Origin: Candidatus Kryptoniota bacterium
GTDB taxonomy: Bacteria > Bacteroidota > Ignavibacteria > Kryptoniales > JAKASW01
Direction of reading: 5' to 3'
Assembly: GCA_024641705.1 (NCBI GenBank)
Contig: JAHECO010000020.1
Coordinates: 1 to 63,984, forward strand
Length of the DNA: 63,984 bases
This document shows, piece after piece, positions 1 through 63,984 of the stretch. A program made the translations under genes and the position numbers. How positions within the stretch are numbered: the first letter of the stretch is position 1; the number at the start of each line of letters is the position of its first letter. Below the pieces are notes generated by a model. The model did no database searches and was not told the DNA's origin. It worked only from the letters and a program-made list of their open reading frames with translations.

Positions 1-2
1 CC

Positions 3-2438
3 GGGGTTTCCGGTGGTTCGTCCACGAGCTACGCAGTCACCGACAGTGCGAAGAGTTCCTTCATGGTCCCGAGCGTCGGTACAACGAAGGTGGTGTTCCC
101 TGTCGGCACGACCGCCGAAGGTTTCTCCCCCGTGTGGATGACCAACGAAGGGACGGCCGACACCTTCTCGGTATCCGCGAAGATGGATACCTCGGCCGCG
201 GTCGGCGGAGGACGTGTGAACGTGAAGTGGAACATTGCGGAAAACAATCCCGGCAATGGCAACTGCACGCTCACATTCGGATGGACGGGTGCTGCCGAGA
301 ACGCGGCGTTTACGGCAGACAGGGCGTCTTATGCGCAGATATACAACATAAGCGGTGCACCTTACAAGCAGGCTGGTTCCGGAGCCTACACCAGCCACTT
401 TACAACCGAACCTTACACACTCGCCCGCGCAGGCATCATAAACCTCGGTTCGTTCGGCGTAGGTAAGTTCGGATTGGCAGTGAATCCTGTTGCAGGGGAT
501 TACGGCTCAGTCCAGACCGGCAATTGGAGCGCCTCCTCCACATGGAAGCAGTGGGATGGCACAGGCTGGAACACGGCACCGGCCGGCATTCCCGAAGGTG
601 AGGTAAACGTGTTCATAAACGGCGGCGATACCGTCACGGTCGACGCGGCCGATTCGGTCGGCGGCAACCTGATTATAGCCGGATATCTGAAAGATGTCGC
701 GGGACTCAAGACGAGTGGTGCTACGGTTGTCGTCGACAGCGCCGCCACATACGAACTGGCGCACGACGGCAGCTCAAGCATGCCGGGCATTCCGAGCGCC
801 ACCTGGAAGACCGGTTCGAACTGCCTTATCACCGGGGCATCGGGATCGGTCTCCTCTGCGACTAACTTCAACGCCAGTCAGGATTTCTACAATCTGACAA
901 TCGATGCGGCATTTACCGCTAACAAGGATCTCGGGATGTACGACAACACGATCAACGGTAATCTGGTCGTCAACAATACCGGCAATGCCAGAGTACAGAT
1001 GACGAGTCCGAGTGCGGGTTCGCCGAACACGATCAATATCAAGGGAAAGCTTCTCCTGACAGCAGGGCAGTTCAGCTCGAACGGTTCCAGCAGTTCTGCA
1101 GATATCACCGTTAATAGCTACGGCAACATAACAGTTACCGGCGGAAACTTCGGTATATCCAGAGGATCCGGCCCGGTTCTAAACTGGAATTTCTACGGCG
1201 ACACGCTGTCGATGTCAAACGCAACGACTCAGACGTCGGGCTCCAAGGCAGTGTTCATTTTCGCGAAGCAGGGAACGCAGTACGTGAAGTTGGACAACAT
1301 GACCTTCGGTAGCGGCGGCATGCCAGCCGAAGTCGATACCGGTGCGACGTTGAACATGGGGATGAGTGAGTGGGCCGGCAACGCGCCGTTCACTGTCGAC
1401 TCAGGCGCCACGTTGATGTCCGGCGACACGACGGGCCTTAGCGGCAACATCGCGACTTCCGGCACGGTCACGATCAGCCCCGGCGCCTCGATCGTCTTCA
1501 ACGGCACGGCCGCCCAAACGACGGGCACTGTTCTGCCGTCGGCCGTCGGGAACCTTACTATCAACAACTCTCACGGTGTCACTCTGTCCAAGAGCGTAAC
1601 GGTGGTGAAGGCTCTCAGACTTACGAACGGCATTCTGAAGCTTGATACCAACACGGTCGCGGCGTCGTCCGTAACGGGAGGCTCTTCTTCAAGTTATGTA
1701 TGCACCGACAGCGCGAAGAGCTACCTGGAAGTGTCAAGTGTTGGATCCGTGCAGTCAGTGTTTCCTGTCGGGACAACCGCTGAAGGCTTCTCGCCGGTCT
1801 GGATTCAAAACACAGGGACCGCCGATTCGTACACCGTCCGCGCGGCCATGGACACGGCTACCGTGAACGGCGGGGGACGAGTCAATGTAAAGTGGGTCGT
1901 CGGTGAAGGCACTCCCGGCGGGAGCAGCCTCATGATGCAGTTCGGATGGTTGGCAGGCGCGGAAAACTCGACCTTTGCGTCGGATCGTGCCGCAAATGCA
2001 AAGATATATTTCCTGATGGCCCCCGCTGACAGCGAGGCGGGAACTGGCAGCTATACGACACAGTTCTCAACGCAGCCTTACACTGTCTCGAGAGCCGGGA
2101 TCACCTCCGTCGGTACGTTCGGGGTCGGCAACTTCACGACTACCGGCGTGAACGAAGCGGAGAATGTTCCCATCGAGTTCAGGCTTTACCAGAACTATCC
2201 GAATCCGTTCAATCCTTCCACCAAGATCCAGTTTACAGTGGTGAAGAAGGGAATGACTTCGGTCAAGATCTACAACATTCTCGGTCAGCAGGTTGCCACC
2301 TTATACTCAGGTGAAGCCCAACCCGGCAAGAAATATGTCGTAGAGTTCAATGCCGGCTCGCTGGCCTCGGGAGTCTACTTCAGCGTTCTCCAGAGCAGCG
2401 GCCAAAGACAGATTCAGAAAATGGTGTTGATGAAGTAA
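3..2438 (+). CDS. T9SS-sorted beta-solenoid surface protein, 5' end outside the window
   Basis: The reading frame is open from base 3, so the gene begins upstream; 811 residues are visible. The sequence is rich in Gly, Ser, Thr, Asn and Val with short repeating strands, as in secreted beta-helix/solenoid proteins. A module starting VFPVGTTAEGF occurs twice, at about visible residues 31-160 and 585-715. Between them is a GNWSASSTW start of the kind found in bacterial surface solenoids. The last ~90 residues (from about 721) form a type A T9SS sorting domain with YQNYPNPFNPST, then YNILGQ and a terminal KMVLMK. It is probably exported by T9SS and anchored or released at the cell surface. The pectin enzymes downstream suggest a role in polysaccharide binding or breakdown, but no catalytic domain is visible. 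Confidence 0.85.
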   Translation, partial: GVSGGSSTSYAVTDSAKSSFMVPSVGTTKVVFPVGTTAEGFSPVWMTNEGTADTFSVSAKMDTSAAVGGGRVNVKWNIAENNPGNGNCTLTFGWTGAAENAAFTADRASYAQIYNISGAPYKQAGSGAYTSHFTTEPYTLARAGIINLGSFGVGKFGLAVNPVAGDYGSVQTGNWSASSTWKQWDGTGWNTAPAGIPEGEVNVFINGGDTVTVDAADSVGGNLIIAGYLKDVAGLKTSGATVVVDSAATYELAHDGSSSMPGIPSATWKTGSNCLITGASGSVSSATNFNASQDFYNLTIDAAFTANKDLGMYDNTINGNLVVNNTGNARVQMTSPSAGSPNTINIKGKLLLTAGQFSSNGSSSSADITVNSYGNITVTGGNFGISRGSGPVLNWNFYGDTLSMSNATTQTSGSKAVFIFAKQGTQYVKLDNMTFGSGGMPAEVDTGATLNMGMSEWAGNAPFTVDSGATLMSGDTTGLSGNIATSGTVTISPGASIVFNGTAAQTTGTVLPSAVGNLTINNSHGVTLSKSVTVVKALRLTNGILKLDTNTVAASSVTGGSSSSYVCTDSAKSYLEVSSVGSVQSVFPVGTTAEGFSPVWIQNTGTADSYTVRAAMDTATVNGGGRVNVKWVVGEGTPGGSSLMMQFGWLAGAENSTFASDRAANAKIYFLMAPADSEAGTGSYTTQFSTQPYTVSRAGITSVGTFGVGNFTTTGVNEAENVPIEFRLYQNYPNPFNPSTKIQFTVVKKGMTSVKIYNILGQQVATLYSGEAQPGKKYVVEFNAGSLASGVYFSVLQSSGQRQIQKMVLMK

Positions 2439-2578
2439 CCAGCCTCATTAATCAGACCATGGCACGACTCCGTCTGCGGTCTCCGGTCAGAGAGCGCCGC
2501 GACGGAGTCAGCTGGTCTCCTTCCCGGAAGAGTTTCAATTACGAAGACATTGGAAGGATTAAGACAAAGGAGGAAGAT

Positions 2579-4510
2579 ATGAGATTAAAGGGATTCAATT
2601 CGGGCCTGTTCCGGAGGGGAGTTGCGAGAAGGTTTCCCCCCGGTCTGTGGGTACCATTCGTGATTCTGGCGGCAGCATTGGCGGTAACAGGTACCAATGC
2701 AGTCGCTCAGACCATCACAAGTAACGGTACCGGCGGTGGTCCTTGGGCAAGCACGAATACCTGGGTCGGTGGAGTTATACCCGATTCCTTGAACTGCAAC
2801 CAGGTAATCATAGTGAGCGGCGACTCGGTGTCAACCAACCCGATTGCGCTCGTATCGTGTCCCGATCTGGACATTCAATCCGGGGCCAAACTGACTGTGT
2901 TCGGACCTTCCACAAGCGGGGCGGGGCTAAGGGTGAAAGGCGCTTTCACAATCGAAGCGAATGCATGGTTTTTCAACTCATACAGTTCTCTGACCGGATG
3001 GCCCGCGAACGCTGCGAGCTATAGCATAGCACCCACGAGTAATTATGTACTTACAGGGACTGGGAGCAGCACTCTTGGCTCCAGCAGCTCAGACTCACTT
3101 TTCGGCAATGTTTATGTCCTGAAGAGCGGCAGTTCCTGCGATGCAAACCTGACGATTCAGGGTAACCTCACAATCAACACGGGCGCTCAGGGAAATACCT
3201 TCCGTGGTATCGATGTGGGGAGCGCAAGAAACGGCATCTTCACGCTGGTTCACCATGTCGAAGGCGATGTGCAAGTGATCTCCGGCCAATGGTCATGTGT
3301 TGACGGCGATACAGCCGGCGGCGCGATGACCTGCGTCTGGAACGTCGACGGCAATGTGACCGTCGGCGATACCGGCACTGCCTTGAACCAGGCAGCAAGG
3401 ATGGGCCCCCTGACGAGTGCGATCCAATTAGGCGACAGCAGGGTCGGCGTATTCAACATCGGCGGTAATCTCACTGTCATCAACGGGGCGCGTCTTCAGG
3501 CAGGGAGCAGCTCCGGCGCTTTTTCAACGAGTGAGATCGGTGAATTGAACCTGAAAGGCGACCTGACGCTTGACAACACTGCGCGCGTCACGGGAAACAG
3601 CATGGGTATCTACGCGATCAACTTCATCGGCAACAAGCCTCAAATGGTCTCGCTCGGCGTGTCCGTCGGATATACACCGAACTCCGGCAACGCCTACCCG
3701 ACGCTCACGGACACCATCGCCGCCGGCGCGACCGTAGTCTTTACCGGGGGAAGGCCCTGGGGCGGAGTAACCAAGACGACCACCCCGCCTGCAAACGGCT
3801 GGGGAGCGTGGGTGGTCAACGGTACACTGAAGCTCAGCCCGACTGACAGCATCATCGGTACAAAGGACTTCAACCTCAATAACGGCGCTACTCTCGGGAT
3901 AGGAAGTGCGAACGGAATAACGGCTGGCACAGCCGCCGGCGATACGGTCGGGAACGTCCTGGTCAGCGGAACGAGGACTTTCTCGACGGGAGCCAATTAT
4001 GTGTATGACGGAGATTCCCCGCAGGTAACCGGAGACGGACTGCCGACGACGGTAAACGATCTGACGATCGATAATGCTACAGGTGTCACGCTTTCACAGG
4101 CAACTACCATAGACGGTGTTCTTCATTTGAAAGCCGGTATATTCGATAACACGATCCCGTTCACCCTGGGACCGAACGGAGCAATTTCGTACGAAGGTGG
4201 AGGACTGAAAGTAACTGCGGTAAAGTCGGTTGTCTCGACTGTTCCCAAGCAGTTTTCGCTCGATCAAAATTTCCCGAACCCGTTCAACCCGACTACGGAG
4301 ATCCGTTTCGGGATCCCGGTATCAGGATTCGTGACGCTGAAAGTGTACGACGTTTTGGGAAGACAAGTCGCAACGTTGGTGAACGAAAGGAAAACACCGG
4401 GCGTGTATGAAGTCACGTTTGATGGAAGTTCTCTCGCAAGCGGACTGTATTTCTACCAAGTCCGTTCAGGGAAATACGTTTCAACGAAGCGAATGATGCT
4501 CATCAAGTAA
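2579..4510 (+). CDS. T9SS-sorted secreted beta-solenoid protein
   Basis: This 643-residue protein has no recognised catalytic domain. The ATG at 2579 is chosen over an in-frame ATG 40 codons upstream because AAAGGAGGA lies just before it and the resulting N-terminus is a signal peptide ending near AVAQ. The mature protein starts with a TNGTGGGPW...TWVGGVIPDS segment, followed by a solenoid rich in NLTI/GNLT repeats. Residues from about 555 form the T9SS sorting domain (QNFPNPFNPTTEIRF, YDVLGRQVATL). The centre is homologous to the C-terminal half of the PL9 lyase at 7790-11131 (shared GQWSCVDG, NGARLQAGSS). It may be a carbohydrate-binding or surface-display scaffold; that is inference from homology and context. 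Confidence 0.85.
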   Translation: MRLKGFNSGLFRRGVARRFPPGLWVPFVILAAALAVTGTNAVAQTITSNGTGGGPWASTNTWVGGVIPDSLNCNQVIIVSGDSVSTNPIALVSCPDLDIQSGAKLTVFGPSTSGAGLRVKGAFTIEANAWFFNSYSSLTGWPANAASYSIAPTSNYVLTGTGSSTLGSSSSDSLFGNVYVLKSGSSCDANLTIQGNLTINTGAQGNTFRGIDVGSARNGIFTLVHHVEGDVQVISGQWSCVDGDTAGGAMTCVWNVDGNVTVGDTGTALNQAARMGPLTSAIQLGDSRVGVFNIGGNLTVINGARLQAGSSSGAFSTSEIGELNLKGDLTLDNTARVTGNSMGIYAINFIGNKPQMVSLGVSVGYTPNSGNAYPTLTDTIAAGATVVFTGGRPWGGVTKTTTPPANGWGAWVVNGTLKLSPTDSIIGTKDFNLNNGATLGIGSANGITAGTAAGDTVGNVLVSGTRTFSTGANYVYDGDSPQVTGDGLPTTVNDLTIDNATGVTLSQATTIDGVLHLKAGIFDNTIPFTLGPNGAISYEGGGLKVTAVKSVVSTVPKQFSLDQNFPNPFNPTTEIRFGIPVSGFVTLKVYDVLGRQVATLVNERKTPGVYEVTFDGSSLASGLYFYQVRSGKYVSTKRMMLIK

Positions 4511-4640
4511 CGAACGAGCAAGGACAGTGGGTGACTACGAATGATCACAAGAAGCAGAGCCGTCATTCGGCAGTCACTCATTGTCGTTTCTTGTACCGGT
4601 TTGCACGAAGTTGAAAATCGCGTTTGACATTGGAGCTTAA

Positions 4641-6296
4641 TTGTTTAAGAGCAAATCAATAACCTTCGTTCTTCTTCCAGCCGTCTTTATTCTTGGATTG
4701 AGCTTCGTTGCTTCCGGTCAGGAGACAAAAAACGAAGTCAAGAAGTACACATCAAACCTTCCGTTCAAGATGCCCGAGATCGGCTTGCCCGTGATTCCGG
4801 ACCGCTCGTTCAACATCGAGAGTTACGGCGCGGTCGGTGACGGACAAACCATGAATACCGCTGCGTTCAAGCGAGCTGTCGATGCGTGCTCCGAAGCCGG
4901 CGGGGGGACGGTCGTTGTGCCACCCGGATTGTGGCTCACAGGCCCGATCGAGCTGAAGAGCAACATCAACTTCCACGTAAGCCGCGGGGCGATCGTCCTG
5001 TTCAGCAGAAATCACTCGGATTATCCCATAATAAAATCGCCTACGAGAGGCTTTGTCGTCGCGTCACCCGTCTACGGGTTTGATCGCGAAAACGTTGCCA
5101 TAACAGGCAGCGGACTGCTCGACGGATCCGGCTTAACATGGCGGCCTGTGAAGAAAGCCAAGGTCACTTCCTCGATGTGGAAGGAGCTGACCGGATCGGG
5201 CGGCGTCGTCACCGACGACGGTACGATTTGGTGGCCCACCAAAGCGGCGGCAGATGGCGCCGGGTATTTGCGCGAACTCAAATCCAGGAAAGACAAGAAA
5301 GACCTGACCGCGGAAGACTTCATTCCGGCACGCGATTTCATGAGACCGATGCTTTTGTTGCTGAGCAAATGCAAACACGTGCTCGTCGACGGCGTGACAC
5401 TGCAAAACTCTCCGTCATTCGCGATGTACCCGGACAGGTGCGAAGATGTTGTGGTGAGGAACGTGAAGGTCAACAACGAGTACTGGGCGCAAAACGGCGA
5501 CGGCATCGACATTGCTTCATCCAGGAACGTGCTCGTCTATAAGTGCACGGTAACGGCTGGCGATGACGGGATATGTATGAAGTCTAGCGGAAAAAGGCCG
5601 GATGGCGCGGCACTGAAGAACATCGTGATCGCCGACTGCGTTGTCTACCACGCGCACGGCGGCTTCGTGATGGGGAGTAATACCGACGGCGGGATGGAAG
5701 ATATTTCCGTGAGGAACTGTGACTACATCGGTACGGATATCGGTTTGAGGTTCAAGAGCGCAAGGGGAAGGGGAGGTGTTGTCCGGGACATATACATCAG
5801 CAACATATACATGAAAGAAATTGTGCACGAAGCGATTCTCTTCGACACTTATTATGAAGAATCGAAGAGGGACGCTCAACTGCAGCCCGTCACCGACAGA
5901 ACCCCCATCTTCAAGGATTTCTACATCGACAGTATTTACTGCACCGGCGCCCGACAGGCCGTTCGCGTAGCAGGGTTGCCCGAAATGCCGATAGAGGGCA
6001 TCAGGATCTCTAATGCGGTCATATCTGCCGACAGGGGATTTACTTCCGAATTTGCCTCCGGATTCACTCTGCGGAATGTAAAGATAATTCCCAGGTCCGG
6101 CGAGGTGTACTCGCTGCGGGACACGAAGAATTTTGCGATAGAGAATGGATTTTGTCCGCCAAATACCGACGTCTTCATGAAGCTCGAAGGTAAAGGAACT
6201 GCGGACATAAGGATCGTGCATACCGATCTGTCTCCAGCAAAGACCCCGGTGCAGCTCGGACCGGATGTGGCTAAGAACGCACTTGTTCAGAACTAG
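4641..6296 (+). CDS. GH28 polygalacturonase-like glycoside hydrolase
   Basis: A 551-residue secreted glycoside hydrolase of family 28, expected to hydrolyse galacturonate linkages of pectin, probably from chain ends. It starts at TTG with GGAG six bases upstream; the N-terminus is a signal peptide ending at ASGQ. Residues 57-100 hold the SYGAVGDG and AGGGTVVVPPG opening of the right-handed beta-helix. The GH28 catalytic signatures are NGD (285-287) in place of the usual NTD, GDDG (Asp308, Asp309), HGG (His339) and RFK (370-372) in place of RIK. All catalytic acids and the His/Arg/Lys are therefore present. The altered NTD and RIK motifs suggest a specificity different from classical endopolygalacturonases, perhaps exo-acting or on substituted chains. 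A second GH28 gene follows 18 bases downstream. Confidence 0.9.
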   Translation: MFKSKSITFVLLPAVFILGLSFVASGQETKNEVKKYTSNLPFKMPEIGLPVIPDRSFNIESYGAVGDGQTMNTAAFKRAVDACSEAGGGTVVVPPGLWLTGPIELKSNINFHVSRGAIVLFSRNHSDYPIIKSPTRGFVVASPVYGFDRENVAITGSGLLDGSGLTWRPVKKAKVTSSMWKELTGSGGVVTDDGTIWWPTKAAADGAGYLRELKSRKDKKDLTAEDFIPARDFMRPMLLLLSKCKHVLVDGVTLQNSPSFAMYPDRCEDVVVRNVKVNNEYWAQNGDGIDIASSRNVLVYKCTVTAGDDGICMKSSGKRPDGAALKNIVIADCVVYHAHGGFVMGSNTDGGMEDISVRNCDYIGTDIGLRFKSARGRGGVVRDIYISNIYMKEIVHEAILFDTYYEESKRDAQLQPVTDRTPIFKDFYIDSIYCTGARQAVRVAGLPEMPIEGIRISNAVISADRGFTSEFASGFTLRNVKIIPRSGEVYSLRDTKNFAIENGFCPPNTDVFMKLEGKGTADIRIVHTDLSPAKTPVQLGPDVAKNALVQN

Positions 6297-6314
6297 CCGG
6301 CAAGGATTGAAGAA

Positions 6315-7751
6315 ATGACGTTGAACAAGAGACCTTTTTTCATTCGGCACGCTGTGACGGTCGCGGTCGCCATGCTGGTCATGAGCGTCGTGTTTCTTGC
6401 TGTTCCGCCGAACGATGTTTCGGCGGCGGGCAATCAGAAGAACAAGACTGAAAAGCTATCCGGCTGGGATCAGGTCCCGCAGATTCTCAAGCGAATTGTC
6501 CCCCCGAAGTTTCCCGACAGGAAGTTCGTGATTACGGAGTACGGCGCGGTACCGGGAGGGAAGGAGCTCTGTACGGAGGCATTCGCAAGGGCCGTCGATG
6601 CGTGCAGCAAAGCGGGAGGCGGACACGTCGTGGTGCCGAAGGGAATATTCCTCACGGGTGCCATCCACCTCAAGAGCAATGTCGACCTGCATATTTCGGA
6701 GGGAGCCGTCGTCAGGTTCAGCACCGATCCGAACGATTATCTCCCCGTTGTTCATGTCAGATGGGAAGGATCCGATGTAATGAACTACTCGCCTCTTATC
6801 TACGCCTACGGACAGGAGAACATTGCGTTAACGGGCAAGGGATTGCTCGACGGGCAGGCAGACAGCACGCACTGGTGGCCGTGGAAGAAGCTCGGCAATC
6901 AGCCGGAGAGCCGTCCGCGCCTGATGAAGCTCAACGACGAAAAGGTCCCCGTGAAGGACAGAGTGTTCGGCAAAGGTTATTATCTGCGGTCCACTTTCGT
7001 CGAGTTCTTTCGATGCACGAACGTGCTCATAAAGGATGTGAGACTCGTAAAGGCCCCCTTCTGGTTTCTCCATCCGGTGCTCTGCACGAACGTCACGATA
7101 GATGGCATCGAAACTGACAGCAACGGTCCCAACACCGACGGCTGCGATCCGGAGTCCTGCAATGATGTGCTCATACAGGACTGCATCTTCAACAACGGCG
7201 ACGATTGCATCGCGATAAAGTCGGGGAGAAACAACGACGGACGAAGAGCTCATGTACCAGCGAGCGACATAATCATAAAGAATTGCACGATGAAGGACGG
7301 CCACGGCGGTGTCTCGATAGGAAGCGAAATATCCGGCGGCTGCTCCGACATCTACGTTGAGAACTGCAAACTCAGCAGCCCCAACCTCGATCAGGCTTTG
7401 CGGATAAAATCCAATTCAAAAAGGGGCGGCGTGATCCGCGATATATACGCGCGCAACCTGGAGATAGGCCAGGTCAAAGTGGCGATCCTGAGGATCAACC
7501 TGAACTATGATCCGCCCGAAGCGGAAGGATATAAGTATTACCCGGTAGTGAAGAACATCTTCGTCCAGGATGTGAATACGAAGAAGAGCGAATACGGTCT
7601 TTTCCTGAACGGACTTCCCGAATCGAAGATAAGGAACGTGGTCGTGAAAGACTGCCGGTTCGACGGCGTTGAGAAGGGCAACGACATAAAGAATGCAACC
7701 GGGCTGAAACTGGAAAACGTATATATCAACGGGAAATTGGCCGGTGAGTGA
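6315..7751 (+). CDS. GH28 polygalacturonase
   Basis: A 478-residue GH28 enzyme with a complete catalytic set: NTD at 273-275, GDD with Asp296 and Asp297, GHG at 329-331 and RIK at 363-365. The N-terminus (to about residue 38) is a signal peptide with a long hydrophobic core, and AAGGAT lies upstream of the ATG. The ITEYGAV and AGGGHVVVPKG motifs open the parallel beta-helix. Family members hydrolyse alpha-1,4-galacturonan or remove terminal galacturonate. The gene lies between another GH28 gene and a PL9 lyase, so the three probably form one pectin-degrading operon. There is no T9SS tail, so it is likely periplasmic and acts on imported oligogalacturonides; that location is inferred. Confidence 0.92.
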   Translation: MTLNKRPFFIRHAVTVAVAMLVMSVVFLAVPPNDVSAAGNQKNKTEKLSGWDQVPQILKRIVPPKFPDRKFVITEYGAVPGGKELCTEAFARAVDACSKAGGGHVVVPKGIFLTGAIHLKSNVDLHISEGAVVRFSTDPNDYLPVVHVRWEGSDVMNYSPLIYAYGQENIALTGKGLLDGQADSTHWWPWKKLGNQPESRPRLMKLNDEKVPVKDRVFGKGYYLRSTFVEFFRCTNVLIKDVRLVKAPFWFLHPVLCTNVTIDGIETDSNGPNTDGCDPESCNDVLIQDCIFNNGDDCIAIKSGRNNDGRRAHVPASDIIIKNCTMKDGHGGVSIGSEISGGCSDIYVENCKLSSPNLDQALRIKSNSKRGGVIRDIYARNLEIGQVKVAILRINLNYDPPEAEGYKYYPVVKNIFVQDVNTKKSEYGLFLNGLPESKIRNVVVKDCRFDGVEKGNDIKNATGLKLENVYINGKLAGE

Positions 7752-7789
7752 TTGCGCAACGGCGGTACCTGCAACCAGATAGGATTGAG

Positions 7790-10700
7790 ATGACCAGAAT
7801 TCTGCGAATTATTTCGATAATGTTTCTCATTTCCGCGACAGCGCTCGCGCAAACGATCTATTACGTATCGCCGACAGGGAGCGACACGAACCCGGGCACT
7901 TTTGCCGAACCGTTCCAATCAATCTCCAAAGCAATGTCTTTGGCGGCCGCGGGCACAACGATATATCTGAGAGGCGGTGTCTATCCTTTAAGCGCGACAC
8001 TCGGCGCCGGCGTCAGCGGTTCAGCGGGGAATTACATCAGCCTCTGGGCATATCCGGGTGAAACGCCGATACTGGACTTCTCCGGAGAGAGTTACTCGTC
8101 CTCATCGCGCGGAATAGAACTCAAGCGTGACTACTGGTACCTGAAGGGGCTCGACATCAGGAACGCGGGTGACAACGGGATCTTCATATCGGGGGCACAC
8201 AATATTGTCGAAAACTGCAGCGTGTCCTACTGCAAGGACACCGGAATTCAAATAAGCAACGGCGGGAGCTACAACTATATTCACAATTGCGACGCGTTCG
8301 ACAACAACGACCCCGCGACAGGCGGACAGAACGCCGACGGAATCGATGTGAAGTTAGCGGGCGGACCGGGAAATGTTTTAAGAGGATGCAGGGTTTACGA
8401 CAACGCGGATGACGGCTATGACTGCTACGGGACCGCGAACCCGGTGGTGTTCGACAGCTGCTGGGCCTTCCACAACGGCTACAATCTCTGGAATATCCAG
8501 GGTTTCACCGGCAACGGCAACGGATTCAAACTCGGGGGAAACGATTCCGTCGGGCTGCACAAGGTGACCAACTGCATCTCATTCGACAACGTCGTCAAGG
8601 GATTCGACCAGAACAATAACATGGGCGGAATAACTCTGTACAACTGTACGTCATTCCGTAACGGAACATACAACTACTCTTTTCCATACGCACCGCAGGT
8701 CGGTTTCGACACCTTGAAGAACGACTTGTCGTTCGATGCCGGCGGCAGCGACGCGAACATAACCTCATCGTCGGTACAGTCAAACAACAGCTGGCAGGGC
8801 CACACAGTGACCGCGGCAGATTTTCTCAGCCTCGACACGTCGCTCGCCCGCCTTCCCAGGCTTTCGGACGGCTCGCTGCCGCCCACCGCCCTCCTCAGGC
8901 TTGCTCCGGGGAGTTCGCTGATCGATGCCGGATCGGATGTAGGCATACCTTACACGGGAAGTGCCCCTGATATCGGCGCTTTCGAAAGCGGAACCGGGCC
9001 GGTCGTCCTCGCCACGAATGGCAGCGGCGGAGGGGACTGGGATTCCACATCGACATGGGCCGGCGGAGTCGTGCCGGATTCCACGGACTACGTCGTGATC
9101 ATGGCGAGCGATTCGGTTGTAGTGAGCGCATCGGATACTGCCTGCAGCGGCGACCTTACCGTTCTGGCGGGCGGACTGCTCAACGATTTCGGAAAGATGA
9201 ACGTCAAGGGGAGGTTCTCGCTTCTCCCGAATGCCTGGTTCTACAACAGCAATTCGAACGTCCCGTCGTTTCCTGCAGCGGCGGCATATGATATCGATCC
9301 TGCCAGCTACTATGTGCACACAAGTGGCGCAGGTGGAACGCTCGGATCTGCAGGATACGATTCAACTTTCGGCAACGTCGTCGTCATGCGGAGCGGCACT
9401 ACGTGCGGGGCAAACCTCATGATCAACGGCAACTTGACGATCAATACAGGCTCGGCGGGCGGCACATTTCGCGCGACAAATGCAACCGTGAATCGCGATC
9501 TCGCGCAGACTGTGAACGGCAATGTAACAGTCGTGAGCGGGCAATGGTCCTGTGTGGATGGGGGGAACGACTTGACGGGAATTTGGAACGTTAAGGGGAA
9601 CGTGGTGGTAGGCGATCCATCGACTCCTTCCGGTATGGCGCGCATGGGACCGTTATCGAACGCAAGCAGCACACACAGGCTCGGGATATTCAACGTTGCA
9701 GGGAGTTTGACCTTGGTGAACGGGGCGAGGCTCCAGGCGGGAAGCAGCACAGGCTCGGCTTCGACCACCGAAACCGGAATCATCAACGTCGGCGGGAACC
9801 TGACGCTGGATAGCACCGCGGCGCTTGCCACGAATTCCGTCGGAACGTTCGCGCTGAACTTCGACGGCCCGCCAACTCAATCGGTTACGCTCCACACGCC
9901 GTTCGTCATGTCATCGTCGACTAAACAACCTGTCGTCAACGATACGATTGCAGTCGGCTCCTCCGTTACATTTACCGCCACGGGGACGTCGTGGAGTGCG
10001 AACGGATCCGGATCATTTGTGGTGAACGGGACGCTCTCCCTTCCCGAAGGCGATACGCTGAAGGGGGGACAGTCGTTTGAACTGAGCGACGGTGCCACCT
10101 TGGGCATCGGTAGCCCAGCCGGACTTGACAGCATGGGAAATATCCGGGTCACCGGCACCAAAGTGTTTAGCAAGAGAGCTAACTATGTCTTTAACGGTTT
10201 GATGCCTCAATCCACCGGAGCATGGCTTCCCGATACGGTCGGCGGGCTTAAAGCCATGAATGCCGCAGGCCTGATCTTGACCAACCCGCTTGTCGTTAGC
10301 GGCGCACTGAGCGTTGTGGTGGGGAAATTGATGCTCGGGCCGAACGATCTGGTCGCAAGTTCAATCAGCGGCGGTGCCCCGACACGCTACATCGTCACGG
10401 ATAGCACGGGAGTGCTGAAAGTTCCGAATGTCGGTTCCACGCAAGTTCTTTTCCCTGTCGGGACGCCGTCAGGTTACGCCCCCGTGTGGATCACGAACGG
10501 CGGCAGCGCCGAAGGTTTCGCTGTATCTGTGAAACCCGATTCGAACTCCAATGCCCGCGGTCCGGCTCGGGTAGACTTGAAATGGAATATTGCAGCGCAG
10601 AGCGCGGCAGCGGGCAACTTTACTCTCGGGTTCGGCTGGATGGCTTCCGAAGAGGACACCGCCTTTGCGGCAAACAGGGCTTCTTACGCCGGGATATTCC

Positions 10701-11131
10701 TTCAGTCGGATTCAACCACGCATGCCGAGGCGGGAAGCGGGAGCTATACAACAGCGTTGAGCACTGAGCCTTATACCGTGTCGCGTGGCGGCGTGACGAC
10801 GCTGGGAGATTTTGTCGTGGGTAATTTCGGCGCGTCGGCGGTCCGTCAGCCGGAAGGAGTCCCGGCAGTCTTCAGATTGTTCCAGAACTATCCTAATCCG
10901 TTCAACCCGTCGACCACGATTGAGTTCACCGTCGCAAAGAAGGGGATGGCAGTACTCAGAGTTTACAACATCCTCGGCCAGACCGTGACGACGCTTTACT
11001 CGGGGGATGTCCAACCCGGGAAGGTATACAGTGTGCCCTTCAGCGCGGGAGAGTTGTCATCCGGCGTTTACTTCAGTGTGCTTCTGAGTGGGGGAGAGAG
11101 GCAAATCCACAAAATGGTATTGATGAAATGA
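7790..11131 (+). CDS. PL9 pectate lyase fused to solenoid modules and a T9SS sorting domain
   Basis: A 1113-residue secreted lyase. The ATG at 7790 gives a clean signal peptide (ends ATALAQ) and is preceded by AGGAT. Residues 22-400 are a polysaccharide lyase family 9 beta-helix. The calcium ligands of Pel9A (Asp209, 233, 234, 237) map to Asp183, 207, 208 and 211, and the catalytic base Lys273 to Lys247 in GNGFKLGG, all with a constant offset of 26. It should cut polygalacturonate by beta-elimination, leaving unsaturated ends. Residues about 406-885 repeat the solenoid of the protein at 2579-4510, about 887-1015 repeat the VFPVGT module of the first protein, and 1025-1113 are a T9SS sorting domain (QNYPNPFNPSTT). 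The reaction product suits the KdgF-KduI-KduD genes at 34865. Confidence 0.93.
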   Translation: MTRILRIISIMFLISATALAQTIYYVSPTGSDTNPGTFAEPFQSISKAMSLAAAGTTIYLRGGVYPLSATLGAGVSGSAGNYISLWAYPGETPILDFSGESYSSSSRGIELKRDYWYLKGLDIRNAGDNGIFISGAHNIVENCSVSYCKDTGIQISNGGSYNYIHNCDAFDNNDPATGGQNADGIDVKLAGGPGNVLRGCRVYDNADDGYDCYGTANPVVFDSCWAFHNGYNLWNIQGFTGNGNGFKLGGNDSVGLHKVTNCISFDNVVKGFDQNNNMGGITLYNCTSFRNGTYNYSFPYAPQVGFDTLKNDLSFDAGGSDANITSSSVQSNNSWQGHTVTAADFLSLDTSLARLPRLSDGSLPPTALLRLAPGSSLIDAGSDVGIPYTGSAPDIGAFESGTGPVVLATNGSGGGDWDSTSTWAGGVVPDSTDYVVIMASDSVVVSASDTACSGDLTVLAGGLLNDFGKMNVKGRFSLLPNAWFYNSNSNVPSFPAAAAYDIDPASYYVHTSGAGGTLGSAGYDSTFGNVVVMRSGTTCGANLMINGNLTINTGSAGGTFRATNATVNRDLAQTVNGNVTVVSGQWSCVDGGNDLTGIWNVKGNVVVGDPSTPSGMARMGPLSNASSTHRLGIFNVAGSLTLVNGARLQAGSSTGSASTTETGIINVGGNLTLDSTAALATNSVGTFALNFDGPPTQSVTLHTPFVMSSSTKQPVVNDTIAVGSSVTFTATGTSWSANGSGSFVVNGTLSLPEGDTLKGGQSFELSDGATLGIGSPAGLDSMGNIRVTGTKVFSKRANYVFNGLMPQSTGAWLPDTVGGLKAMNAAGLILTNPLVVSGALSVVVGKLMLGPNDLVASSISGGAPTRYIVTDSTGVLKVPNVGSTQVLFPVGTPSGYAPVWITNGGSAEGFAVSVKPDSNSNARGPARVDLKWNIAAQSAAAGNFTLGFGWMASEEDTAFAANRASYAGIFLQSDSTTHAEAGSGSYTTALSTEPYTVSRGGVTTLGDFVVGNFGASAVRQPEGVPAVFRLFQNYPNPFNPSTTIEFTVAKKGMAVLRVYNILGQTVTTLYSGDVQPGKVYSVPFSAGELSSGVYFSVLLSGGERQIHKMVLMK

Positions 11132-11219
11132 CGACACGCGGGACGTTGTGTTCGAAGAGTAACTTGCGGCAGTCTGAATTAATCGAAACAATCCGAGTCA
11201 TCAACGGTAGGTGAAAAAC

Positions 11220-12503
11220 ATGGCAGATCTTGACAGTCAGGCAGGAATCATTTCCCAGGGTAAGACCGGGCATTACCGCTGGAGCGTTTGTGCATTGCTT
11301 TTCTTCGCTACCACAATCAACTACATAGACAGGCAGGTACTCGGCATACTTGCGCCTGTTCTTCAGAAGGAAATCGGCTGGAACCAGATCGACTACGGCT
11401 ACATCGTGACGGCGTTTCAGGCGGCCTACGCCATCGGTCTCCTGTCCGTCGGGAGGTTGATCGACAAGGTCGGCACGAAGATCGGCTACGGAGTCTCCAT
11501 TTTCGTGTGGAGCCTTGCGGCGATGGGGCACGCGCTGGTGAAGACGGTCTTCGGCTTCGGGTTCGCGAGGTTCACGCTCGGACTCGGCGAGTCGGGCAAT
11601 TTTCCCGCTGCTATCAAGGCGACCGCGGAATGGTTCCCGAAGAAGGAGAGGGCCCTGGCGACTGGGATATTCAACTCCGGCGCGAACATTGGGGCCGTTG
11701 TGGCACCGCTCGTCGTTCCTTGGCTCACACTGACCTGGAGCTGGCGAGAGGCATTTATTTTCACGGGGGCGCTCGGATTCATCTGGGTTGTCCTCTGGGC
11801 CTGGCTGTTTCAGCTTCCCAGGAAGCAGCCCAGGCTGACGAAAGAGGAGTTGGCCTTCATAGAGAGCGATCCGCCGGAGCCCGAAACGGAGAAGATCCCA
11901 TGGGTCAGTCTGTTGAAACACAGGCAGACGTGGGCATTCGTTGTCGGAAAGTTCCTGACGGACCCGATTTGGTGGTTCTATCTCTACTGGCTCCCGCTTT
12001 TCCTCAACGAGCGATACGGCCTCGACCTGGCCCATCTCGGTCCGCCTCTAATCGTGATCTACACGATGACAAGTATAGGCAGCATCGGCGGCGGATGGCT
12101 CTCCGGATTGTTCATTAAAAGAGGCTACAGCATCAACAAGGGGAGGAAGATCGTCATGCTCATTTCGGCCGTGCTGATCGTACCGATCGTGTTTGCAGCA
12201 GTGGTTCCGGAATGGTGGGCGGTGTTCCTTATCGGTGTCGCGGCCGCATCGCACCAGGGATGGTCCGCGAACCTTTTCACCACAGCGTCGGACATGTTCC
12301 CGAAGAAGGCAATCGGATCGGTTGTAGGACTCGGCGGCATGGCGGGAGCGATCGGTGGCATGCTCATTGCGACCGCAGCAGGGTTCATTTTGCAGCTGAC
12401 CGGGAGCTATGTCCCTCTCTTCATAATCTGCGGAAGTGTATACCTGCTCGCGTTGCTGTTGTTCCACATCCTTGTTCCGAGAATGGAGCCGGCGGCTCTA
12501 TGA
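11220..12503 (+). CDS. exuT: MFS hexuronate (galacturonate) transporter, ExuT-like
   Basis: A 427-residue major facilitator with about 12 membrane segments. The anion:cation symporter signature NYIDRQVLG near the N-terminus and the TM4/5 stretch GLGESGNFPAAIK resemble ExuT and glucarate/hexonate transporters, which import sugar acids with protons. The ATG at 11220 is preferred to an in-frame GTG nine bases earlier because AGGTG lies eight bases upstream. Lying between the pectin-cutting enzymes and the tagaturonate epimerase, it probably imports D-galacturonate across the inner membrane. The exact substrate is not shown by sequence. Confidence 0.88.
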   Translation: MADLDSQAGIISQGKTGHYRWSVCALLFFATTINYIDRQVLGILAPVLQKEIGWNQIDYGYIVTAFQAAYAIGLLSVGRLIDKVGTKIGYGVSIFVWSLAAMGHALVKTVFGFGFARFTLGLGESGNFPAAIKATAEWFPKKERALATGIFNSGANIGAVVAPLVVPWLTLTWSWREAFIFTGALGFIWVVLWAWLFQLPRKQPRLTKEELAFIESDPPEPETEKIPWVSLLKHRQTWAFVVGKFLTDPIWWFYLYWLPLFLNERYGLDLAHLGPPLIVIYTMTSIGSIGGGWLSGLFIKRGYSINKGRKIVMLISAVLIVPIVFAAVVPEWWAVFLIGVAAASHQGWSANLFTTASDMFPKKAIGSVVGLGGMAGAIGGMLIATAAGFILQLTGSYVPLFIICGSVYLLALLLFHILVPRMEPAAL

Positions 12504-12552
12504 GACCGACCGGATTTTTGCGATTTGAATTAAACTACAGTCAGGATCTACG

Positions 12553-14115
12553 ATGAAAACAGAAGATGAGACAATATCGGCGAAGAGTTCGACCGACTTT
12601 TCGATGATGTCGTTTGGCGATGAAATATCGGTTGAAGTGTACCCGAACTCTATAAATGAAACCGGAGGGTCCAGGCTCTTCCTGGGCAGGGAAGCCGGGA
12701 AGAAATATCTGTACGTTATGACACAGGGTAATTCCTCCGGTATCGCAGGGATGTTCGAAGGAGAAGCCGTTGGCGATGCAGCGCCGAATGGGAAGAACGC
12801 GGCTATGAAAAGATGTCCGATGAATCACAAGAACGCCATGAGCCTTCAGAAGCTTTTCCCCTTCACCCGTGCCACGGCGATCGGGCTCAGGAGTTCGTAC
12901 GGTTTCGGCGACAGGCTCGGGCTTGCGAACCCCGGGCACCTGCGGGCGCTCAAGGGATACAACTTCATGCCGGTGTTGGCGCAGCAGTCCATCCGCGAAT
13001 TGACGCGTACTCAGCGTACCCCGGAAGAAGTGATGGACGCCGCCGTGTGGGCGGTATTCCAGGAGGGATACAAAAAAGGATTCGGCGCCGATGCGGATCA
13101 CCTGAAAACCACGGATGATGTCGACCGGCTCGTCAAAGCGGGCTTTACGATGTTTACTATCGACCCGAGCGACCATGTCGTCAACGGAGTCACCGAATTG
13201 GGAATCGAGGAATTATCGAAGAAGGTGGTCGCGCTCCCCTGGAAGGATTTCGGGGACTCATACGAGAACCTCCTTGCACGGTATAAAGACAAGGCCGCCA
13301 AACTTAGTGATACGTACTCCATTACCGCCACCGAGAGGGAGGTGCTCGAAGCCTGCCTGAAATATATGGCGGCGATTCTGAACATCCGGAAGATCCATAC
13401 ACATCTCAAGACAAAGCACTCCGAGTATGTCTGCGAGATCGAAGTGTCGATCGATGAAACAGACACTGTGACGACGCCTTTCGAACACTTCTTCATCGTA
13501 AGCGAGCTGAAGAGGATGGGGGTCGGGTTCGTCAGCCTGGCTCCGCGCTTCGTCGGCGACTTCGAAAAGGGGATAGAGTACAAGGGCGACATCGACGTGT
13601 TCAAGGATCATTATCTGAAACATGTCGCGATCGCGAAGCACTTCGGGACTTACAAGATTAGTTTCCATTCGGGGAGCGACAAGTTCAGAGTCTACAAAGC
13701 CGTCGGATCGCTCGGGCAGACACTCATCCACGTGAAGACTGCCGGCACCAGCTACCTGGAGGCACTCAAGGTCGTTGCCATGCGTGACCCTGTGCTGTTC
13801 AGAGAGATACTCGACTTCTCGGTCGGGCTGTACGATGCCGAGAAGAAAAGCTACCACGTGACTGCGGACATGAAGAGAATCAAACGCGGCAAGGACTACA
13901 GGGACGATGAGCTTGAAGGCTTATTTGCTTCGACCGACGTTCGTCAGGCGCTGCATGTCACCTACGGAAGGGTGTTGACTGAGAAGAACGCCGGAGCTGA
14001 ATACATTTTCAGAAATCGTATCTACGATTGTCTTGAGAAGAACGAAGGCCTTCACTACCAGGTTTTGGTCAAACACTTCCATAGACATCTCGAACCTTTC
14101 AAGGGATGGACGTAA
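12553..14115 (+). CDS. uxaE: Tagaturonate/fructuronate epimerase UxaE
   Basis: A 520-residue cytosolic enzyme matching the UxaE family first described in Thermotoga. UxaE interconverts D-tagaturonate and D-fructuronate, so that galacturonate can enter the glucuronate branch (mannonate, then KDG). Recognisable stretches are RSSYGFGDRLGLA, GFGADADHLKT and FTIDPSDHV, rich in the His and Asp expected of a metal-dependent TIM-barrel-like epimerase. It lies 49 bases after the hexuronate transporter and is the last gene of the pectin cluster. UxaC, UxuB and UxuA are not in this cluster; the dehydrogenase at 37065 is one possible UxuB substitute. Confidence 0.88.
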   Translation: MKTEDETISAKSSTDFSMMSFGDEISVEVYPNSINETGGSRLFLGREAGKKYLYVMTQGNSSGIAGMFEGEAVGDAAPNGKNAAMKRCPMNHKNAMSLQKLFPFTRATAIGLRSSYGFGDRLGLANPGHLRALKGYNFMPVLAQQSIRELTRTQRTPEEVMDAAVWAVFQEGYKKGFGADADHLKTTDDVDRLVKAGFTMFTIDPSDHVVNGVTELGIEELSKKVVALPWKDFGDSYENLLARYKDKAAKLSDTYSITATEREVLEACLKYMAAILNIRKIHTHLKTKHSEYVCEIEVSIDETDTVTTPFEHFFIVSELKRMGVGFVSLAPRFVGDFEKGIEYKGDIDVFKDHYLKHVAIAKHFGTYKISFHSGSDKFRVYKAVGSLGQTLIHVKTAGTSYLEALKVVAMRDPVLFREILDFSVGLYDAEKKSYHVTADMKRIKRGKDYRDDELEGLFASTDVRQALHVTYGRVLTEKNAGAEYIFRNRIYDCLEKNEGLHYQVLVKHFHRHLEPFKGWT

Positions 14116-14452
14116 GGACCCGGGGACTGAACTAACCTCTCGCCGCCTCTTTCGGGATCGGTCGCGGGAAGGAGATTAAGGAAACCGGCCGGGCCCCACA
14201 TTCTCAATTCACCGCGACGGGTGCATTTGCCAGCATTCGGTGATTTTGAGCAATTACCGAAAACCCCCACGCAGCACCATAATCTATCCTGGTTTACTCC
14301 ACACAGGTCAATTCGCCTTAATAATTGTAAAAAGCGGGCGCAAAAGTTTAATAAGTAAGGGGAATTCTCTTGCGCATGCAAAAAGATGCTTGCAAACAAG
14401 TTTTTGCTGAGTTATAAATAATGTGTGGAAAAATCTTTTCAGGAGAGGAAGA
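14116..14452 (+). other. Intergenic region between uxaE and gltB
   Basis: 337 bases without a convincing gene. It holds an imperfect hairpin at 14237-14260 (9-bp stem with one G-U pair, loop TTGAGC), a possible uxaE terminator, and a candidate gltB promoter at 14390-14418. The rest is AT-richer than its neighbours and shows no other signal. Confidence 0.5.
14390..14418 (+). promoter_or_regulatory. Candidate sigma70-like promoter of gltB-gltD
   Basis: TTGCAA and TATAAA are separated by 17 bases, which would start transcription near 14425, about 28 bases before the gltB ATG. A purine-rich AGGAGAGG ribosome site follows at 14441. Confidence 0.5.
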
Positions 14453-17400
14453 ATGGTCGACGGAAATAGACGGTCAGGAGAATCCCGCCTCGAGTCGGGA
14501 CAGGACGACGACGGTGGCCAGCGAAGAGAAACGATAGGACGGGGGATGTACGATCCCGCATTCGAACATGACGCGTGCGGGATGGGATTCGTCGCGGATG
14601 TCAAGGGGCGGAAATCGCGTTCCACCATAGACAGGGGGCTCGACATACTCAAGAACCTTGAGCATCGTGGAGCGGTGGGTGCCGACCCGCAGACCGGAGA
14701 TGGCTCAGGCATACTCATTCAGATGCCCGACGAGTTTGTCCGGAAAGCGGCGGCGGAGAAGAAGATCAAACTCCCCGCGGAAGGGAAATACGGAGTCGGC
14801 ATGATGTTCCTCCCGCAGGATCCTATCAGGAGGAAAGCCGTCGAGAACATAGTCGAGAAGATCGTCATCGACGAAAACCAGAAGTTCCTCGGATGGAGAG
14901 ACGTGCCTGTCGATCCGACCGTTCCCGGAAAAGGGGCGAGGGCCACGCAGCCGTTCATACGCCAGTGCTTCATAGGGGCCGCAAAGGGCATGGCCAACCA
15001 GGACGAATTTGAACGGAAGCTGTATACCATAAGAAGGATCATCGACCACCGGGTTCGCGTCGAACTCGACTGCGACAGAAGCGAGTACTACGTGCCATCC
15101 TTCTCAAGCAAAACCCTCGTCTACAAAGGGATGCTCCTCGCTCCCCAGCTGACCGCGTTCTACAAGGACCTCGGCGACAAGGATATGAAGTCGGCCATGA
15201 CCATGCTTCATCTCCGTTTTTCGACAAATACGTTCCCGACGTGGGACCTCGCGCATCCGTTCAGGATGATCGCGCACAACGGCGAGATCAACACCCTCCG
15301 CGGAAACAAGAACTGGATGGCTGCGCGCCAGCATGTCATGGAGTCGCCGTATTTCGGCAAGGACCTTAAGAGAATGCTTCCCATAGTGATGGAAGGTCAG
15401 AGCGATTCCGCCACTTTCGATTCGGTTCTTGAACTCCTTGTCATGAGCGGACGGAGCCTCCCCCACGCGATGATGATGATGATCCCCGAGGCATGGTCCA
15501 AGAACGACCTCATGGACCCCGACAGGAAAGCTTTCTACGAGTATCACGCGACGATGATGGAACCGTGGGACGGACCTGCGGCGGTCGTATTCACGGACGG
15601 CAACATTATAGGCGCCACGCTGGATCGCAACGGCCTCCGCCCTTCGAGATATGTCGTCACGAAAGACGGACTCGTCGTCCTGACATCGGAAGCCGGGACG
15701 TTCAGTGTAAACGCGGAGAACGTCGAGAGGAAGGGAAAACTTCAACCCGGCCGTATGTTTATACTCGACCTCAAGCAGGGACGGATCATCGAAGACGAGG
15801 AAGTGAAAAAGGAAATCGTGACCCGTAAGCCTTACCGCAAATGGGTCAACGACAATATGATCAATCTCTCCCACCTTCCGACTCCGGATTCGATATACAA
15901 TGCCGATTTTGAGACGCTTCATATGCGCCAGAGGATTTTCGGTTACACCAAGGAAGATCTTTTCCAGGTTATACTTCCGATGGCGGGGAAGGGTGAGGAG
16001 GCCGTAGGTTCCATGGGAACCGACGCCGCGCTTGCGGTCCTTTCGGAGAAGCCGCAGATGCTCTTCAGATATTTCAAGCAGCTCTTCGCCCAGGTGACCA
16101 ATCCGCCGGTCGACTCCATAAGGGAAGAGCTCGTGATGGAGCTGACTACGTATGTCGGCCCCGAACAAAACCTTCTCGCCGAGACGCCGCTGCACGCGCA
16201 CCGGCTCGAACTCGAACACCCTCTCCTTTCCAATTCCCAGATGGAGAAGATCCGCAATATTGCGAAGGGGCACTTCAGATCGATAACAATTCCGCTGCTG
16301 TTCAACGCCAGCGTCCGTCATAACATGCGCGAACGGATGGAACAGATTTGTACCGAAGCGGTAGAGGCCGTGAAGTCGGGAATATCCCTGATCATCCTTT
16401 CAGACAAAGGCGTAGACCAAAACCTCGCGGCGATCCCGAGCCTCCTTGCGACGTCGGGTGTCCACCACGCGCTCCTGAAGTCGGGACTGCGTACGAAAAC
16501 CGGAATAATCCTGGAGAGCGGAGAGCCGAGGGAAGTCCATCATTTCGCCCTCCTCTGCGGCTACGGTGCCAATGCGATAAATCCATACGTAGCTTACGAG
16601 ACCCTCGCCTATCTGACCGAGAAGGGTTTCCTGCCTGACATAAACGACTACAAAACTGCCAAGAAGAATTTCGTCAAGGCGGTCAGCAAGGGCCTCTTCA
16701 AAATATTCAGCAAGATGGGAATCAGTACGCTTCAATCATATTGCGGTGCCCAGATCTTCGAGGCGGTCGGCCTCGACAGCGAGATCGTCGAGAACTACTT
16801 CATCGGCACGCCGACGAAGATCGAGGGTCTGAGCCTGGAAATGCTCGAAGAAGAGACCATAAAGAGGCACCGGCATGCGCTCGATCCTCAGATCGACCAG
16901 AGCACGCTCGATGTGGGCGGTTTGTATCAATACAGGAGAGACGGCGAACGCCATCTCTGGAATCCGTTGACAATTTCGAAACTCCAACTGAGCACCAGCA
17001 GAGGAGATTATAAGACCTTTAAAGAATACAGCGAGCTCATCAACAACCAGAACAAGAAACGTGTAACCTTGAGGAGCCTTTACGAACTCGACACGACCGG
17101 CGAAAGGGTGCCGATCGAGGAAGTCGAGCCGGCAAAGGAGATCGTGAAGAGATTTGCCACTGGGGCGATGAGTTTCGGTTCGATATCGCGCGAGGCCCAC
17201 ACGTCGCTCGCGATCGCGATGAACCGGCTCGGAGGCAAGTCGAACACAGGTGAAGGCGGCGAGGAAGTGGACAGGTTCAAGACTCTGCCGAACGGCGATA
17301 GCATGCGGTCCGCGATTAAGCAGGTCGCTTCGGCAAGGTTCGGCGTAACTGCCGAATATCTCGCCAATGCGGACGAACTTCAGATAAAGATGGCACAGGG

Positions 17401-19078
17401 AGCGAAACCTGGCGAGGGAGGACAGCTTCCCGGATTCAAGGTCGATAAGATTATCGCGAAGGTGCGTCACAGCATCGCCGGCGTCACCTTAATAAGCCCG
17501 CCTCCCCATCACGATATTTATTCGATCGAAGACCTTAAACAGCTGATCTTCGACCTGAAGAACGTTAACCCGCAGGCGCGCGTAAGCGTGAAGCTCGTGT
17601 CGGAAGTTGGAGTTGGGACGATCGCGGCGGGTGTCGCCAAGGCGCATGCCGATCACATACTCATCAGCGGACACGACGGCGGGACCGGGGCAAGCCCGAT
17701 CTCATCCATCCAGTACGCCGGGACCCCATGGGAGCTCGGCGTAAGCGAGGCTCACCAGACCCTGATGCTTAACGGACTGAGAGACCGCGTTTATCTCGCC
17801 GCGGACGGCCAGATGAAGACCGGGAGAGATGTTGTCATAGCGGCTCTGCTCGGCGCTGAGGAGTTTGGATTCGCCACTGCGCCCCTCGTTACACAGGGCT
17901 GCATAATGATGAGGAAGTGTCATCTCAACACGTGTCCGACGGGAGTAGCGACACAGGATCCCGAGCTGAGGAAGAAATTTGCCGGCAAACCCGAGTATGT
18001 GGTCAATTTCATGTTCTACATTGCCGAAGAGGTCAGAGAACTGATGGCCGCGATGGGATTCAGGAATTTCACCGACATGATCGGGAAGACTGAGAGGATA
18101 ATCCCGGTTCGGCTTCATGATCACTGGAAGGCCCGGGGGCTCGACCTGACGAAACCTCTTTTCAAGGCGACCCCTCTCCATGAGACGAACCTTTACAGGA
18201 CCCGCGGGCAGAACCACGAACTCGAGAACCAGCTCGATCACGAATTCATCGAGCTCTCGAAACAAGCGCTGGAGAACCGCACGCCCGTCCAGATAAAAAG
18301 GAGGATCAGGAATGTCAACCGGACCGTGGGCGCGATGCTTTCTGGCGAGATAGCCAAGCGATATGGCGATGAAGGACTGACGGACGGCACTATAAAAATC
18401 GAAATGAGAGGGACGGCCGGGCAGAGCTTCGGAGCGTTCCTGGCGCGAGGCGTAGATCTCGATTTGACTGGTGAATCGAACGATTATACGGGGAAAGGGC
18501 TTTCGGGTGGAAGGCTGATTGTTAAAGTTCCGCCGGAAGTGACATTTGATCCCGCGGAAAACATCATAATTGGAAATACCTGCCTTTACGGCGCGACCAG
18601 CGGCGAAGCCTACTTCAATGGAGTTGCCGGAGAAAGGTTCGCTGTGCGCAACTCGGGTGCGTTTGCCGTCATAGAAGGAGTCGGAGACCACGGCTGTGAG
18701 TACATGACCGGCGGCAGGGTTGCCGTTCTCGGACGGATCGGTAGAAATTTTGCGGCCGGCATGTCGGGTGGAATCGCCTACGTCTGGGATCCCAACAAGG
18801 TCGCAGAGAAATACATCAACCAGGGAATGGTTACCGTCGAGTACCTGATCTTCGATGAAGACATTGCCGAGCTCCACGGGATGGTCCAGAAACATTTCCA
18901 GTATACCGGTTCGAAGAGGGCAGAATACATACTCAAGAACTGGAGTACCGAGAAGGACAATTTCTGGAAGATTATTCCCGAAGAATACAGGAAAGCGCTC
19001 GCTCAATTAGCCAAGGAACAACAGAATGTGGCCGGCGCTGTGAAGGAAGTCGTCGAAAGAGAGATTGTCAATGGGTAA
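14453..19078 (+). CDS. gltB: Glutamate synthase large subunit (alpha chain)
   Basis: At 1541 residues it is full length for a bacterial GltB. It hydrolyses glutamine, channels ammonia to 2-oxoglutarate and makes glutamate with electrons from GltD. The start at 14453 is preferred to an in-frame GTG at 14423 because AGGAGAGG precedes it. It leaves a 41-residue propeptide before the catalytic Cys42 of EHDACGMGF, the usual arrangement for this class II amidotransferase. The FMN-binding synthase domain is in the second half, and the 3Fe-4S ligands lie in CHLNTCPTG following CIMMRK. The C-terminal GXGXG beta-helix domain runs to the end. The gene overlaps gltD by 8 bases. Confidence 0.97.
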
Positions 19079-20531
19079 GCCGACCGGGTTCATGGAATTC
19101 AAGAGAGTCAACCTTGAGCACGCGGCACCTGATGAGCGCGTGAAAACTTTCAAGGAATTTGAGAAGCGGTTTCACAGGGAAGACGCAAAGGTCCAGGCGG
19201 CGCGATGCATGGATTGCGGAATACCGTTCTGTCACGGCGATACCGGCTGTCCAGTTCAGAACTACATCCCGGAATGGAACGACCTTGTTTACAAAGGCCA
19301 CTGGCGCGAGGCGCTGGAGAACCTCCTGTCGACGAACAATTTCCCGGAATTTACCGGAAGGCTTTGTCCCGCGCCGTGCGAGACGGCATGCACTCTCGGC
19401 ATCAATGAAGAGCCCGTCACGATAAAAGCGATCGAACGGACAATAATCGACAAAGGCTGGGAAGAGGGCTGGGTCAAACCGCGGATGCCTTACGTCATGA
19501 GCGGAAAAAAGGTTGCCGTCGTCGGTTCCGGACCTTCGGGTCTAGCCGCGGCGCAGCAGCTCTGCAGGGCAGGACACATCGTTACGGTGTATGAGAAGAA
19601 TGACAGGATCGGCGGGCTTCTCCGCTATGGGATCCCCGACTTCAAGCTCGAGAAGCACGTGATAGACCGGCGGCTTGAACAAATGAAGATCGAAGGAGTC
19701 GAGTTCAAAACTGGAGTCCACGTCGGCGTCGATATTCCCGCGATGGAGCTTGTCGAGAAATATGACGCCGTTATTCTTGCAGGCGGCTCGGAGAAGCCGA
19801 GAGACATCGCGATTCCCGGAAGGGAACTCAAGGGAGTTTATTTCGCGATGGAATTCCTGCCGCAGCAGAACCGCGTCAATGCAGGCGACACCGTGAAGAA
19901 ACAGATCTCCGCGAAAGGGAAAAATGTCGTAATACTCGGCGGCGGGGATACCGGTTCCGACTGCGTCGGCACGTCGAACAGGCAGGGCGCGAAATCCGTG
20001 ACGCAGCTTGAGGTCTTGCCGAAGCCGCCCGACTCCAGGCCGGACAACATGCCGTGGCCCTACTGGCCGATGATCCTTCGCACATCTTCGAGTCATGAAG
20101 AGGGCGTCGCGAGAAAGTGGAGCGTCAGCACTAAGTCGTTCAAGGGGAATGAAAAAGGCGAAGTGACTGCGCTCGAGTGCATCGAGGTGAGATTTGAGAA
20201 CGGGAAGTTTATCGACATTCCCGGGACTGAATTCGAACTGAAGGCTGATCTCGTCCTTATCGCGGCTGGCTTCTTGCATCCCGTTCACGAAGGAATGCTG
20301 AATGAACTTAAGGATGCCGGCATGGAGTTCGACCAGCGGGGGAACGTGAAAGCCGATTTCGGCGACTCAGAGACGGCACACGCGACGAGCCTCAGGAAAG
20401 TGTTCGCATGCGGCGACATGCGCCGCGGACAATCACTTGTTGTCTGGGCGATAGCGGAAGGAAGAAAGTGCGCCACGGCGGTGCACAATTACCTGATGCA
20501 GGAAACGGCTGTGGAGGAAAACGGATACTAA
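19071..20531 (+). CDS. gltD: Glutamate synthase small subunit (beta chain)
   Basis: A 486-residue FAD/NAD(P)H and iron-sulfur subunit that feeds electrons to GltB. The ATG at 19071 overlaps the end of gltB by 8 bases, indicating translational coupling. The N-terminal Fe-S cluster region shows [10 protein letters not shown], a following [11 protein letters not shown], and CPAPCETAC. The FAD-binding [10 protein letters not shown] and the NADPH-binding GGGDTGSDC motifs follow. The C-terminal AEGRKCA region is typical of the family. With gltB it gives a complete two-subunit GOGAT. Confidence 0.97.
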
Positions 20532-20626
20532 CTGCCCTGGGCGCCCTCCTCGCCTCTTAACAAGCACGCAGTCCACATCTCCGGGCTTGCTGGGAATATG
20601 ATGTGGGCTGCAATGACTCCGGAGAC

Positions 20627-20914
20627 CTACGAGGTTGTCTTTACCGATTTCACCAGATCAATCATGAGGATCAATAGCGCAAAGGACCCGAGTATTGCCG
20701 GTATGATATACACGTTCTGATAATTCCATCCGGCAAACCAGTACCCGAATACAGGTGAACCGAGCCACGCCCCGATCCATCCCCAGATTACTTTTCCGAT
20801 AAAGGACTCCAGCCCGGCCCTAACCTGCATCTTCAGGGCGAAGTGCAGAACGAGTGACACAGCAACGCTGATCACGAGGAGGATCAGGAAACTGACGAAA
20901 TCCATTCCGATCAT
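20627..20914 (-). CDS. Small membrane protein, GlsB/YeaQ/YmgE-like
   Basis: A 95-residue protein with three predicted membrane segments and a glycine-rich middle (FIGKVIWGWIGAWLGSP), resembling the transglycosylase-associated GlsB/YeaQ/YmgE family. Despite that name, the family function is unknown and is mostly linked to stress. AAGGAGAGA lies just before the ATG at 20914. A second Met three codons in is also possible. Confidence 0.7.
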   Translation of the reverse strand: MIGMDFVSFLILLVISVAVSLVLHFALKMQVRAGLESFIGKVIWGWIGAWLGSPVFGYWFAGWNYQNVYIIPAILGSFALLILMIDLVKSVKTTS

Positions 20915-21099
20915 ACGTCTCTCCTTTTTGGGTTATAGTCTGAGTGAATTGAGTCCGTCCACCGGAGGGCCTGCCTCCGGAGGACGGGAGCTTAGCGCTA
21001 CCATGAAACCATCTTAAGCAAGGACTAATTAATAGTCAAATTAGGGAGGAGAGCTTATTCCGGCCGCCGGTCTCATCTCCCGCAAGAGTCGGCAGTGCT
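20915..21099. other. Intergenic stretch with a strong hairpin
   Basis: No gene is seen. Together with the decayed gene that follows, it makes about 390 bases without an intact gene. The only clear structure is the hairpin at 20955-20987. Confidence 0.5.
20955..20987. repeat. Long inverted repeat (hairpin)
   Basis: CCGTCC and CCGGAGG, separated by one A, are mirrored by CCTCCGG and GGACGG around the loop GCCTG. This is a 13-bp stem with a single A-A mismatch. It lies upstream of the membrane protein gene at 20627 and is not followed by a T run, so it looks like an extragenic palindromic element and not a standard terminator. Confidence 0.55.
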
Positions 21100-21285
21100 T
21101 CAGCTGCCGGACAGTGTATAATATCTCCTGACCGGCGGCAGGAGCGTGACTGCCTGGATTGCAAGCCCGTATAGGATGTAGCCCAGATGAACGCCCGCCA
21201 TCACCCCGATGAAGAGTGCCTGTACTGCTCAGTCTGCCGCTAGGGTCGACGATAAACGCCAGCCCGCCGAAACCGCTCCTAACTC
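21100..21285 (-). pseudogene. Remnant of a small integral membrane protein gene
   Basis: On the minus strand, 21229-21283 translates as GFGGLAFIVDPSGRL, a segment I recall from small membrane proteins in which it precedes a hydrophobic hairpin. After a frame change it continues as LFIGVMAGVHLGYILYG and ends at the stop at 21100-21102. The expected central residues between the two parts are absent and no start codon is in place. I read this as a gene broken by a small deletion or frameshift. The family identification is from memory. Confidence 0.45.
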
Positions 21286-21301
21286 CGCGGCTCGGCGACG
21301 G

Positions 21302-22408
21302 CTACCTTAACTCCGTGCAATTGTAGTGTATGTCCGCAAGATCGAACCTGCCGTAGGTAAACTCTCCCTGCGGAGTGTGCCAAATCATGTCCGCGTGGCC
21401 GGCCACTGTTCGACCTTCAAGATCTCTGTAATCGCGCAAGGGTGTCGACCACGGGTAGTTCGTATACGTCTTTCCGTCGACAGAAAGATACCTGTCGTTC
21501 GAGATGAAATCGACAAGCCTTCCGTCCTCGTCGAAATGAAGCGAAGCTGAAATCGTATAGCCTCCGTTAGTGAACCTGGCATCGACGGTGACGGAATCGA
21601 CCTCCGACCAATCGATGGATGAATCGATAAGCGTGGACGGCGCCATTATGCACATGTCGTTGAAAAGTGTAACGGTTTCGCTTCGCGTCATCTTTTCTCC
21701 TTTAGCGTCGGCGACTTCGAATATGTGTGCTACATTGATCCGCATGGTCGCACTGTCTCCGATGTACATGTGAAAACCGTCAAAAGGGATCCCGTAGAGC
21801 GACGATTCGATGAAGAACATCCGGGCTGGACCGGCGAAGAAGTCGTACTGCTCCGCCGCAATCTCCATCCAATTTCCGTCCATCGATCTCCTCATCGTGC
21901 CGCGAAACGTCGCCCTAAAGTTGCAGACCTTCGGTTTTCCAACCGTCCCCGTGTAGCGTAGGTACTTTCCGACAGGTTCTGGGAGATGTCGTATGTCTTC
22001 TTCGGTTACCGTAAGTGCGGGGATCTGTGCGGTCAGCCTTTTTTGAACCTCGGCCCGGAAACGGTTCCTCCAGCCGGAAGGGAGCGCTTCACTGAACGAG
22101 GTGATAATCGGGACGATAATTATGAGATTGATGAGGGTGCCGTATTTCATCGTGTCCCAGTTGCGAATGATGAGGAATTGTGAAATTGCGACCGCCACGA
22201 GCGCCGCGATCCACCATGACCGGTCGTTGAGGACAAGAAGGAGAAATGATCCGGCGAGAAGAACCGCCGTCGCGAGCCAAAGCACTCCGATCACCGGCGG
22301 CCACTGCTGACGCGCCCCGTCGGCGTCGCCCCGCCGAGGCGTCTTTCTGAAGCTCCAAATATGGAATAAACCGTGAATGAGAAGCAGGACCAGCAGCAGA
22401 ATTTTCAT
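21302..22408 (-). CDS. DUF6544-type membrane protein
   Basis: A 368-residue protein with three to four N-terminal membrane helices (residues about 2-115) and a soluble C-terminal half carrying a lipid-binding-like beta-rich domain (FRGTMRRSMDGNW, AEQYDFFAGPARMFFIESSLYG). It resembles the DUF6544 family, which has no known function. The start at 22408 (MKILLLV) is chosen because AGGGGGA lies seven bases upstream and the residues before it look non-coding. It stands alone between a pseudogene and a repeat-rich gap. Confidence 0.7.
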   Translation of the reverse strand: MKILLLVLLLIHGLFHIWSFRKTPRRGDADGARQQWPPVIGVLWLATAVLLAGSFLLLVLNDRSWWIAALVAVAISQFLIIRNWDTMKYGTLINLIIIVPIITSFSEALPSGWRNRFRAEVQKRLTAQIPALTVTEEDIRHLPEPVGKYLRYTGTVGKPKVCNFRATFRGTMRRSMDGNWMEIAAEQYDFFAGPARMFFIESSLYGIPFDGFHMYIGDSATMRINVAHIFEVADAKGEKMTRSETVTLFNDMCIMAPSTLIDSSIDWSEVDSVTVDARFTNGGYTISASLHFDEDGRLVDFISNDRYLSVDGKTYTNYPWSTPLRDYRDLEGRTVAGHADMIWHTPQGEFTYGRFDLADIHYNCTELR

Positions 22409-22834
22409 TTTCCATCCCCCTAGTCTACTTGTCATTTGATATGGCGTTACTTGAGAGGGATGTCAGGTTTGCCTGGGTGCCGCCATTCTGCTTCAGAATC
22501 TCCCGGCATGGACCGGATTATCGGGGGAACGCATGCCCGTGATGACGCTGCGGGTCGCCCGGTCTGCCCATTCACCCTTCAAACAGCCGACTTAAGTTAG
22601 TGAAATGTTTGGGCCGATGCCACAGGCGATCAGTTTGAATCCATACATTACCGCGGCGAAAGAACCAGCGCGCTGTGTAGTCAGAACACTGCGGACACGT
22701 CCGACCCGTCCGCGGGGATGCTAGTGCCATTCCAACTAATTTTAGCAAACAACGTGCGGCTAAAATTATCGTTGGAATGAGCACCTCGCCAGTTTTTTCT
22801 TCGACGGGATTAGCAAATGATAGTTGGATGAGCA
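22409..22834. other. Intergenic region carrying interspersed 27-bp repeats
   Basis: 426 bases without a believable gene. A 100-residue frame at 22572-22883 on the minus strand overlaps the end of the beta-barrel gene and has no family features, so I leave it out. The part next to the beta-barrel stop codon holds three copies of a short repeat, listed separately. Nothing else was recognised. Confidence 0.5.
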
Positions 22835-22837
22835 CTA
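22721..22837. repeat. Three copies of a ~27-bp repeat in alternating orientation
   Basis: Copy 1 is at 22721-22747 on the plus strand; copies 2 (22759-22785) and 3 (22809-22837) are on the minus strand. All share a core of the form AGTGCTCATTCCAACTA followed by a TTAGC-like end. Copies 1 and 2 can fold into a stem of about 17 bp around a short loop. Copy 3 contains the stop codon of the beta-barrel gene at 22835. This could be a REP/BIME-like element or an unusual 3' mRNA end. Confidence 0.55.
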
Positions 22838-24118
22838 GAAGTACGTGTCGAGCTTCAGATAATATGCCTGGGGATAATACCAATACTCGGTGAAGGTCTT
22901 GCCGTGGGCGTAAAGCGCGCCCAGAGCGACTGAGGTATTGTCGCTCGCAGAATAATTCACCGTGCCGGCGAGGTAACCGCTCCCGTCGTTGAAGTTGGAT
23001 ATCGACGAGAGCATGATCGTAACGAGAGGTGTCAGCTGGTAGGAACCGCTTACCGCGAGGTAGTCTTTCGCGACGTTAAGGATTTTACCCTCGTAAAGTG
23101 CTGTGAGATCATAGCCGAACCGGTCGAGCGTTCCCTGACCGTTGTGATAATACTCGAACATGCCGTAGAGTTTGTCGTTGAACTGATAGTCCATGCCGAG
23201 TATCCAACGCACGTAGTAGCCTTCAGGTTTCGACGGATCCTCAGAGACGAGCGCTTCTCCTCTGATGCCTGCCGTCCAGACATTACCGGCGAAGTCCCCG
23301 CCCGTGATGAGCCTTCTGTCCGCAGAGCCGGCGAGCACCGCGAGGTCGTAGCCGAGGATGTTTGTCCTGAACCTGGCGGCGTAGTTGGAAGATTTGAAAT
23401 GGTACTCTGTGTCGTAGACAAACTGCAGGTCGGTAAGTTGTCCGAGATAGAATTTCATCGATGCGGCATCCGCGCCGTCTTTTTCTATCTTTCCGAAGTT
23501 CGCCGGGTTAATTGGATTGAATATGTCGGTCGGGTTCCAGACGCGTCCGGTTCCCCAGCTGATACGCTGTCTGCCCAGCACCAGTTTTCCGAACGAGAAT
23601 TCGTGGTCGAAGTACAGCCGGTCGATGTAGTGTGACAGCGTGAAATGCTTTTTAGTGAGCAAGTCCCAGTGCAGGCTGATCGCCTGTCGGAGGGGAGCGG
23701 TGGAAGTAAGTCCGAACGAAATATCCTGTGAAAAATAAAGCGCATCCATTTCGTACTCCATACCGACCTTCGTGTTGTCGCCGATATGCAGAGTCGGGCG
23801 GAGTCTCAGCCTCGTAAGGTTCGAGAATCCCGATTGCGACGTATTGGCTATCCGTGCGAAGTCAGGCTGAATGCTTTCGTAAACCGGCATCTCCATGACG
23901 TAGCCTGAGAAGTCGAGATCCGTGCCGGGAAGGATGGAAGTCTGAGCCGGGGCGGAGGAGACAAGGAAAAGCATGAGGAACAAGGAGAGGGGAGCACGGA
24001 GCAAGGAAAACGGAACACGGAACAGGGAAAACGGAGAACGGAGACCCAAGCACGGGAGAGGGAAAAAGGGAGAGTCGTCCTCTTTGTTAATTCGATATCT
24101 GTGAATGCGCTTGCCCAT
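22835..24118 (-). CDS. Outer-membrane beta-barrel protein (porin-like) of the Lol-like cassette
   Basis: A 427-residue protein. After a signal peptide ending SSAPAQ it is made of alternating amphipathic strands and ends in aromatic Phe (LDTYF), as in outer-membrane barrels. GRQRISWGTGRVWNPTD is a signature also seen in DUF1302-like and related porins. It is the last gene of the TetR/LolA/FtsX/ATPase cassette, 53 bases after the ATPase, so it may supply the outer-membrane end of that machine; this is inference. The N-terminal ~45 residues are odd: they are encoded by a low-complexity run of 8-residue PFSLFR/APLSLF units. The ATG at 24118 has no clear ribosome site, so the true start is uncertain. 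Confidence 0.75.
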   Translation of the reverse strand: MGKRIHRYRINKEDDSPFFPLPCLGLRSPFSLFRVPFSLLRAPLSLFLMLFLVSSAPAQTSILPGTDLDFSGYVMEMPVYESIQPDFARIANTSQSGFSNLTRLRLRPTLHIGDNTKVGMEYEMDALYFSQDISFGLTSTAPLRQAISLHWDLLTKKHFTLSHYIDRLYFDHEFSFGKLVLGRQRISWGTGRVWNPTDIFNPINPANFGKIEKDGADAASMKFYLGQLTDLQFVYDTEYHFKSSNYAARFRTNILGYDLAVLAGSADRRLITGGDFAGNVWTAGIRGEALVSEDPSKPEGYYVRWILGMDYQFNDKLYGMFEYYHNGQGTLDRFGYDLTALYEGKILNVAKDYLAVSGSYQLTPLVTIMLSSISNFNDGSGYLAGTVNYSASDNTSVALGALYAHGKTFTEYWYYPQAYYLKLDTYF

Positions 24119-24121
24119 CAA

Positions 24122-24167
24122 TCCAACATTCCAATATTCCGTTATTCCAACGACTCTATCCTCTAGC
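24122..24167. repeat. Low-complexity TTCCA-word repeat, copy 1
   Basis: A run of ATTCCAACATTCCAATATTCC-like words fills the gap between the ATPase stop and the beta-barrel start. A closely similar run is at 25072-25111. The unit is roughly ATTCCA(A/T)(C/T)A. Confidence 0.6.
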
Positions 24168-24171
24168 GTTC

Positions 24172-24879
24172 CTACTTGTTCACCTTGTCCGTGACTATCT
24201 GTCCGTCTTTCAATATGAGAAGCCTGTGGGCGCGTTCGATGACCTGCGGGTCGTGCGAAGAGAAGACAAACGTTATGCCGTCCTCGTGATTGAGCCTCTC
24301 CATCAGCTCGAGGAGTTTCACGGCGGTCTCGGAGTCGAGGTTTGCCGTGGGCTCGTCGGCAAGGACCAGTCTCGGCTCGTTTGAGATTGCCCGGGCAATT
24401 GCCACCCTCTGCTGCTGCCCGCCGCTCATCTCGTTCGGTCGCTTATTGGCTAGCTCGCCGATGCCAAGTTCCTCCAGGAGGGCGAGGCTTTTGCGTTTTC
24501 GCTTGCCCGCGTCGATCCCGCGGAGCATCATCGTGAATTCAACATTCTCCAGGGCGCTGAGGACGGGGTTCAGATTGTAAGCCTGAAAAACGAAGCCGAT
24601 CTTCCGAAGGCGCATGTCGGCAAGCTCGCGGCGCGTCTTGGAGGCGACGTCTTCACCGTCCAGGTATACCTTTCCTTCGGTCGGCTTGTCGAGCGTGCCC
24701 ACGATGTTCAGCAGCGTGGTCTTACCCGAGCCCGACGGGCCGGCGATGACCGAGAAATCACCGGGCGAAACGGTGAGGTTTATTCCACGGAGCGCGTCTA
24801 CGGGAACGCCGTTGTCATGGTAGACTTTCCTGACATTCTCGACGCGAACGATTTCTGTGTTGGTGTTCTTACCGTCCAT
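24172..24879 (-). CDS. ABC transporter ATP-binding protein, LolD/MacB type
   Basis: A 235-residue ATPase with Walker A GPSGSGKT (47-54), Q-loop FVFQAYNLNP, signature MSGGQQQR, Walker B LVLADEPTANLDSE and H-loop SSHD. This is the LolD/MacB/FtsE class that drives FtsX-type permeases by mechanotransmission. GAAGGAGA lies about nine bases before the ATG. It is the only ATPase in the cassette and must serve all four permeases upstream if they are active. Word-like AT-rich repeats flank it on both sides. Confidence 0.95.
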   Translation of the reverse strand: MDGKNTNTEIVRVENVRKVYHDNGVPVDALRGINLTVSPGDFSVIAGPSGSGKTTLLNIVGTLDKPTEGKVYLDGEDVASKTRRELADMRLRKIGFVFQAYNLNPVLSALENVEFTMMLRGIDAGKRKRKSLALLEELGIGELANKRPNEMSGGQQQRVAIARAISNEPRLVLADEPTANLDSETAVKLLELMERLNHEDGITFVFSSHDPQVIERAHRLLILKDGQIVTDKVNK

Positions 24880-25071
24880 AATTCTATGTCTCCTTCATAG
24901 CATTCAGCGATCAGCTTTCAGCTCGTGGTTTATCGTATGTTTGTATTTCGCCCCTGAAGGGCGAACAGCTAATCGGTAATTAACCTGCAAATATTCCGTC
25001 CCGACCCGGACGGGAAACGTTAACAACGATGAAACCTGCCTGTCCTAATCTTTTGCCCTCGAACTCCATGA

Positions 25072-25111
25072 ATCCACCATTCCAACATTCCATTATTCCA
25101 TGACTCCATCT
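25072..25111. repeat. Low-complexity TTCCA-word repeat, copy 2
   Basis: This copy shares the order ATTCCAACATTCC, then ATTATTCCA, then GACTC with copy 1. It directly abuts the stop codon of the permease gene ending at 25112. The rest of the 232-base gap to the ATPase gene holds two small palindromes (CGCCC...GGGCG and a CCCGTCC-type stem) and no gene. Confidence 0.6.
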
Positions 25112-26326
25112 TCAGCTCGCCCTTATAGCCTCAACGGGCTGAAGCTTGATAGCCCTCAGCGCAGGGTACACGGCGCCAATCACTGCGGAGAGCGGAATGA
25201 TGAGGATCGTGTTTATCAGTGAAGACGCGGCCAGTACCGGGTAGATGGTTGTTCCGACGCCCACCGACTTAAGGCTCTCCGAAAACATCGCGAGATTCCA
25301 CCCCGAATGTGAAAGAGGTATGAAGATCGCGAAGGAAACCACCAGCCCGGCGGCTGTGCCGATTACGCCGAGATAGAGAGCTTCGGTCAGTATCATCGTA
25401 AAAATCCGGCGGTTAGCCATGCCTATCGCCATGTCGACACCGAACTCGTGCGTCCGCTCCATGACTGCCATGAGCATGGTATTGACGATTCCGAATATGA
25501 GTGCGATTGCTATGATCGCGTAGAATATGTAGATGGTCTGGTCGTACAGCTGGAGCTGCATCACGAGTATGGGGAGCATCTGTTTGTAAGTCAGCACCTC
25601 GAAGCCGGCGGGGAGGTCGGATTCGATCTGTGCCGCAACCGTCTCAGTGCGCTTCGTGTCGGTTGGGTTGACCACGAATTCTGAGACTCTCCCCGGCGCA
25701 TCCAGCATCTGCTGCGCGGTCTGCATCGGAATGTAGACATGCGTCTGGTCGAAACCGGAATCGAACGTCTCAAAAAGTCCTACGATGCGGCAAGCCTCGG
25801 AACCCACGCTCCCGTCGAGGCGCGAAGCCATTATCACGACCTTATCTCCGAGCCCGACGCGCAACTTCTCCGCAGTAGCTGTGCTTATGATTATGTCGCC
25901 GGGATTGCCGGAGAGATAAGTCCCCTCGACCATATAGTTATGGACGGTAGTTACCTTTCTTTCCTTCTGAGGGAGTATGCCGACGATGGAGACCCCCGAA
26001 GAATTGTAGGCGCTGCTGACGAGGCCGAATGTCCGCAACCTTTCTGACACTTCGCAGGATGCTGTGTCCGTTGAAAGAACGCTCCGTACAGGGGCCGTGT
26101 CCGCGATAGAGTTCTTGAGCGCCGGGTCGGCCTGGTAACCTTTCTTGTGGACCTGTATGTAGCCGGCGTCTGCACCGATCTGGTTCGTAAGCATCTGCCG
26201 CATCATCCCGATCGAGACCGCATCGGTCAGAACCATCGCCACCACGCCGATCGCTATGGAAACGATCAGTATGAGTGACCTCCTCTTGTTCCGAAGTATG
26301 TTTCGCCAGGCGATCTTACCTATCAT
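25112..26326 (-). CDS. FtsX-type ABC permease A (LolC/E-like)
   Basis: A 404-residue permease with one N-terminal membrane helix after NILRNKRRSL, a large periplasmic MacB-type domain (residues about 40-260) and three C-terminal helices. This is the LolC/LolE/MacB topology, which couples ATP use to extraction or movement of lipoproteins or other envelope substrates without a classical channel. The periplasmic domain opens with GYIQVHKKGYQADPAL, a motif conserved in all four permeases here. It is a close paralogue of the permease at 27822-29054 and ends in LQPVEAIRAS. GAGG lies upstream of its ATG. Confidence 0.92.
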   Translation of the reverse strand: MIGKIAWRNILRNKRRSLILIVSIAIGVVAMVLTDAVSIGMMRQMLTNQIGADAGYIQVHKKGYQADPALKNSIADTAPVRSVLSTDTASCEVSERLRTFGLVSSAYNSSGVSIVGILPQKERKVTTVHNYMVEGTYLSGNPGDIIISTATAEKLRVGLGDKVVIMASRLDGSVGSEACRIVGLFETFDSGFDQTHVYIPMQTAQQMLDAPGRVSEFVVNPTDTKRTETVAAQIESDLPAGFEVLTYKQMLPILVMQLQLYDQTIYIFYAIIAIALIFGIVNTMLMAVMERTHEFGVDMAIGMANRRIFTMILTEALYLGVIGTAAGLVVSFAIFIPLSHSGWNLAMFSESLKSVGVGTTIYPVLAASSLINTILIIPLSAVIGAVYPALRAIKLQPVEAIRAS

Positions 26327-26507
26327 GGCTCAGCCTCAATGCGTCTCAGCGGAGATATGCAAGGAAACTCTAAGCACGAAATCCTGAATTCCAAATGATA
26401 TCCGAATCCAAAATTCAGAAATGTAAAACGCGGTTTGAATGTCCGATATGCCTTTGTGTTTTTGAACATTTGAATTTGTTTAGTATTTAGAGTTTCGAAT
26501 TTCTTTG
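26327..26507. repeat. Intergenic spacer, duplicated copy 1
   Basis: This spacer between permease genes A and B is strongly similar to 29055-29242 between A' and B'. They share an identical 43-base run (26453-26495 and 29181-29223) of AT-rich word-like sequence with TTTGAACATTTGAATTTG at its core. Confidence 0.75.
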
Positions 26508-27752
26508 TCATGTGTAGCGGATTCCCTTCAACGGCTCGAGTCTCAATACTCTCCACAGCGGGTAGACAGCTGCGACTATGGAGATACCCATGATCGTCAG
26601 CGATGAATCGACAAATATCTTGAACGACAGGGAAGAAGCGAGTATCGGTGCGAAGCCGTATTCCTGGTACAGCTTGGCGACATCGCCGCCCAGGACGATC
26701 GGATGGCGGATCCAGTACGCGTTGACAGCTGCGCCGATCCCGTTGCCGATGATGAAGCCCATGATAAGCATGAAGAAAATTTCGAGCGCAACGGCAACAA
26801 CCAGCCTTTCCTGCGACATCCCGAGCGACAGCATTACTCCATACTCTCTGAACCTCTCGGTGATCGACATGAGCACCGTGTTCAGGATCCCGAACCCGAC
26901 AACGAAGAGAAGTATTATTATGTACAGCACGCCGGAGGAGTTGTCGAGTTCTATCATCTGCTTCAGCTGGGGAAGCAGGTCCTGCCAGGGAAGTGCCACA
27001 AGTCCCATCGGCTTGAGGACCGGGTTCAGACGGTCGACGATGCTCTGCAGATCTTTGGGATTCCTGACCGACATCGCGACAGCGTTTATCCTCTCTCCCA
27101 TCCCCAGGAAGCTCTGCAGATCGGAGATTTCCATGAAACCGCCCATGCGGTCGAATTCATCGGAGCCCGTCTTGAACGTACCGACGATCCTGACAAACAT
27201 GTTTCCGAGGATTCCGTCGAAGCCCTGTGCGAGGACTACGACCGAGTCGCCCACCTGGGCGTTCAGGTTCTGAAGAAGCTTGTAACCCACGACGATCTCG
27301 GGGACTGCGCGGTTATGTCCGCCGGTGTCCGCCGATAGAAACCGTCCGGCATCGATCTTCTTCGGAAAATCGGTTATAAGATCTTCCGTCTTCGGCGAGA
27401 CGCCCATGATCATCACGCCGAGTGACTGGTCGCGGTAGCTCAACAGGGCATCGGCCTGGATTCTCGGCGAGCTGCCGTCGATCTGAGGTATGTCTTTCAC
27501 CGCGTCGGCTATCTGTCGGTTCAGGTCGAAACTCTTCTGCAGGGTGGGATTTTTGTTATAGCCGATCTTCTGAATCTGAAGATATCCGGTCGACACGCGT
27601 ACGGCCGTCTTTATCGTCTCCGCATACGTCCCGTACTGCATGCCGCGCTGGATTATGGAAAGCGTTATCGCGAAGATCACCGCGGACATCGCGATGAGCG
27701 ACCGCCTCCAGTTCCGCCACAGACTCCGCCATGCCAATCGTATTAGAAGCAT
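26508..27752 (-). CDS. FtsX-type ABC permease B (LolC/E-like)
   Basis: A 414-residue permease of the same topology as its neighbours, starting MLLIRLAWRSLWRNWRRS and ending LEPLKGIRYT. The periplasmic domain begins with GYLQIQKIGYNKNPTL. It is the paralogue of the permease at 29243-30469 and more distantly related to the A-type permeases, so A and B probably form a heterodimer like LolC-LolE. The ribosome site before the ATG is weak (AAGAGAA), and its upstream spacer (27753-27821) contains an AT-rich palindromic run. Confidence 0.92.
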   Translation of the reverse strand: MLLIRLAWRSLWRNWRRSLIAMSAVIFAITLSIIQRGMQYGTYAETIKTAVRVSTGYLQIQKIGYNKNPTLQKSFDLNRQIADAVKDIPQIDGSSPRIQADALLSYRDQSLGVMIMGVSPKTEDLITDFPKKIDAGRFLSADTGGHNRAVPEIVVGYKLLQNLNAQVGDSVVVLAQGFDGILGNMFVRIVGTFKTGSDEFDRMGGFMEISDLQSFLGMGERINAVAMSVRNPKDLQSIVDRLNPVLKPMGLVALPWQDLLPQLKQMIELDNSSGVLYIIILLFVVGFGILNTVLMSITERFREYGVMLSLGMSQERLVVAVALEIFFMLIMGFIIGNGIGAAVNAYWIRHPIVLGGDVAKLYQEYGFAPILASSLSFKIFVDSSLTIMGISIVAAVYPLWRVLRLEPLKGIRYT

Positions 27753-27821
27753 TTTCTCTTAATTCAAAATTTAAAATTAATACCTGTCCTGACGACAGGT
27801 CAGGAATTAAAAATTCTCAAT
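27753..27821. repeat. Spacer with AT-rich run and CCTGTC palindrome
   Basis: AATTCAAAATTTAAAATTAA is followed by a palindromic CCTGTC...GACAGG element and a second AATTAAAAATTC run. The spacer marks the junction between the two duplicated permease pairs and contains no gene. Confidence 0.55.
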
Positions 27822-29054
27822 TCATGTCGCCCTGATCGCCTCGACCGGCTGGAGCCTTACGGCCTTCAACGCCGGGTAGACCGCTCCGAGAAGAGTGACG
27901 ACAGGAATGACCAGAACCGTCGGGACCACGTATGAAGTTTCGAGGACAGGGTAGATGATGCTCCCGACCCCAAGTGACTTAAGGCTTGCCGAGAACATCG
28001 ACAGGTCCCACCCGGTACGCGACAGCGAAAGGGATGCTCCATAGGATCCGGCCAGCCCGATCGCCGTTCCGATGACGGCGAGATAAAGCGCCTCGATCAT
28101 CACCATAGTGAATATCTTCCTGTTCGACATGCCGATGGCCATCGAGACGCCAAACTCGTGCGTCCTCTCCATGACGGACATAAGCATGGTGTCTATGATT
28201 CCGAAAATGAGCGCGACGGCGATGATGCCGGCGATGAGGTACAGGGCCTGCCTGTACAACACGAGCTGCGCGACGAGGAGCGGAAGCATCTGTTCGTAGC
28301 TCAGGACCTCGTATTCTCCTGCAGCGCCGGGCAATCCGGCAATATCATCCCGGACGCGTGATTCCACCGCTGCCTGATCGCGCGTGTTTTTCGGATTGAC
28401 CACGAATTCCGATACGAGCCCGTCGGCGTTCAGCATCTGATCCGCCGTCTGGATCGGGATGTAAACGTGCGACTGGTCGAAGCCGGAATTGAACGTCTCG
28501 AATATCCCTGAAACCCGGCAGGCTTCCGAGCCGACGCTCCCGTCGATCTGCGAGGCCATGATGACCACCTTGTCGCCGAGTCCGACTTTGAGCTTGTCCG
28601 CCATCGAAGTGCTGAGAAGGATTTGTCCCGGTTCACCGGAAAGGTAAGAACCCTTCGTGATGTATTGCGATATCGTGGTTATCTTCTTTTCCGCCGAAGG
28701 AACTATGCCGACAATCGAGACCCCATACGAATTGTAGGGGCTGCTGACGAGGCCGAAGACTCTCAGCCGCTCCGAGTAATTCAGGATTGCTCTCTCCTTC
28801 GTAAGAATCTCGCGCACCGGTCCCGGATTTGTCATCGCATTTTCAAGCGTGGGATCGGACTGGTAGCCTTTCTTGTGAATTTGGATATAGCCTGCGTCCG
28901 CGCTGATCTGGTTAGACAGCATTTGATGAAGCATCCCGGTCGCGAAGCCTTCCGTCAGGACCAGCGCGAGCACGCCGACCACGATCGACGTGATCAGTAT
29001 GAGCGACCTTCTCTTGTTTCTCAATATGTTGCGCCAGGCTATCCTGCCAATCAT
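27822..29054 (-). CDS. FtsX-type ABC permease A' (LolC/E-like)
   Basis: A 410-residue paralogue of the permease at 25112-26326: same NILRNKRRSLILI start, GYIQIHKKGYQSDPTL motif at the head of the periplasmic domain, and LQPVEAIRAT end. Topology is one N-terminal helix, a periplasmic domain and three C-terminal helices. A and A' are clearly diverged, so the duplication is not recent and both copies were probably kept for function. It would pair with the B' permease upstream. Confidence 0.92.
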   Translation of the reverse strand: MIGRIAWRNILRNKRRSLILITSIVVGVLALVLTEGFATGMLHQMLSNQISADAGYIQIHKKGYQSDPTLENAMTNPGPVREILTKERAILNYSERLRVFGLVSSPYNSYGVSIVGIVPSAEKKITTISQYITKGSYLSGEPGQILLSTSMADKLKVGLGDKVVIMASQIDGSVGSEACRVSGIFETFNSGFDQSHVYIPIQTADQMLNADGLVSEFVVNPKNTRDQAAVESRVRDDIAGLPGAAGEYEVLSYEQMLPLLVAQLVLYRQALYLIAGIIAVALIFGIIDTMLMSVMERTHEFGVSMAIGMSNRKIFTMVMIEALYLAVIGTAIGLAGSYGASLSLSRTGWDLSMFSASLKSLGVGSIIYPVLETSYVVPTVLVIPVVTLLGAVYPALKAVRLQPVEAIRAT

Positions 29055-29242
29055 GATTCAGCTTCAATCTGTTTCAGCGGAGATGTGCGGAAAAACTCTA
29101 AATACGAAATGCTAAGTCCTAAACAATAACGAAATCCAAAATTCAGAAATCTCAAATGCGGTTCAGATGTCCGATATGCGTTTGTGTTTTTGAACATTTG
29201 AATTTGTTTAGTATTTAGAGTTTAGAATTTCGAATTTCTTTG
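29055..29242. repeat. Intergenic spacer, duplicated copy 2
   Basis: The partner of 26327-26507, in the same position relative to A' and B'. It has a slightly longer word-like run (extra TTTAGAATTTCG) before the shared end at the permease stop codon. Confidence 0.75.
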
Positions 29243-30469
29243 TCATGTGTAGCGGATTCCTTTAAGCGGTTCCAGCCTTGACACGCGCCACAGGGGATAA
29301 ACGGAAGCAGCCAGGGAGATTGCGAAGACTATAGTCCCCGCGGTAATGAATATTCCGGGCGATAGGGAAGACGGTACGATCGGCTGGAAGCCCCACTCGT
29401 GCACGTATTGGCCGACGTCGCCTCCGAGAACGATCGGATGTCTGACGAAGTGATAGTTGATCGCGGCTCCGGCTGCGTTGCCGATTGCAAAACCGATAAT
29501 GACCATGAAGAGCATCTCTATCGCGGTCGTGACGGCTAGCTTGAAATTGGACATCCCGATGGAAAGGAGGACGCCGAACTCCCTGAAACGCTCGGTAACG
29601 GACATCAGCAGGGCATTCAGGATCCCGAAACCGACTACGGCGAATAGGATGCTCAGAAACAGGATATGAGCCGCGTGACTGAATCCCATCGTTTGCGTGA
29701 GCTGAGGGAGAAGCTGCTGCCACGGGACAGCTACGAGTCCTCCATGTCTAAGCAGCGGATCGAGTTTCATGACGATCTTGTCCACGTCGGCCGGGTCCTT
29801 CACGGAGAGTGCAAGGGCGTTCACATTGTCTCCCATGGCGAGGAAATTCTGCAGGACCGGCACGCTCATGAACGCTCCCGTGCGGTCGAATTCGTCCGAG
29901 CCGGTCTTGAACGTCCCGACGATCCTGACGAACATGTTTCCCAGGACGCCGTCGAACCCCTGTGCGAGCACGACGACCGAATCTCCGACTCTCGCGCCGA
30001 GGTTCCTGAGGAGTTTGTAGCCGACGACGACGTCAGGAGTGCTGTCGTTGTCGAGGAAACGGCCTTCGTCGATCTTCTCGGGAAAGTCGGTGACCAGGTC
30101 TTCTGTCCCCGGCTCGACGCCCGTAATGAGCGCCCCGAGTGAATGGTTCCGGCAACTGAGCAGACCGCCTGCCTGTATCCTGGGAGAGCTCCCCTCGATC
30201 ATCGGGTCGGATTTGATCGCAGACTCGATTTCGGGCGTAATCGCGAAACTCTTCTGGAGCGTCGGGTTATCGTTGTAGCCGACCTTCTGGATTTGCAGGT
30301 AGCCCGTGGAGGACCTGACCGCCGTCCTCAGAGACAGTGCAAAAGTCCCGTCGTCGAAACCAAGCCTGACGATCGCGAACATTACCGCGAATGCGATTGC
30401 GGTGATCACGAGGATCGAACGTCTCCGATTCCGCCAGAGGCTCCGCCACGCGATGCGTACCAGGAGCAT
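29243..30469 (-). CDS. FtsX-type ABC permease B' (LolC/E-like)
   Basis: A 408-residue paralogue of the permease at 26508-27752 (MLLVRIAWRSLWRNRRRS start, GYLQIQKVGYNDNPTL motif, LEPLKGIRYT end). It starts five bases after the stop of the LolA-like gene, and GGAGAGATAGGAC at the end of that gene serves as its ribosome site, so the two are translationally linked. It is the first permease of the operon. Confidence 0.92.
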   Translation of the reverse strand: MLLVRIAWRSLWRNRRRSILVITAIAFAVMFAIVRLGFDDGTFALSLRTAVRSSTGYLQIQKVGYNDNPTLQKSFAITPEIESAIKSDPMIEGSSPRIQAGGLLSCRNHSLGALITGVEPGTEDLVTDFPEKIDEGRFLDNDSTPDVVVGYKLLRNLGARVGDSVVVLAQGFDGVLGNMFVRIVGTFKTGSDEFDRTGAFMSVPVLQNFLAMGDNVNALALSVKDPADVDKIVMKLDPLLRHGGLVAVPWQQLLPQLTQTMGFSHAAHILFLSILFAVVGFGILNALLMSVTERFREFGVLLSIGMSNFKLAVTTAIEMLFMVIIGFAIGNAAGAAINYHFVRHPIVLGGDVGQYVHEWGFQPIVPSSLSPGIFITAGTIVFAISLAASVYPLWRVSRLEPLKGIRYT

Positions 30470-30474
30470 GCGTC

Positions 30475-31218
30475 CTATCTCTCCAGTTCCTTGAGTGAGA
30501 ATATTCTATTCGGGATCCTTAAGTCGAACGTCGCTTCATCCATCTTTATTTCGGTGGAGTGGGTCTTGTCCGAATTGTACATCGTCCATTCCGTCGGGAT
30601 AAGTCTTCCGCCCATCACTTTGAAATCGCTCATGATCATCGTGCGCATCAGCTGTCCTTTTTCATCGAAGTACTCCACCTGGGCAGGGAGGTTGTCTCCC
30701 TTTCTCACCCAGTAGAGGTTCTTTCCCCAGACGACCGGAGCGTTCGGCTTGGGAATGAGCTGCAGTTTCCAGCATTCCACCCCGCCCATCTTTTCGGTGC
30801 CGGTTACGGTGATGTCGTAATCCTCCGCGAGCGTTTCCTCACGGACCATGTCATCGTAGGTATAGTCCGAGCCGTTCCAGGATTGCAGCATCATCGAGGG
30901 AGGGATGCGGATCGTGGTTTCGGTGTTCCTGAGGTACATCCAGATGTCGTTCCCAAGTTTCAGCGTGCGGTTGCCCGCTTCACGGGCGGGTGAGAGTATC
31001 TTAACGAGGGCTTTGGTATTTCCGCTCGTCCAGCTCTCCATCTTCATGGTGCGGGTATAGTCGGAGGTCCTGATCGTCATCTCCATGATGGAGTGGCTGG
31101 ACAGCTTTCCCTTTATCGCGTCCTCCGCTTTCTGGACAATCTGTTTTGCGTCCTGCGCGGAAGACGTCCCCACAAAAGTGAGAAGGACCGTGATGTATGA
31201 AAAAATGATTCGAAACAT
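30475..31218 (-). CDS. LolA-like outer membrane lipoprotein-sorting protein
   Basis: A 247-residue protein with a signal peptide ending TSSAQ, matching the LolA_like (PF17131-type) family. Diagnostic parts are LKLGNDIWMYL, IPPSMMLQSWNGSDYTYDD and the half-barrel strands that follow. In LolA the half-barrel shields lipoprotein acyl chains while crossing the periplasm. The start at 31218 is chosen because GGAG lies nine bases upstream and a signal peptide follows directly. It is encoded immediately before the FtsX permeases, which suggests it receives their substrate. Confidence 0.88.
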   Translation of the reverse strand: MFRIIFSYITVLLTFVGTSSAQDAKQIVQKAEDAIKGKLSSHSIMEMTIRTSDYTRTMKMESWTSGNTKALVKILSPAREAGNRTLKLGNDIWMYLRNTETTIRIPPSMMLQSWNGSDYTYDDMVREETLAEDYDITVTGTEKMGGVECWKLQLIPKPNAPVVWGKNLYWVRKGDNLPAQVEYFDEKGQLMRTMIMSDFKVMGGRLIPTEWTMYNSDKTHSTEIKMDEATFDLRIPNRIFSLKELER

Positions 31219-31281
31219 TTTACTGGCTCCTGTCTTGTCTATCGCAACATATGCCGGCGCCACACGCGCCGGATAGGACCG

Positions 31282-31884
31282 TTATACGATCATTGCGGCG
31301 ATAAGAGAGTTCACGCCGTTCCTGATCTGTGTTCCAATTTCAATGTTCCTGATTCCGAGCGACCAAATGAGGATAGTGCCCTCCATCAGGCTGAGGATCG
31401 AATTTGCAACCTGGTGCGGCTCAACCTTCTTGAATTCCCCTTGGTCAATGCCTCTGGTGATGATCGATTCAAGCATCTTGTGATAGCCTTCAAATTCTTT
31501 CTTCGCGAGTTTTTTTACCGTCTTATCGCGCAGGGCAAGTACGTACAGCTCCTGAACCACCGGCCTGAACTGCATCATCTTGTTGGTCTCTGCGACTGCG
31601 AGTTCTAGGAAATCACGGAGCTTGGCGGAAGCGGAGCCGGAAGAGTTAACCAGTTGCTTGAGCTCCGGCATTCCGGAACTAAAGAAAGTTGTCATCAGCT
31701 CCATAATGATCTCGTCCTTGCTCTTGAAGTACCAATAAATTGCGCCCTTGCTCAGGCCTGACTCGCGGACGATGTCGTCCATGCTCGTACCGGAAAGACC
31801 TTTGCGGGCGAACGCCTTGATGGCGGCGTTCAATATCTCGTTCCTGCGCCTCGCGCTGTGTTCTTTGTTTTTTGTCCTGGGCAT
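31282..31884 (-). CDS. TetR-family transcriptional regulator of the Lol-like cassette
   Basis: A 200-residue regulator. The N-terminal helix-turn-helix is TSMDDIVRESGLSKGAIYWYFKSKDEI, typical of TetR/AcrR repressors; the rest is the ligand-binding dimer domain. The ATG at 31884 is preferred to starts further upstream because those would place the operator inside the coding region. A perfect 18-bp palindrome lies 9 bases before this start. It is the first gene of the operon with the LolA-like protein, permeases, ATPase and barrel, so it probably represses the whole cassette and itself. The ligand is unknown. Confidence 0.88.
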   Translation of the reverse strand: MPRTKNKEHSARRRNEILNAAIKAFARKGLSGTSMDDIVRESGLSKGAIYWYFKSKDEIIMELMTTFFSSGMPELKQLVNSSGSASAKLRDFLELAVAETNKMMQFRPVVQELYVLALRDKTVKKLAKKEFEGYHKMLESIITRGIDQGEFKKVEPHQVANSILSLMEGTILIWSLGIRNIEIGTQIRNGVNSLIAAMIV

Positions 31885-31893
31885 ATCGTTAAC

Positions 31894-31911
31894 AAACCGA
31901 CCGGTCGGTTT
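31894..31911. promoter_or_regulatory. TetR operator (perfect 18-bp palindrome)
   Basis: AAACCGACCGGTCGGTTT is its own reverse complement and lies 10 bases upstream of the TetR ATG. The ACCGACCGGTCGGT core is typical of operators bound by TetR/AcrR-type dimers. Confidence 0.8.
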
Positions 31912-32180
31912 AGGAATAAGATAATGCGCACGCCCCGCCGTGTCAAGCAAAATCGGGGATTTCATGGACAATTGTCACACTTTTTGCGTCCGACGGAATT
32001 TCCGGGAAATCGTCGAGAGATGGCAGGTTTTTGTCCGCCGGAGTTCCTTGCGAACACGGTCAGATGCCTTGCAGACGATGCGCAACGTCCCGCAGGACCG
32101 CGAGAGTGGCTGACTCCACCCTCACATTGCATCGTGTTTCATAATTCCTTACTATGCAGGTGAACAGGAAAGGGCTGTGA

Positions 32181-33674
32181 ATGAAGATTTTGTTTGTGTA
32201 CCCGCGCTATCCGGACACCTTTTGGAGCTTCCGGCACGCGCTGAAGTTCATCTCCAAGAAGGCGGCATTCCCGCCGCTTGGGCTGCTCACCGTGGCAGCA
32301 ATGGTTCCCGACGATTGGGAAAAAAAGCTTGTCGATCTTAACGTTCGTTCCCTCACCGACGAAGATATACTCTGGTCGGACTATGTGTTCATCAGCGCGA
32401 TGTCCGTGCAGAGGGAATCGGTCAAAGCCGTCATCTTGAGGTGCAGGGAGCTCGGTAGGAAGACCGTTGCCGGCGGGCCCCTGTTCACTTCGTACCACGA
32501 AGAATTCGACGAGGTCGATCACCTCGTGCTCAACGAAGCGGAGATTACTCTTAAACCTTTTCTCAGGGATCTTACGAAGGGAACGCCGGAGCACATATAC
32601 ACTTCATCGGAGTGGGCCGATATTTCTGAGACGCCCGTGCCGAAGTGGGAATTGATCGATTTCAAATGCTACGCCTCGATGAATCTCCAGTACTCAAGGG
32701 GCTGTCCGTACGATTGCGAGTTCTGCGACATAACCGTTCTGTACGGCCGCGTGCCGCGAACCAAGAAGAAAGAGCAGGTAATCCGCGAGCTTGACAGCCT
32801 GCGTGAGCACGGGTGGAAGGGAAGCGTCTTCTTCGTAGATGACAATTTCATCGGCAACAAGAACAAGTTGAAGAGAGAGATTCTCCCGGCCATCATCGGC
32901 TGGATGAAGGCGAACCGTAATCCGTTCTATTTCAACACGGAGGTCTCATTGAATTCGGCCGACGATGAGGCACTGATGACTCTGATGGTCAAGGCAGGGT
33001 TCAATGCCGTGTTTGTCGGGATCGAATCTCCCAACGAAGAGAGTCTTCAGGAATGCAGGAAAATACCGAACGCACGCAGAGATCTCGCCGAAAGTGTCAG
33101 GAAGATCCAGAAGTTCGGGATGCAGGTACAGGGCGGGTTCATCGTGGGCTTCGACATGGATCCGCTTTCGATATTCGACAGGCTGACGGCATTTATACAG
33201 GAGACAGGGATCGTGACCGCCATGGTGGGATTGCTGAACGCCCCGAAAGGCACCAGGCTTTACCACAGACTTGTGAAAGAAGGACGCATCCTTCACGTCT
33301 TTTCGGGGAACAACACGGACTTCTCTATGAACTTCATCCCGAAGATGAATCGCGAAAGCCTGCTGAACGGTTACAAGAGTGTGGTAGGCAGGATCTACTC
33401 GCCGAAGGAATACTATGCGCGGGTGAAGAAGTTCATGAAGGATTTCAAACCTGCTCAGACCAAGGTGTTCAGGGTCAACACCGCCGACCTGAAGGCGCTG
33501 TTCAAGTCCGTGCTTCTCCTGGGTTTTGTCGCCAAAGAGCGCGTGTACTACTGGCGCCTTTTCTTCTGGTCGCTGTTCACGCGTCCGAAACTCTTCCCGA
33601 TGGCGATCACGTTCGCCATTTACGGCTTCCACTTCCGGAAGGTCTTCGAGGAGCAGATTCTCACGCTGAGATGA
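32181..33674 (+). CDS. B12-binding-domain radical SAM protein (DUF4070-type)
   Basis: A 497-residue protein with an N-terminal cobalamin-binding-like Rossmann domain (residues 1-135, with DLNV and no B12-ligating DxHxxG), then the radical SAM cluster motif CPYDCEFC (Cys175, 179, 182), and a DUF4070-like C-terminal part. Relatives include methyltransferases acting on unactivated carbons, among them hopanoid C-2 methylases. No hopanoid gene is nearby, so the substrate cannot be named. AGGAAAGGG precedes the ATG. It is a single-gene unit, divergent from the TetR operon. Confidence 0.85.
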   Translation: MKILFVYPRYPDTFWSFRHALKFISKKAAFPPLGLLTVAAMVPDDWEKKLVDLNVRSLTDEDILWSDYVFISAMSVQRESVKAVILRCRELGRKTVAGGPLFTSYHEEFDEVDHLVLNEAEITLKPFLRDLTKGTPEHIYTSSEWADISETPVPKWELIDFKCYASMNLQYSRGCPYDCEFCDITVLYGRVPRTKKKEQVIRELDSLREHGWKGSVFFVDDNFIGNKNKLKREILPAIIGWMKANRNPFYFNTEVSLNSADDEALMTLMVKAGFNAVFVGIESPNEESLQECRKIPNARRDLAESVRKIQKFGMQVQGGFIVGFDMDPLSIFDRLTAFIQETGIVTAMVGLLNAPKGTRLYHRLVKEGRILHVFSGNNTDFSMNFIPKMNRESLLNGYKSVVGRIYSPKEYYARVKKFMKDFKPAQTKVFRVNTADLKALFKSVLLLGFVAKERVYYWRLFFWSLFTRPKLFPMAITFAIYGFHFRKVFEEQILTLR

Positions 33675-33689
33675 CCCGCGTGTAGCGGG
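33675..33689. terminator. Weak hairpin between convergent genes
   Basis: CCCGC and GCGGG flank a GTGTA loop just after the radical SAM stop codon and before the end of the convergent hemerythrin gene. The stem is only 5 bp and has no T run, so this is a weak call. Confidence 0.3.
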
Positions 33690-33696
33690 CGAACTG

Positions 33697-34104
33697 CTAG
33701 TTTACGCCCTTCGAATTTAGAAACGCGCTGTACTTCTTGTCGCTCTGCCGGATGTGGTGGTTCAACCAGTCCTTGAGGAAATTCATAACCTCGATCGTGA
33801 TCGATACCTGCCCCTTCTCGAACTTCGACTTGATGTCGAGGACCTGCTTTGTCAGGTCGTCGTGCTCTTTCTTGTGCCTGGCAAATTCGGCGTAGCCGTA
33901 TTTCTCGAAGAGACGCTCCTCGGTACTGAAATGGTAGACCGTGTAGTCCGTGAGGTCTTTCATGATGTCTCCCATTACATCCTTGCCCTTGCCCGATTTC
34001 ATCGAATCGTGCAGAAGGTTGATCAGGTCGACCAACTTCTTGTGTTGAGCATCTATTTCTTTCACGCTGACGCTCAGCTCCGGTGACCATTGAAAAAGAG
34101 GCAT
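33697..34104 (-). CDS. Bacteriohemerythrin
   Basis: A 135-residue single-domain hemerythrin that binds O2 at a di-iron centre in a four-helix bundle. All iron ligands are present with canonical spacing: His21, His58, Glu62 (HFSTEE), His77, His81 (HKKEH), His117 and Asp122 (HHIRQSD). It may store, scavenge or deliver oxygen for an organism of low-oxygen habitats. It is a tandem paralogue of the gene at 34142-34549 and is transcribed with it, 37 bases downstream. Confidence 0.95.
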   Translation of the reverse strand: MPLFQWSPELSVSVKEIDAQHKKLVDLINLLHDSMKSGKGKDVMGDIMKDLTDYTVYHFSTEERLFEKYGYAEFARHKKEHDDLTKQVLDIKSKFEKGQVSITIEVMNFLKDWLNHHIRQSDKKYSAFLNSKGVN

Positions 34105-34141
34105 TGAATTACTCCTGGTTGGCTTGTTCTTGATGTTCGAC

Positions 34142-34549
34142 TTATTGAACGCCTTTTGAATTCAGAAACGTTGCGTACTTCTTATCGGAATTCATGATGT
34201 GATTCTTTAGCCAGCCGGTGAGAAAATCGAGAACCTCCGATGCCTGTACCCCCTCGCCCGATTCGTACCTGCTCCGCAGGTCGAGCACTCTCCACGAAAG
34301 TATGCTGTGTTCCTCCTTGTGCTTTTCGAGCTGCGGGTAGCCGTATTGTTGCAGCAGCTTTTCCTCTCTAACGAAATGGTATGCGGTATAGTCCAGGAGC
34401 TTTTTCAGAGTTTCTCTGAGCGCGGTTTGGTCTTCCTCCCTCTTTATGGCATCGTACAAATCGTTGATCATGTCCACAAGCCTCAGGTGTTGTTCGTCGA
34501 GCTGCCTGACGTTGACGCTGTATTGATCTGTCCATTCAAAAAGTGCCAT
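34142..34549 (-). CDS. Bacteriohemerythrin (tandem paralogue)
   Basis: 135 residues with the same ligand set at identical positions: His21, His58, Glu62, His77, His81, His117 and Asp122. It shares the FLNSKGV tail and DKKYA(T) end region with its neighbour but differs over much of the surface, so the pair is an old tandem duplication. The promoter region lies in the gap to the divergent kdgF gene, where an inverted repeat is found. Confidence 0.95.
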   Translation of the reverse strand: MALFEWTDQYSVNVRQLDEQHLRLVDMINDLYDAIKREEDQTALRETLKKLLDYTAYHFVREEKLLQQYGYPQLEKHKEEHSILSWRVLDLRSRYESGEGVQASEVLDFLTGWLKNHIMNSDKKYATFLNSKGVQ

Positions 34550-34864
34550 CAGAGTTCTCCTTCTTCCTCTAATCGTGCTCCATGCGCGATCTTTTCAAAT
34601 CGGGTCACCACGCGGGGCCGCGCCCGCTTAATGTTCCATCATGATAAACAATAGTCCCGACGCATGAAAGGTCATTGCATGCGCCCGTAACCCTCTCGGC
34701 CCTGGCCGGCAAAGATTGAATCGCCTGTCACAAGGTTGACACTTCTTTATTATATTATTGCGTCAGGCGATTGTGTACCGGACGCTCCATCCGCGGATGA
34801 TATTGATCGTCCTTTTGGGAATGCGGACTGTAAAGTTACCACAGACAAATGATGGATTGGAGAA
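34550..34864. promoter_or_regulatory. Divergent control region between hemerythrins and kdgF
   Basis: 315 bases without a gene. AATCGCCTG (34719-34727) and CAGGCGATT (34764-34772) form a perfect 9-bp inverted repeat around an AT-rich 36-base core. Inside and overlapping its left arm is TGTCA-N6-TGACA (34726-34741), a Crp/Fnr-type symmetric site by shape, and an AT-rich TATTAT/TATATT segment that could be a -10 region. Which of the divergent units is controlled cannot be read from sequence. Confidence 0.5.
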
Positions 34865-35224
34865 TTGAGTTCTAACGAGGCATCGCACGGGTTCATCAGG
34901 TCGGACAGTGTTGAATGGGAAAACACGGGCGAGGGAATCCGGCGCAGAATACTTGGTCATGATGCGGACCTCATGATGGTGCGGGTGGTGTTCAAATCGG
35001 GAGCGGTCGGCTACGTGCACAACCATCCGCATCGCCAGGTGACGTATGTCGAGTCGGGCAGGTTCCAAGTTGAGATAGACGGTCGCAAAGAGATACTGAA
35101 AGAGGGGGACAGCTTCATCGTGGGTTCTCACACCCCTCACGGCGTGACGGCGCTCGAGGACGGCTGCCTGATAGATGTCTTCACTCCCGCGCGGGAAGAT
35201 TTCCTGAAGAAGGAGAAGACGTGA
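34865..35224 (+). CDS. kdgF: Cupin KdgF, unsaturated uronate converting enzyme
   Basis: A 119-residue cupin resembling KdgF, which speeds conversion of 4,5-unsaturated galacturonate to the linear ketone intermediate in pectin breakdown. The metal-binding motif is HNHPHRQVTYVESG; the second cupin motif is HTPHGV, followed by the KdgF-like end DVFTPAREDFL. Translation appears to start at TTG with GGAG just upstream; nearby ATGs are out of frame. It leads the kdgF-kduI-kduD group. Confidence 0.85.
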   Translation: MSSNEASHGFIRSDSVEWENTGEGIRRRILGHDADLMMVRVVFKSGAVGYVHNHPHRQVTYVESGRFQVEIDGRKEILKEGDSFIVGSHTPHGVTALEDGCLIDVFTPAREDFLKKEKT

Positions 35225-35336
35225 GTACCGCATGGGCAGCGATCTCAATGGAGGAAAGGAACCCGACTCCCGATTTCACGGCGGCGGTTCCCGGGGTTAA
35301 AGCAAGCAGCAACTGAAAACCATGAAAGGTGGCGAT

Positions 35337-36170
35337 ATGGAAGTAAGGTATTCTCCGGACAACTTAAGTTACCGGTCACTTAAGACCGACGAGCTCAGAA
35401 AGGCGTTTCTCATGGAGAACCTGTTTCAGGACGGGAAGATCCAGATGATTTACTTCGACATCGACCGCGCGATCGTCGGCGGAGCCGTTCCATTGAAGAA
35501 ACCGCTCCAGCTCATAAGCAGCAAAAAAGAGATGGCGGCAGAATATTTTGCGCAGCGCAGGGAGATCGGGGTATTCAATGTCGGAGGCGCCGGTAAAGTG
35601 AGAGCCGACGGAGAGGAGTTCGCCGTCGGTTACAAAGATGCAGTGTATATCGGTATGGGGACGAAGAACATAACTTTTTCCAGCGTCAAGAGTTCGGCAC
35701 CGGCCTTTTTCTACTTCGTGAGTTATCCCTCCCACGCGTCGTACCCAACAAGGCTTATCAGGTTCGGAGAGGTTTACTCCGCGAAACTCGGGAACCAAAA
35801 AGAAGCCAACTCGCGGACGCTTAACAGGTTCATCCATTCGGGCGGCGTGAGGAGCTCGCAGCTCGTCATGGGGCTCACGGAACTGGACGAAGGAAGCGTG
35901 TGGAACACCATGCCTTCGCACACCCACCAACGAAGGACCGAGATATACTTCTATTTCAACGTCGATGAGAACTCGATCGTGTTTCACATGATGGGTGAAC
36001 CTTCGGAGACCAGGCATATAGTTGTCAGGAATAAGCAGGCCGTAATCTCTCCGAGCTGGTCGCTTCACTCCGGCGGCGGGACGAAGAACTATTCCTTTAT
36101 CTGGGCAATGGGAGGTGAGAACCAGGAATTCGAAGACATGGATTCTGTCAAAATGTCTTCCTTGAAGTGA
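35337..36170 (+). CDS. kduI: 5-dehydro-4-deoxy-D-glucuronate isomerase
   Basis: A 277-residue isomerase of the KduI family, which turns 5-keto-4-deoxyuronate into 2,5-diketo-3-deoxygluconate. The zinc ligands His196, His198, Glu203 and His245 of the E. coli enzyme map to His195, His197, Glu202 and His244 with a constant offset of one. The ATG at 35337 is preferred to one 15 bases earlier because AAAGGTGG sits between them as the ribosome site. kduD follows 42 bases downstream. Confidence 0.96.
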   Translation: MEVRYSPDNLSYRSLKTDELRKAFLMENLFQDGKIQMIYFDIDRAIVGGAVPLKKPLQLISSKKEMAAEYFAQRREIGVFNVGGAGKVRADGEEFAVGYKDAVYIGMGTKNITFSSVKSSAPAFFYFVSYPSHASYPTRLIRFGEVYSAKLGNQKEANSRTLNRFIHSGGVRSSQLVMGLTELDEGSVWNTMPSHTHQRRTEIYFYFNVDENSIVFHMMGEPSETRHIVVRNKQAVISPSWSLHSGGGTKNYSFIWAMGGENQEFEDMDSVKMSSLK

Positions 36171-36212
36171 TCGCTTCTCCCAGGCATGATTCTGAAAGGC
36201 AGGAACAACGAC

Positions 36213-36974
36213 ATGATTCTCGACAAATTCAAGATGGATAACAGAACCGCTCTCGTGACCGGGTCGAACCAGGGGATAGGCAAGGCTTACGCGATTGCCC
36301 TGGCAGAGGCGGGTGCCGATATCATAAGCGTCTCATACACGGAGGACTTTTCGGACGTCGAAAAAGAAATAAAGGACCGGGGAAGAAAGTTCGGGTCTTA
36401 TGTGAGCGACTTCTCCGACCGGGATTCCCTGTACAAGTTCATCAATGAAGTCAGGTCCGATCACCCGCAAATAGATATCCTGGTGAACAACGCTGGGACG
36501 ATCCTGCGGAAGCCGATTTCGGAACATCCCGACGAGTACTGGGACAAGGTGATTGACGTGAACCTCACCGCCCAGTTCATCCTGACGAGAGAGCTCGGGA
36601 AAGATATGGCGGAGAGGGGATACGGGAAAATTGTGTTCATCGCCTCGCTCCTTTCCTTTCAGGGCGGGATACTCGTTCCCGGATATGCCGCGTCGAAGGG
36701 AGGAGTGAAGCAATTGACCATGGCGTTCGCAAACGAATGGGCGGCCAGGGGAGTGAACATAAACGCCATTGCCCCCGGTTACATTGCGACCGAAAACACG
36801 AAGGCCCTGCGCGAAGATCCTGTGCGTTCAAAGGGCATACTCGACAGGATTCCCGCCGGCCGGTGGGGGATGCCGGAAGACCTTATGGGTACCGTGGTGT
36901 TTTTGTGCTCGGACGCGTCGAGCTACCTCAACGGCAGCGTCGTGACCGTCGACGGCGGCTGGATGGGGAGATAG
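36213..36974 (+). CDS. kduD: 2-dehydro-3-deoxy-D-gluconate 5-dehydrogenase
   Basis: A 253-residue short-chain dehydrogenase, the same length as E. coli KduD, which reduces 2,5-diketo-3-deoxygluconate to KDG. The nucleotide motif is TGSNQGIG (16-23), NNAG follows at about 92-95, and the catalytic residues are Ser145, Tyr158 and Lys162. The ATG at 36213 has AGGA eight bases upstream and is preferred to an earlier in-frame ATG. It sits directly after kduI. Confidence 0.94.
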   Translation: MILDKFKMDNRTALVTGSNQGIGKAYAIALAEAGADIISVSYTEDFSDVEKEIKDRGRKFGSYVSDFSDRDSLYKFINEVRSDHPQIDILVNNAGTILRKPISEHPDEYWDKVIDVNLTAQFILTRELGKDMAERGYGKIVFIASLLSFQGGILVPGYAASKGGVKQLTMAFANEWAARGVNINAIAPGYIATENTKALREDPVRSKGILDRIPAGRWGMPEDLMGTVVFLCSDASSYLNGSVVTVDGGWMGR

Positions 36975-37064
36975 AGACATCTTATGGAGCGTGGCGGAAG
37001 AGATTGAAATTAGCGTCTCGCAATTTAAGTCTGATTTGATTACTGCATTAATCTGGAGATCGGG

Positions 37065-37853
37065 ATGGAAAACAAATATTTAGAGGATACATTCGGACTG
37101 AAAGGGAAGGTTGCTGCGGTCGTGGGCGGAAGCGGCGTGCTTGGCGGGAGTGTCGCGCTGGCACTTGCCAGGGCAGGAGCCAGGGTGGCAATCATATACA
37201 ACCGCGGAAAAGAGGCGGCCGCGGAGATAGTGAAGCAGATCGAAGCCTTCGGCGGCGAGGCGATCACCGCGCAGGCCGACGGCCGCGTCAAATCTAACCT
37301 GGAGAAGGCGAAGGACGAGATCGTGTCGAAATGGAAGCGGGTAGACATACTCGTCAATGCCCCGGGCGTAAATTCGACAACTCCCATCCTCGAGATTACC
37401 GAGGAGGAATGGGAGAAGATTATCAGCGTCAACCTGAAGGGGATGTTTTTCGCCTGCCAGGTTTTCGGGAAGCACATGATAGACGCGAAGGTTAAGGGAA
37501 GCATCATTAACTTCTCTTCCGTCTCGTCGGAGATCCCGCTCTCGAAAGTGTTCACATATGCAATTTCAAAAGCGGGCGTGAACAACATGACCCGGTTCCT
37601 GGCAAGGGAATGGGCTCAGTACGGCGTACGCGTGAACGCCGTCATGCCGGGCTTCTTTCCGGCGGAGCAGAACCAGAAGATCCTGACCGAGGAGAGGCGG
37701 AAATCTATTTTCGCCCACACCCCCATGGCCAGGTACGGCGAAGCGGAGGAGCTGAACGGAGCGTTCATCTGGCTCGCCTCCAATAACGCATCGTCTTTCG
37801 TAACTGGAACCATCATCCCGGTCGACGGCGGATTCACCGCCATGACCATATAA
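37065..37853 (+). CDS. SDR-family oxidoreductase, possible fructuronate/mannonate dehydrogenase
   Basis: A 262-residue short-chain dehydrogenase with glycine motif GGSGVLGG (21-28) and catalytic Ser152, Tyr165 and Lys169. The usual NNAG is replaced by NAPG. The GVLGG form of the dinucleotide motif is shared with SDR proteins annotated as mannonate/fructuronate oxidoreductases near uronate genes. It lies 90 bases after kduD and 13 bases before pdxB. It could supply the UxuB step needed after UxaE, but the substrate is inferred from context only. Confidence 0.8.
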   Translation: MENKYLEDTFGLKGKVAAVVGGSGVLGGSVALALARAGARVAIIYNRGKEAAAEIVKQIEAFGGEAITAQADGRVKSNLEKAKDEIVSKWKRVDILVNAPGVNSTTPILEITEEEWEKIISVNLKGMFFACQVFGKHMIDAKVKGSIINFSSVSSEIPLSKVFTYAISKAGVNNMTRFLAREWAQYGVRVNAVMPGFFPAEQNQKILTEERRKSIFAHTPMARYGEAEELNGAFIWLASNNASSFVTGTIIPVDGGFTAMTI

Positions 37854-37866
37854 CGCGGCCGCTGCC

Positions 37867-39027
37867 ATGAGAATTGTAGTTGACCAGCGTATCCCCTTTG
37901 TCGAGGAGGCGTTCGGCGCCTTCGGCGAGGTCGTGAAGTTTGACAGCCGTGCTATCGACAGCGCGGCTGTGAAGGATGCCGACGCGCTGCTGGTCCGATC
38001 GGAAACAAAAGTGGACGCGAAGCTCCTGGAAGGGAGCAAAGTAAGATTCGTCGGCACTGCCACGATCGGGACGGACCATGTCGATGCGGGTTATCTAAAG
38101 AGGAGCGGAATCGTCTTCGCAAGTGCCCCGGGGTGCAACTCGAACGCCGTCGTTCAATACGTTTACTCCGCGCTCTTCACGGTCGCGGAGAGAGAAGGGT
38201 TCAAGCTACGGGGGAAGACGCTCGGTGTTGTAGGCGTCGGAAATATCGGCAGCAAGATAGTCCGCGTCGGAAAGAAACTAGGGATGAAGGTCTTGCAGAA
38301 CGATCCTCCCCTGGCCAGAGCGTCTGGCGATCCACGATTTCTGCAGCTCGATGACCTGATGGACGCGGATTTCATTACTGTACACGTTCCCTACACGAAG
38401 ACGGGCACGGATCCGACGCATCACCTCTTTGACGCGAAGAGACTTTCGATGATGAAGGAGGGTTCGGTTCTCATCAACTCGTCGAGAGGGGCGGTTGTCG
38501 ACAGCCGGGCTCTGAGGTCTGCCCTCGCGACCGGCAGGCCAGGGAAGTCGGTCCTGGATGTCTGGGAGAAGGAACCGAACATAGACATCGAGCTTCTGGC
38601 AAAGTGCGCGATCGGGACGCAGCACATCGCCGGCTACTCGATTGACGGCAAGGTCAATGCAACGAAGATGATATATGAGGCTTTCTGTTCTCATTTCGCG
38701 AAGCAGAAGACCTGGGACGCAGCAGCTGCGATCAAACCGCCGGCTGAACCTGAGATGAGGGTGGCTCCGGATTATGACGACGCCGAGAGTGTCATATCGA
38801 ACCTTGTGAGGAAGTGTTACGACATAACCAAGGACGATGAGAGCCTGAGGAAGATTGCGGGCCTGGGTCAGGAGGAACGCGGTCAGTATTTCAAAGGACT
38901 CAGAGGAAAGTATGTCTTTCGGTATGAGTTCTCAAACATGACGGTTATCCTTCCGCGGCATGACGGCTTGTTGAATGAAGCGCTTGAGGCGTTCAAGTTC
39001 AAGATAAACCACGCGAGCAAAGGCTAG
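37867..39027 (+). CDS. pdxB: 4-phosphoerythronate dehydrogenase
   Basis: A 386-residue D-2-hydroxyacid dehydrogenase of the PdxB branch, which oxidises 4-phosphoerythronate in pyridoxal phosphate synthesis. Family marks are TATIGTDHVD, APGCNSNAV, the NAD motif GVGNIGSKI, and the C-terminal PdxB dimerisation domain after residue about 290. It starts 13 bases after the SDR gene, so it is probably cotranscribed with the uronate genes, an unusual setting for vitamin B6 synthesis. A hydroxyacid role in sugar acid metabolism is an alternative, but the C-terminal domain favours PdxB. Confidence 0.88.
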   Translation: MRIVVDQRIPFVEEAFGAFGEVVKFDSRAIDSAAVKDADALLVRSETKVDAKLLEGSKVRFVGTATIGTDHVDAGYLKRSGIVFASAPGCNSNAVVQYVYSALFTVAEREGFKLRGKTLGVVGVGNIGSKIVRVGKKLGMKVLQNDPPLARASGDPRFLQLDDLMDADFITVHVPYTKTGTDPTHHLFDAKRLSMMKEGSVLINSSRGAVVDSRALRSALATGRPGKSVLDVWEKEPNIDIELLAKCAIGTQHIAGYSIDGKVNATKMIYEAFCSHFAKQKTWDAAAAIKPPAEPEMRVAPDYDDAESVISNLVRKCYDITKDDESLRKIAGLGQEERGQYFKGLRGKYVFRYEFSNMTVILPRHDGLLNEALEAFKFKINHASKG

Positions 39028-39144
39028 AAGAGGCGGAGCTTCCTCAGGACAGAGATGCCAATAAGGATTTCGAAGCCTCTCGGTCGTGCGTTCGGCCCGT
39101 GCGTGCAGACTTAATTCCGTGGTCAGAACAAGGAGGTATTGAAC

Positions 39145-39750
39145 ATGTCGGGACAGAAAAAGAAAGGCGGCGGTGTCCTTGGAAAGTTGACATTCGAGCC
39201 ACTTAGCAGGAAGAACTGGGACAAGTTCGTTGAACTCTTTGGTGAGAGGGGAGCATGTGCCGGCTGTTGGTGCATGTACTACAGGCTCTCTAAGCCGGAT
39301 TTCAAGAAAGGTCAGGCGGAAAATCTCAACAAGAACCGGATGAAGAAAGTGGTCTGGTCGGGGAAGCCGACCGGGTTGATCGCTTTCAGCGGAGGGAGAC
39401 CGGTAGGGTGGCTGGCCCTCGCACCGCGGGAAGATTTGGTCAAGCTCACAAAGTCCAGGGTTCACAAACCTATCGACGATAAGCCGGTCTGGTCGATACC
39501 TTGCTTTTTCATCGACAAGGCCTTCAGGCGCAAAGGACTGTCGGTCGCGATGCTGAAAGGTGCGATTGCCTATGCGAAGAAGAAAGGTATCAAAATACTC
39601 GAGGCATACCCTGTAATACCCACGAAGAAACAACTTCCCGATGCGTTTCTGTGGGTCGGGCTCTACAAGTCCTTCGAGATGGCGGGCTTCGAGGTGGCCG
39701 ACAGGAAATCTAAGTCGAGGCCGATGGTTAGATACTATTCCGGCAAATGA
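39145..39750 (+). CDS. GNAT-family N-acetyltransferase
   Basis: A 201-residue acetyltransferase. The N-terminal Cys-rich GACAGCWCMYYR segment marks a subgroup of GNAT proteins of unknown substrate. The acetyl-CoA motif appears as DKAFRRKGLSVAML, followed by AYAKKKG and the TKKQLPDAFLWVG loop. AAGGAGG lies eight bases before the chosen ATG. It stands alone after pdxB. Confidence 0.82.
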   Translation: MSGQKKKGGGVLGKLTFEPLSRKNWDKFVELFGERGACAGCWCMYYRLSKPDFKKGQAENLNKNRMKKVVWSGKPTGLIAFSGGRPVGWLALAPREDLVKLTKSRVHKPIDDKPVWSIPCFFIDKAFRRKGLSVAMLKGAIAYAKKKGIKILEAYPVIPTKKQLPDAFLWVGLYKSFEMAGFEVADRKSKSRPMVRYYSGK

Positions 39751-39874
39751 ATGCCGAACAGCTGATTCTTTCCGGATGTACGCGGATTAAACTGGCAGTT
39801 GAATTCGTCTGTCAAACATTGGAAATTCGCGATGAGAACAGATAGTCGAATAGAAGTTGCGGAAGGAGAAAACG

Positions 39875-40468
39875 ATGAAAAGAGACTTAAGTAGGAATTT
39901 CGCCCCGGGTTTCCGGATCACAGTCGTGATCGCCGCGGTCGCCATTTGTTCATCTGTGTTTTCAACGAACGCCTATGCGCAGAGAATGAGGGTCACTCCT
40001 GAAAGACAGGCTCCCACGCACATGCTGAGGCTTCCGCCGAATCACTCGAGAGTTTATGTAGGAAACCGCCCGTACTACTATCATAACGGCTATTTCTACA
40101 GAGGATGGCGGGGAGGGTACGTCCTGTATCGCCCACCGTTCGGGGCCAGGTTCAGGTTCCTGCCGTACGGGTTCTGGAGCTTTCACATCGGGCCGGCTCT
40201 TTATTTTTACGGCGGTGGTGCCTACTATCAGTACCTACCGAATGAAAATGTATACGTCGTGGTGCCGAAGCCGAACCAGGCACCTGCCGGTCCCGCCGGT
40301 GACGAGGACACGATGTACCTCACTGACGGTTCGACTTTCTCCGGTGTGTTCGCGGGAGCTACTGCAGACAGCATACACTTCCAGGTGAAGGATTCGATCC
40401 GCACGGTGCCGATAACCCAGGTGAAGTCGATCAACTTCGCGCCGTCCTCGTTTAAGGAACAGAAGTAG
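39875..40468 (+). CDS. Secreted Tyr/Gly-rich envelope protein (DUF6515-like)
   Basis: A 197-residue protein with a signal peptide ending NAYAQ. The middle is rich in Tyr, Gly and Pro (RPYYYHNGYFYRGW, YFYGGGAYYQYLP, VYVVVPKP), as in DUF6515-type envelope proteins. The last ~55 residues form a small beta domain with a TMYLTDGSTFSGVF start. GGAAGGAG precedes the ATG. Function is unknown; an envelope or surface-coat role is a guess. Confidence 0.7.
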   Translation: MKRDLSRNFAPGFRITVVIAAVAICSSVFSTNAYAQRMRVTPERQAPTHMLRLPPNHSRVYVGNRPYYYHNGYFYRGWRGGYVLYRPPFGARFRFLPYGFWSFHIGPALYFYGGGAYYQYLPNENVYVVVPKPNQAPAGPAGDEDTMYLTDGSTFSGVFAGATADSIHFQVKDSIRTVPITQVKSINFAPSSFKEQK

Positions 40469-40594
40469 ATGTCTGCGGCCAAATCGAGATTCTGGCCTGA
40501 GACGATCAGGCTCTCAGGCCTGTACCTATATATTCCCGGTGTAATTTCATACCTGGCATTGTTGAAAGCGAAGCTCCTGGATCTCCTGGGCTAG
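40469..40594 (+). CDS. Possible 41-residue membrane peptide
   Basis: A short frame starting immediately after the stop codon of the preceding gene: MSAAKSRFWPETIRLSG, then one hydrophobic helix (YLYIPGVISYLALL) and LLDLLG. AAGGA lies 11 bases before its ATG, and a perfect hairpin follows 16 bases after the stop. It may be a real small membrane protein translated by coupling, but there is no family to support it. Confidence 0.35.
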   Translation: MSAAKSRFWPETIRLSGLYLYIPGVISYLALLKAKLLDLLG

Positions 40595-40610
40595 GTCGTG
40601 CTCGGTGCGA

Positions 40611-40639
40611 CCTCCCGTAAGGAGAGAGTTTACGGGAGG
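40611..40639 (+). terminator. Hairpin, candidate terminator
   Basis: CCTCCCGTAA and TTACGGGAGG form a perfect 10-bp stem around a 9-base loop. No T run follows, so termination is inferred from the stem and its position after the gene pair. Confidence 0.45.
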
Positions 40640-40698
40640 CCGTGATGGGCCGGTTGAATCGGTGTCTTTAGATTATCCCTCCGAGTAAGTCAGTGGGC

Positions 40699-41043
40699 AT
40701 GTCGAAAACAGGCGGATTGAAATATCATCATCTTGGAATACCGACTAAGAAGCACAGGGCTGGTGAGGAGTATCTCCCGCAATATGGGATCTACCATTCG
40801 GGATTTGACGAAAGTGAATTCGGAATCGAGTGGATGTATTACGACGACAATTGCGCGCTTCCTGAGATTATTAGAACGATGCCGCATATCGCGTTTGAGG
40901 TCGATGATGTCTTTGAGGCGATCAAGGGAAAGAAAGTCATAGTCGAGCCGAACAGCCCGTCTGCCGGCGTTCTGGTCGCATTTATTGAGGAGGAAGGGGT
41001 TCCCATCGAGTTTATTCAGATTAATGAAAATGCGTCGCTATGA
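40699..41043 (+). CDS. VOC/glyoxalase-like small protein
   Basis: A 114-residue protein with LKYHHLGIPT at the N-terminus and PHIAFEVDDVFEAI in the second half, the two halves expected of a vicinal-oxygen-chelate fold. Conserved-looking residues are the His pair near residue 9, Glu of IEWMYYDD, and Glu of PIEFIQI. The substrate is unknown. The ATG at 40699 is chosen because the codons before it look non-coding; the ribosome site is weak. Confidence 0.65.
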   Translation: MSKTGGLKYHHLGIPTKKHRAGEEYLPQYGIYHSGFDESEFGIEWMYYDDNCALPEIIRTMPHIAFEVDDVFEAIKGKKVIVEPNSPSAGVLVAFIEEEGVPIEFIQINENASL

Positions 41044-41234
41044 TCCCCTCGTGAGAGACGGGATCGAATCTCCCGTAAAAAAATCTGGATGCTTCGGAGT
41101 TTATCCCACTTTGTATATGTTGCGCTAAGACATGGTGGCTACAGGAAGTAACGGGAACAAAATCGGGAATCGGCTCGTAGTAGTATATCAGCGGCGAGAT
41201 GCCGATTGCAGATGAGACACCAGGAGTAATTCAG

Positions 41235-41435
41235 ATGCTTTACATAGTCGCCTTCTTTCTACCGCCGATCGCGGTTCTTCTCAGCGGAAGGCCGATCCAG
41301 GCGCTGGTCAATTTCTTCCTTTGCTTCCTGTTCTGGATCCCGGCAGTTGTGCACGCGCTGCTCGTGGTCCGCGACCACTATGATGACAGGCGAGCCAGGC
41401 GAATCATCAGGGCGATTAACCATTCAAGGGCGTGA
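41235..41435 (+). CDS. Pmp3/YqaE-family small membrane protein
   Basis: A 66-residue protein with two membrane helices separated by LLSGRPIQALVN, the usual pattern of the Pmp3/YqaE (UPF0057) family, which is linked to membrane potential and stress. The ATG at 41235 has AGGAG eight bases upstream, which decides against the longer frame starting at 41199. The C-terminal tail is basic and Arg-rich. Confidence 0.75.
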   Translation: MLYIVAFFLPPIAVLLSGRPIQALVNFFLCFLFWIPAVVHALLVVRDHYDDRRARRIIRAINHSRA

Positions 41436-41456
41436 TTAGGTATGTGAAGAATCCAC

Positions 41457-41485
41457 TTGACTTCTATCGACCCGTTCACTATTTT
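41457..41485 (+). promoter_or_regulatory. Candidate promoter of the tetR-RND efflux operon
   Basis: TTGACT and TATTTT are separated by exactly 17 bases. The -10 element directly abuts operator copy 1, so a bound repressor would cover the start site. Confidence 0.6.
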
Positions 41486-41513
41486 GGAAACGCTTAATAC
41501 GAAAGTCGTTTCC
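41486..41513. promoter_or_regulatory. Operator copy 1 (inverted repeat)
   Basis: GGAAACG and CGTTTCC form the ends of a 28-bp inverted repeat with a CTTAATACGAAAGT centre. A second copy with the same centre lies at 41569-41597. Confidence 0.65.
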
Positions 41514-41536
41514 ATGACGCGAAATTAGCCGCGCCT

Positions 41537-41558
41537 GCAGTCATCGACTGCTTTTTTT
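41537..41558 (+). terminator. Terminator-like hairpin with T run in the leader
   Basis: GCAGTC-ATC-GACTGC is followed by seven T residues, the form of an intrinsic terminator. It lies between the two operator copies, so it either ends transcription from the Pmp3-like gene or attenuates the efflux operon. Confidence 0.65.
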
Positions 41559-41568
41559 AGTGGGAGGT

Positions 41569-41597
41569 GGAAACGACTAATACGAAAATCATTTTCC
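41569..41597. promoter_or_regulatory. Operator copy 2 (inverted repeat)
   Basis: GGAAACGACTAATACGAAA followed by ATCATTTTCC repeats operator 1 with small changes. It ends 19 bases before the TetR start codon, so a bound repressor here could block transcript elongation or occlude the ribosome site region. Confidence 0.65.
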
Positions 41598-41616
41598 AGT
41601 CAAAGAAGGAATTGAA

Positions 41617-42240
41617 ATGACGGAAACTGAAACCAGGGCGAGGATCTTTGCGGCTGCTGATGAGATGTTCATGCAGCATGGCTACTCGAAGGTGACAATG
41701 GAAGAGATAGCCTCAGGTTTAGGCATTAGCAAGAAGACCCTCTATAGGTTTTTTCCGAACAAGAGGGAGTTGCTGCGCGAGTTGATGACCGAAAGACAGT
41801 CCGAATTCATGGAGCACATCGAGGTGATCTGGAAACGCGAGGATCTCGATTTCGTAGGGAAGTTCAGGAGCACTCTCGACTTCGTAGGCGAGCGCTCTTC
41901 GAAGATGAACAAGTTCCAGGATGTACAGAAGATCGCCCCCGACATATGGAAGGAGATACACGACTTCAAGAAAGAGAAGATCTTCCAGAGAGTGAGAAGG
42001 TTGTTCGAGGCGGGGTTCGAGACCGGCATATTCAGAAGCGACATCGACAGGGACATAGTGTTGCTCGTGTACACCCACGCAGTGGAATCGATCGTAAATC
42101 CGGAAGCTCTATCGGAGCTCCCGTGCACGGCAGGGCAAGCTTTCGAGGCAATTTCCAAGATAATATTCGAAGGGATTCTCACCGAAGAGGGGAGATCGAA
42201 ATACATCTTTCACGATGCGGCCGCAACTACTGCGCGCTAG
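41617..42240 (+). CDS. TetR/AcrR-family regulator of the RND efflux operon
   Basis: A 207-residue regulator with helix-turn-helix VTMEEIASGLGISKKTLYRFFPNK (residues about 28-51) and a C-terminal ligand domain. AAGGA lies before the ATG. It is the first gene of an operon with a periplasmic adaptor and an RND pump, the classic AcrR-type arrangement. Two matching inverted repeats upstream are its likely binding sites. Confidence 0.9.
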   Translation: MTETETRARIFAAADEMFMQHGYSKVTMEEIASGLGISKKTLYRFFPNKRELLRELMTERQSEFMEHIEVIWKREDLDFVGKFRSTLDFVGERSSKMNKFQDVQKIAPDIWKEIHDFKKEKIFQRVRRLFEAGFETGIFRSDIDRDIVLLVYTHAVESIVNPEALSELPCTAGQAFEAISKIIFEGILTEEGRSKYIFHDAAATTAR

Positions 42241-42295
42241 CACATTCATTCAAATTAGTCACGGACCAAAAGAAGCTCGAAGATAGAGGGATAGT

Positions 42296-43363
42296 ATGAA
42301 GAGGCTGAAAGTATATTCCATAATCGTCGTTTCTCTTGTAATCATCATTGCGGTTCTTTTGCGCAACCGCGAGAAGATAAAGGCGGAGACGAGGAATCTT
42401 AATGTTGACTCTTACTCGGTTTCCGTCGCGACCGTTGAAAAGAAGAGCATCGCGACTGATCTTGACCTTGTCGGAACGATAAACGCCAACAACGATGTGC
42501 ACGTCGTCTCCGAGGCGGCCGGCAAAGTAACGAATGTGCTTGCGAGCGTCGGGGATTACGAGCCCGAGGGGGCGGTGCTCATACGGCTCGACGACAAACT
42601 TCAGGCCGCAGCTCTGGAGCTGGCGAAGGTCAACCTCGACAAAGCGACTAAAGACTACAAAAGGTACAAGGAGCTCTACCAGGAGCATTCGATAACGGAC
42701 TCCCAGCTCGAGAGTGCGGAGCTGGCTTACCAGTCCGCGAACGACCGGTTCGTCGTGGCGCATCGCCAGTTCAGCAACACGAGAATAACGAGCCCGATCA
42801 CGGGCATTGTCACATCCCGCGTCGCGGACATCGGGACATACGTCAACCCGGGGATGGCTGTGGCGGAGGTCGTGGACATTTCCCGCCTGAAGGTTACGGT
42901 CAATGTCGATGAACAGGATATCATGAACTTCAGGCCCGGTGATAAAGTGAGGATCTCCACCGATGTTTACCCGGGAGTAGATTTTACAGGGACTATCAAA
43001 ACCATCAGCTCAAAGGGGGACGCAGATCACACTTACCCGGTGGAGGTCGTTTTCCGGAACAGCGAGGAGCATCCTCTGAAGGCCGGCATGTTTGCCCATG
43101 TCTACTTCAGCGAAAGATCCGGTGCGAACTCGCTGGTCATACCGCGGCAGGCGCTGGTCGGCAGTGTTGAGGACCCGCAGGTGTTCGTCGTTGAAGACGA
43201 TATCGCAAGGCTGAAGAATATCGTCGTCGGCAGGTCGTACAACGATTACCTTGAGGTGCTGGGCGGACTCCGGCCCGGAGAAATTGTGGTCAGGAACGGA
43301 CAAGACAACCTGGAGGACGGATACAAAGTCAAGGTTGCTGCACAGGCATCCACCGCGCGGTAA
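42296..43363 (+). CDS. RND efflux periplasmic adaptor subunit (membrane fusion protein)
   Basis: A 355-residue HlyD/AcrA-type adaptor that links the inner-membrane RND pump to an outer-membrane channel. It has an N-terminal membrane anchor (residues 5-22), a lipoyl/barrel-sandwich half (VVSEAAGKVTNVLASVGD), a short coiled hairpin (about residues 100-150), the second lipoyl half (ITSPITGIVTSRVADIGTYV) and a beta-barrel domain. It lies between tetR and the pump gene. No TolC-type gene is in the window. Confidence 0.93.
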   Translation: MKRLKVYSIIVVSLVIIIAVLLRNREKIKAETRNLNVDSYSVSVATVEKKSIATDLDLVGTINANNDVHVVSEAAGKVTNVLASVGDYEPEGAVLIRLDDKLQAAALELAKVNLDKATKDYKRYKELYQEHSITDSQLESAELAYQSANDRFVVAHRQFSNTRITSPITGIVTSRVADIGTYVNPGMAVAEVVDISRLKVTVNVDEQDIMNFRPGDKVRISTDVYPGVDFTGTIKTISSKGDADHTYPVEVVFRNSEEHPLKAGMFAHVYFSERSGANSLVIPRQALVGSVEDPQVFVVEDDIARLKNIVVGRSYNDYLEVLGGLRPGEIVVRNGQDNLEDGYKVKVAAQASTAR

Positions 43364-43395
43364 CTGAGAACAGAAGCTGAGAAGGACCAACTAGG

Positions 43396-46300
43396 ATGAC
43401 TATTACAGAGTTAGCTATAAAGAGGCCTACGCTCGTTGTGGTTATTTTTGGGGCACTCGCACTCCTGGGCATTTACAGCCTTATAAACCTCAATTATGAA
43501 CTCCTTCCGAAAATCACGCCGCCGGTGCTCACCGTGACGACGATTTACCCGGGAGCCTCGCCGAACGAGATTGAGAATTCGGTGACGAAACCCGTCGAGG
43601 ACGCGCTGTCATCTCTCGACCAGATAAACAGCATAAGCTCTACCTCGAACGAGGGAGTCTCGTTTGTCATCGTGCAATTCGACCAGTCGGCCGACATAAA
43701 TACCGAGATGCAGGACGCGCAGCAGAAGGTGAATCAGATTGTCAGTGGTCTGCCTTTCGGAGTCAAGACACCGTCGATTTCGAAGTTCGACCTTCAGGCG
43801 ATTCCCGTATTGAGGTTAGGTGTCACCAGCAATATGCCTTCGACGAAATTCTATCAGTTCGTGGTCGACAGGATACAGCCGAGACTGTCGGAGATACCGG
43901 GCGTCGGTCTGGTTACCCTGGTGGGCGGGTTGCAGAGGGAAATCAGGGTCAACCTGGACGAGGCGAAGCTCAGGGCCTACGGGATATCTATGCTGCAGGT
44001 GCTGAATGCCGTGCAGACGTCAAACATAGATTACCCGACCGGCAAACTCCAGGACGACAGCCACCAGCTCGTAGTCAGAGTGGCCGGCAAATTCGGGTCG
44101 GTGGACGCGATAAGGAACCTGATCATCAAAAGATCCGGCGACGGCGGCGAAGTGAGACTGTCGGACGTCGCTGACGTTGAGGACGGGCACAAAGAATACC
44201 AGACGATCACGCGCATCAACGGGGTCACCTCGATCGGCATACTCGTGCAGAAGCAGACCGACGCGAACGCCGTGAATGTCAGCAGGCACGTTCGTGCCGA
44301 GCTGAAGAAGATCGAGAACGACTACAAAGCCGAGAATATCAAGTTCGATATTGCCCAGGACGGATCGCGTTTCACCATAGAGGCCGCGAACGGGGTCAAG
44401 TTCGACCTGGCTCTGGCCGTCGTCCTGGTCGCGATAGTAATGCTTCTCTTTCTACACAGCCTCCGCAACTCGTTCATCGTCATGCTTGCGATACCCGCTT
44501 CAATCCTTTCGACGTTCATCGTGATGTACGTATTGGGATACTCGCTCAACCTGATGACATTGCTCGGACTGTCTCTCGTTGTGGGCATCCTGGTGGACGA
44601 CTCCATAGTCGTCATCGAGAATATTCATCATCATCTCGAAAGCGGAGAAAAGCCGCGGACGGCGGCGGTAAAGGGAAGGAACGAGATCGGATTTGCGGCG
44701 CTTTCCATAACGATGGTGGACGTGGTCATCTACGTCCCGCTTGCGCTGACCGGCGGACTGATAGGCAACATCGTGCGCGAGTTCGCTATGGTCGTGGTCA
44801 TTTCCACGTTGATGAGTCTTTTTGTGTCTTTCACCGTGACTCCGCTCCTCGCATCCAGAATCAGCAAGCTGGAGAAAATGACGGACGGGACTTTCATCGG
44901 GCGGTTCGCCATCGCATTCGAAAAATACTTTCACAATCTCGTGGCATATTACATTTCCCTGCTCAGGTGGAGTCTAAACAACAGGTGGAAGGTCGTAGCG
45001 ATATCGGCGGCACTTTTTGTCGCCTCGCTCGCGCTGGCCCCGCTCGGCTTCATCGGGGCCGAGTTCATCCCGCAGTCGGACATGGGGCAGTTCGCGGTGA
45101 CTCTGGACATGCCTCCGAACTATACGGTGAGGAACACCAACCTGGTGACTGAGAAAGTAGAAAGGTACGTCCACAGCCTGCCAGCCGTCAGCAAGGATTT
45201 CGTGGAGGTCGGCGTCTCCAACGAGGGACTCATTGGCCAGTCTTCAAACCACAGTTCCGAGCTTGACGTCGAACTCGTGCCGAAAGAAAAGAGAAAACAG
45301 TCGACGGACCAGATCGGGGAGAAGATAAAGAAGTTTGCTTTGCAGATACCGGGCGTGAGAGTCCGCGTGGATCCGATCGGTCTGTTCGGGACGGCGAACC
45401 AGACTCCCATTCAGCTCATAGTCAGCGGCCCGAGCAGAGCGGACGTTTTGAAATCCGCACAGATACTTGAAGATGTCGTGAAATCTATCCCAGGCACAGC
45501 CGATGTGCGCCTGTCGACAGACATTGCGAATCCTGAGATGCGTGTCGAGATAGACCGCCAGAAGCTTGCTGCGTTCGGGCTGTCGATCGCGGATGTCGGC
45601 GCGACACTGCAGGTCGCGATGCAGGGCAACGACGACGCCAAATTCAGGGAGGGCGGCGACGACTACGACATACTCGTCTCGCTCGACAAGTTCGACAAGT
45701 CCAGCATATCTGACCTGAAACAGATGACATTCATAAACAACAAGGGGCAGAAGATCCGGCTTCAGCAGTTCGCCGACGTTTACCAGGCGACGGGACCGTC
45801 GGTCCTTCAAAGATTCGACAGGATAAGCGCGGTGACGGTGTATTCGCAGGTGATAGGCCGGCCGACGGGAACTGTTGGACAGGACATCAAGAACGCCATG
45901 GCGAAAAAGGTGCTTCCGGCAGGCGTGGATATAACGTACTGGGGCGATCTGAAGAACCAGGCGGACGCGTTCAGCAGCCTGGGGCTCGCGCTAATAGCCG
46001 CGATCATATTCGTGTACCTCGTGCTGGTCGCGCTGTACGACTCCTACGGTGAGCCGTTCATCATCCTCTTCTCGATCCCGGTGGCGATGGTCGGCGCATT
46101 CCTCGCGCTTGCGCTCACGATGAATTCGTTGAACATCTTCTCGATACTTGGAATCATCATGCTCATCGGGCTAGTCGGGAAGAACGCCATACTGCTTGTC
46201 GACAGGGCGAACCAGAAGAAACGTGAGGAAGGCCTGTCGACTTTCGATGCCCTGATCGAAGCAGGTGAGAGCAGGATCAGGCCGATCATGATGACGACGA

Positions 46301-46539
46301 CCGCTATGGTTATCGGCATGTTGCCGCTGGCGGTGTCCCGCGATGCAGGCTCGGAGTGGAAGTCGGGCCTCGCGTGGGCAATAATAGGCGGACTGATCAG
46401 CTCGATGTTCCTGACACTTGTCCTTGTCCCGGTTGTGTACGAGCTTTTTGAGCACGCCCAGGTGCGACTCAAAAATATGTTCGCTCGCAGGGAACATGGC
46501 GATGTATCAGACCTTCAGGCAGAGCCTGTAGAAGATTGA
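43396..46539 (+). CDS. RND multidrug efflux transporter, AcrB/HAE1 type
   Basis: A 1047-residue inner-membrane pump with the usual 12-helix duplicated fold and two large periplasmic loops. The N-terminus (TELAIKRPTLVVVIFGALALLGIYS), the proton-relay aspartate pair in GILVDDSIVVIENI of TM4, and the matching GKNAILLVDRANQ of TM10 are typical. It exports hydrophobic or amphipathic compounds by proton antiport. It follows its adaptor by 32 bases, and a strong hairpin lies 8 bases after the stop. Confidence 0.95.
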   Translation: MTITELAIKRPTLVVVIFGALALLGIYSLINLNYELLPKITPPVLTVTTIYPGASPNEIENSVTKPVEDALSSLDQINSISSTSNEGVSFVIVQFDQSADINTEMQDAQQKVNQIVSGLPFGVKTPSISKFDLQAIPVLRLGVTSNMPSTKFYQFVVDRIQPRLSEIPGVGLVTLVGGLQREIRVNLDEAKLRAYGISMLQVLNAVQTSNIDYPTGKLQDDSHQLVVRVAGKFGSVDAIRNLIIKRSGDGGEVRLSDVADVEDGHKEYQTITRINGVTSIGILVQKQTDANAVNVSRHVRAELKKIENDYKAENIKFDIAQDGSRFTIEAANGVKFDLALAVVLVAIVMLLFLHSLRNSFIVMLAIPASILSTFIVMYVLGYSLNLMTLLGLSLVVGILVDDSIVVIENIHHHLESGEKPRTAAVKGRNEIGFAALSITMVDVVIYVPLALTGGLIGNIVREFAMVVVISTLMSLFVSFTVTPLLASRISKLEKMTDGTFIGRFAIAFEKYFHNLVAYYISLLRWSLNNRWKVVAISAALFVASLALAPLGFIGAEFIPQSDMGQFAVTLDMPPNYTVRNTNLVTEKVERYVHSLPAVSKDFVEVGVSNEGLIGQSSNHSSELDVELVPKEKRKQSTDQIGEKIKKFALQIPGVRVRVDPIGLFGTANQTPIQLIVSGPSRADVLKSAQILEDVVKSIPGTADVRLSTDIANPEMRVEIDRQKLAAFGLSIADVGATLQVAMQGNDDAKFREGGDDYDILVSLDKFDKSSISDLKQMTFINNKGQKIRLQQFADVYQATGPSVLQRFDRISAVTVYSQVIGRPTGTVGQDIKNAMAKKVLPAGVDITYWGDLKNQADAFSSLGLALIAAIIFVYLVLVALYDSYGEPFIILFSIPVAMVGAFLALALTMNSLNIFSILGIIMLIGLVGKNAILLVDRANQKKREEGLSTFDALIEAGESRIRPIMMTTTAMVIGMLPLAVSRDAGSEWKSGLAWAIIGGLISSMFLTLVLVPVVYELFEHAQVRLKNMFARREHGDVSDLQAEPVED

Positions 46540-46546
46540 GTTGGGA

Positions 46547-46578
46547 CACCTTGCGAATATCAAAACATTCGCAAGGTG
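46547..46578 (+). terminator. Perfect 12-bp hairpin after the RND operon
   Basis: CACCTTGCGAAT and ATTCGCAAGGTG pair perfectly around ATCAAAAC. There is no T run; the position between two operons supports a terminator role. Confidence 0.55.
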
Positions 46579-46612
46579 AGCTCGCCTCTCTTTCACAATC
46601 AGCTTTCGCAGG

Positions 46613-46664
46613 TTATATTTTCAGGAGGTTACTGCTGTGAATATAAATCAATGAGAGTCTGCCG
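46613..46664 (+). promoter_or_regulatory. bioB leader: inverted repeat, strong ribosome site, two tiny frames
   Basis: TTATATT (46613-46619) and AATATAA (46640-46646) flank AGGAGG (46623-46628). The strong ribosome site is nine bases from GTG at 46637, which opens only five codons. A second frame, ATG at 46651, ends in TGA overlapping the bioB GTG (GTGA). Translation of bioB may depend on coupling from these frames, or the repeat may be an operator for a biotin regulator. Confidence 0.45.
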
Positions 46665-47663
46665 GTGAAACCGATCGAAGAAGTTACATCTGGCGTTCGG
46701 CATGATTGGACGAACGATGAGATAGCTGATATATACAACCTTCCGCTGCTCGAACTCGTTTACAAGGCTGCGACAATTCATAGGCAATTCCACGATCCAT
46801 CGGAGGTGCAGGTCTGTTCGCTTCTATCGATAAAGACCGGCGGATGCCCGGAAGACTGCGCATACTGTCCGCAATCTGCCGAGTACGACACGGGTGTGAA
46901 AGTTGAGCCGCTCCTACAGGTTGATGAGGTCCTGGAGAAGGCGCGCAATGCGAAGGAAGCCGGCGCGACCCGATTCTGCATGGGCGCGGCATGGCGCGAG
47001 GTGCACGACAACAGGGACTTCGACCGGGTGCTCGAGATGGTAAAGGGCGTGAACGACATCGGCCTCGAAGTATGTGCGACGCTCGGTATGGTCACCGAGG
47101 AACAGGCGAATAAGCTGAAGGCAGCTGGGCTTTATGCCTACAACCACAACGTCGACACATCTTCGGGATACTATAAAAGCATTATCACTACGCGCACCTA
47201 CCAGGAGCGCATCGACACTATAAAGAACACGCGCAAGGCCGAGATTACGGTTTGCAGCGGCGGTATTATCGGGATGGGCGAATCGGTGGAGGACAGGATC
47301 GACATGCTCATGACGCTTGCGAACCTTGATCCGCATCCGGAGTCGGTGCCGATAAACGCGCTGGTCCCCGTGGCAGGAACGCCGCTCGAAGGCCGGCCGC
47401 CGGTCGATGCGTGGGAGTTTGCCAGGATGATCGCGACCGCGCGAATCCTTATGCCGAAATCAATGGTGAGACTCTCTGCGGGAAGGCTACAGCTCTCGAA
47501 AGAGGCGCAGGCAATATGTTTTCTCGCAGGTGCCAATTCCATATTCGCCGGCGATAAGCTTCTTACAACTCCGAACCCCGCCGTGGATGAGGACAGGGAG
47601 CTCTTCGCCTCGCTCGGACTAAAACCGCGGAAGGCATTCAAGGAAGAGATGTCTTCCAACTAG
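46665..47663 (+). CDS. bioB: Biotin synthase
   Basis: A 332-residue radical SAM enzyme that inserts sulfur into dethiobiotin. The 4Fe-4S motif is [13 protein letters not shown]; the 2Fe-2S ligands are among later Cys residues such as those of TRFCMG and LEVCATLG. The only start matching the family N-terminus is GTG at 46665, which has no good ribosome site of its own; an in-frame CTG lies two codons earlier. It heads bioB-bioF-bioD-bioA. Confidence 0.96.
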
Positions 47664-47672
47664 ACACTCGTG

Positions 47673-48806
47673 ATGAGTGAAGCAGAAGATAAACTAAGAC
47701 TCACGCTTGAGGAGAGAAGCTCTCAGGAATCGCTAAGGAGCCTGACCGTGACGGACGGCCTGGTCGACTTTTGCTCGAACGATTATCTCGGCTTTTCACG
47801 GTCTCAGGCTCTGAAGGACAGGATCCGGGACGAGGTGGCCCGGCACCAGGATTACAGGATCGGTTCAACCGGCTCGCGGCTCATCTCGGGCAACAGCGTT
47901 TACTACGAAGGATTGGAAAGGCATCTCGCCGAGTTCCACAAAGCGGAGAGCGGGCTGATCTTCAATTCGGGCTACGACGCGAATCTCGGAGTATTCTCGT
48001 CAGTACCCCAGCGGACCGACACCATCCTGTACGACCGGCTGGTTCACGCGTCGATAAGGGACGGCATCCGGCTGAGCCACGCGCGCGCTTTTGCTTTTGA
48101 ACATAACGATGTGGAAGATCTTGAACGAAAGCTGAAAGGAGCTTCGGGGGTCATCTATGTGGCGGTCGAGTCGGTTTACTCGATGGACGGCGATTTCGCT
48201 CCCCTGCCGGAAATGTCAGAACTCTGCGGCAGGTACGGCGCGAACCTTATCGTCGACGAAGCTCATGCCACCGGCGTCTTCGGCCAAAGAGGAGAAGGAA
48301 GGGTGGCCGAGCTCGGACTCCAGAATCGTGTCTTTGCAAGGCTGCATACCTTCGGAAAGGCGCTCGGCACGCACGGAGCGATCGTTCTCGGGTCGTCGAC
48401 GCTGCGGTCGTATCTCGTGAACTTCGCACGTTCATTCATATATACCACCGCCCTTCCTTTCCACAGCCTTGCTTCGATCAGGTGCGCATATGAACTCCTC
48501 GCGAGTGAAGGTGAGCTGATGAAAAATCTTAAGGAGAAGATTCAATACCTCAAGAACCGCGCCGGTGCCGACATTTTGAAGAAAATGATCCCAGGCGAGA
48601 GCGCGATTCAATGCGTGCTCATACCGGGAAATTCTGAGGTGAGAAGAGTGGCAAGAGGCATTCAGGAGGCGGGCTTCGATGTATGCCCGATTATGCACCC
48701 TACCGTTCCGGCAGGATCGGAACGCCTGAGGATTTGCGTGCACGCATTCAATACCGAAGATCAAATAAACGGGTTAATAAACAAACTGCGGACATTACTG
48801 CCATGA
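47673..48806 (+). CDS. bioF: 8-amino-7-oxononanoate synthase
   Basis: A 377-residue PLP enzyme that joins pimeloyl-ACP/CoA and alanine. The VDEAHATGVFG motif and the PLP lysine in HTFGKALGTHGA are typical of the alpha-oxoamine synthase family. It starts 9 bases after bioB (ATG at 47673) and its stop overlaps the bioD start by ATGA. Confidence 0.94.
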   Translation: MSEAEDKLRLTLEERSSQESLRSLTVTDGLVDFCSNDYLGFSRSQALKDRIRDEVARHQDYRIGSTGSRLISGNSVYYEGLERHLAEFHKAESGLIFNSGYDANLGVFSSVPQRTDTILYDRLVHASIRDGIRLSHARAFAFEHNDVEDLERKLKGASGVIYVAVESVYSMDGDFAPLPEMSELCGRYGANLIVDEAHATGVFGQRGEGRVAELGLQNRVFARLHTFGKALGTHGAIVLGSSTLRSYLVNFARSFIYTTALPFHSLASIRCAYELLASEGELMKNLKEKIQYLKNRAGADILKKMIPGESAIQCVLIPGNSEVRRVARGIQEAGFDVCPIMHPTVPAGSERLRICVHAFNTEDQINGLINKLRTLLP

Positions 48807-49429
48807 AAAAAATCTTCGTTACCGGAATCGACACGGACATCGGAAAGACTATCGTAGCTGCTATCCTGACAGAAGCCCTCGAGGCGGATTACTGGAAGCC
48901 GATCCAGGCAGGCGATCTGGACGACTCGGACACGAACAAGGTCAGGCAGCTCATATCGAACTCCAAATCGGTGCTTCATCCGGAGGCTTACCGACTCACG
49001 CAATCGCTCTCGCCGCACGCCGCCGCCGCGATCGACGGCGTTAAGATCGACATGAACCTGATAAAGGATTCGATGCCTTCCACGGAGGGGCGGGATCTGA
49101 TAATCGAAGGCGCCGGAGGAGCGATGTCGCCGGTAAACGATTCACATGTCGTCATGGATCTCATAAAGAGCCTGGGTGCGGAGGCGGTGATAGTTTCCAA
49201 GCACTACCTCGGAAGCATTAATCATACTCTGCTGACCATCGACGCCATGAGGCGACGCGGACTCCCGATCGTCGGAGTCTTCTTTAACGGGAATCCGGTG
49301 CAGACTTCGGTCGATTTCATACTCCGTTATTCCGGGATTAAAGCCCTCGGCTTTATCGATGAGGAGAAGAGTTTCGACCGGGAGGTCGTGAAGAGGTACG
49401 CTCAGCTGTTCAGGAAAGAATTCAGATAA
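48803..49429 (+). CDS. bioD: Dethiobiotin synthetase
   Basis: A 208-residue ATP-dependent carboxylase that closes the ureido ring. The P-loop is GIDTDIGKT (Lys15), and EGAGGAMSP is the second conserved stretch. The start ATG at 48803 overlaps the bioF stop (ATGA), which settles it against a longer frame reaching into bioF. The bioD stop overlaps the bioA start as TAATG. Confidence 0.94.
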   Translation: MKKIFVTGIDTDIGKTIVAAILTEALEADYWKPIQAGDLDDSDTNKVRQLISNSKSVLHPEAYRLTQSLSPHAAAAIDGVKIDMNLIKDSMPSTEGRDLIIEGAGGAMSPVNDSHVVMDLIKSLGAEAVIVSKHYLGSINHTLLTIDAMRRRGLPIVGVFFNGNPVQTSVDFILRYSGIKALGFIDEEKSFDREVVKRYAQLFRKEFR

Positions 49430-50709
49430 TGAATCTTGCGGATCGGGACAGGCAAGTCATCTGGCATCCGTACACTCAAATGCAGACGTCAGGCCTGCCT
49501 GTGCCGATCGTTCGGGGCGAAGGGGCACGTCTCTATGACGAGGCGGGGAACGAGTATATCGATGCGATATCCTCATGGTGGGTCAATATCCACGGCCATG
49601 CTCACCCGTATATTGCTGAGAAGGTTGCCGATCAGCTTCGTAAACTCGAACATGTAATATTTGCCGGGTTCACGCACGAACCCGCGGTCGAGCTCGCAGA
49701 ACGGCTCCTCAAAGTCCTTCCTCCGAACCAGTCGAAGATATTTTATTCCGACAACGGCTCCACCGCCGTGGAGGTTGCCGTGAAGATGGCTCTCCAATAC
49801 TGGCACAACCGCGGGCGTAAGAAACAGACGATTATCGTGCTGAGCAATTCATATCACGGCGACACGTTCGGTGCAATGTCGGTCAGCGTCAGGGACCTGT
49901 TCACGCAGCCTTTCTGGGATTTGCTCTTCGATGTCGTTGCGGTCGACGCTCCCGTAAAAGGGAGGGAGGAAGACTCGCTGAAGCAGTTCGCGAAGGCGGC
50001 GGAGCGCGACGACATAGCGGCGTTCATCTTCGAGCCTCTTCTCCAGGGAGCCGGCGGGATGATCGTCTACGATCACGAACCGCTCGACCGCATGATCGGG
50101 TTGTGCCGCGAGAGAGGTATCCCGACGATAGCGGACGAGGTGCTCACCGGCTTTGGACGAACGGGGAAGTTCTTTGCCTCCGATTTTCTACGGAACAAAC
50201 CGGACATCATCTGTATGTCCAAGGGACTCACCGGCGGCACGATGGCGCTCGGGGCGACATCGTGCACGGAGGAGATCTTCGAGGGTTTCCTGTCAGACGA
50301 CAAGAGGAAGAGTTTCTTCCACGGACATTCGTACACCGGGAATCCTGTCGCTTGTGCCGCGGCGCTCGCAAGCCTGGACCTTTTCGAAAAGAAAGAAACC
50401 TGGACAGACATTGAAAGGATAGCCGGGCGGCACGGGGAATTCCTGTCCGGGATTACGAGTCACCCGCGTGTCGAAGACCCGCGTCAGATCGGGACGGTAC
50501 TCGCCTTCAATGTCACGACACGTGAAGAGCCCGGCTACCTCAACAAGGTCAGAGACTGGATGAACGACTACTGCGTCAGCCGCCGAATCGTCATCAGGCC
50601 GCTCGGGAACGTGATGTACTTGATACCGCCCTACTGCATTACGGACGACGAGCTGGGGCGCGTCTATTCGACATTATCGGCGATGCTGGACGAGTTCCCT
50701 GCGGAATAG
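49429..50709 (+). CDS. bioA: Adenosylmethionine-8-amino-7-oxononanoate aminotransferase
   Basis: A 426-residue class III PLP aminotransferase that uses S-adenosylmethionine as amino donor. The N-terminal WHPYTQMQ and SSWWVNIHGHAHP, the SYHGDTFGAMSVS region and the PLP lysine in MSKGLTGG are characteristic. Its ATG overlaps the bioD stop by one base, so the four bio genes are translationally coupled. Confidence 0.96.
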   Translation: MNLADRDRQVIWHPYTQMQTSGLPVPIVRGEGARLYDEAGNEYIDAISSWWVNIHGHAHPYIAEKVADQLRKLEHVIFAGFTHEPAVELAERLLKVLPPNQSKIFYSDNGSTAVEVAVKMALQYWHNRGRKKQTIIVLSNSYHGDTFGAMSVSVRDLFTQPFWDLLFDVVAVDAPVKGREEDSLKQFAKAAERDDIAAFIFEPLLQGAGGMIVYDHEPLDRMIGLCRERGIPTIADEVLTGFGRTGKFFASDFLRNKPDIICMSKGLTGGTMALGATSCTEEIFEGFLSDDKRKSFFHGHSYTGNPVACAAALASLDLFEKKETWTDIERIAGRHGEFLSGITSHPRVEDPRQIGTVLAFNVTTREEPGYLNKVRDWMNDYCVSRRIVIRPLGNVMYLIPPYCITDDELGRVYSTLSAMLDEFPAE

Positions 50710-50858
50710 AGTAATTAGGGAGTAAGGGGAAGAGTTCGTCTTCCGAAAAAAAGCCCCGATTCGTGAAGGATTAGCTCAACCAGGGGAAATCTGCAGATGA
50801 CAATTGTCGGCTCAAATAGTTGTCAACTTATGCCGGTTTTGCTAACTTCCATCAGGTA

Positions 50859-52079
50859 ATGGCAAAATCCGTCGATCATATCGCCATCACGGGGATGGGT
50901 TCGATTTCACCGATGGGATACAGCCCTGATGAGGTGTGGCAGTCTTATCTTCGCAGGCAATCACTCCTGAGGCCGCGGATCTTCAACGGCGAGAAGGTGG
51001 CGGTAGCGAGCCTGCAGAAGCCTTCCGAAGATATAGTCAAGTCGATAAGGCTTGAAGAAGCCTATCACAAGCATCTCGACAGGACCGTCCTTATGGCGAT
51101 GCACTGTGCGCGCGAGGCGGCGGAGCAGGCAGGGTGGGAACGTGCGGACAGCGGGCCGAGAACGGGTGTCAACATCGGATCATCGAGGGGGGCGACCGGC
51201 ATCCTCGAGGAGTTCCACACCGCCTACGTCCGCTCCCCGTCGCAGCGTCTTGACCCGCTTACTTCGCCGACGACGACACTCGGGAACATCTCGAGCACGG
51301 TTGCGCACGACATCGGTGCCAACGGGCCGGAGCTCAGCCATTCGGTAACCTGCAGCTCGGGACTCCACGCGATCTTCAACGGCATCGCTTGGATGAGGGC
51401 AGGGCTCGCCGACCGTTTCCTGGTCGGCGGAGCGGAAGCGCCGTTGACAGGATTCACTGTGGCCCAGATGAAGGCACTGCGCATTTACACCAACGAGACG
51501 AATTCTGAATTTCCTTCCCGTCCTTGTGCGTCGGAAGCGCCGCTGCACGATACGTTGGCGCTCGGTGAAGGGGGAGCTATTTTTGCCATCGAGAAGTTGA
51601 CCGGCGCGCAGATCAAGGAGAAGAAACAAACGGTACTCGGCGTTATAGAAGGGTTTGGCTACGGCATCGAATCTCCGGGCACGGCGACTTCCGTTACCGA
51701 AGACGGGCTGGCTCTCAGAAATGCAATGACGATGGCGCTGAAAAGTCTGCCGTCCGGAGATGCGGTCGATATGATCATCCTCCACGCGCCCGGGACGATC
51801 AAAGGGGACAGAAGCGAACTCAATGCGATAAAGATCGTTTTCGGCGGCAAGCTCCCGGTACTGCTGTCGAACAAATGGTTCATCGGCCATACGTTCGGGG
51901 CGTCGGCCGCTCTCAGCCTCGAGTACGCACTCCTGATTCTCGCAGGGGACGACTATATAGATTTCCCCTATCCCGTCATGTTCGAGAACCAGCGGCGGCC
52001 GGTCCGCAGGATAATGATCAACGCGGCGGGATTTGGAGGTAACGCGGCAAGCTTGATCGTATCGAAACCTCTCAAGTAA
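50859..52079 (+). CDS. Beta-ketoacyl-ACP synthase linked to the biotin operon
   Basis: A 406-residue KAS I/II-type condensing enzyme. The start at 50859 gives the usual KAS N-terminus (HIAITGMGSISPMG). The full catalytic triad is present: Cys165 in VTCSSGLH, His309 in LHAPGT and His344 in SNKWFIGHTFGASA, with the conserved Lys339. It is therefore likely active. It sits 149 bases after bioA, with no bioC or bioH nearby, and could help build the pimeloyl precursor. A general fatty-acid role is the alternative. Confidence 0.85.
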   Translation: MAKSVDHIAITGMGSISPMGYSPDEVWQSYLRRQSLLRPRIFNGEKVAVASLQKPSEDIVKSIRLEEAYHKHLDRTVLMAMHCAREAAEQAGWERADSGPRTGVNIGSSRGATGILEEFHTAYVRSPSQRLDPLTSPTTTLGNISSTVAHDIGANGPELSHSVTCSSGLHAIFNGIAWMRAGLADRFLVGGAEAPLTGFTVAQMKALRIYTNETNSEFPSRPCASEAPLHDTLALGEGGAIFAIEKLTGAQIKEKKQTVLGVIEGFGYGIESPGTATSVTEDGLALRNAMTMALKSLPSGDAVDMIILHAPGTIKGDRSELNAIKIVFGGKLPVLLSNKWFIGHTFGASAALSLEYALLILAGDDYIDFPYPVMFENQRRPVRRIMINAAGFGGNAASLIVSKPLK

Positions 52080-52096
52080 ATGCAGGGTGGCATCGA

Positions 52097-53128
52097 ATGA
52101 CTCCAAAGATAACTATCTACGAGATAGCAAAGGCAGCCGGGGTCGGGATCGGGACCGTATCCCGTGTCCTGAATAATCATCCGAACGTGACTCCTGAGAC
52201 GCGCGCGAAAGTAAAAGAGGTCGTCATGCGCATGCACTACCAGCCGCATACATATGCCCAGCGGCTCGCAAGGCGCCATTCCCAGACCATATCCGCCATT
52301 ATACCATTCTTCACAAACTACTTCTTCGTTGAGATACTCAGGGGAGTCCAAGAGGAGATCACCAGTCTCGGGTACGACCTGATGCTCTTCGGGGTCAACA
52401 ATATAAGTCAGGTCGAATCCAAGTTCGCTCTTTCGCTTCAGAGAGGAAGAGTGGATGGAATCCTCTTCTTCTCGATGAAGTTGCCCGACCGCATCGTGCC
52501 GAGGCTGAGAGAGGCGGGTATCCCCGTGGTTCTCATAGACAGCTACTACCCCAAGCTCGATTCTATTTCGGTCGCGAATATTGACGGAGCATATGACGCG
52601 ACGAACTATCTGATCAACTTAGGTTACCAAAGAATCGGGATGATCAATGCGCTCCTCATGAGCGCTCCCGCTGCCGAGCGGCTGCAGGGCTACAGGCGAG
52701 CACTCGAAAGCAACGGCATAAGGTACGCCGCCGACCTTGTGAAGACCGGTGTTAATACGAAACAGGACGGGTTCAATCGCGAAGCCGGCTATGAGGCAAT
52801 GATGGAGTTTATCAAGATGGGCGCGGAGATGCCAGAGGCGTTCTTCGTGTCTTCCGATATACAGGCTCTCGGCGCAATCGCCGCACTTTTGGAAAACGGC
52901 TTCAGGGTACCGGAAGATGTCTCCATGGTCGGCTTCGACGACATCGAACTTGCGAGCCACGTCGGTCTTACAACTATGCGGCAGCCGATGTACCAGATGG
53001 GGCAAATGGCGGTTGAGCGCCTGGCCGCCCGATTATCCGATCCGGGGCTTGAGGTAATCCACAAGACATTTCTCCCCGAGCTCGTGGTGAGGGGAACCTG
53101 CCGGCGTGCGAAGGTCAGTGCCGGGTGA
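52097..53128 (+). CDS. LacI-family transcriptional regulator
   Basis: A 343-residue regulator with N-terminal helix-turn-helix TIYEIAKAAGVGIGTVSRVLNNH and a periplasmic-binding-protein-like effector domain (SIPFFTN-type start near residue 70, VGFDDIELASHV near 280). LacI regulators of this group usually sense sugars. Its targets are not evident; it follows the ketoacyl synthase by 17 bases and precedes the secreted BNR protein. It might act on either pectin locus, but I saw no matching operator there. Confidence 0.9.
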   Translation: MTPKITIYEIAKAAGVGIGTVSRVLNNHPNVTPETRAKVKEVVMRMHYQPHTYAQRLARRHSQTISAIIPFFTNYFFVEILRGVQEEITSLGYDLMLFGVNNISQVESKFALSLQRGRVDGILFFSMKLPDRIVPRLREAGIPVVLIDSYYPKLDSISVANIDGAYDATNYLINLGYQRIGMINALLMSAPAAERLQGYRRALESNGIRYAADLVKTGVNTKQDGFNREAGYEAMMEFIKMGAEMPEAFFVSSDIQALGAIAALLENGFRVPEDVSMVGFDDIELASHVGLTTMRQPMYQMGQMAVERLAARLSDPGLEVIHKTFLPELVVRGTCRRAKVSAG

Positions 53129-53398
53129 ACAAGGCCGCCCCGTGTCACTTTCCTTCTCCTGTCGTGACGCATAAAGGGAAGCGGTTTCAACTTCTCTAAA
53201 GTTCGCGGCGAATCCTTTCATTTAAGATTCACCGGGCGTTTCTTAAATTAGTTCAACAGAAGTTAAACCATTTTGCCCGCGATATTGTTATCATCATTCA
53301 CATAGCATTTGAAAAACCGAGTCTTGTGGATACAGCTGCACCGGCTGAATAACCGGAAAGTATCATATACCATTCTCTTATAACGAAGGACCCGCACA

Positions 53399-56300
53399 AT
53401 GAAGAAGATCTCATTCCTTTTCAACAAGCCATTCGTCTTCCTGATTTTACCACTGGCTATTCTGGCTTTCGCAGCATCCGGCAGTGCCGGAGCGCAAATA
53501 CAGCTGGAGAAGACCTATTCCAGCCTGAGCTGGCGAATGGTCGGCCCTTACAGGGCCGGGTGGGCGACGATGGCAGCTGGAGTGCCCGATCACCCGAACA
53601 CTTTCTATTTCGGAGCCGCAGGCGGCGGCGTGTGGAAGACGAACGACGCCGGTCGGACATGGCATCCGCTCATGCAGCACGAGGGCGCCTCGTCGGTAGG
53701 AGCTATTGATATCTCCGCATCCGACCCTAACGTCATTTATGTCGGCTCGGGTCAGGTCGCTTTCCGCTACGACATGCTTGCCGGCGGCGGAGTCTATAAA
53801 TCATCGGACGGAGGGAAAACCTGGACGAATGTCGGCCTGAAGGGTACGCAGCACATCGGACGCATAATCGTAGACCCGCGAAATCCCGGGCGTGTCCTGG
53901 TCGCCGGGCTGGGAAATGTCTTCGCGCCGAACGCCGACAGGGGAGTTTTCCTCAGCACGGATGGCGGTGCGAGCTGGACCAAGACCCTCTTCGTTAATGA
54001 CAGCACGGGAGCCGTCGACCTTGCCTCCGATGCGGAGGATCCTTCGGTCGTGTATGCAGCGCTCTGGCAGATGGAGGCCCATCCCTGGCTCGATTACTTC
54101 ATGCCCCAGACCGGAGCGGGCTCCGGAATCTTCAAGAGCACGGACGGAGGGGAACACTGGGCGAGATTGACAGGCGGCGGACTGCCGTCCGGCCCGCTCG
54201 GAAGGATCGGACTGGCGGTCGCACGAGGGAGCAAGGGGCAAATCGTTTATGCGACCATCATTGCTCCGAACGGAGCGAGCGGCCTTTACAGGTCTGATGA
54301 CGGCGGAACTAACTGGAGTTTTGTCAACAAAAACCCGGGACTTGCGAACTCGTATTTCAGCCGGGTGACCGTCGACCCGACCAACGCCAACATCGTTTAT
54401 GTCATGGACCGCTCCATTCATAAGTCCGTGGACGGTGGGAAGAGTTTCATAATGTTCAAAGGTGCGCCGGGCGGAGATGATTACCATTTCCTGTGGATCA
54501 ACCCGCTCAACACTCAATACATGATCACCGCCTCAGACCAGGGTTGCGTCGTGAGCGTGGACGGCGGCAAGACATGGTCCAGCTGGTACAACCAGCCCAC
54601 GGGGCAGTTCTACCATATCGCAGTTGACGACCAGTTCCCCTATAAGATTTACGGCGGCCAGCAGGACAACGGGACTGTCGGAATTCTGAGCCGCGGCCCG
54701 TACGGCGTGATCGAAGACCGCGACTGGCATCCCGTAGGCGGCGACGAACGTGATTACGACGTCCCCAAGCCGGGCGATCCCAACCTGGTGTTCGGCAGCG
54801 GACTCGGAGGCCATTTCTCCCGATTCGACAATGTCACGAGACAGGTTGCCGAAATATCTCCGCGGCCTCTGACCACGTATGGAGAACGTGAGTCGACCGT
54901 GCAGTACAGATATACCTGGATCACGCCGCTCGTGTTTTCCCCGACCGGCAAGCACGCGCTGTACGTCGCCAACCAGTATTTGTGGAAGTCTCTGGACGAC
55001 GGGAACCACTGGCAGAAGGTAAGCCCGGACTTGAGCGGAATGAGGCCGGGGTCGAAAGACTACTTTAGTCCGAGCCGCATCCAGGCGAAAGACGCAGGCT
55101 ATGGAGTGATCTTCACTATCGCGCCGTCGCCGAGATCGGAAAACATCATATGGATCGGCACCGATGACGGTCTCATCCAGCTGACAACCGATGGCGGGAA
55201 GACTTGGAAAAATGTCACACCGAATATCGTGCCCCTCTGGGCGCGCGTGGATGCGATAGACCCGTCGTATCTGTCCGACGGTACAGCCTACGCCGCAGTC
55301 AACACGCAGCGACTGGGCTATGTAAAGCCGCTGATCTTCAAGACAACTGATTTCGGAAAGACATGGGAGACGATCGCGAACGGTATCCCGTCGGATGAGT
55401 TTGTAAACTCCGTCCGAACCGATCCCGTCCGGAAGGGCCTCCTGTACGCCGCGACGAACAGGGGCGTCTACGTCTCGTTTGACGACGGTGCGGATTGGAA
55501 CCCGTTGGCACTCAATCTTCCCACCGTCTGCGTGAACGATCTTGTCGTACACGGCAACGACCTTGTGGCAGGGACGCAGGGGAGAGGGATTTGGATCCTT
55601 GACGACGTCGAGCCCCTCAGGGAGATAAGCGCGTCCACTCCGGCGGAAGCAGTTCGTCTGTTCCATCCGGCTGTAGCCGTCCGTCTGAGGGCAGACGAGA
55701 ACAAGGACACACCCTGGCCGCCCGAGACCGCTCTCGGACAGAATCCACCGACGGGCGCCGTAATCGACTACTGGCTAAAGAACGATGTGCGCGGACCGGT
55801 CACGCTCACGATACGTGACTCGAAAGGACAGGTTGTAAACGAATTTGTAAGCGGCAAGGAGCCGGCGGAGCTTCCAGCAAACCGTTACTTCCAGGCTGAA
55901 TGGATAAAAGCCGAACAGGAGTTGTCGGCCGGGGCCGGTTCGCATCGTTTCGTCTGGGATCTCCGTTATCCCCGCCCCCCTGCATTGCGATACGGCTATT
56001 CAATCGCCGCCGTCTGGCCTGAGGGCGGCACCAACGACGTCGATGCGGGCACGCCGCTCGATCCGGAAGGTCCTCTGGTGCTGCCGGGCAAATACACGGC
56101 GACCCTCTTAGTCGACGGGAAGAAGTACACTCAGCCCTTCACCGTGAAGGAAGACCCGCGTGTCCACGTGAGTATGGAAGAACTGCGGCAGCAGCTGAAT
56201 TTGGCGAAACTGATCGACAAGGCGCTGAAGGAAGCTGTTACGACACACAGCGAGATCCATAAGATGCTCGATCAGAAGAAGGGCTCCCTGACCCCGCCGA

Positions 56301-56515
56301 TGATGGACTCGCTATCCGTTCTTCAGAGCGGCGGGAATCCGAGCTTTGCTTCCGTCGCTGGCAATCTGGCCAGCCTTGTACCGGCTGTCCAGGGTGCCGA
56401 CGCAGCTCCGACACAGGGTGAACTTGAGGTATACTCTCTCACGCGCAAACAGCTTGATGCGCTTCTCGCACGCTGGCACAAAACACAGGCCGAGTTGTCA
56501 AAGTCGGCGAAGTAA
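53399..56515 (+). CDS. Secreted BNR/VPS10-like beta-propeller protein
   Basis: A 1038-residue protein with a signal peptide ending GSAGA. It holds at least ten BNR/Asp-box repeats of the form S(S/T)DGGKTW, for example SSDGGKTWTNV, STDGGASWTKT, SVDGGKTWSSW and TTDGGKTWKNV, which build a sortilin/VPS10-like propeller. The C-terminal third (after about residue 730) changes to an immunoglobulin-like region and a helical end. It resembles proteins annotated as glycosyl hydrolase or WD40/YVTN/BNR repeat proteins, though no catalytic residues can be named. There is no T9SS tail, so periplasmic or outer-membrane location is likely. A strong terminator follows. Confidence 0.85.
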   Translation: MKKISFLFNKPFVFLILPLAILAFAASGSAGAQIQLEKTYSSLSWRMVGPYRAGWATMAAGVPDHPNTFYFGAAGGGVWKTNDAGRTWHPLMQHEGASSVGAIDISASDPNVIYVGSGQVAFRYDMLAGGGVYKSSDGGKTWTNVGLKGTQHIGRIIVDPRNPGRVLVAGLGNVFAPNADRGVFLSTDGGASWTKTLFVNDSTGAVDLASDAEDPSVVYAALWQMEAHPWLDYFMPQTGAGSGIFKSTDGGEHWARLTGGGLPSGPLGRIGLAVARGSKGQIVYATIIAPNGASGLYRSDDGGTNWSFVNKNPGLANSYFSRVTVDPTNANIVYVMDRSIHKSVDGGKSFIMFKGAPGGDDYHFLWINPLNTQYMITASDQGCVVSVDGGKTWSSWYNQPTGQFYHIAVDDQFPYKIYGGQQDNGTVGILSRGPYGVIEDRDWHPVGGDERDYDVPKPGDPNLVFGSGLGGHFSRFDNVTRQVAEISPRPLTTYGERESTVQYRYTWITPLVFSPTGKHALYVANQYLWKSLDDGNHWQKVSPDLSGMRPGSKDYFSPSRIQAKDAGYGVIFTIAPSPRSENIIWIGTDDGLIQLTTDGGKTWKNVTPNIVPLWARVDAIDPSYLSDGTAYAAVNTQRLGYVKPLIFKTTDFGKTWETIANGIPSDEFVNSVRTDPVRKGLLYAATNRGVYVSFDDGADWNPLALNLPTVCVNDLVVHGNDLVAGTQGRGIWILDDVEPLREISASTPAEAVRLFHPAVAVRLRADENKDTPWPPETALGQNPPTGAVIDYWLKNDVRGPVTLTIRDSKGQVVNEFVSGKEPAELPANRYFQAEWIKAEQELSAGAGSHRFVWDLRYPRPPALRYGYSIAAVWPEGGTNDVDAGTPLDPEGPLVLPGKYTATLLVDGKKYTQPFTVKEDPRVHVSMEELRQQLNLAKLIDKALKEAVTTHSEIHKMLDQKKGSLTPPMMDSLSVLQSGGNPSFASVAGNLASLVPAVQGADAAPTQGELEVYSLTRKQLDALLARWHKTQAELSKSAK

Positions 56516-57015
56516 GCCGATCGCCGTCTTGCGGCGCAGGCATCTTGGTAATTGGATGGGCCCGGGTAGAAACTCGGGCCCATTCTTTTCTCCCTTCTTG
56601 CGCAGCAAGGGAGGCGCGCGTTATCAAGACTAAATATGACCTTTTATAATGAGCTCGTGCAGCTTGATAATTACCCGGTCGCCTTTTAATATTGCCGACG
56701 TAAGAGACGTCGAACCTTCTCGCATCTCGATGCGCCGATATCAGGAGGACCTTTGGAGTCGCAATTTGTACTGGTGCCCGCCGCAGTGGCAGAGCCAGAT
56801 AATCCTTTTTTCGATCCGAAACACTACTCACCATTATCGTCCCGCGACCCCCTGGATTCGATGACAGGTTTCTAAGTCAGGCAAGATTGTGACACGGACG
56901 GCGTTTGTCCGTGATCCGTACATATAAAAAATAGTCGCATATCCGGCCGCACTGCGGTGGACCGAGCTTGACCTTTCCGCCCGCGAGGATATATGAGGAT
57001 ATATAAGGAGTGATT
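56516..57015. other. Intergenic region: terminator, then no recognised gene
   Basis: About 500 bases. It starts with the terminator of the BNR gene (56556-56589). Short frames on either strand have no family features. Just before the DUF2339 gene is a tandem duplication of GAGGATATAT (56985-56994, 56995-57004) followed by AAGGAG. Confidence 0.5.
56556..56589 (+). terminator. Intrinsic terminator of the BNR gene
   Basis: ATGGGCCCG and CGGGCCCAT form a perfect 9-bp stem around a 10-base loop, followed by a T-rich tail. Confidence 0.8.
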
Positions 57016-58668
57016 ATGCCTGATGACCATACCAACAAGGGGAATGACGAATTGCTCGGTCAAATCCTGGCTAACCTTGAAGCCAGGATAACGCGGATCG
57101 AAAGGGAACTCAACCTCGCGCCGGTCCAACTCGAAAGGTCGCCCGGGGTCTTCGATCGCGCACAGACTTCGGAAGAGAGCGGGGACAGTCTGGAGGAGCG
57201 GATAGGTCTCTACTGGTTCGCCAAAGTGGGCATCGTCGCGTTGATGATCGGTGTGGTCTTGCTTATGCTGCTCCCGTACAGCGGCCTGCATCCCGCTTTC
57301 GCTTCCGGCCTTGGTTTCGTGCTTGCGGGCGGCGTAACGCTCGCTTCCCGTCTACTCCGGAAATCCTCACCGTTTATTGCCGGTTACCTGCTCGGCGGAG
57401 GGCTTGTCCTGTTTTTCTTTGCGACACTTCGGCTCCACTATTTCAGCACGCAGCCGGTTCTGAGCGGGAGATTCACCGAGGTAGTGATTCTCCTGTTGAT
57501 CGTCGGAGCAAGCCTGGCCGTGTCGATCCGTCAGCGGTCGGTTTACCTCGTGTCGGTCAGTCTTACCATGGGTTTTGCCACCGGCCTGATGAGCGAGCAG
57601 ATATACTCGTTCTTCGCCGTAACCCTCGTCATGGCAGTTCTCGTTGTTTACCTGTCCACGAAGTACGGGTGGCCCAACCTGTTGATCTACGGCATGTCTC
57701 TCACCTACTTCACGCACTTCGTCTGGTTCCTGAACAATCCCATCGCGGGGAATCCGCTCGAATTCCGCACGGCGCCGTTTGCAGCCGCCGGCATAGTTCT
57801 CTTCTGGGCTGCACTCTTCGCTTCGGGTAATCTCTTCAGGGAAAGAGAGGGCAAAGAGAACGTGCGGGTGATTCTGACGTCGCTGTTGAATGCTGCGCTC
57901 GGGTACGGACTCTATTTCATGATGACGGTCGCGAAGTTCCAGGATCGGCTCGCAGTTTCGCACATTGTCGCCTCCGCCGTTTTCCTGGCGATGGCAGTCG
58001 TTTTCTGGTCCAGAGAGAAGAGCCGGTTTCAAACATTCTTCTACGCCATGACCGGCTACGCAGCACTGAGCGTCGCGATCGTGGCGGACTTCAGAACTCC
58101 GGGTTTCTTCATTCTCCTTTGCTGGCAGAGTTTGCTGGTCGTCTCGACGGCGGTCTGGTTCCGGTCGAAGTTCATTGTCGTGGGAAACTTCGTCATCTAC
58201 ACGCTGATCTTCATCGCGTACCTCGCTCTCGCGGGAAGAGTCAGCCTCACCAGCCTTAGCTTCGGAGTGGTCGCGCTTCTGAGCGCACGCGTGCTGAGCT
58301 GGCAGCGGGCAAGACTTGACCTCAAGACTGACAAGATGAGGACTGCCTACCTGGCGGCGGCATTTGTCATTTTCCCATACGCTCTCTACCACACCGTTCC
58401 GAACGACTACATCAGCCTTTCATGGCTGGCCGTCGCGATCGTATATTACGTCATCAGCGTCATCCTCAAGAATGCGAAGTACAGGTGGATGGCTCTCCTG
58501 ACTTTCCTTTTGACGGCGCTGTATCTCATCATCATCGGCATAATAAAGCTTGAACCGGTCTTCAGGATTATCTCATTCCTCATACTGGGGATCGTGCTTC
58601 TCGCGATCTCTTTTGCCTACGCCAGGACGAAGATGAAAGCCGGGCCGAAGGATACCGACCAGCCATGA
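57016..58668 (+). CDS. DUF2339 multi-spanning membrane protein
   Basis: A 550-residue protein with a short cytosolic N-terminus containing a coiled segment (ILANLEARITRIERELN) and about 14-16 membrane helices beginning at GLYWFAKVGIVALMIGVVLL. This is the DUF2339 pattern of large predicted membrane proteins with unknown function. The ATG at 57016 has AAGGAG five bases upstream and is preferred to GTG at 57010. It is a single-gene unit. Confidence 0.85.
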   Translation: MPDDHTNKGNDELLGQILANLEARITRIERELNLAPVQLERSPGVFDRAQTSEESGDSLEERIGLYWFAKVGIVALMIGVVLLMLLPYSGLHPAFASGLGFVLAGGVTLASRLLRKSSPFIAGYLLGGGLVLFFFATLRLHYFSTQPVLSGRFTEVVILLLIVGASLAVSIRQRSVYLVSVSLTMGFATGLMSEQIYSFFAVTLVMAVLVVYLSTKYGWPNLLIYGMSLTYFTHFVWFLNNPIAGNPLEFRTAPFAAAGIVLFWAALFASGNLFREREGKENVRVILTSLLNAALGYGLYFMMTVAKFQDRLAVSHIVASAVFLAMAVVFWSREKSRFQTFFYAMTGYAALSVAIVADFRTPGFFILLCWQSLLVVSTAVWFRSKFIVVGNFVIYTLIFIAYLALAGRVSLTSLSFGVVALLSARVLSWQRARLDLKTDKMRTAYLAAAFVIFPYALYHTVPNDYISLSWLAVAIVYYVISVILKNAKYRWMALLTFLLTALYLIIIGIIKLEPVFRIISFLILGIVLLAISFAYARTKMKAGPKDTDQP

Positions 58669-59273
58669 GCGCGAAGATGTCTTCTCCCCAGGCTTTTGTG
58701 ACACACTGCCTCAAGTGGCCCCTCCTTTTACCTGTCGCTGTGGGTGGAGATTCGCCTCTCCCGCCCGTCAACAGACGGCATATTGCCGCAATTCGCTACA
58801 GGAATTGGCTGATATTCCTCTGAAATGACTTATATCTGGCGGCATGCCCATTGCAGGTTTACATCGGAGTTTGCTGTCGAGATGCATTTTTACAAAGCAC
58901 ATATCGCCAAAGGATCTCAGTGCGTGCGGAGGATTTTTGTATCTTCCGCCCCGCCAGCCGCGCCTTTTGTTTTACCGGAACCCTCTGTATTCTCGGTGTC
59001 TCCTTTTCCGGCCTCTGGCGGATTCGCTTGCTTCGAATTAATGATTGAATGAAATGTACAACCTGACCGGGCTTCGGCCCCTGGCGAGGGGTGCGAGTCT
59101 GAGAGGCTGGATGCATGGTTCCTCTCAGCTTCTGCGATCCGGGTCCGCAACGAGATTCCACTGTCGTTTCGAAACGGATGTAACAGAGTGTCGGGTGTTG
59201 TGAATCACCGCTGCGGCATGGAATACACCCGCCATTGTATTAGATCAACTCACAAAGAGGAGAGACAAGAATA
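58669..59273. other. Intergenic region with a structured 5' leader
   Basis: About 600 bases without a convincing gene; three overlapping short frames at 58825-59052 have no coding features. Its right part holds two stable hairpins (59069-59080 and 59099-59128) that could belong to the 5' leader of the respiratory operon. AAAGAGGAGAGA before 59274 is the Rieske gene ribosome site. Confidence 0.5.
59069..59128 (+). promoter_or_regulatory. Two hairpins upstream of the cytochrome bc operon
   Basis: GGGC-TTCG-GCCC forms a stem capped by the very stable UUCG tetraloop. Nineteen bases on, CTGAGAGG and CCTCTCAG pair perfectly around a 14-base loop. They lie about 145 bases before the Rieske start and may terminate a transcript or structure the leader. 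Confidence 0.45.
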
Positions 59274-59720
59274 ATGGATGTACCCGATACCGGAAAGATG
59301 TCCAGGAGGACATTCCTGGATTATCTCTTGGGGTTCGGAATCGTCGCGTGGCTTGCGGCGGTACTTTATCCGATAATAGACTACTTCAAGGTTCCACCGC
59401 AGACCGAGGCCGCCCCTTCGAGCGTCGTCGCAGGATCGGTCAAGGATTTCAAACCGAATTCGGGGAAGGTCTTCAGGTTCGGGAACGAGCCGGCCATTCT
59501 CGTAGATACTCCCAACGGCAAGCTGGAGGCTTTCAGCGCAGTTTGTACGCACCTGCAATGCACGGTGCAGTACCGTCCCGACATGCAGAAAATCTGGTGC
59601 GCCTGTCACGGCGGGGTCTATGATCTCAACGGCAGGAACATCTCTGGGCCGCCTCCCCGCCCGTTAACTGAATACAAGGTCGCCGTCAAAGGCGACAATA
59701 TAATCGTTTCGAAGAGCTGA
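59274..59720 (+). CDS. Rieske iron-sulfur protein of a cytochrome bc complex
   Basis: A 148-residue protein with an N-terminal membrane anchor (residues 15-36, after [11 protein letters not shown]) and a Rieske domain. The 2Fe-2S ligands are Cys91, His93 (CTHLQC) and Cys109, His112 (CACHGG); Cys96 and Cys111 form the usual disulfide pair. It takes electrons from quinol and passes them to the c-type cytochromes. AGAGGAGAGA precedes the ATG. It is the first gene of the respiratory operon. Confidence 0.95.
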
Positions 59721-59730
59721 GGGAACGCAC

Positions 59731-60804
59731 ATGAATAACGAATCGAAAATCAGGCGCTGGCTCGACGAACGATATAATCTCAGTTTGATCGAGCATTTCG
59801 CGGAGGAGAAGAAAGTCCCGCATTTCAGAGGGTCGTTCTGGTATTACTTCGGCGGCGTGAGCCTGTTCCTGTTCATCGTCCAGGTGGTAACGGGCATCCT
59901 CCTTCTGATGTACTACCAGCCCGGTGCCCAGACCGCTTACGAGAGTGTGAGGTTTATCGTCACGAAGGTACAGTTCGGCTGGCTGATAAGGTCGATACAC
60001 AGCTGGTCGGCCAACCTCATGATCCTCTCGGTCATCATCCACATGTTCTCCGTCTATTTCACCAAAGCATTTCGGAGACCGAGGGAGCTCACCTGGTTTT
60101 CGGGCTTCCTGCTCCTGGCTCTCTCTCTGACTTTCGGATTCAGCGGCTATCTCCTGCCGTGGAATACTCTCTCATATTTCGCGACGAAGGTCGGAACGGA
60201 AATCGTCGGCGTTTTGCCTGTAATCGGAAAGCCCATTATGGAAGTCCTCCGCAACGGGTCCGACGTTACCACGGCTACGCTGACAAGGTTCTACGGTCTT
60301 CATGTCGCGGTACTGCCTGCGATATTCACTGTGGTCCTCGGCGTGCATCTCCTTTTCATACAAGTGCAGGGTATAAGCGAACCGGAGTCTTGGAAGGATC
60401 TGCCCGAATCGAAGAAAAATCATATCCCGTTTTTCCCTAACTTTGTACTGCGAGATGTCCTTCTTTGGCTGATCGTGCTGAACGTGCTGGCGATTCTCGC
60501 GGTGTACTTTCCCTGGGAACTCGGGCACAAGGCGGATCCTTTCGCTCCGGCTCCGATGGGCATAAGGCCCGAGTGGTATTTCCTCTTCATGTTTCAGTCG
60601 CTGAAATTCTTCCCGGCCAAGATTCTCTCCATGGACGGAGAAGTCCTCGGCATCTCACTCTTCGGGGTAGCGGGGCTGTTCTGGTTCCTCGTTCCTTTTT
60701 GGGATTCAAAAACGCCAAAAGGCGCTCGCAACAAGGTCATTAATTATATCGGGATCGGTGTGGTGTTGTACATCATCGTTCTCACCGTGATAGGAGCGAG
60801 ATGA
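59731..60804 (+). CDS. Cytochrome b (fused N- and C-terminal domains)
   Basis: A 357-residue membrane protein combining the cytochrome b N-terminal (heme-bearing) and a shortened C-terminal domain. Heme ligands are His90 and His104 in one helix and, in the other, His191 and His206. The quinol-site motif PEWY is present in IRPEWYFLF. It starts 10 bases after the Rieske gene, and its stop overlaps the next start as ATGA. It forms the membrane core of the bc complex. Confidence 0.95.
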
Positions 60805-62279
60805 ACATGAAGAAGACACTTCTCCTCATCGTTATCCCGGCTCTCTTCGGCTTGCTGAACACTGCTGCGGCTCAAACGCAGCAGAAGAAACCGGTCGACA
60901 AGTGCTTCAGCTGCCACACTGACATCGGCGGTGAGCAGGCTGCTGCCTACGTCAGCGATATTCACTACAAGGCGGGCGTCACCTGCGCCGACTGCCACGG
61001 CGGCGATCCGACGGTCGAGGACCAGGACGCTGCGATGAACCCGAAGAAGGGATACATCGGAATCCCCAAGGTGTCTGCAATCCCGCAGGTCTGCGGAAAA
61101 TGCCACGGACCGGGGAAGACCGCGTTCAAGGCGGAGTTCCATCTCAATGACGTCATGGACGAGTTTATGTCCAGCGTTCACGGCAGGGCACTCAACCAGA
61201 GCAGCGACGGTCCGACATGCATCTCCTGCCACGGCATACACAATATTGCAGACGTGAATAGCAAGAAATCACCTGTCTACCCGACCAACGTGACGAAGAC
61301 TTGCGCCAAGTGCCACAGCAACCCGGATTACATGAAGAAGTTCAATCCGGGATTGCCTGTCGACCAGTACGAGAAATACCTGACGAGCGTGCACGGCGAG
61401 CGCAACAAGGCGGGAGACCCCAAACCGGCAACGTGCGTCAGCTGCCACTCGAACCATCTCATCCGTGCGGTCAAAGATCCCCGGTCGCCGGTCTATCCGA
61501 CGAATATCCCGCAGACTTGCGCGAAGTGCCACAGCGACAAAGCGTATATGGCACAGTACCATATCCCGACGGACCAGTACGCTAACTACAAGGAAAGCGT
61601 GCACGGAATAGCGCTTCTGCAAAATTCGGATCTCAGTGCACCTGCCTGCAATTCGTGCCACGGGAATCACGGTGCTGTTCCTCCCGGAGTCTCCTCTGTG
61701 GCTTCAGTCTGCGGCACGTGTCACCAGGCGAACGCGGATCTGTTCGACAAGAGCCCGCACAGAGCGGCATTCGCGAAGGCGAAACTCCCCGGCTGCGTGG
61801 TGTGCCACAGCAATCATTTGGTGGAACAGCCGACCGACGATATGATCGGATTCGGCACAGGAGCGGTGTGCGGCGAGTGCCACAAGGACGTCCCGTCGGA
61901 TTCCGCTGCAACGCAGATTCTCGCTGTCCGTAGGACGCTGGACAGCCTCACGATCGGCCGGAAGGACGCGGACACGCTCCTTGCTCACGCAGAGCAGCTT
62001 GGGATGGACGTTTCAGATGCAAGCTACTCTCTGAAAGATGTCAACCAGTCTCTGGTAGAGGCCCGGGTGCAGGTACACTCATTTGCCGCTGACCCGGTTA
62101 AGTCGTCTGCAGAACCCGGACTCAAGATAGTGGCTGCCGCGCAGGAAAGTGCGCTGGCCGCCGTACATGAGTATTACTTCAGGAGGCACGGACTCGGCGT
62201 GGCAACCCTCATTATTACCCTGCTTGCCGTCCTTCTTTTCCTGAAGATTAGACAAATAGAAAGGAAATCTAAAAAATGA
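60801..62279 (+). CDS. Membrane-anchored undecaheme cytochrome c
   Basis: A 492-residue cytochrome with a signal peptide ending TAAAQ, eleven CXXCH heme motifs (CFSCH, CADCH, CGKCH, CISCH, CAKCH, CVSCH, CAKCH, CNSCH, CGTCH, CVVCH, CGECH) and a C-terminal membrane helix ([17 protein letters not shown]) followed by a basic tail. Several SVHG motifs may supply distal ligands. It is translationally coupled to cytochrome b and probably replaces cytochrome c1 as electron acceptor. Confidence 0.95.
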
Positions 62280-62842
62280 AAAGAATCATAGCTCTGTTGG
62301 TAGCTGCATTTATTTTCATGCTCGGCGTGAGTCTTACGTTTGCGCAGTCGGCTGCACCGGCTGACAGCGCGCACAAGTACATTGGTGTGAACAAGTGCAA
62401 GATGTGTCACGCCACCGAGAAGATCGGCGCTCAGTACAAGATCTGGGAAGCTTCGAAGCACGCACACGCTTACGCCGACCTCGCATCGGACACCGCGAAG
62501 GCCGTCGCTAAGGCGCGCGGGATCGACGATCCCCAGAAATCTCCCAAGTGTCTAAAGTGCCATGAAACGGGCTACGGTGAACCCGCCGGCATGTTCGAGG
62601 CAAGTTTCGACCCGACACTGGGTGTACAGTGCGAAACGTGCCACGGGGCTGGGTCCGACTACTGGAAGATGGCGACGATGAAGGGTATCCACGCGAAGAC
62701 GATAGACCCCGCTTCTGTCGGACTTCTGTTGCCGACGGAGCAAGTGTGCGTGAAATGCCACAACCAGGAAAGCCCCTTCTATCACCCCTTCGACTTCAAG
62801 ACTTACAGTGCGAAGATAGCTCACCCACTCAAAGGGGAGTAA
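62276..62842 (+). CDS. Tetraheme cytochrome c (cytochrome c554-like)
   Basis: A 188-residue protein with a signal peptide ending LTFAQ and four CXXCH motifs (CKMCH, CLKCH, CETCH, CVKCH). The KYIGVNKCKMCH start and the KCLKCHETGYG and VQCETCHG segments resemble periplasmic multiheme cytochromes of the c554 type. Its ATG overlaps the stop of the 11-heme gene (ATGA). It is likely the soluble electron shuttle of the complex. Confidence 0.92.
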   Translation: MKRIIALLVAAFIFMLGVSLTFAQSAAPADSAHKYIGVNKCKMCHATEKIGAQYKIWEASKHAHAYADLASDTAKAVAKARGIDDPQKSPKCLKCHETGYGEPAGMFEASFDPTLGVQCETCHGAGSDYWKMATMKGIHAKTIDPASVGLLLPTEQVCVKCHNQESPFYHPFDFKTYSAKIAHPLKGE

Positions 62843-62853
62843 TCGTTTGAAGG

Positions 62854-62878
62854 CGGGTCGCGCGGAATGCGCGGCCCG
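62854..62878 (+). terminator. Hairpin after the cytochrome operon
   Basis: CGGGTCGCGC and GCGCGGCCCG pair over 10 bp (one T-G pair) around GGAAT. There is no T run. Confidence 0.5.
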
Positions 62879-63099
62879 TCGAAATGCCTCGCGGGTCGAA
62901 CGAGGACGGGGCAGTATCCGGGTACCCGCAAGGTGATGGAATCAGGATAGGGAACACCGAAATCTCCCGAGTTCACCGGGCGATCCCCGCTTCTTTCCAT
63001 GAAATCCAATCGCAATATTGAAACCACTTCAACCTGTCTGTGGAATCGGTGAGTGACGGCAGAGTCATCGTGTCAACAAATCAATCAGGTGGTTTCAAT

Positions 63100-63363
63100 A
63101 TGAAATGTGTTCACTCCCAATTCACAATCATGTTTGTTATCGTTGCGTTGTCTGTTACGTCCTTCCTTGGAATGTCTGTCTGTCCTGCGCACGCACAGGC
63201 CCCTCCAAAAAAGGAATATGCGGAGAAAGTGAAGCGCGAGTTCCTCTTCGCGTGGAACGACTACAAGAAGTACGCGTGGGGACACGATGAACTGAGACCG
63301 CTCAGCAGTTACAGGCCTCCAGCTCCAGAAGTCTTCTATCCTCGTCAGGTTGCCAATGCTTGA
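63100..63363 (+). pseudogene. Truncated GH47 alpha-mannosidase-like gene (N-terminal fragment)
   Basis: A signal peptide (MKCVHSQFTI start, ending PAHAQ) is followed by YAEKVKREFLFAWNDYKKYAWGH plus DELRPLS. This is the very start of family 47 alpha-mannosidases, in which YAWGHDEL is highly conserved. After PLS the similarity ends and 22 unrelated residues lead to a stop that lies in a mobile-element repeat. The catalytic domain is missing, so the gene is broken. AGGTGG lies before the ATG at 63100. Confidence 0.75.
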
Positions 63364-63408
63364 CAGGATTACTAACTTCAAACTGGTACATCAACTGGGG
63401 GCAGGTCA
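63362..63408 (+). repeat. Direct repeat, left copy
   Basis: A 47-base sequence starting GACAGGATTACTAACTTC and ending GGCAGGTCA. The right copy at 63699-63746 has the same orientation and differs at a few positions. Confidence 0.85.
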
Positions 63409-63612
63409 CAACTGCTTCAGCCGTCGGTTCTCTTCCTCCAGTTGTTTCAACCGCCGGACCTCGTTGATCCCCATCCCGGCATACACCTTCTTCCAACGGT
63501 AGAACGTTGGCTCGCTCACTCCCATCTTCCGGATCACCTCAGCCACCGGCGTTCCTGCTTCAGCCTGCCGGAGGGCAAAGACGATCTGCTGCTCGGTGAA
63601 TCGCTTCTTCAT
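63406..63612 (-). pseudogene. IS3-family transposase OrfA, truncated
   Basis: 68 residues starting MKKRFTEQQIVFALRQAEAG, with a helix-turn-helix (RKMGVSEPTFYRWKKVYAGM) and the first heptads of the leucine zipper (LKQLEEENRRLKQL). It stops where an intact OrfA would continue into the rest of the zipper; the stop codon is formed by the first bases of the element's terminal repeat. OrfB is absent, so the element cannot transpose itself. Confidence 0.8.
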
Positions 63613-63698
63613 GTCCCGTGGTCTCCATTTTGTTCGTGAAATTGTAATCATTTCTTCTCACTCAAAATGGACCAAGTTATGGGGGTCATAACCAAGGA

Positions 63699-63746
63699 GA
63701 CAGGATTGCTAACTTCAAACTGGCACATCAACTGGGGGGCGGGTCA
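63699..63746 (+). repeat. Direct repeat, right copy
   Basis: A 48-base near-copy of 63362-63408 (GACAGGATTGCTAACTTC start, GGCGGGTCA end), in the same orientation. It is probably the terminal end of a second, related element. Confidence 0.85.
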
Positions 63747-63858
63747 GCACCCATGCGCCCTCAGAGTCAAACTTGACTTAGTGTGGATCGTTACCTAACA
63801 TATGCGCATAGCATTCACTGGGACTAGGTAGACCGGTGTAATGTTCTGGCTGAGCAGA
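63747..63858. other. Sequence between mobile elements
   Basis: About 110 bases without a gene or recognisable repeat, lying between the IS3 debris and the next element start. Confidence 0.4.
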
Positions 63859-63984
63859 GGGTCGGGCAGTGTAAATTAGTTTGTGGAAATTAAAGAGGGT
63901 AAGGCGCATAATCCTTTAGGATAATTTTGAAACGAAAAAAGAAAGGAGTTATGCACCATGTACCCTGAAAACAACGAAGAGAAA
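63859..63984 (+). mobile_element. Left end of another element, possibly IS256-like, cut by the window
   Basis: GGGTCGGGCAGTGTAAATTAG resembles a terminal repeat of mutator/IS256-type elements. About 100 bases later AAAGGAG is followed after nine bases by ATG (63958), which opens MYPENNEEK to the window edge. The family assignment is tentative because only nine residues are visible. Confidence 0.4.
63958..63984 (+). CDS. Start of a coding region, possibly a transposase
   Basis: Nine codons (MYPENNEEK) with an AAAGGAG ribosome site. The 3' part is outside the window; the transposase call rests only on the repeat-like sequence upstream. Confidence 0.35.

Follow-up and report, generated by a model that had tools for sequence, protein, structure and literature searches.

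Organization of the permease locus

The window, that is the whole analysed stretch of 63,984 nts, carries an operon-like block of four FtsX/MacB_PCD permease genes, transcribed from the minus strand in the order B2-S2-A2-S0-B1-S1-A1 (Table 1). Downstream of it lies an ABC ATPase gene; upstream, it is flanked by genes encoding a TetR regulator and a LolA-like protein. The block consists of two tandem pairs, A1/B1 and A2/B2. In what follows, G000 is the source genome and other G numbers designate genomes of the same genus.

Table 1. Genes, spacers and repeat arms of the permease block
Feature	Coordinates	Strand	Basis
ABC ATPase (ABC_tran), likely permease partner	24172..24879	-	Pfam
A1: FtsX/MacB_PCD permease	25112..26326	-	ORF, Pfam FtsX + MacB_PCD
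S1 spacer: same repeat as S2, minus one heptad; probable conversion recipient	26327..26507	-	sequence alignment
S1 downstream arm, limits approximate	26365..26423	-	
S1 upstream arm, 43-nt run inside	26453..26507	-	sequence alignment
B1: FtsX/MacB_PCD permease; last 17-18 nt in conversion tract	26508..27752	-	ORF, Pfam
S0 spacer (A2 to B1) with a different dispersed palindrome, GACCTGTCGTCAGGACAGGT	27753..27821	-	
A2: FtsX/MacB_PCD permease	27822..29054	-	ORF, Pfam
S2 spacer: one full palindromic heptad-array repeat; probable conversion donor	29055..29242	-	
S2 downstream arm ATTGTTTAGGACTTAGCATTTCGTATTTAGAGTTT, limits approximate	29094..29152	-	
S2 upstream arm GAAATTC GAAATTC TAAACTC TAAATAC TAAACAAATTCAAATGTTCAAAA..., 43-nt run inside; kept in the S2 orthologues of three further species	29181..29242	-	
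B2: FtsX/MacB_PCD permease, the upstream member of copy 2	29243..30469	-	ORF, Pfam FtsX + MacB_PCD

Spacers are better kept than the genes around them

A preliminary description of this DNA had reported diverged tandem FtsX pairs whose A-B spacers are alike and share a run of 43 bases; coordinates and alignment agree with it. S1 (181 nts) and S2 (188 nts) are identical at 151 of 181 positions (83%), and the sole gap in their alignment measures 7 nts, exactly one heptad of the repeat described below. The 43-nt run occupies positions 26453–26495 in S1 and 29181–29223 in S2, with 0 such runs expected in shuffled sequence. Between copies, the proteins are 65% (A1/A2) and 62% (B1/B2) identical. At fourfold sites where both copies encode one amino acid, identity is 41% (A) and 37% (B), the value expected at saturation being ~31%, and dS amounts to 1.5–1.8 by NG86 and exceeds 1.2 by two methods. 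The spacers are thus far better kept than synonymous sites (83% versus 37–41%), as had been supposed.

Each B-A spacer contains a dispersed palindromic repeat

Each B-A spacer is a member of a dispersed palindromic repeat family. The repeat is ~150 nts long, with two inverted heptad arms (CTAAANN / NNTTTAG) round a variable centre, and its copies share a common plan: the upstream CTAAANN arm, an inner stretch TAAACAAATTCAAATGTTCAAAA, the variable centre and the downstream NNTTTAG arm. According to column counts, the units are degenerate CTAAANN and not exact direct TAACTGA repeats. Searching the G000 genome with S2 gave 22 matches at ~17 sites, with 67–92% identity over 26–157 nts. The 43-base core is not a high-copy exact repeat. 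The core pattern gave 22 matches in G000 versus 0 with a reversed-pattern control.

The elements fill the stop-to-start gap between genes, their heptad units forming an intergenic array beside start codons. Most of them lie between co-directional genes (28/33, 24/35 and 32/36), raw counts that carry no claim of enrichment over the gene pairs of those genomes. Two further regularities were considered. Element polarity agreed with transcription in 11 of 13 cases when an initial sample was oriented by a single motif; formal orientation then gave 9:3 for the deltaproteobacterium without a consistent bias in the remaining groups, and no polarity is claimed. As for an all-frame stop array (TAA every 7 nts), the frequent G variant (CGAAA) abolishes the stop.

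Probable gene conversion between the tandem pairs

The tandem duplication was also found in other species of the genus. A2 is closer to A2 of other species (73–80% identical) than to A1 within G000 (65%), which places the duplication before these species; it is older than the genus. Because it is that old, unconstrained sequence inherited from it is expected to be scrambled. We compared seven species at the permease locus, six of which carry both copies. Within-genome S1/S2 identity reaches 83% in G000 and 91% in G002, versus 44–69% in G001, G003, G007 and G012. Only in the first two are S1 and S2 closer to each other than to their orthologues, and a stretch of 90–100% binned identity centred on the spacer is confined to the same two genomes. 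The best tract runs from 17 nts inside B to 63 nts inside A in G000 (262 nts, 84%), and from spacer position 19 to 62 nts inside A in G002 (128 nts, 97%); both scores were reached by 0 of 2000 column permutations.

The tract spans functional boundaries: the coding end, the repeat and the flank. At the coding end, B1 and B2 of G000 both finish with GGA ATC CGC TAC ACA TGA, and the Arg codon written CGC here is AGG or AGA in 10 of 11 other B genes (CGG in G001 B2). On the opposite side, the A-proximal 38 nts are identical at 27/38 positions within G000 and 38/38 within G002, versus 12–13/38 between orthologues of the two species; this segment is outside the repeat and has no further copy among the G000 loci examined.

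Gene conversion, one of the explanations put forward for the spacer likeness in the preliminary description, is well supported by these comparisons: the two spacers were probably homogenised after the genus diversified, independently in two lineages. A point against this reading is that the signal has partly decayed in G000: the right half of S1/S2 is only ~76% identical, and conversion would have had to occur twice there, or once long ago and once lately. As donor, S2 is the better candidate, since the arm it carries agrees with that of S2 orthologues in other species, whereas the S1 orthologues are different. An S2 to S1 conversion would have homogenised the spacer, the last codons of B and the A-proximal flank, and S1 would have lost exactly one heptad afterwards. 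As in concerted evolution of other tandem paralogues, within-genome identity exceeds between-species identity and the tract crosses gene and spacer; unlike the usual case, the event is visible here since the tract is centred on the spacer and the genes have diverged.

Evidence for sequence constraint on the arms

In G003, G010 and G012, S2 measures only 42 nts: the upstream arm is kept and the opposite arm is missing. Between G000 and these three genomes, the 28-nt S2 arm is identical at 26–27 of 28 positions (93–96%), with a fourfold identity of 0.39–0.41. The four variable dinucleotides of the arm agree across species save single substitutions, and, judged by word frequencies, the four words would all agree by chance with a probability of ~0.002. 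For an orthologous element elsewhere (L004/L121/L116), identity is 73–85% in the arms and 39–61% in the centre. Since a lone arm was kept where synonymous sites are near saturation, the arms appear to be constrained as sequence, a single arm being enough. These comparisons support a constraint independent of pairing, although part of the arm conservation may stem from homogenisation with copies elsewhere in the genome.

Pairing between the arms

Under selection for pairing, the two arms of one element should complement each other better than arms taken from different elements. We observed the reverse: complementarity at variable positions was 0.366 for own arms versus 0.454 for swapped arms (P<0.0002). 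The deficit had the same direction in 5/5 strata, with P<0.05 in 4/5, and stayed when elements were oriented by positions outside the test (322 versus 377, sd 12). Constant positions showed complementarity at expectation, and permutation at variable and constant positions detected no compensatory base changes between arms. The arms are thus firmly without covariation. Neighbouring heptads in one arm are also identical less often than expected, to which imperfect orientation may contribute. Active avoidance of pairing between arms is proposed only tentatively, because imperfect orientation of polar elements can yield part of the deficit.

On the transcribed strand, G.U-type and A.C-type mismatches were equal in number (180 versus 182), giving no RNA-strand signal, and sense and antisense strands of the elements folded equally well. 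The elements folded better than shuffles, with a median z of −2.8 to −5.1 by group; S1 and S2 alone gave z −1.8.

Taxonomic range of the repeat

Within the genus, repeat matches were found in 8 of 13 genomes, with 0 to 15 per genome. Among genomes sampled evenly across the phylum, only those of the same class gave matches, with 0 in ~220 genomes of other classes. A stricter core matched five Patescibacteria assemblies and one deltaproteobacterial assembly, and these genomes contained 7 to 58 loose matches versus 1 to 8 with the reversed control. The scan of genome contigs used one exact pattern and the taxonomic range is accordingly a lower bound. In two patescibacterial cases the copy is located within a 23S rRNA gene, on L087 (element 3929–4033, LSU match 2832–4458) and L088. 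On the IMG/VR contig L100, which carries tail, neck and head-closure genes, four half-elements stand directly behind stop codons; L095, which comes from a different sample, represents this phage too (99.5%).

Some of these loci contain other insertions or arrays. The 23S rRNA gene of L088 spans 4.9 kb and also holds a Group I intron (6112–6408). At the tail and neck gene junctions of L100 (2392–2773, 5698–5802, 6947–7300), the half-elements are followed by another heptad array (ACGAGCG), and other junctions of this contig carry further word arrays (CCAGANN, GAATCGT). Two deltaproteobacterial copies, on L189 and L194, are interrupted by GGTTCGACAAGTTCACCATCCTGAGCAAAGTCGAAGGAC; this insert occurs in either orientation and seems to be another repeat nested within the heptad element.

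Against Rfam, in strict and permissive searches, the elements had no match at the gathering score and gave weak matches only, mostly to miRNA-precursor families. A literature search by sequence words of the repeat and by topic retrieved no paper printing it, the nearest being a study of TAACTGA repeats (PMC4679880). The family is apparently undescribed.

Comparison with known repeats

TAACTGA heptamer direct repeats occur in Beggiatoaceae, Cyanobacteria and some Bacteroidetes, and protein binding has been proposed for them (MacGregor 2015, PMC4679880). Like these, the heptad repeat forms intergenic arrays at gene junctions and is patchy over distant lineages, with no evident transfer mechanism. 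TAACTGA repeats are, however, exact direct copies of one word, whereas the units here are degenerate and arranged in two inverted arms round a variable centre. REP/REPIN sequences with RAYT (PMC3116915) are likewise dispersed short palindromes between genes; the heptad repeat is longer, built of heptads and shows no sign of Y1_Tnp dependence. ERIC/RU and further intergenic repeat units of enterobacteria, among them the 127 bp RU-1 (PMC2759123, PMC2229807), are also short imperfect palindromes scattered in intergenic regions. The arms of the heptad repeat, unlike those of ERIC/RU, do not keep pairing. To our knowledge, ERIC/RU are confined to one bacterial group, are more uniform in sequence and lack heptad periodicity.

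Proposed function and alternative explanations

Following the proposal made for TAACTGA heptamers (PMC4679880), we predict, with moderate to low confidence, that the heptads serve as an array of sites bound by a sequence-specific protein at gene junctions, and not as a hairpin processing signal. The putative protein would act on DNA or on A/U-rich intercistronic RNA. The explanation as a whole, which combines conversion of the spacers, a dispersed palindromic family, constrained arms and the predicted protein-site array, we regard as probable.

For the likeness of S1 and S2, the preliminary description had also suggested that one element was inserted separately at both sites, so that the spacers would simply be two copies of a family. 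The spacer does hold an element, and this element is dispersed, with a copy number that varies across the genus. Two insertions are nevertheless unneeded and leave the matching flanks unexplained: the likeness continues beyond the element into the last codons of B and the A-proximal 38 nts, which are absent from other copies. Moreover, S1 and S2 agree at 48 of 57 positions of a common central sequence, the next-best G000 copy being 71% identical to the query over its length, and orthologues carry the arm at the corresponding position. Independent insertion is thus improbable. Selection on the whole spacer as a conserved RNA element, a hairpin or RNase III-type processing site kept in both copies, is about equally unlikely. 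Folding better than shuffles would fit it, as would the position of most elements between co-directional genes and of two inside 23S rRNA genes. However, own-arm complementarity falls below the swapped-arm level, G.U and A.C mismatches are equally frequent, sense and antisense fold alike, and z for S1 and S2 is only −1.8; the arm of G003, G010 and G012 has no partner, and Rfam gave no match. With neither compensatory pairing nor RNA-strand bias, a selected hairpin or processing site is argued against and that part of the earlier suggestion finds no support. Selection in the broader sense is supported for the arms by their orthologous conservation, and is secondary as a cause of the S1/S2 likeness, for which gene conversion is preferred.

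The repeats might instead be non-autonomous mobile elements of MITE or REP/RAYT type devoid of host function. This is possible but doubtful. The patchy distribution across phyla speaks for it, as do the copies in a phage and within 23S rRNA genes. Inverted arms are present; no clean empty site was seen, the relatives being too diverged for nucleotide-level junctions. On the other hand, Y1_Tnp genes are uncorrelated with element number across the 13 genomes (G008 has 5 genes and 0 matches, G003 0 genes and 2 matches), a fixed terminal motif or target duplication was not established, and a number of insertions are shared as orthologues by different species, their arms being conserved. Dispersal by a mobile system, perhaps together with phages, is partly supported and is a rival compatible with the binding array. 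More speculatively still, the elements might represent an undescribed cross-phylum class of intercistronic degenerate-heptad repeats, in which each inverted arm is conserved as sequence but two positions per heptad are held short of full complementarity; a palindrome avoiding perfect pairing would then be a paired protein-site array spread by phages.

The pair S1/S2 illustrates clearly how gene conversion can centre on a spacer. The larger find is the repeat, a word-built element between genes in at least three very different bacterial groups and a phage, absent from Rfam and constrained in its arms without arm-to-arm covariation. Such arrays may make up intergenic sequence of many uncultured genomes, and to learn which factors bind or disperse them would account for a considerable portion of those genomes that lacks annotation.

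Other repeats at the locus

Octad arrays ATTCCANN stand on either side of the ABC ATPase gene (24107–24157 and 25058–25108). This octad has 31 pattern matches in G000 and 0 in the reversed control; within the genus, 9 of 13 genomes have matches. The palindrome of the A2-B1 spacer (27782–27801) has 22 matches in G000, whereas elsewhere in the genus only two genomes have it, with a single match apiece; this suggests that it expanded recently in G000. Finally, a heptad array (GGANNAN) at 23949–24039 is read as part of the N-terminus of the ORF 22835–24121, where it yields the 7-residue periodicity FSLFRVPFSLLRAPLSLFLM; the called TTG start of this ORF is doubtful.
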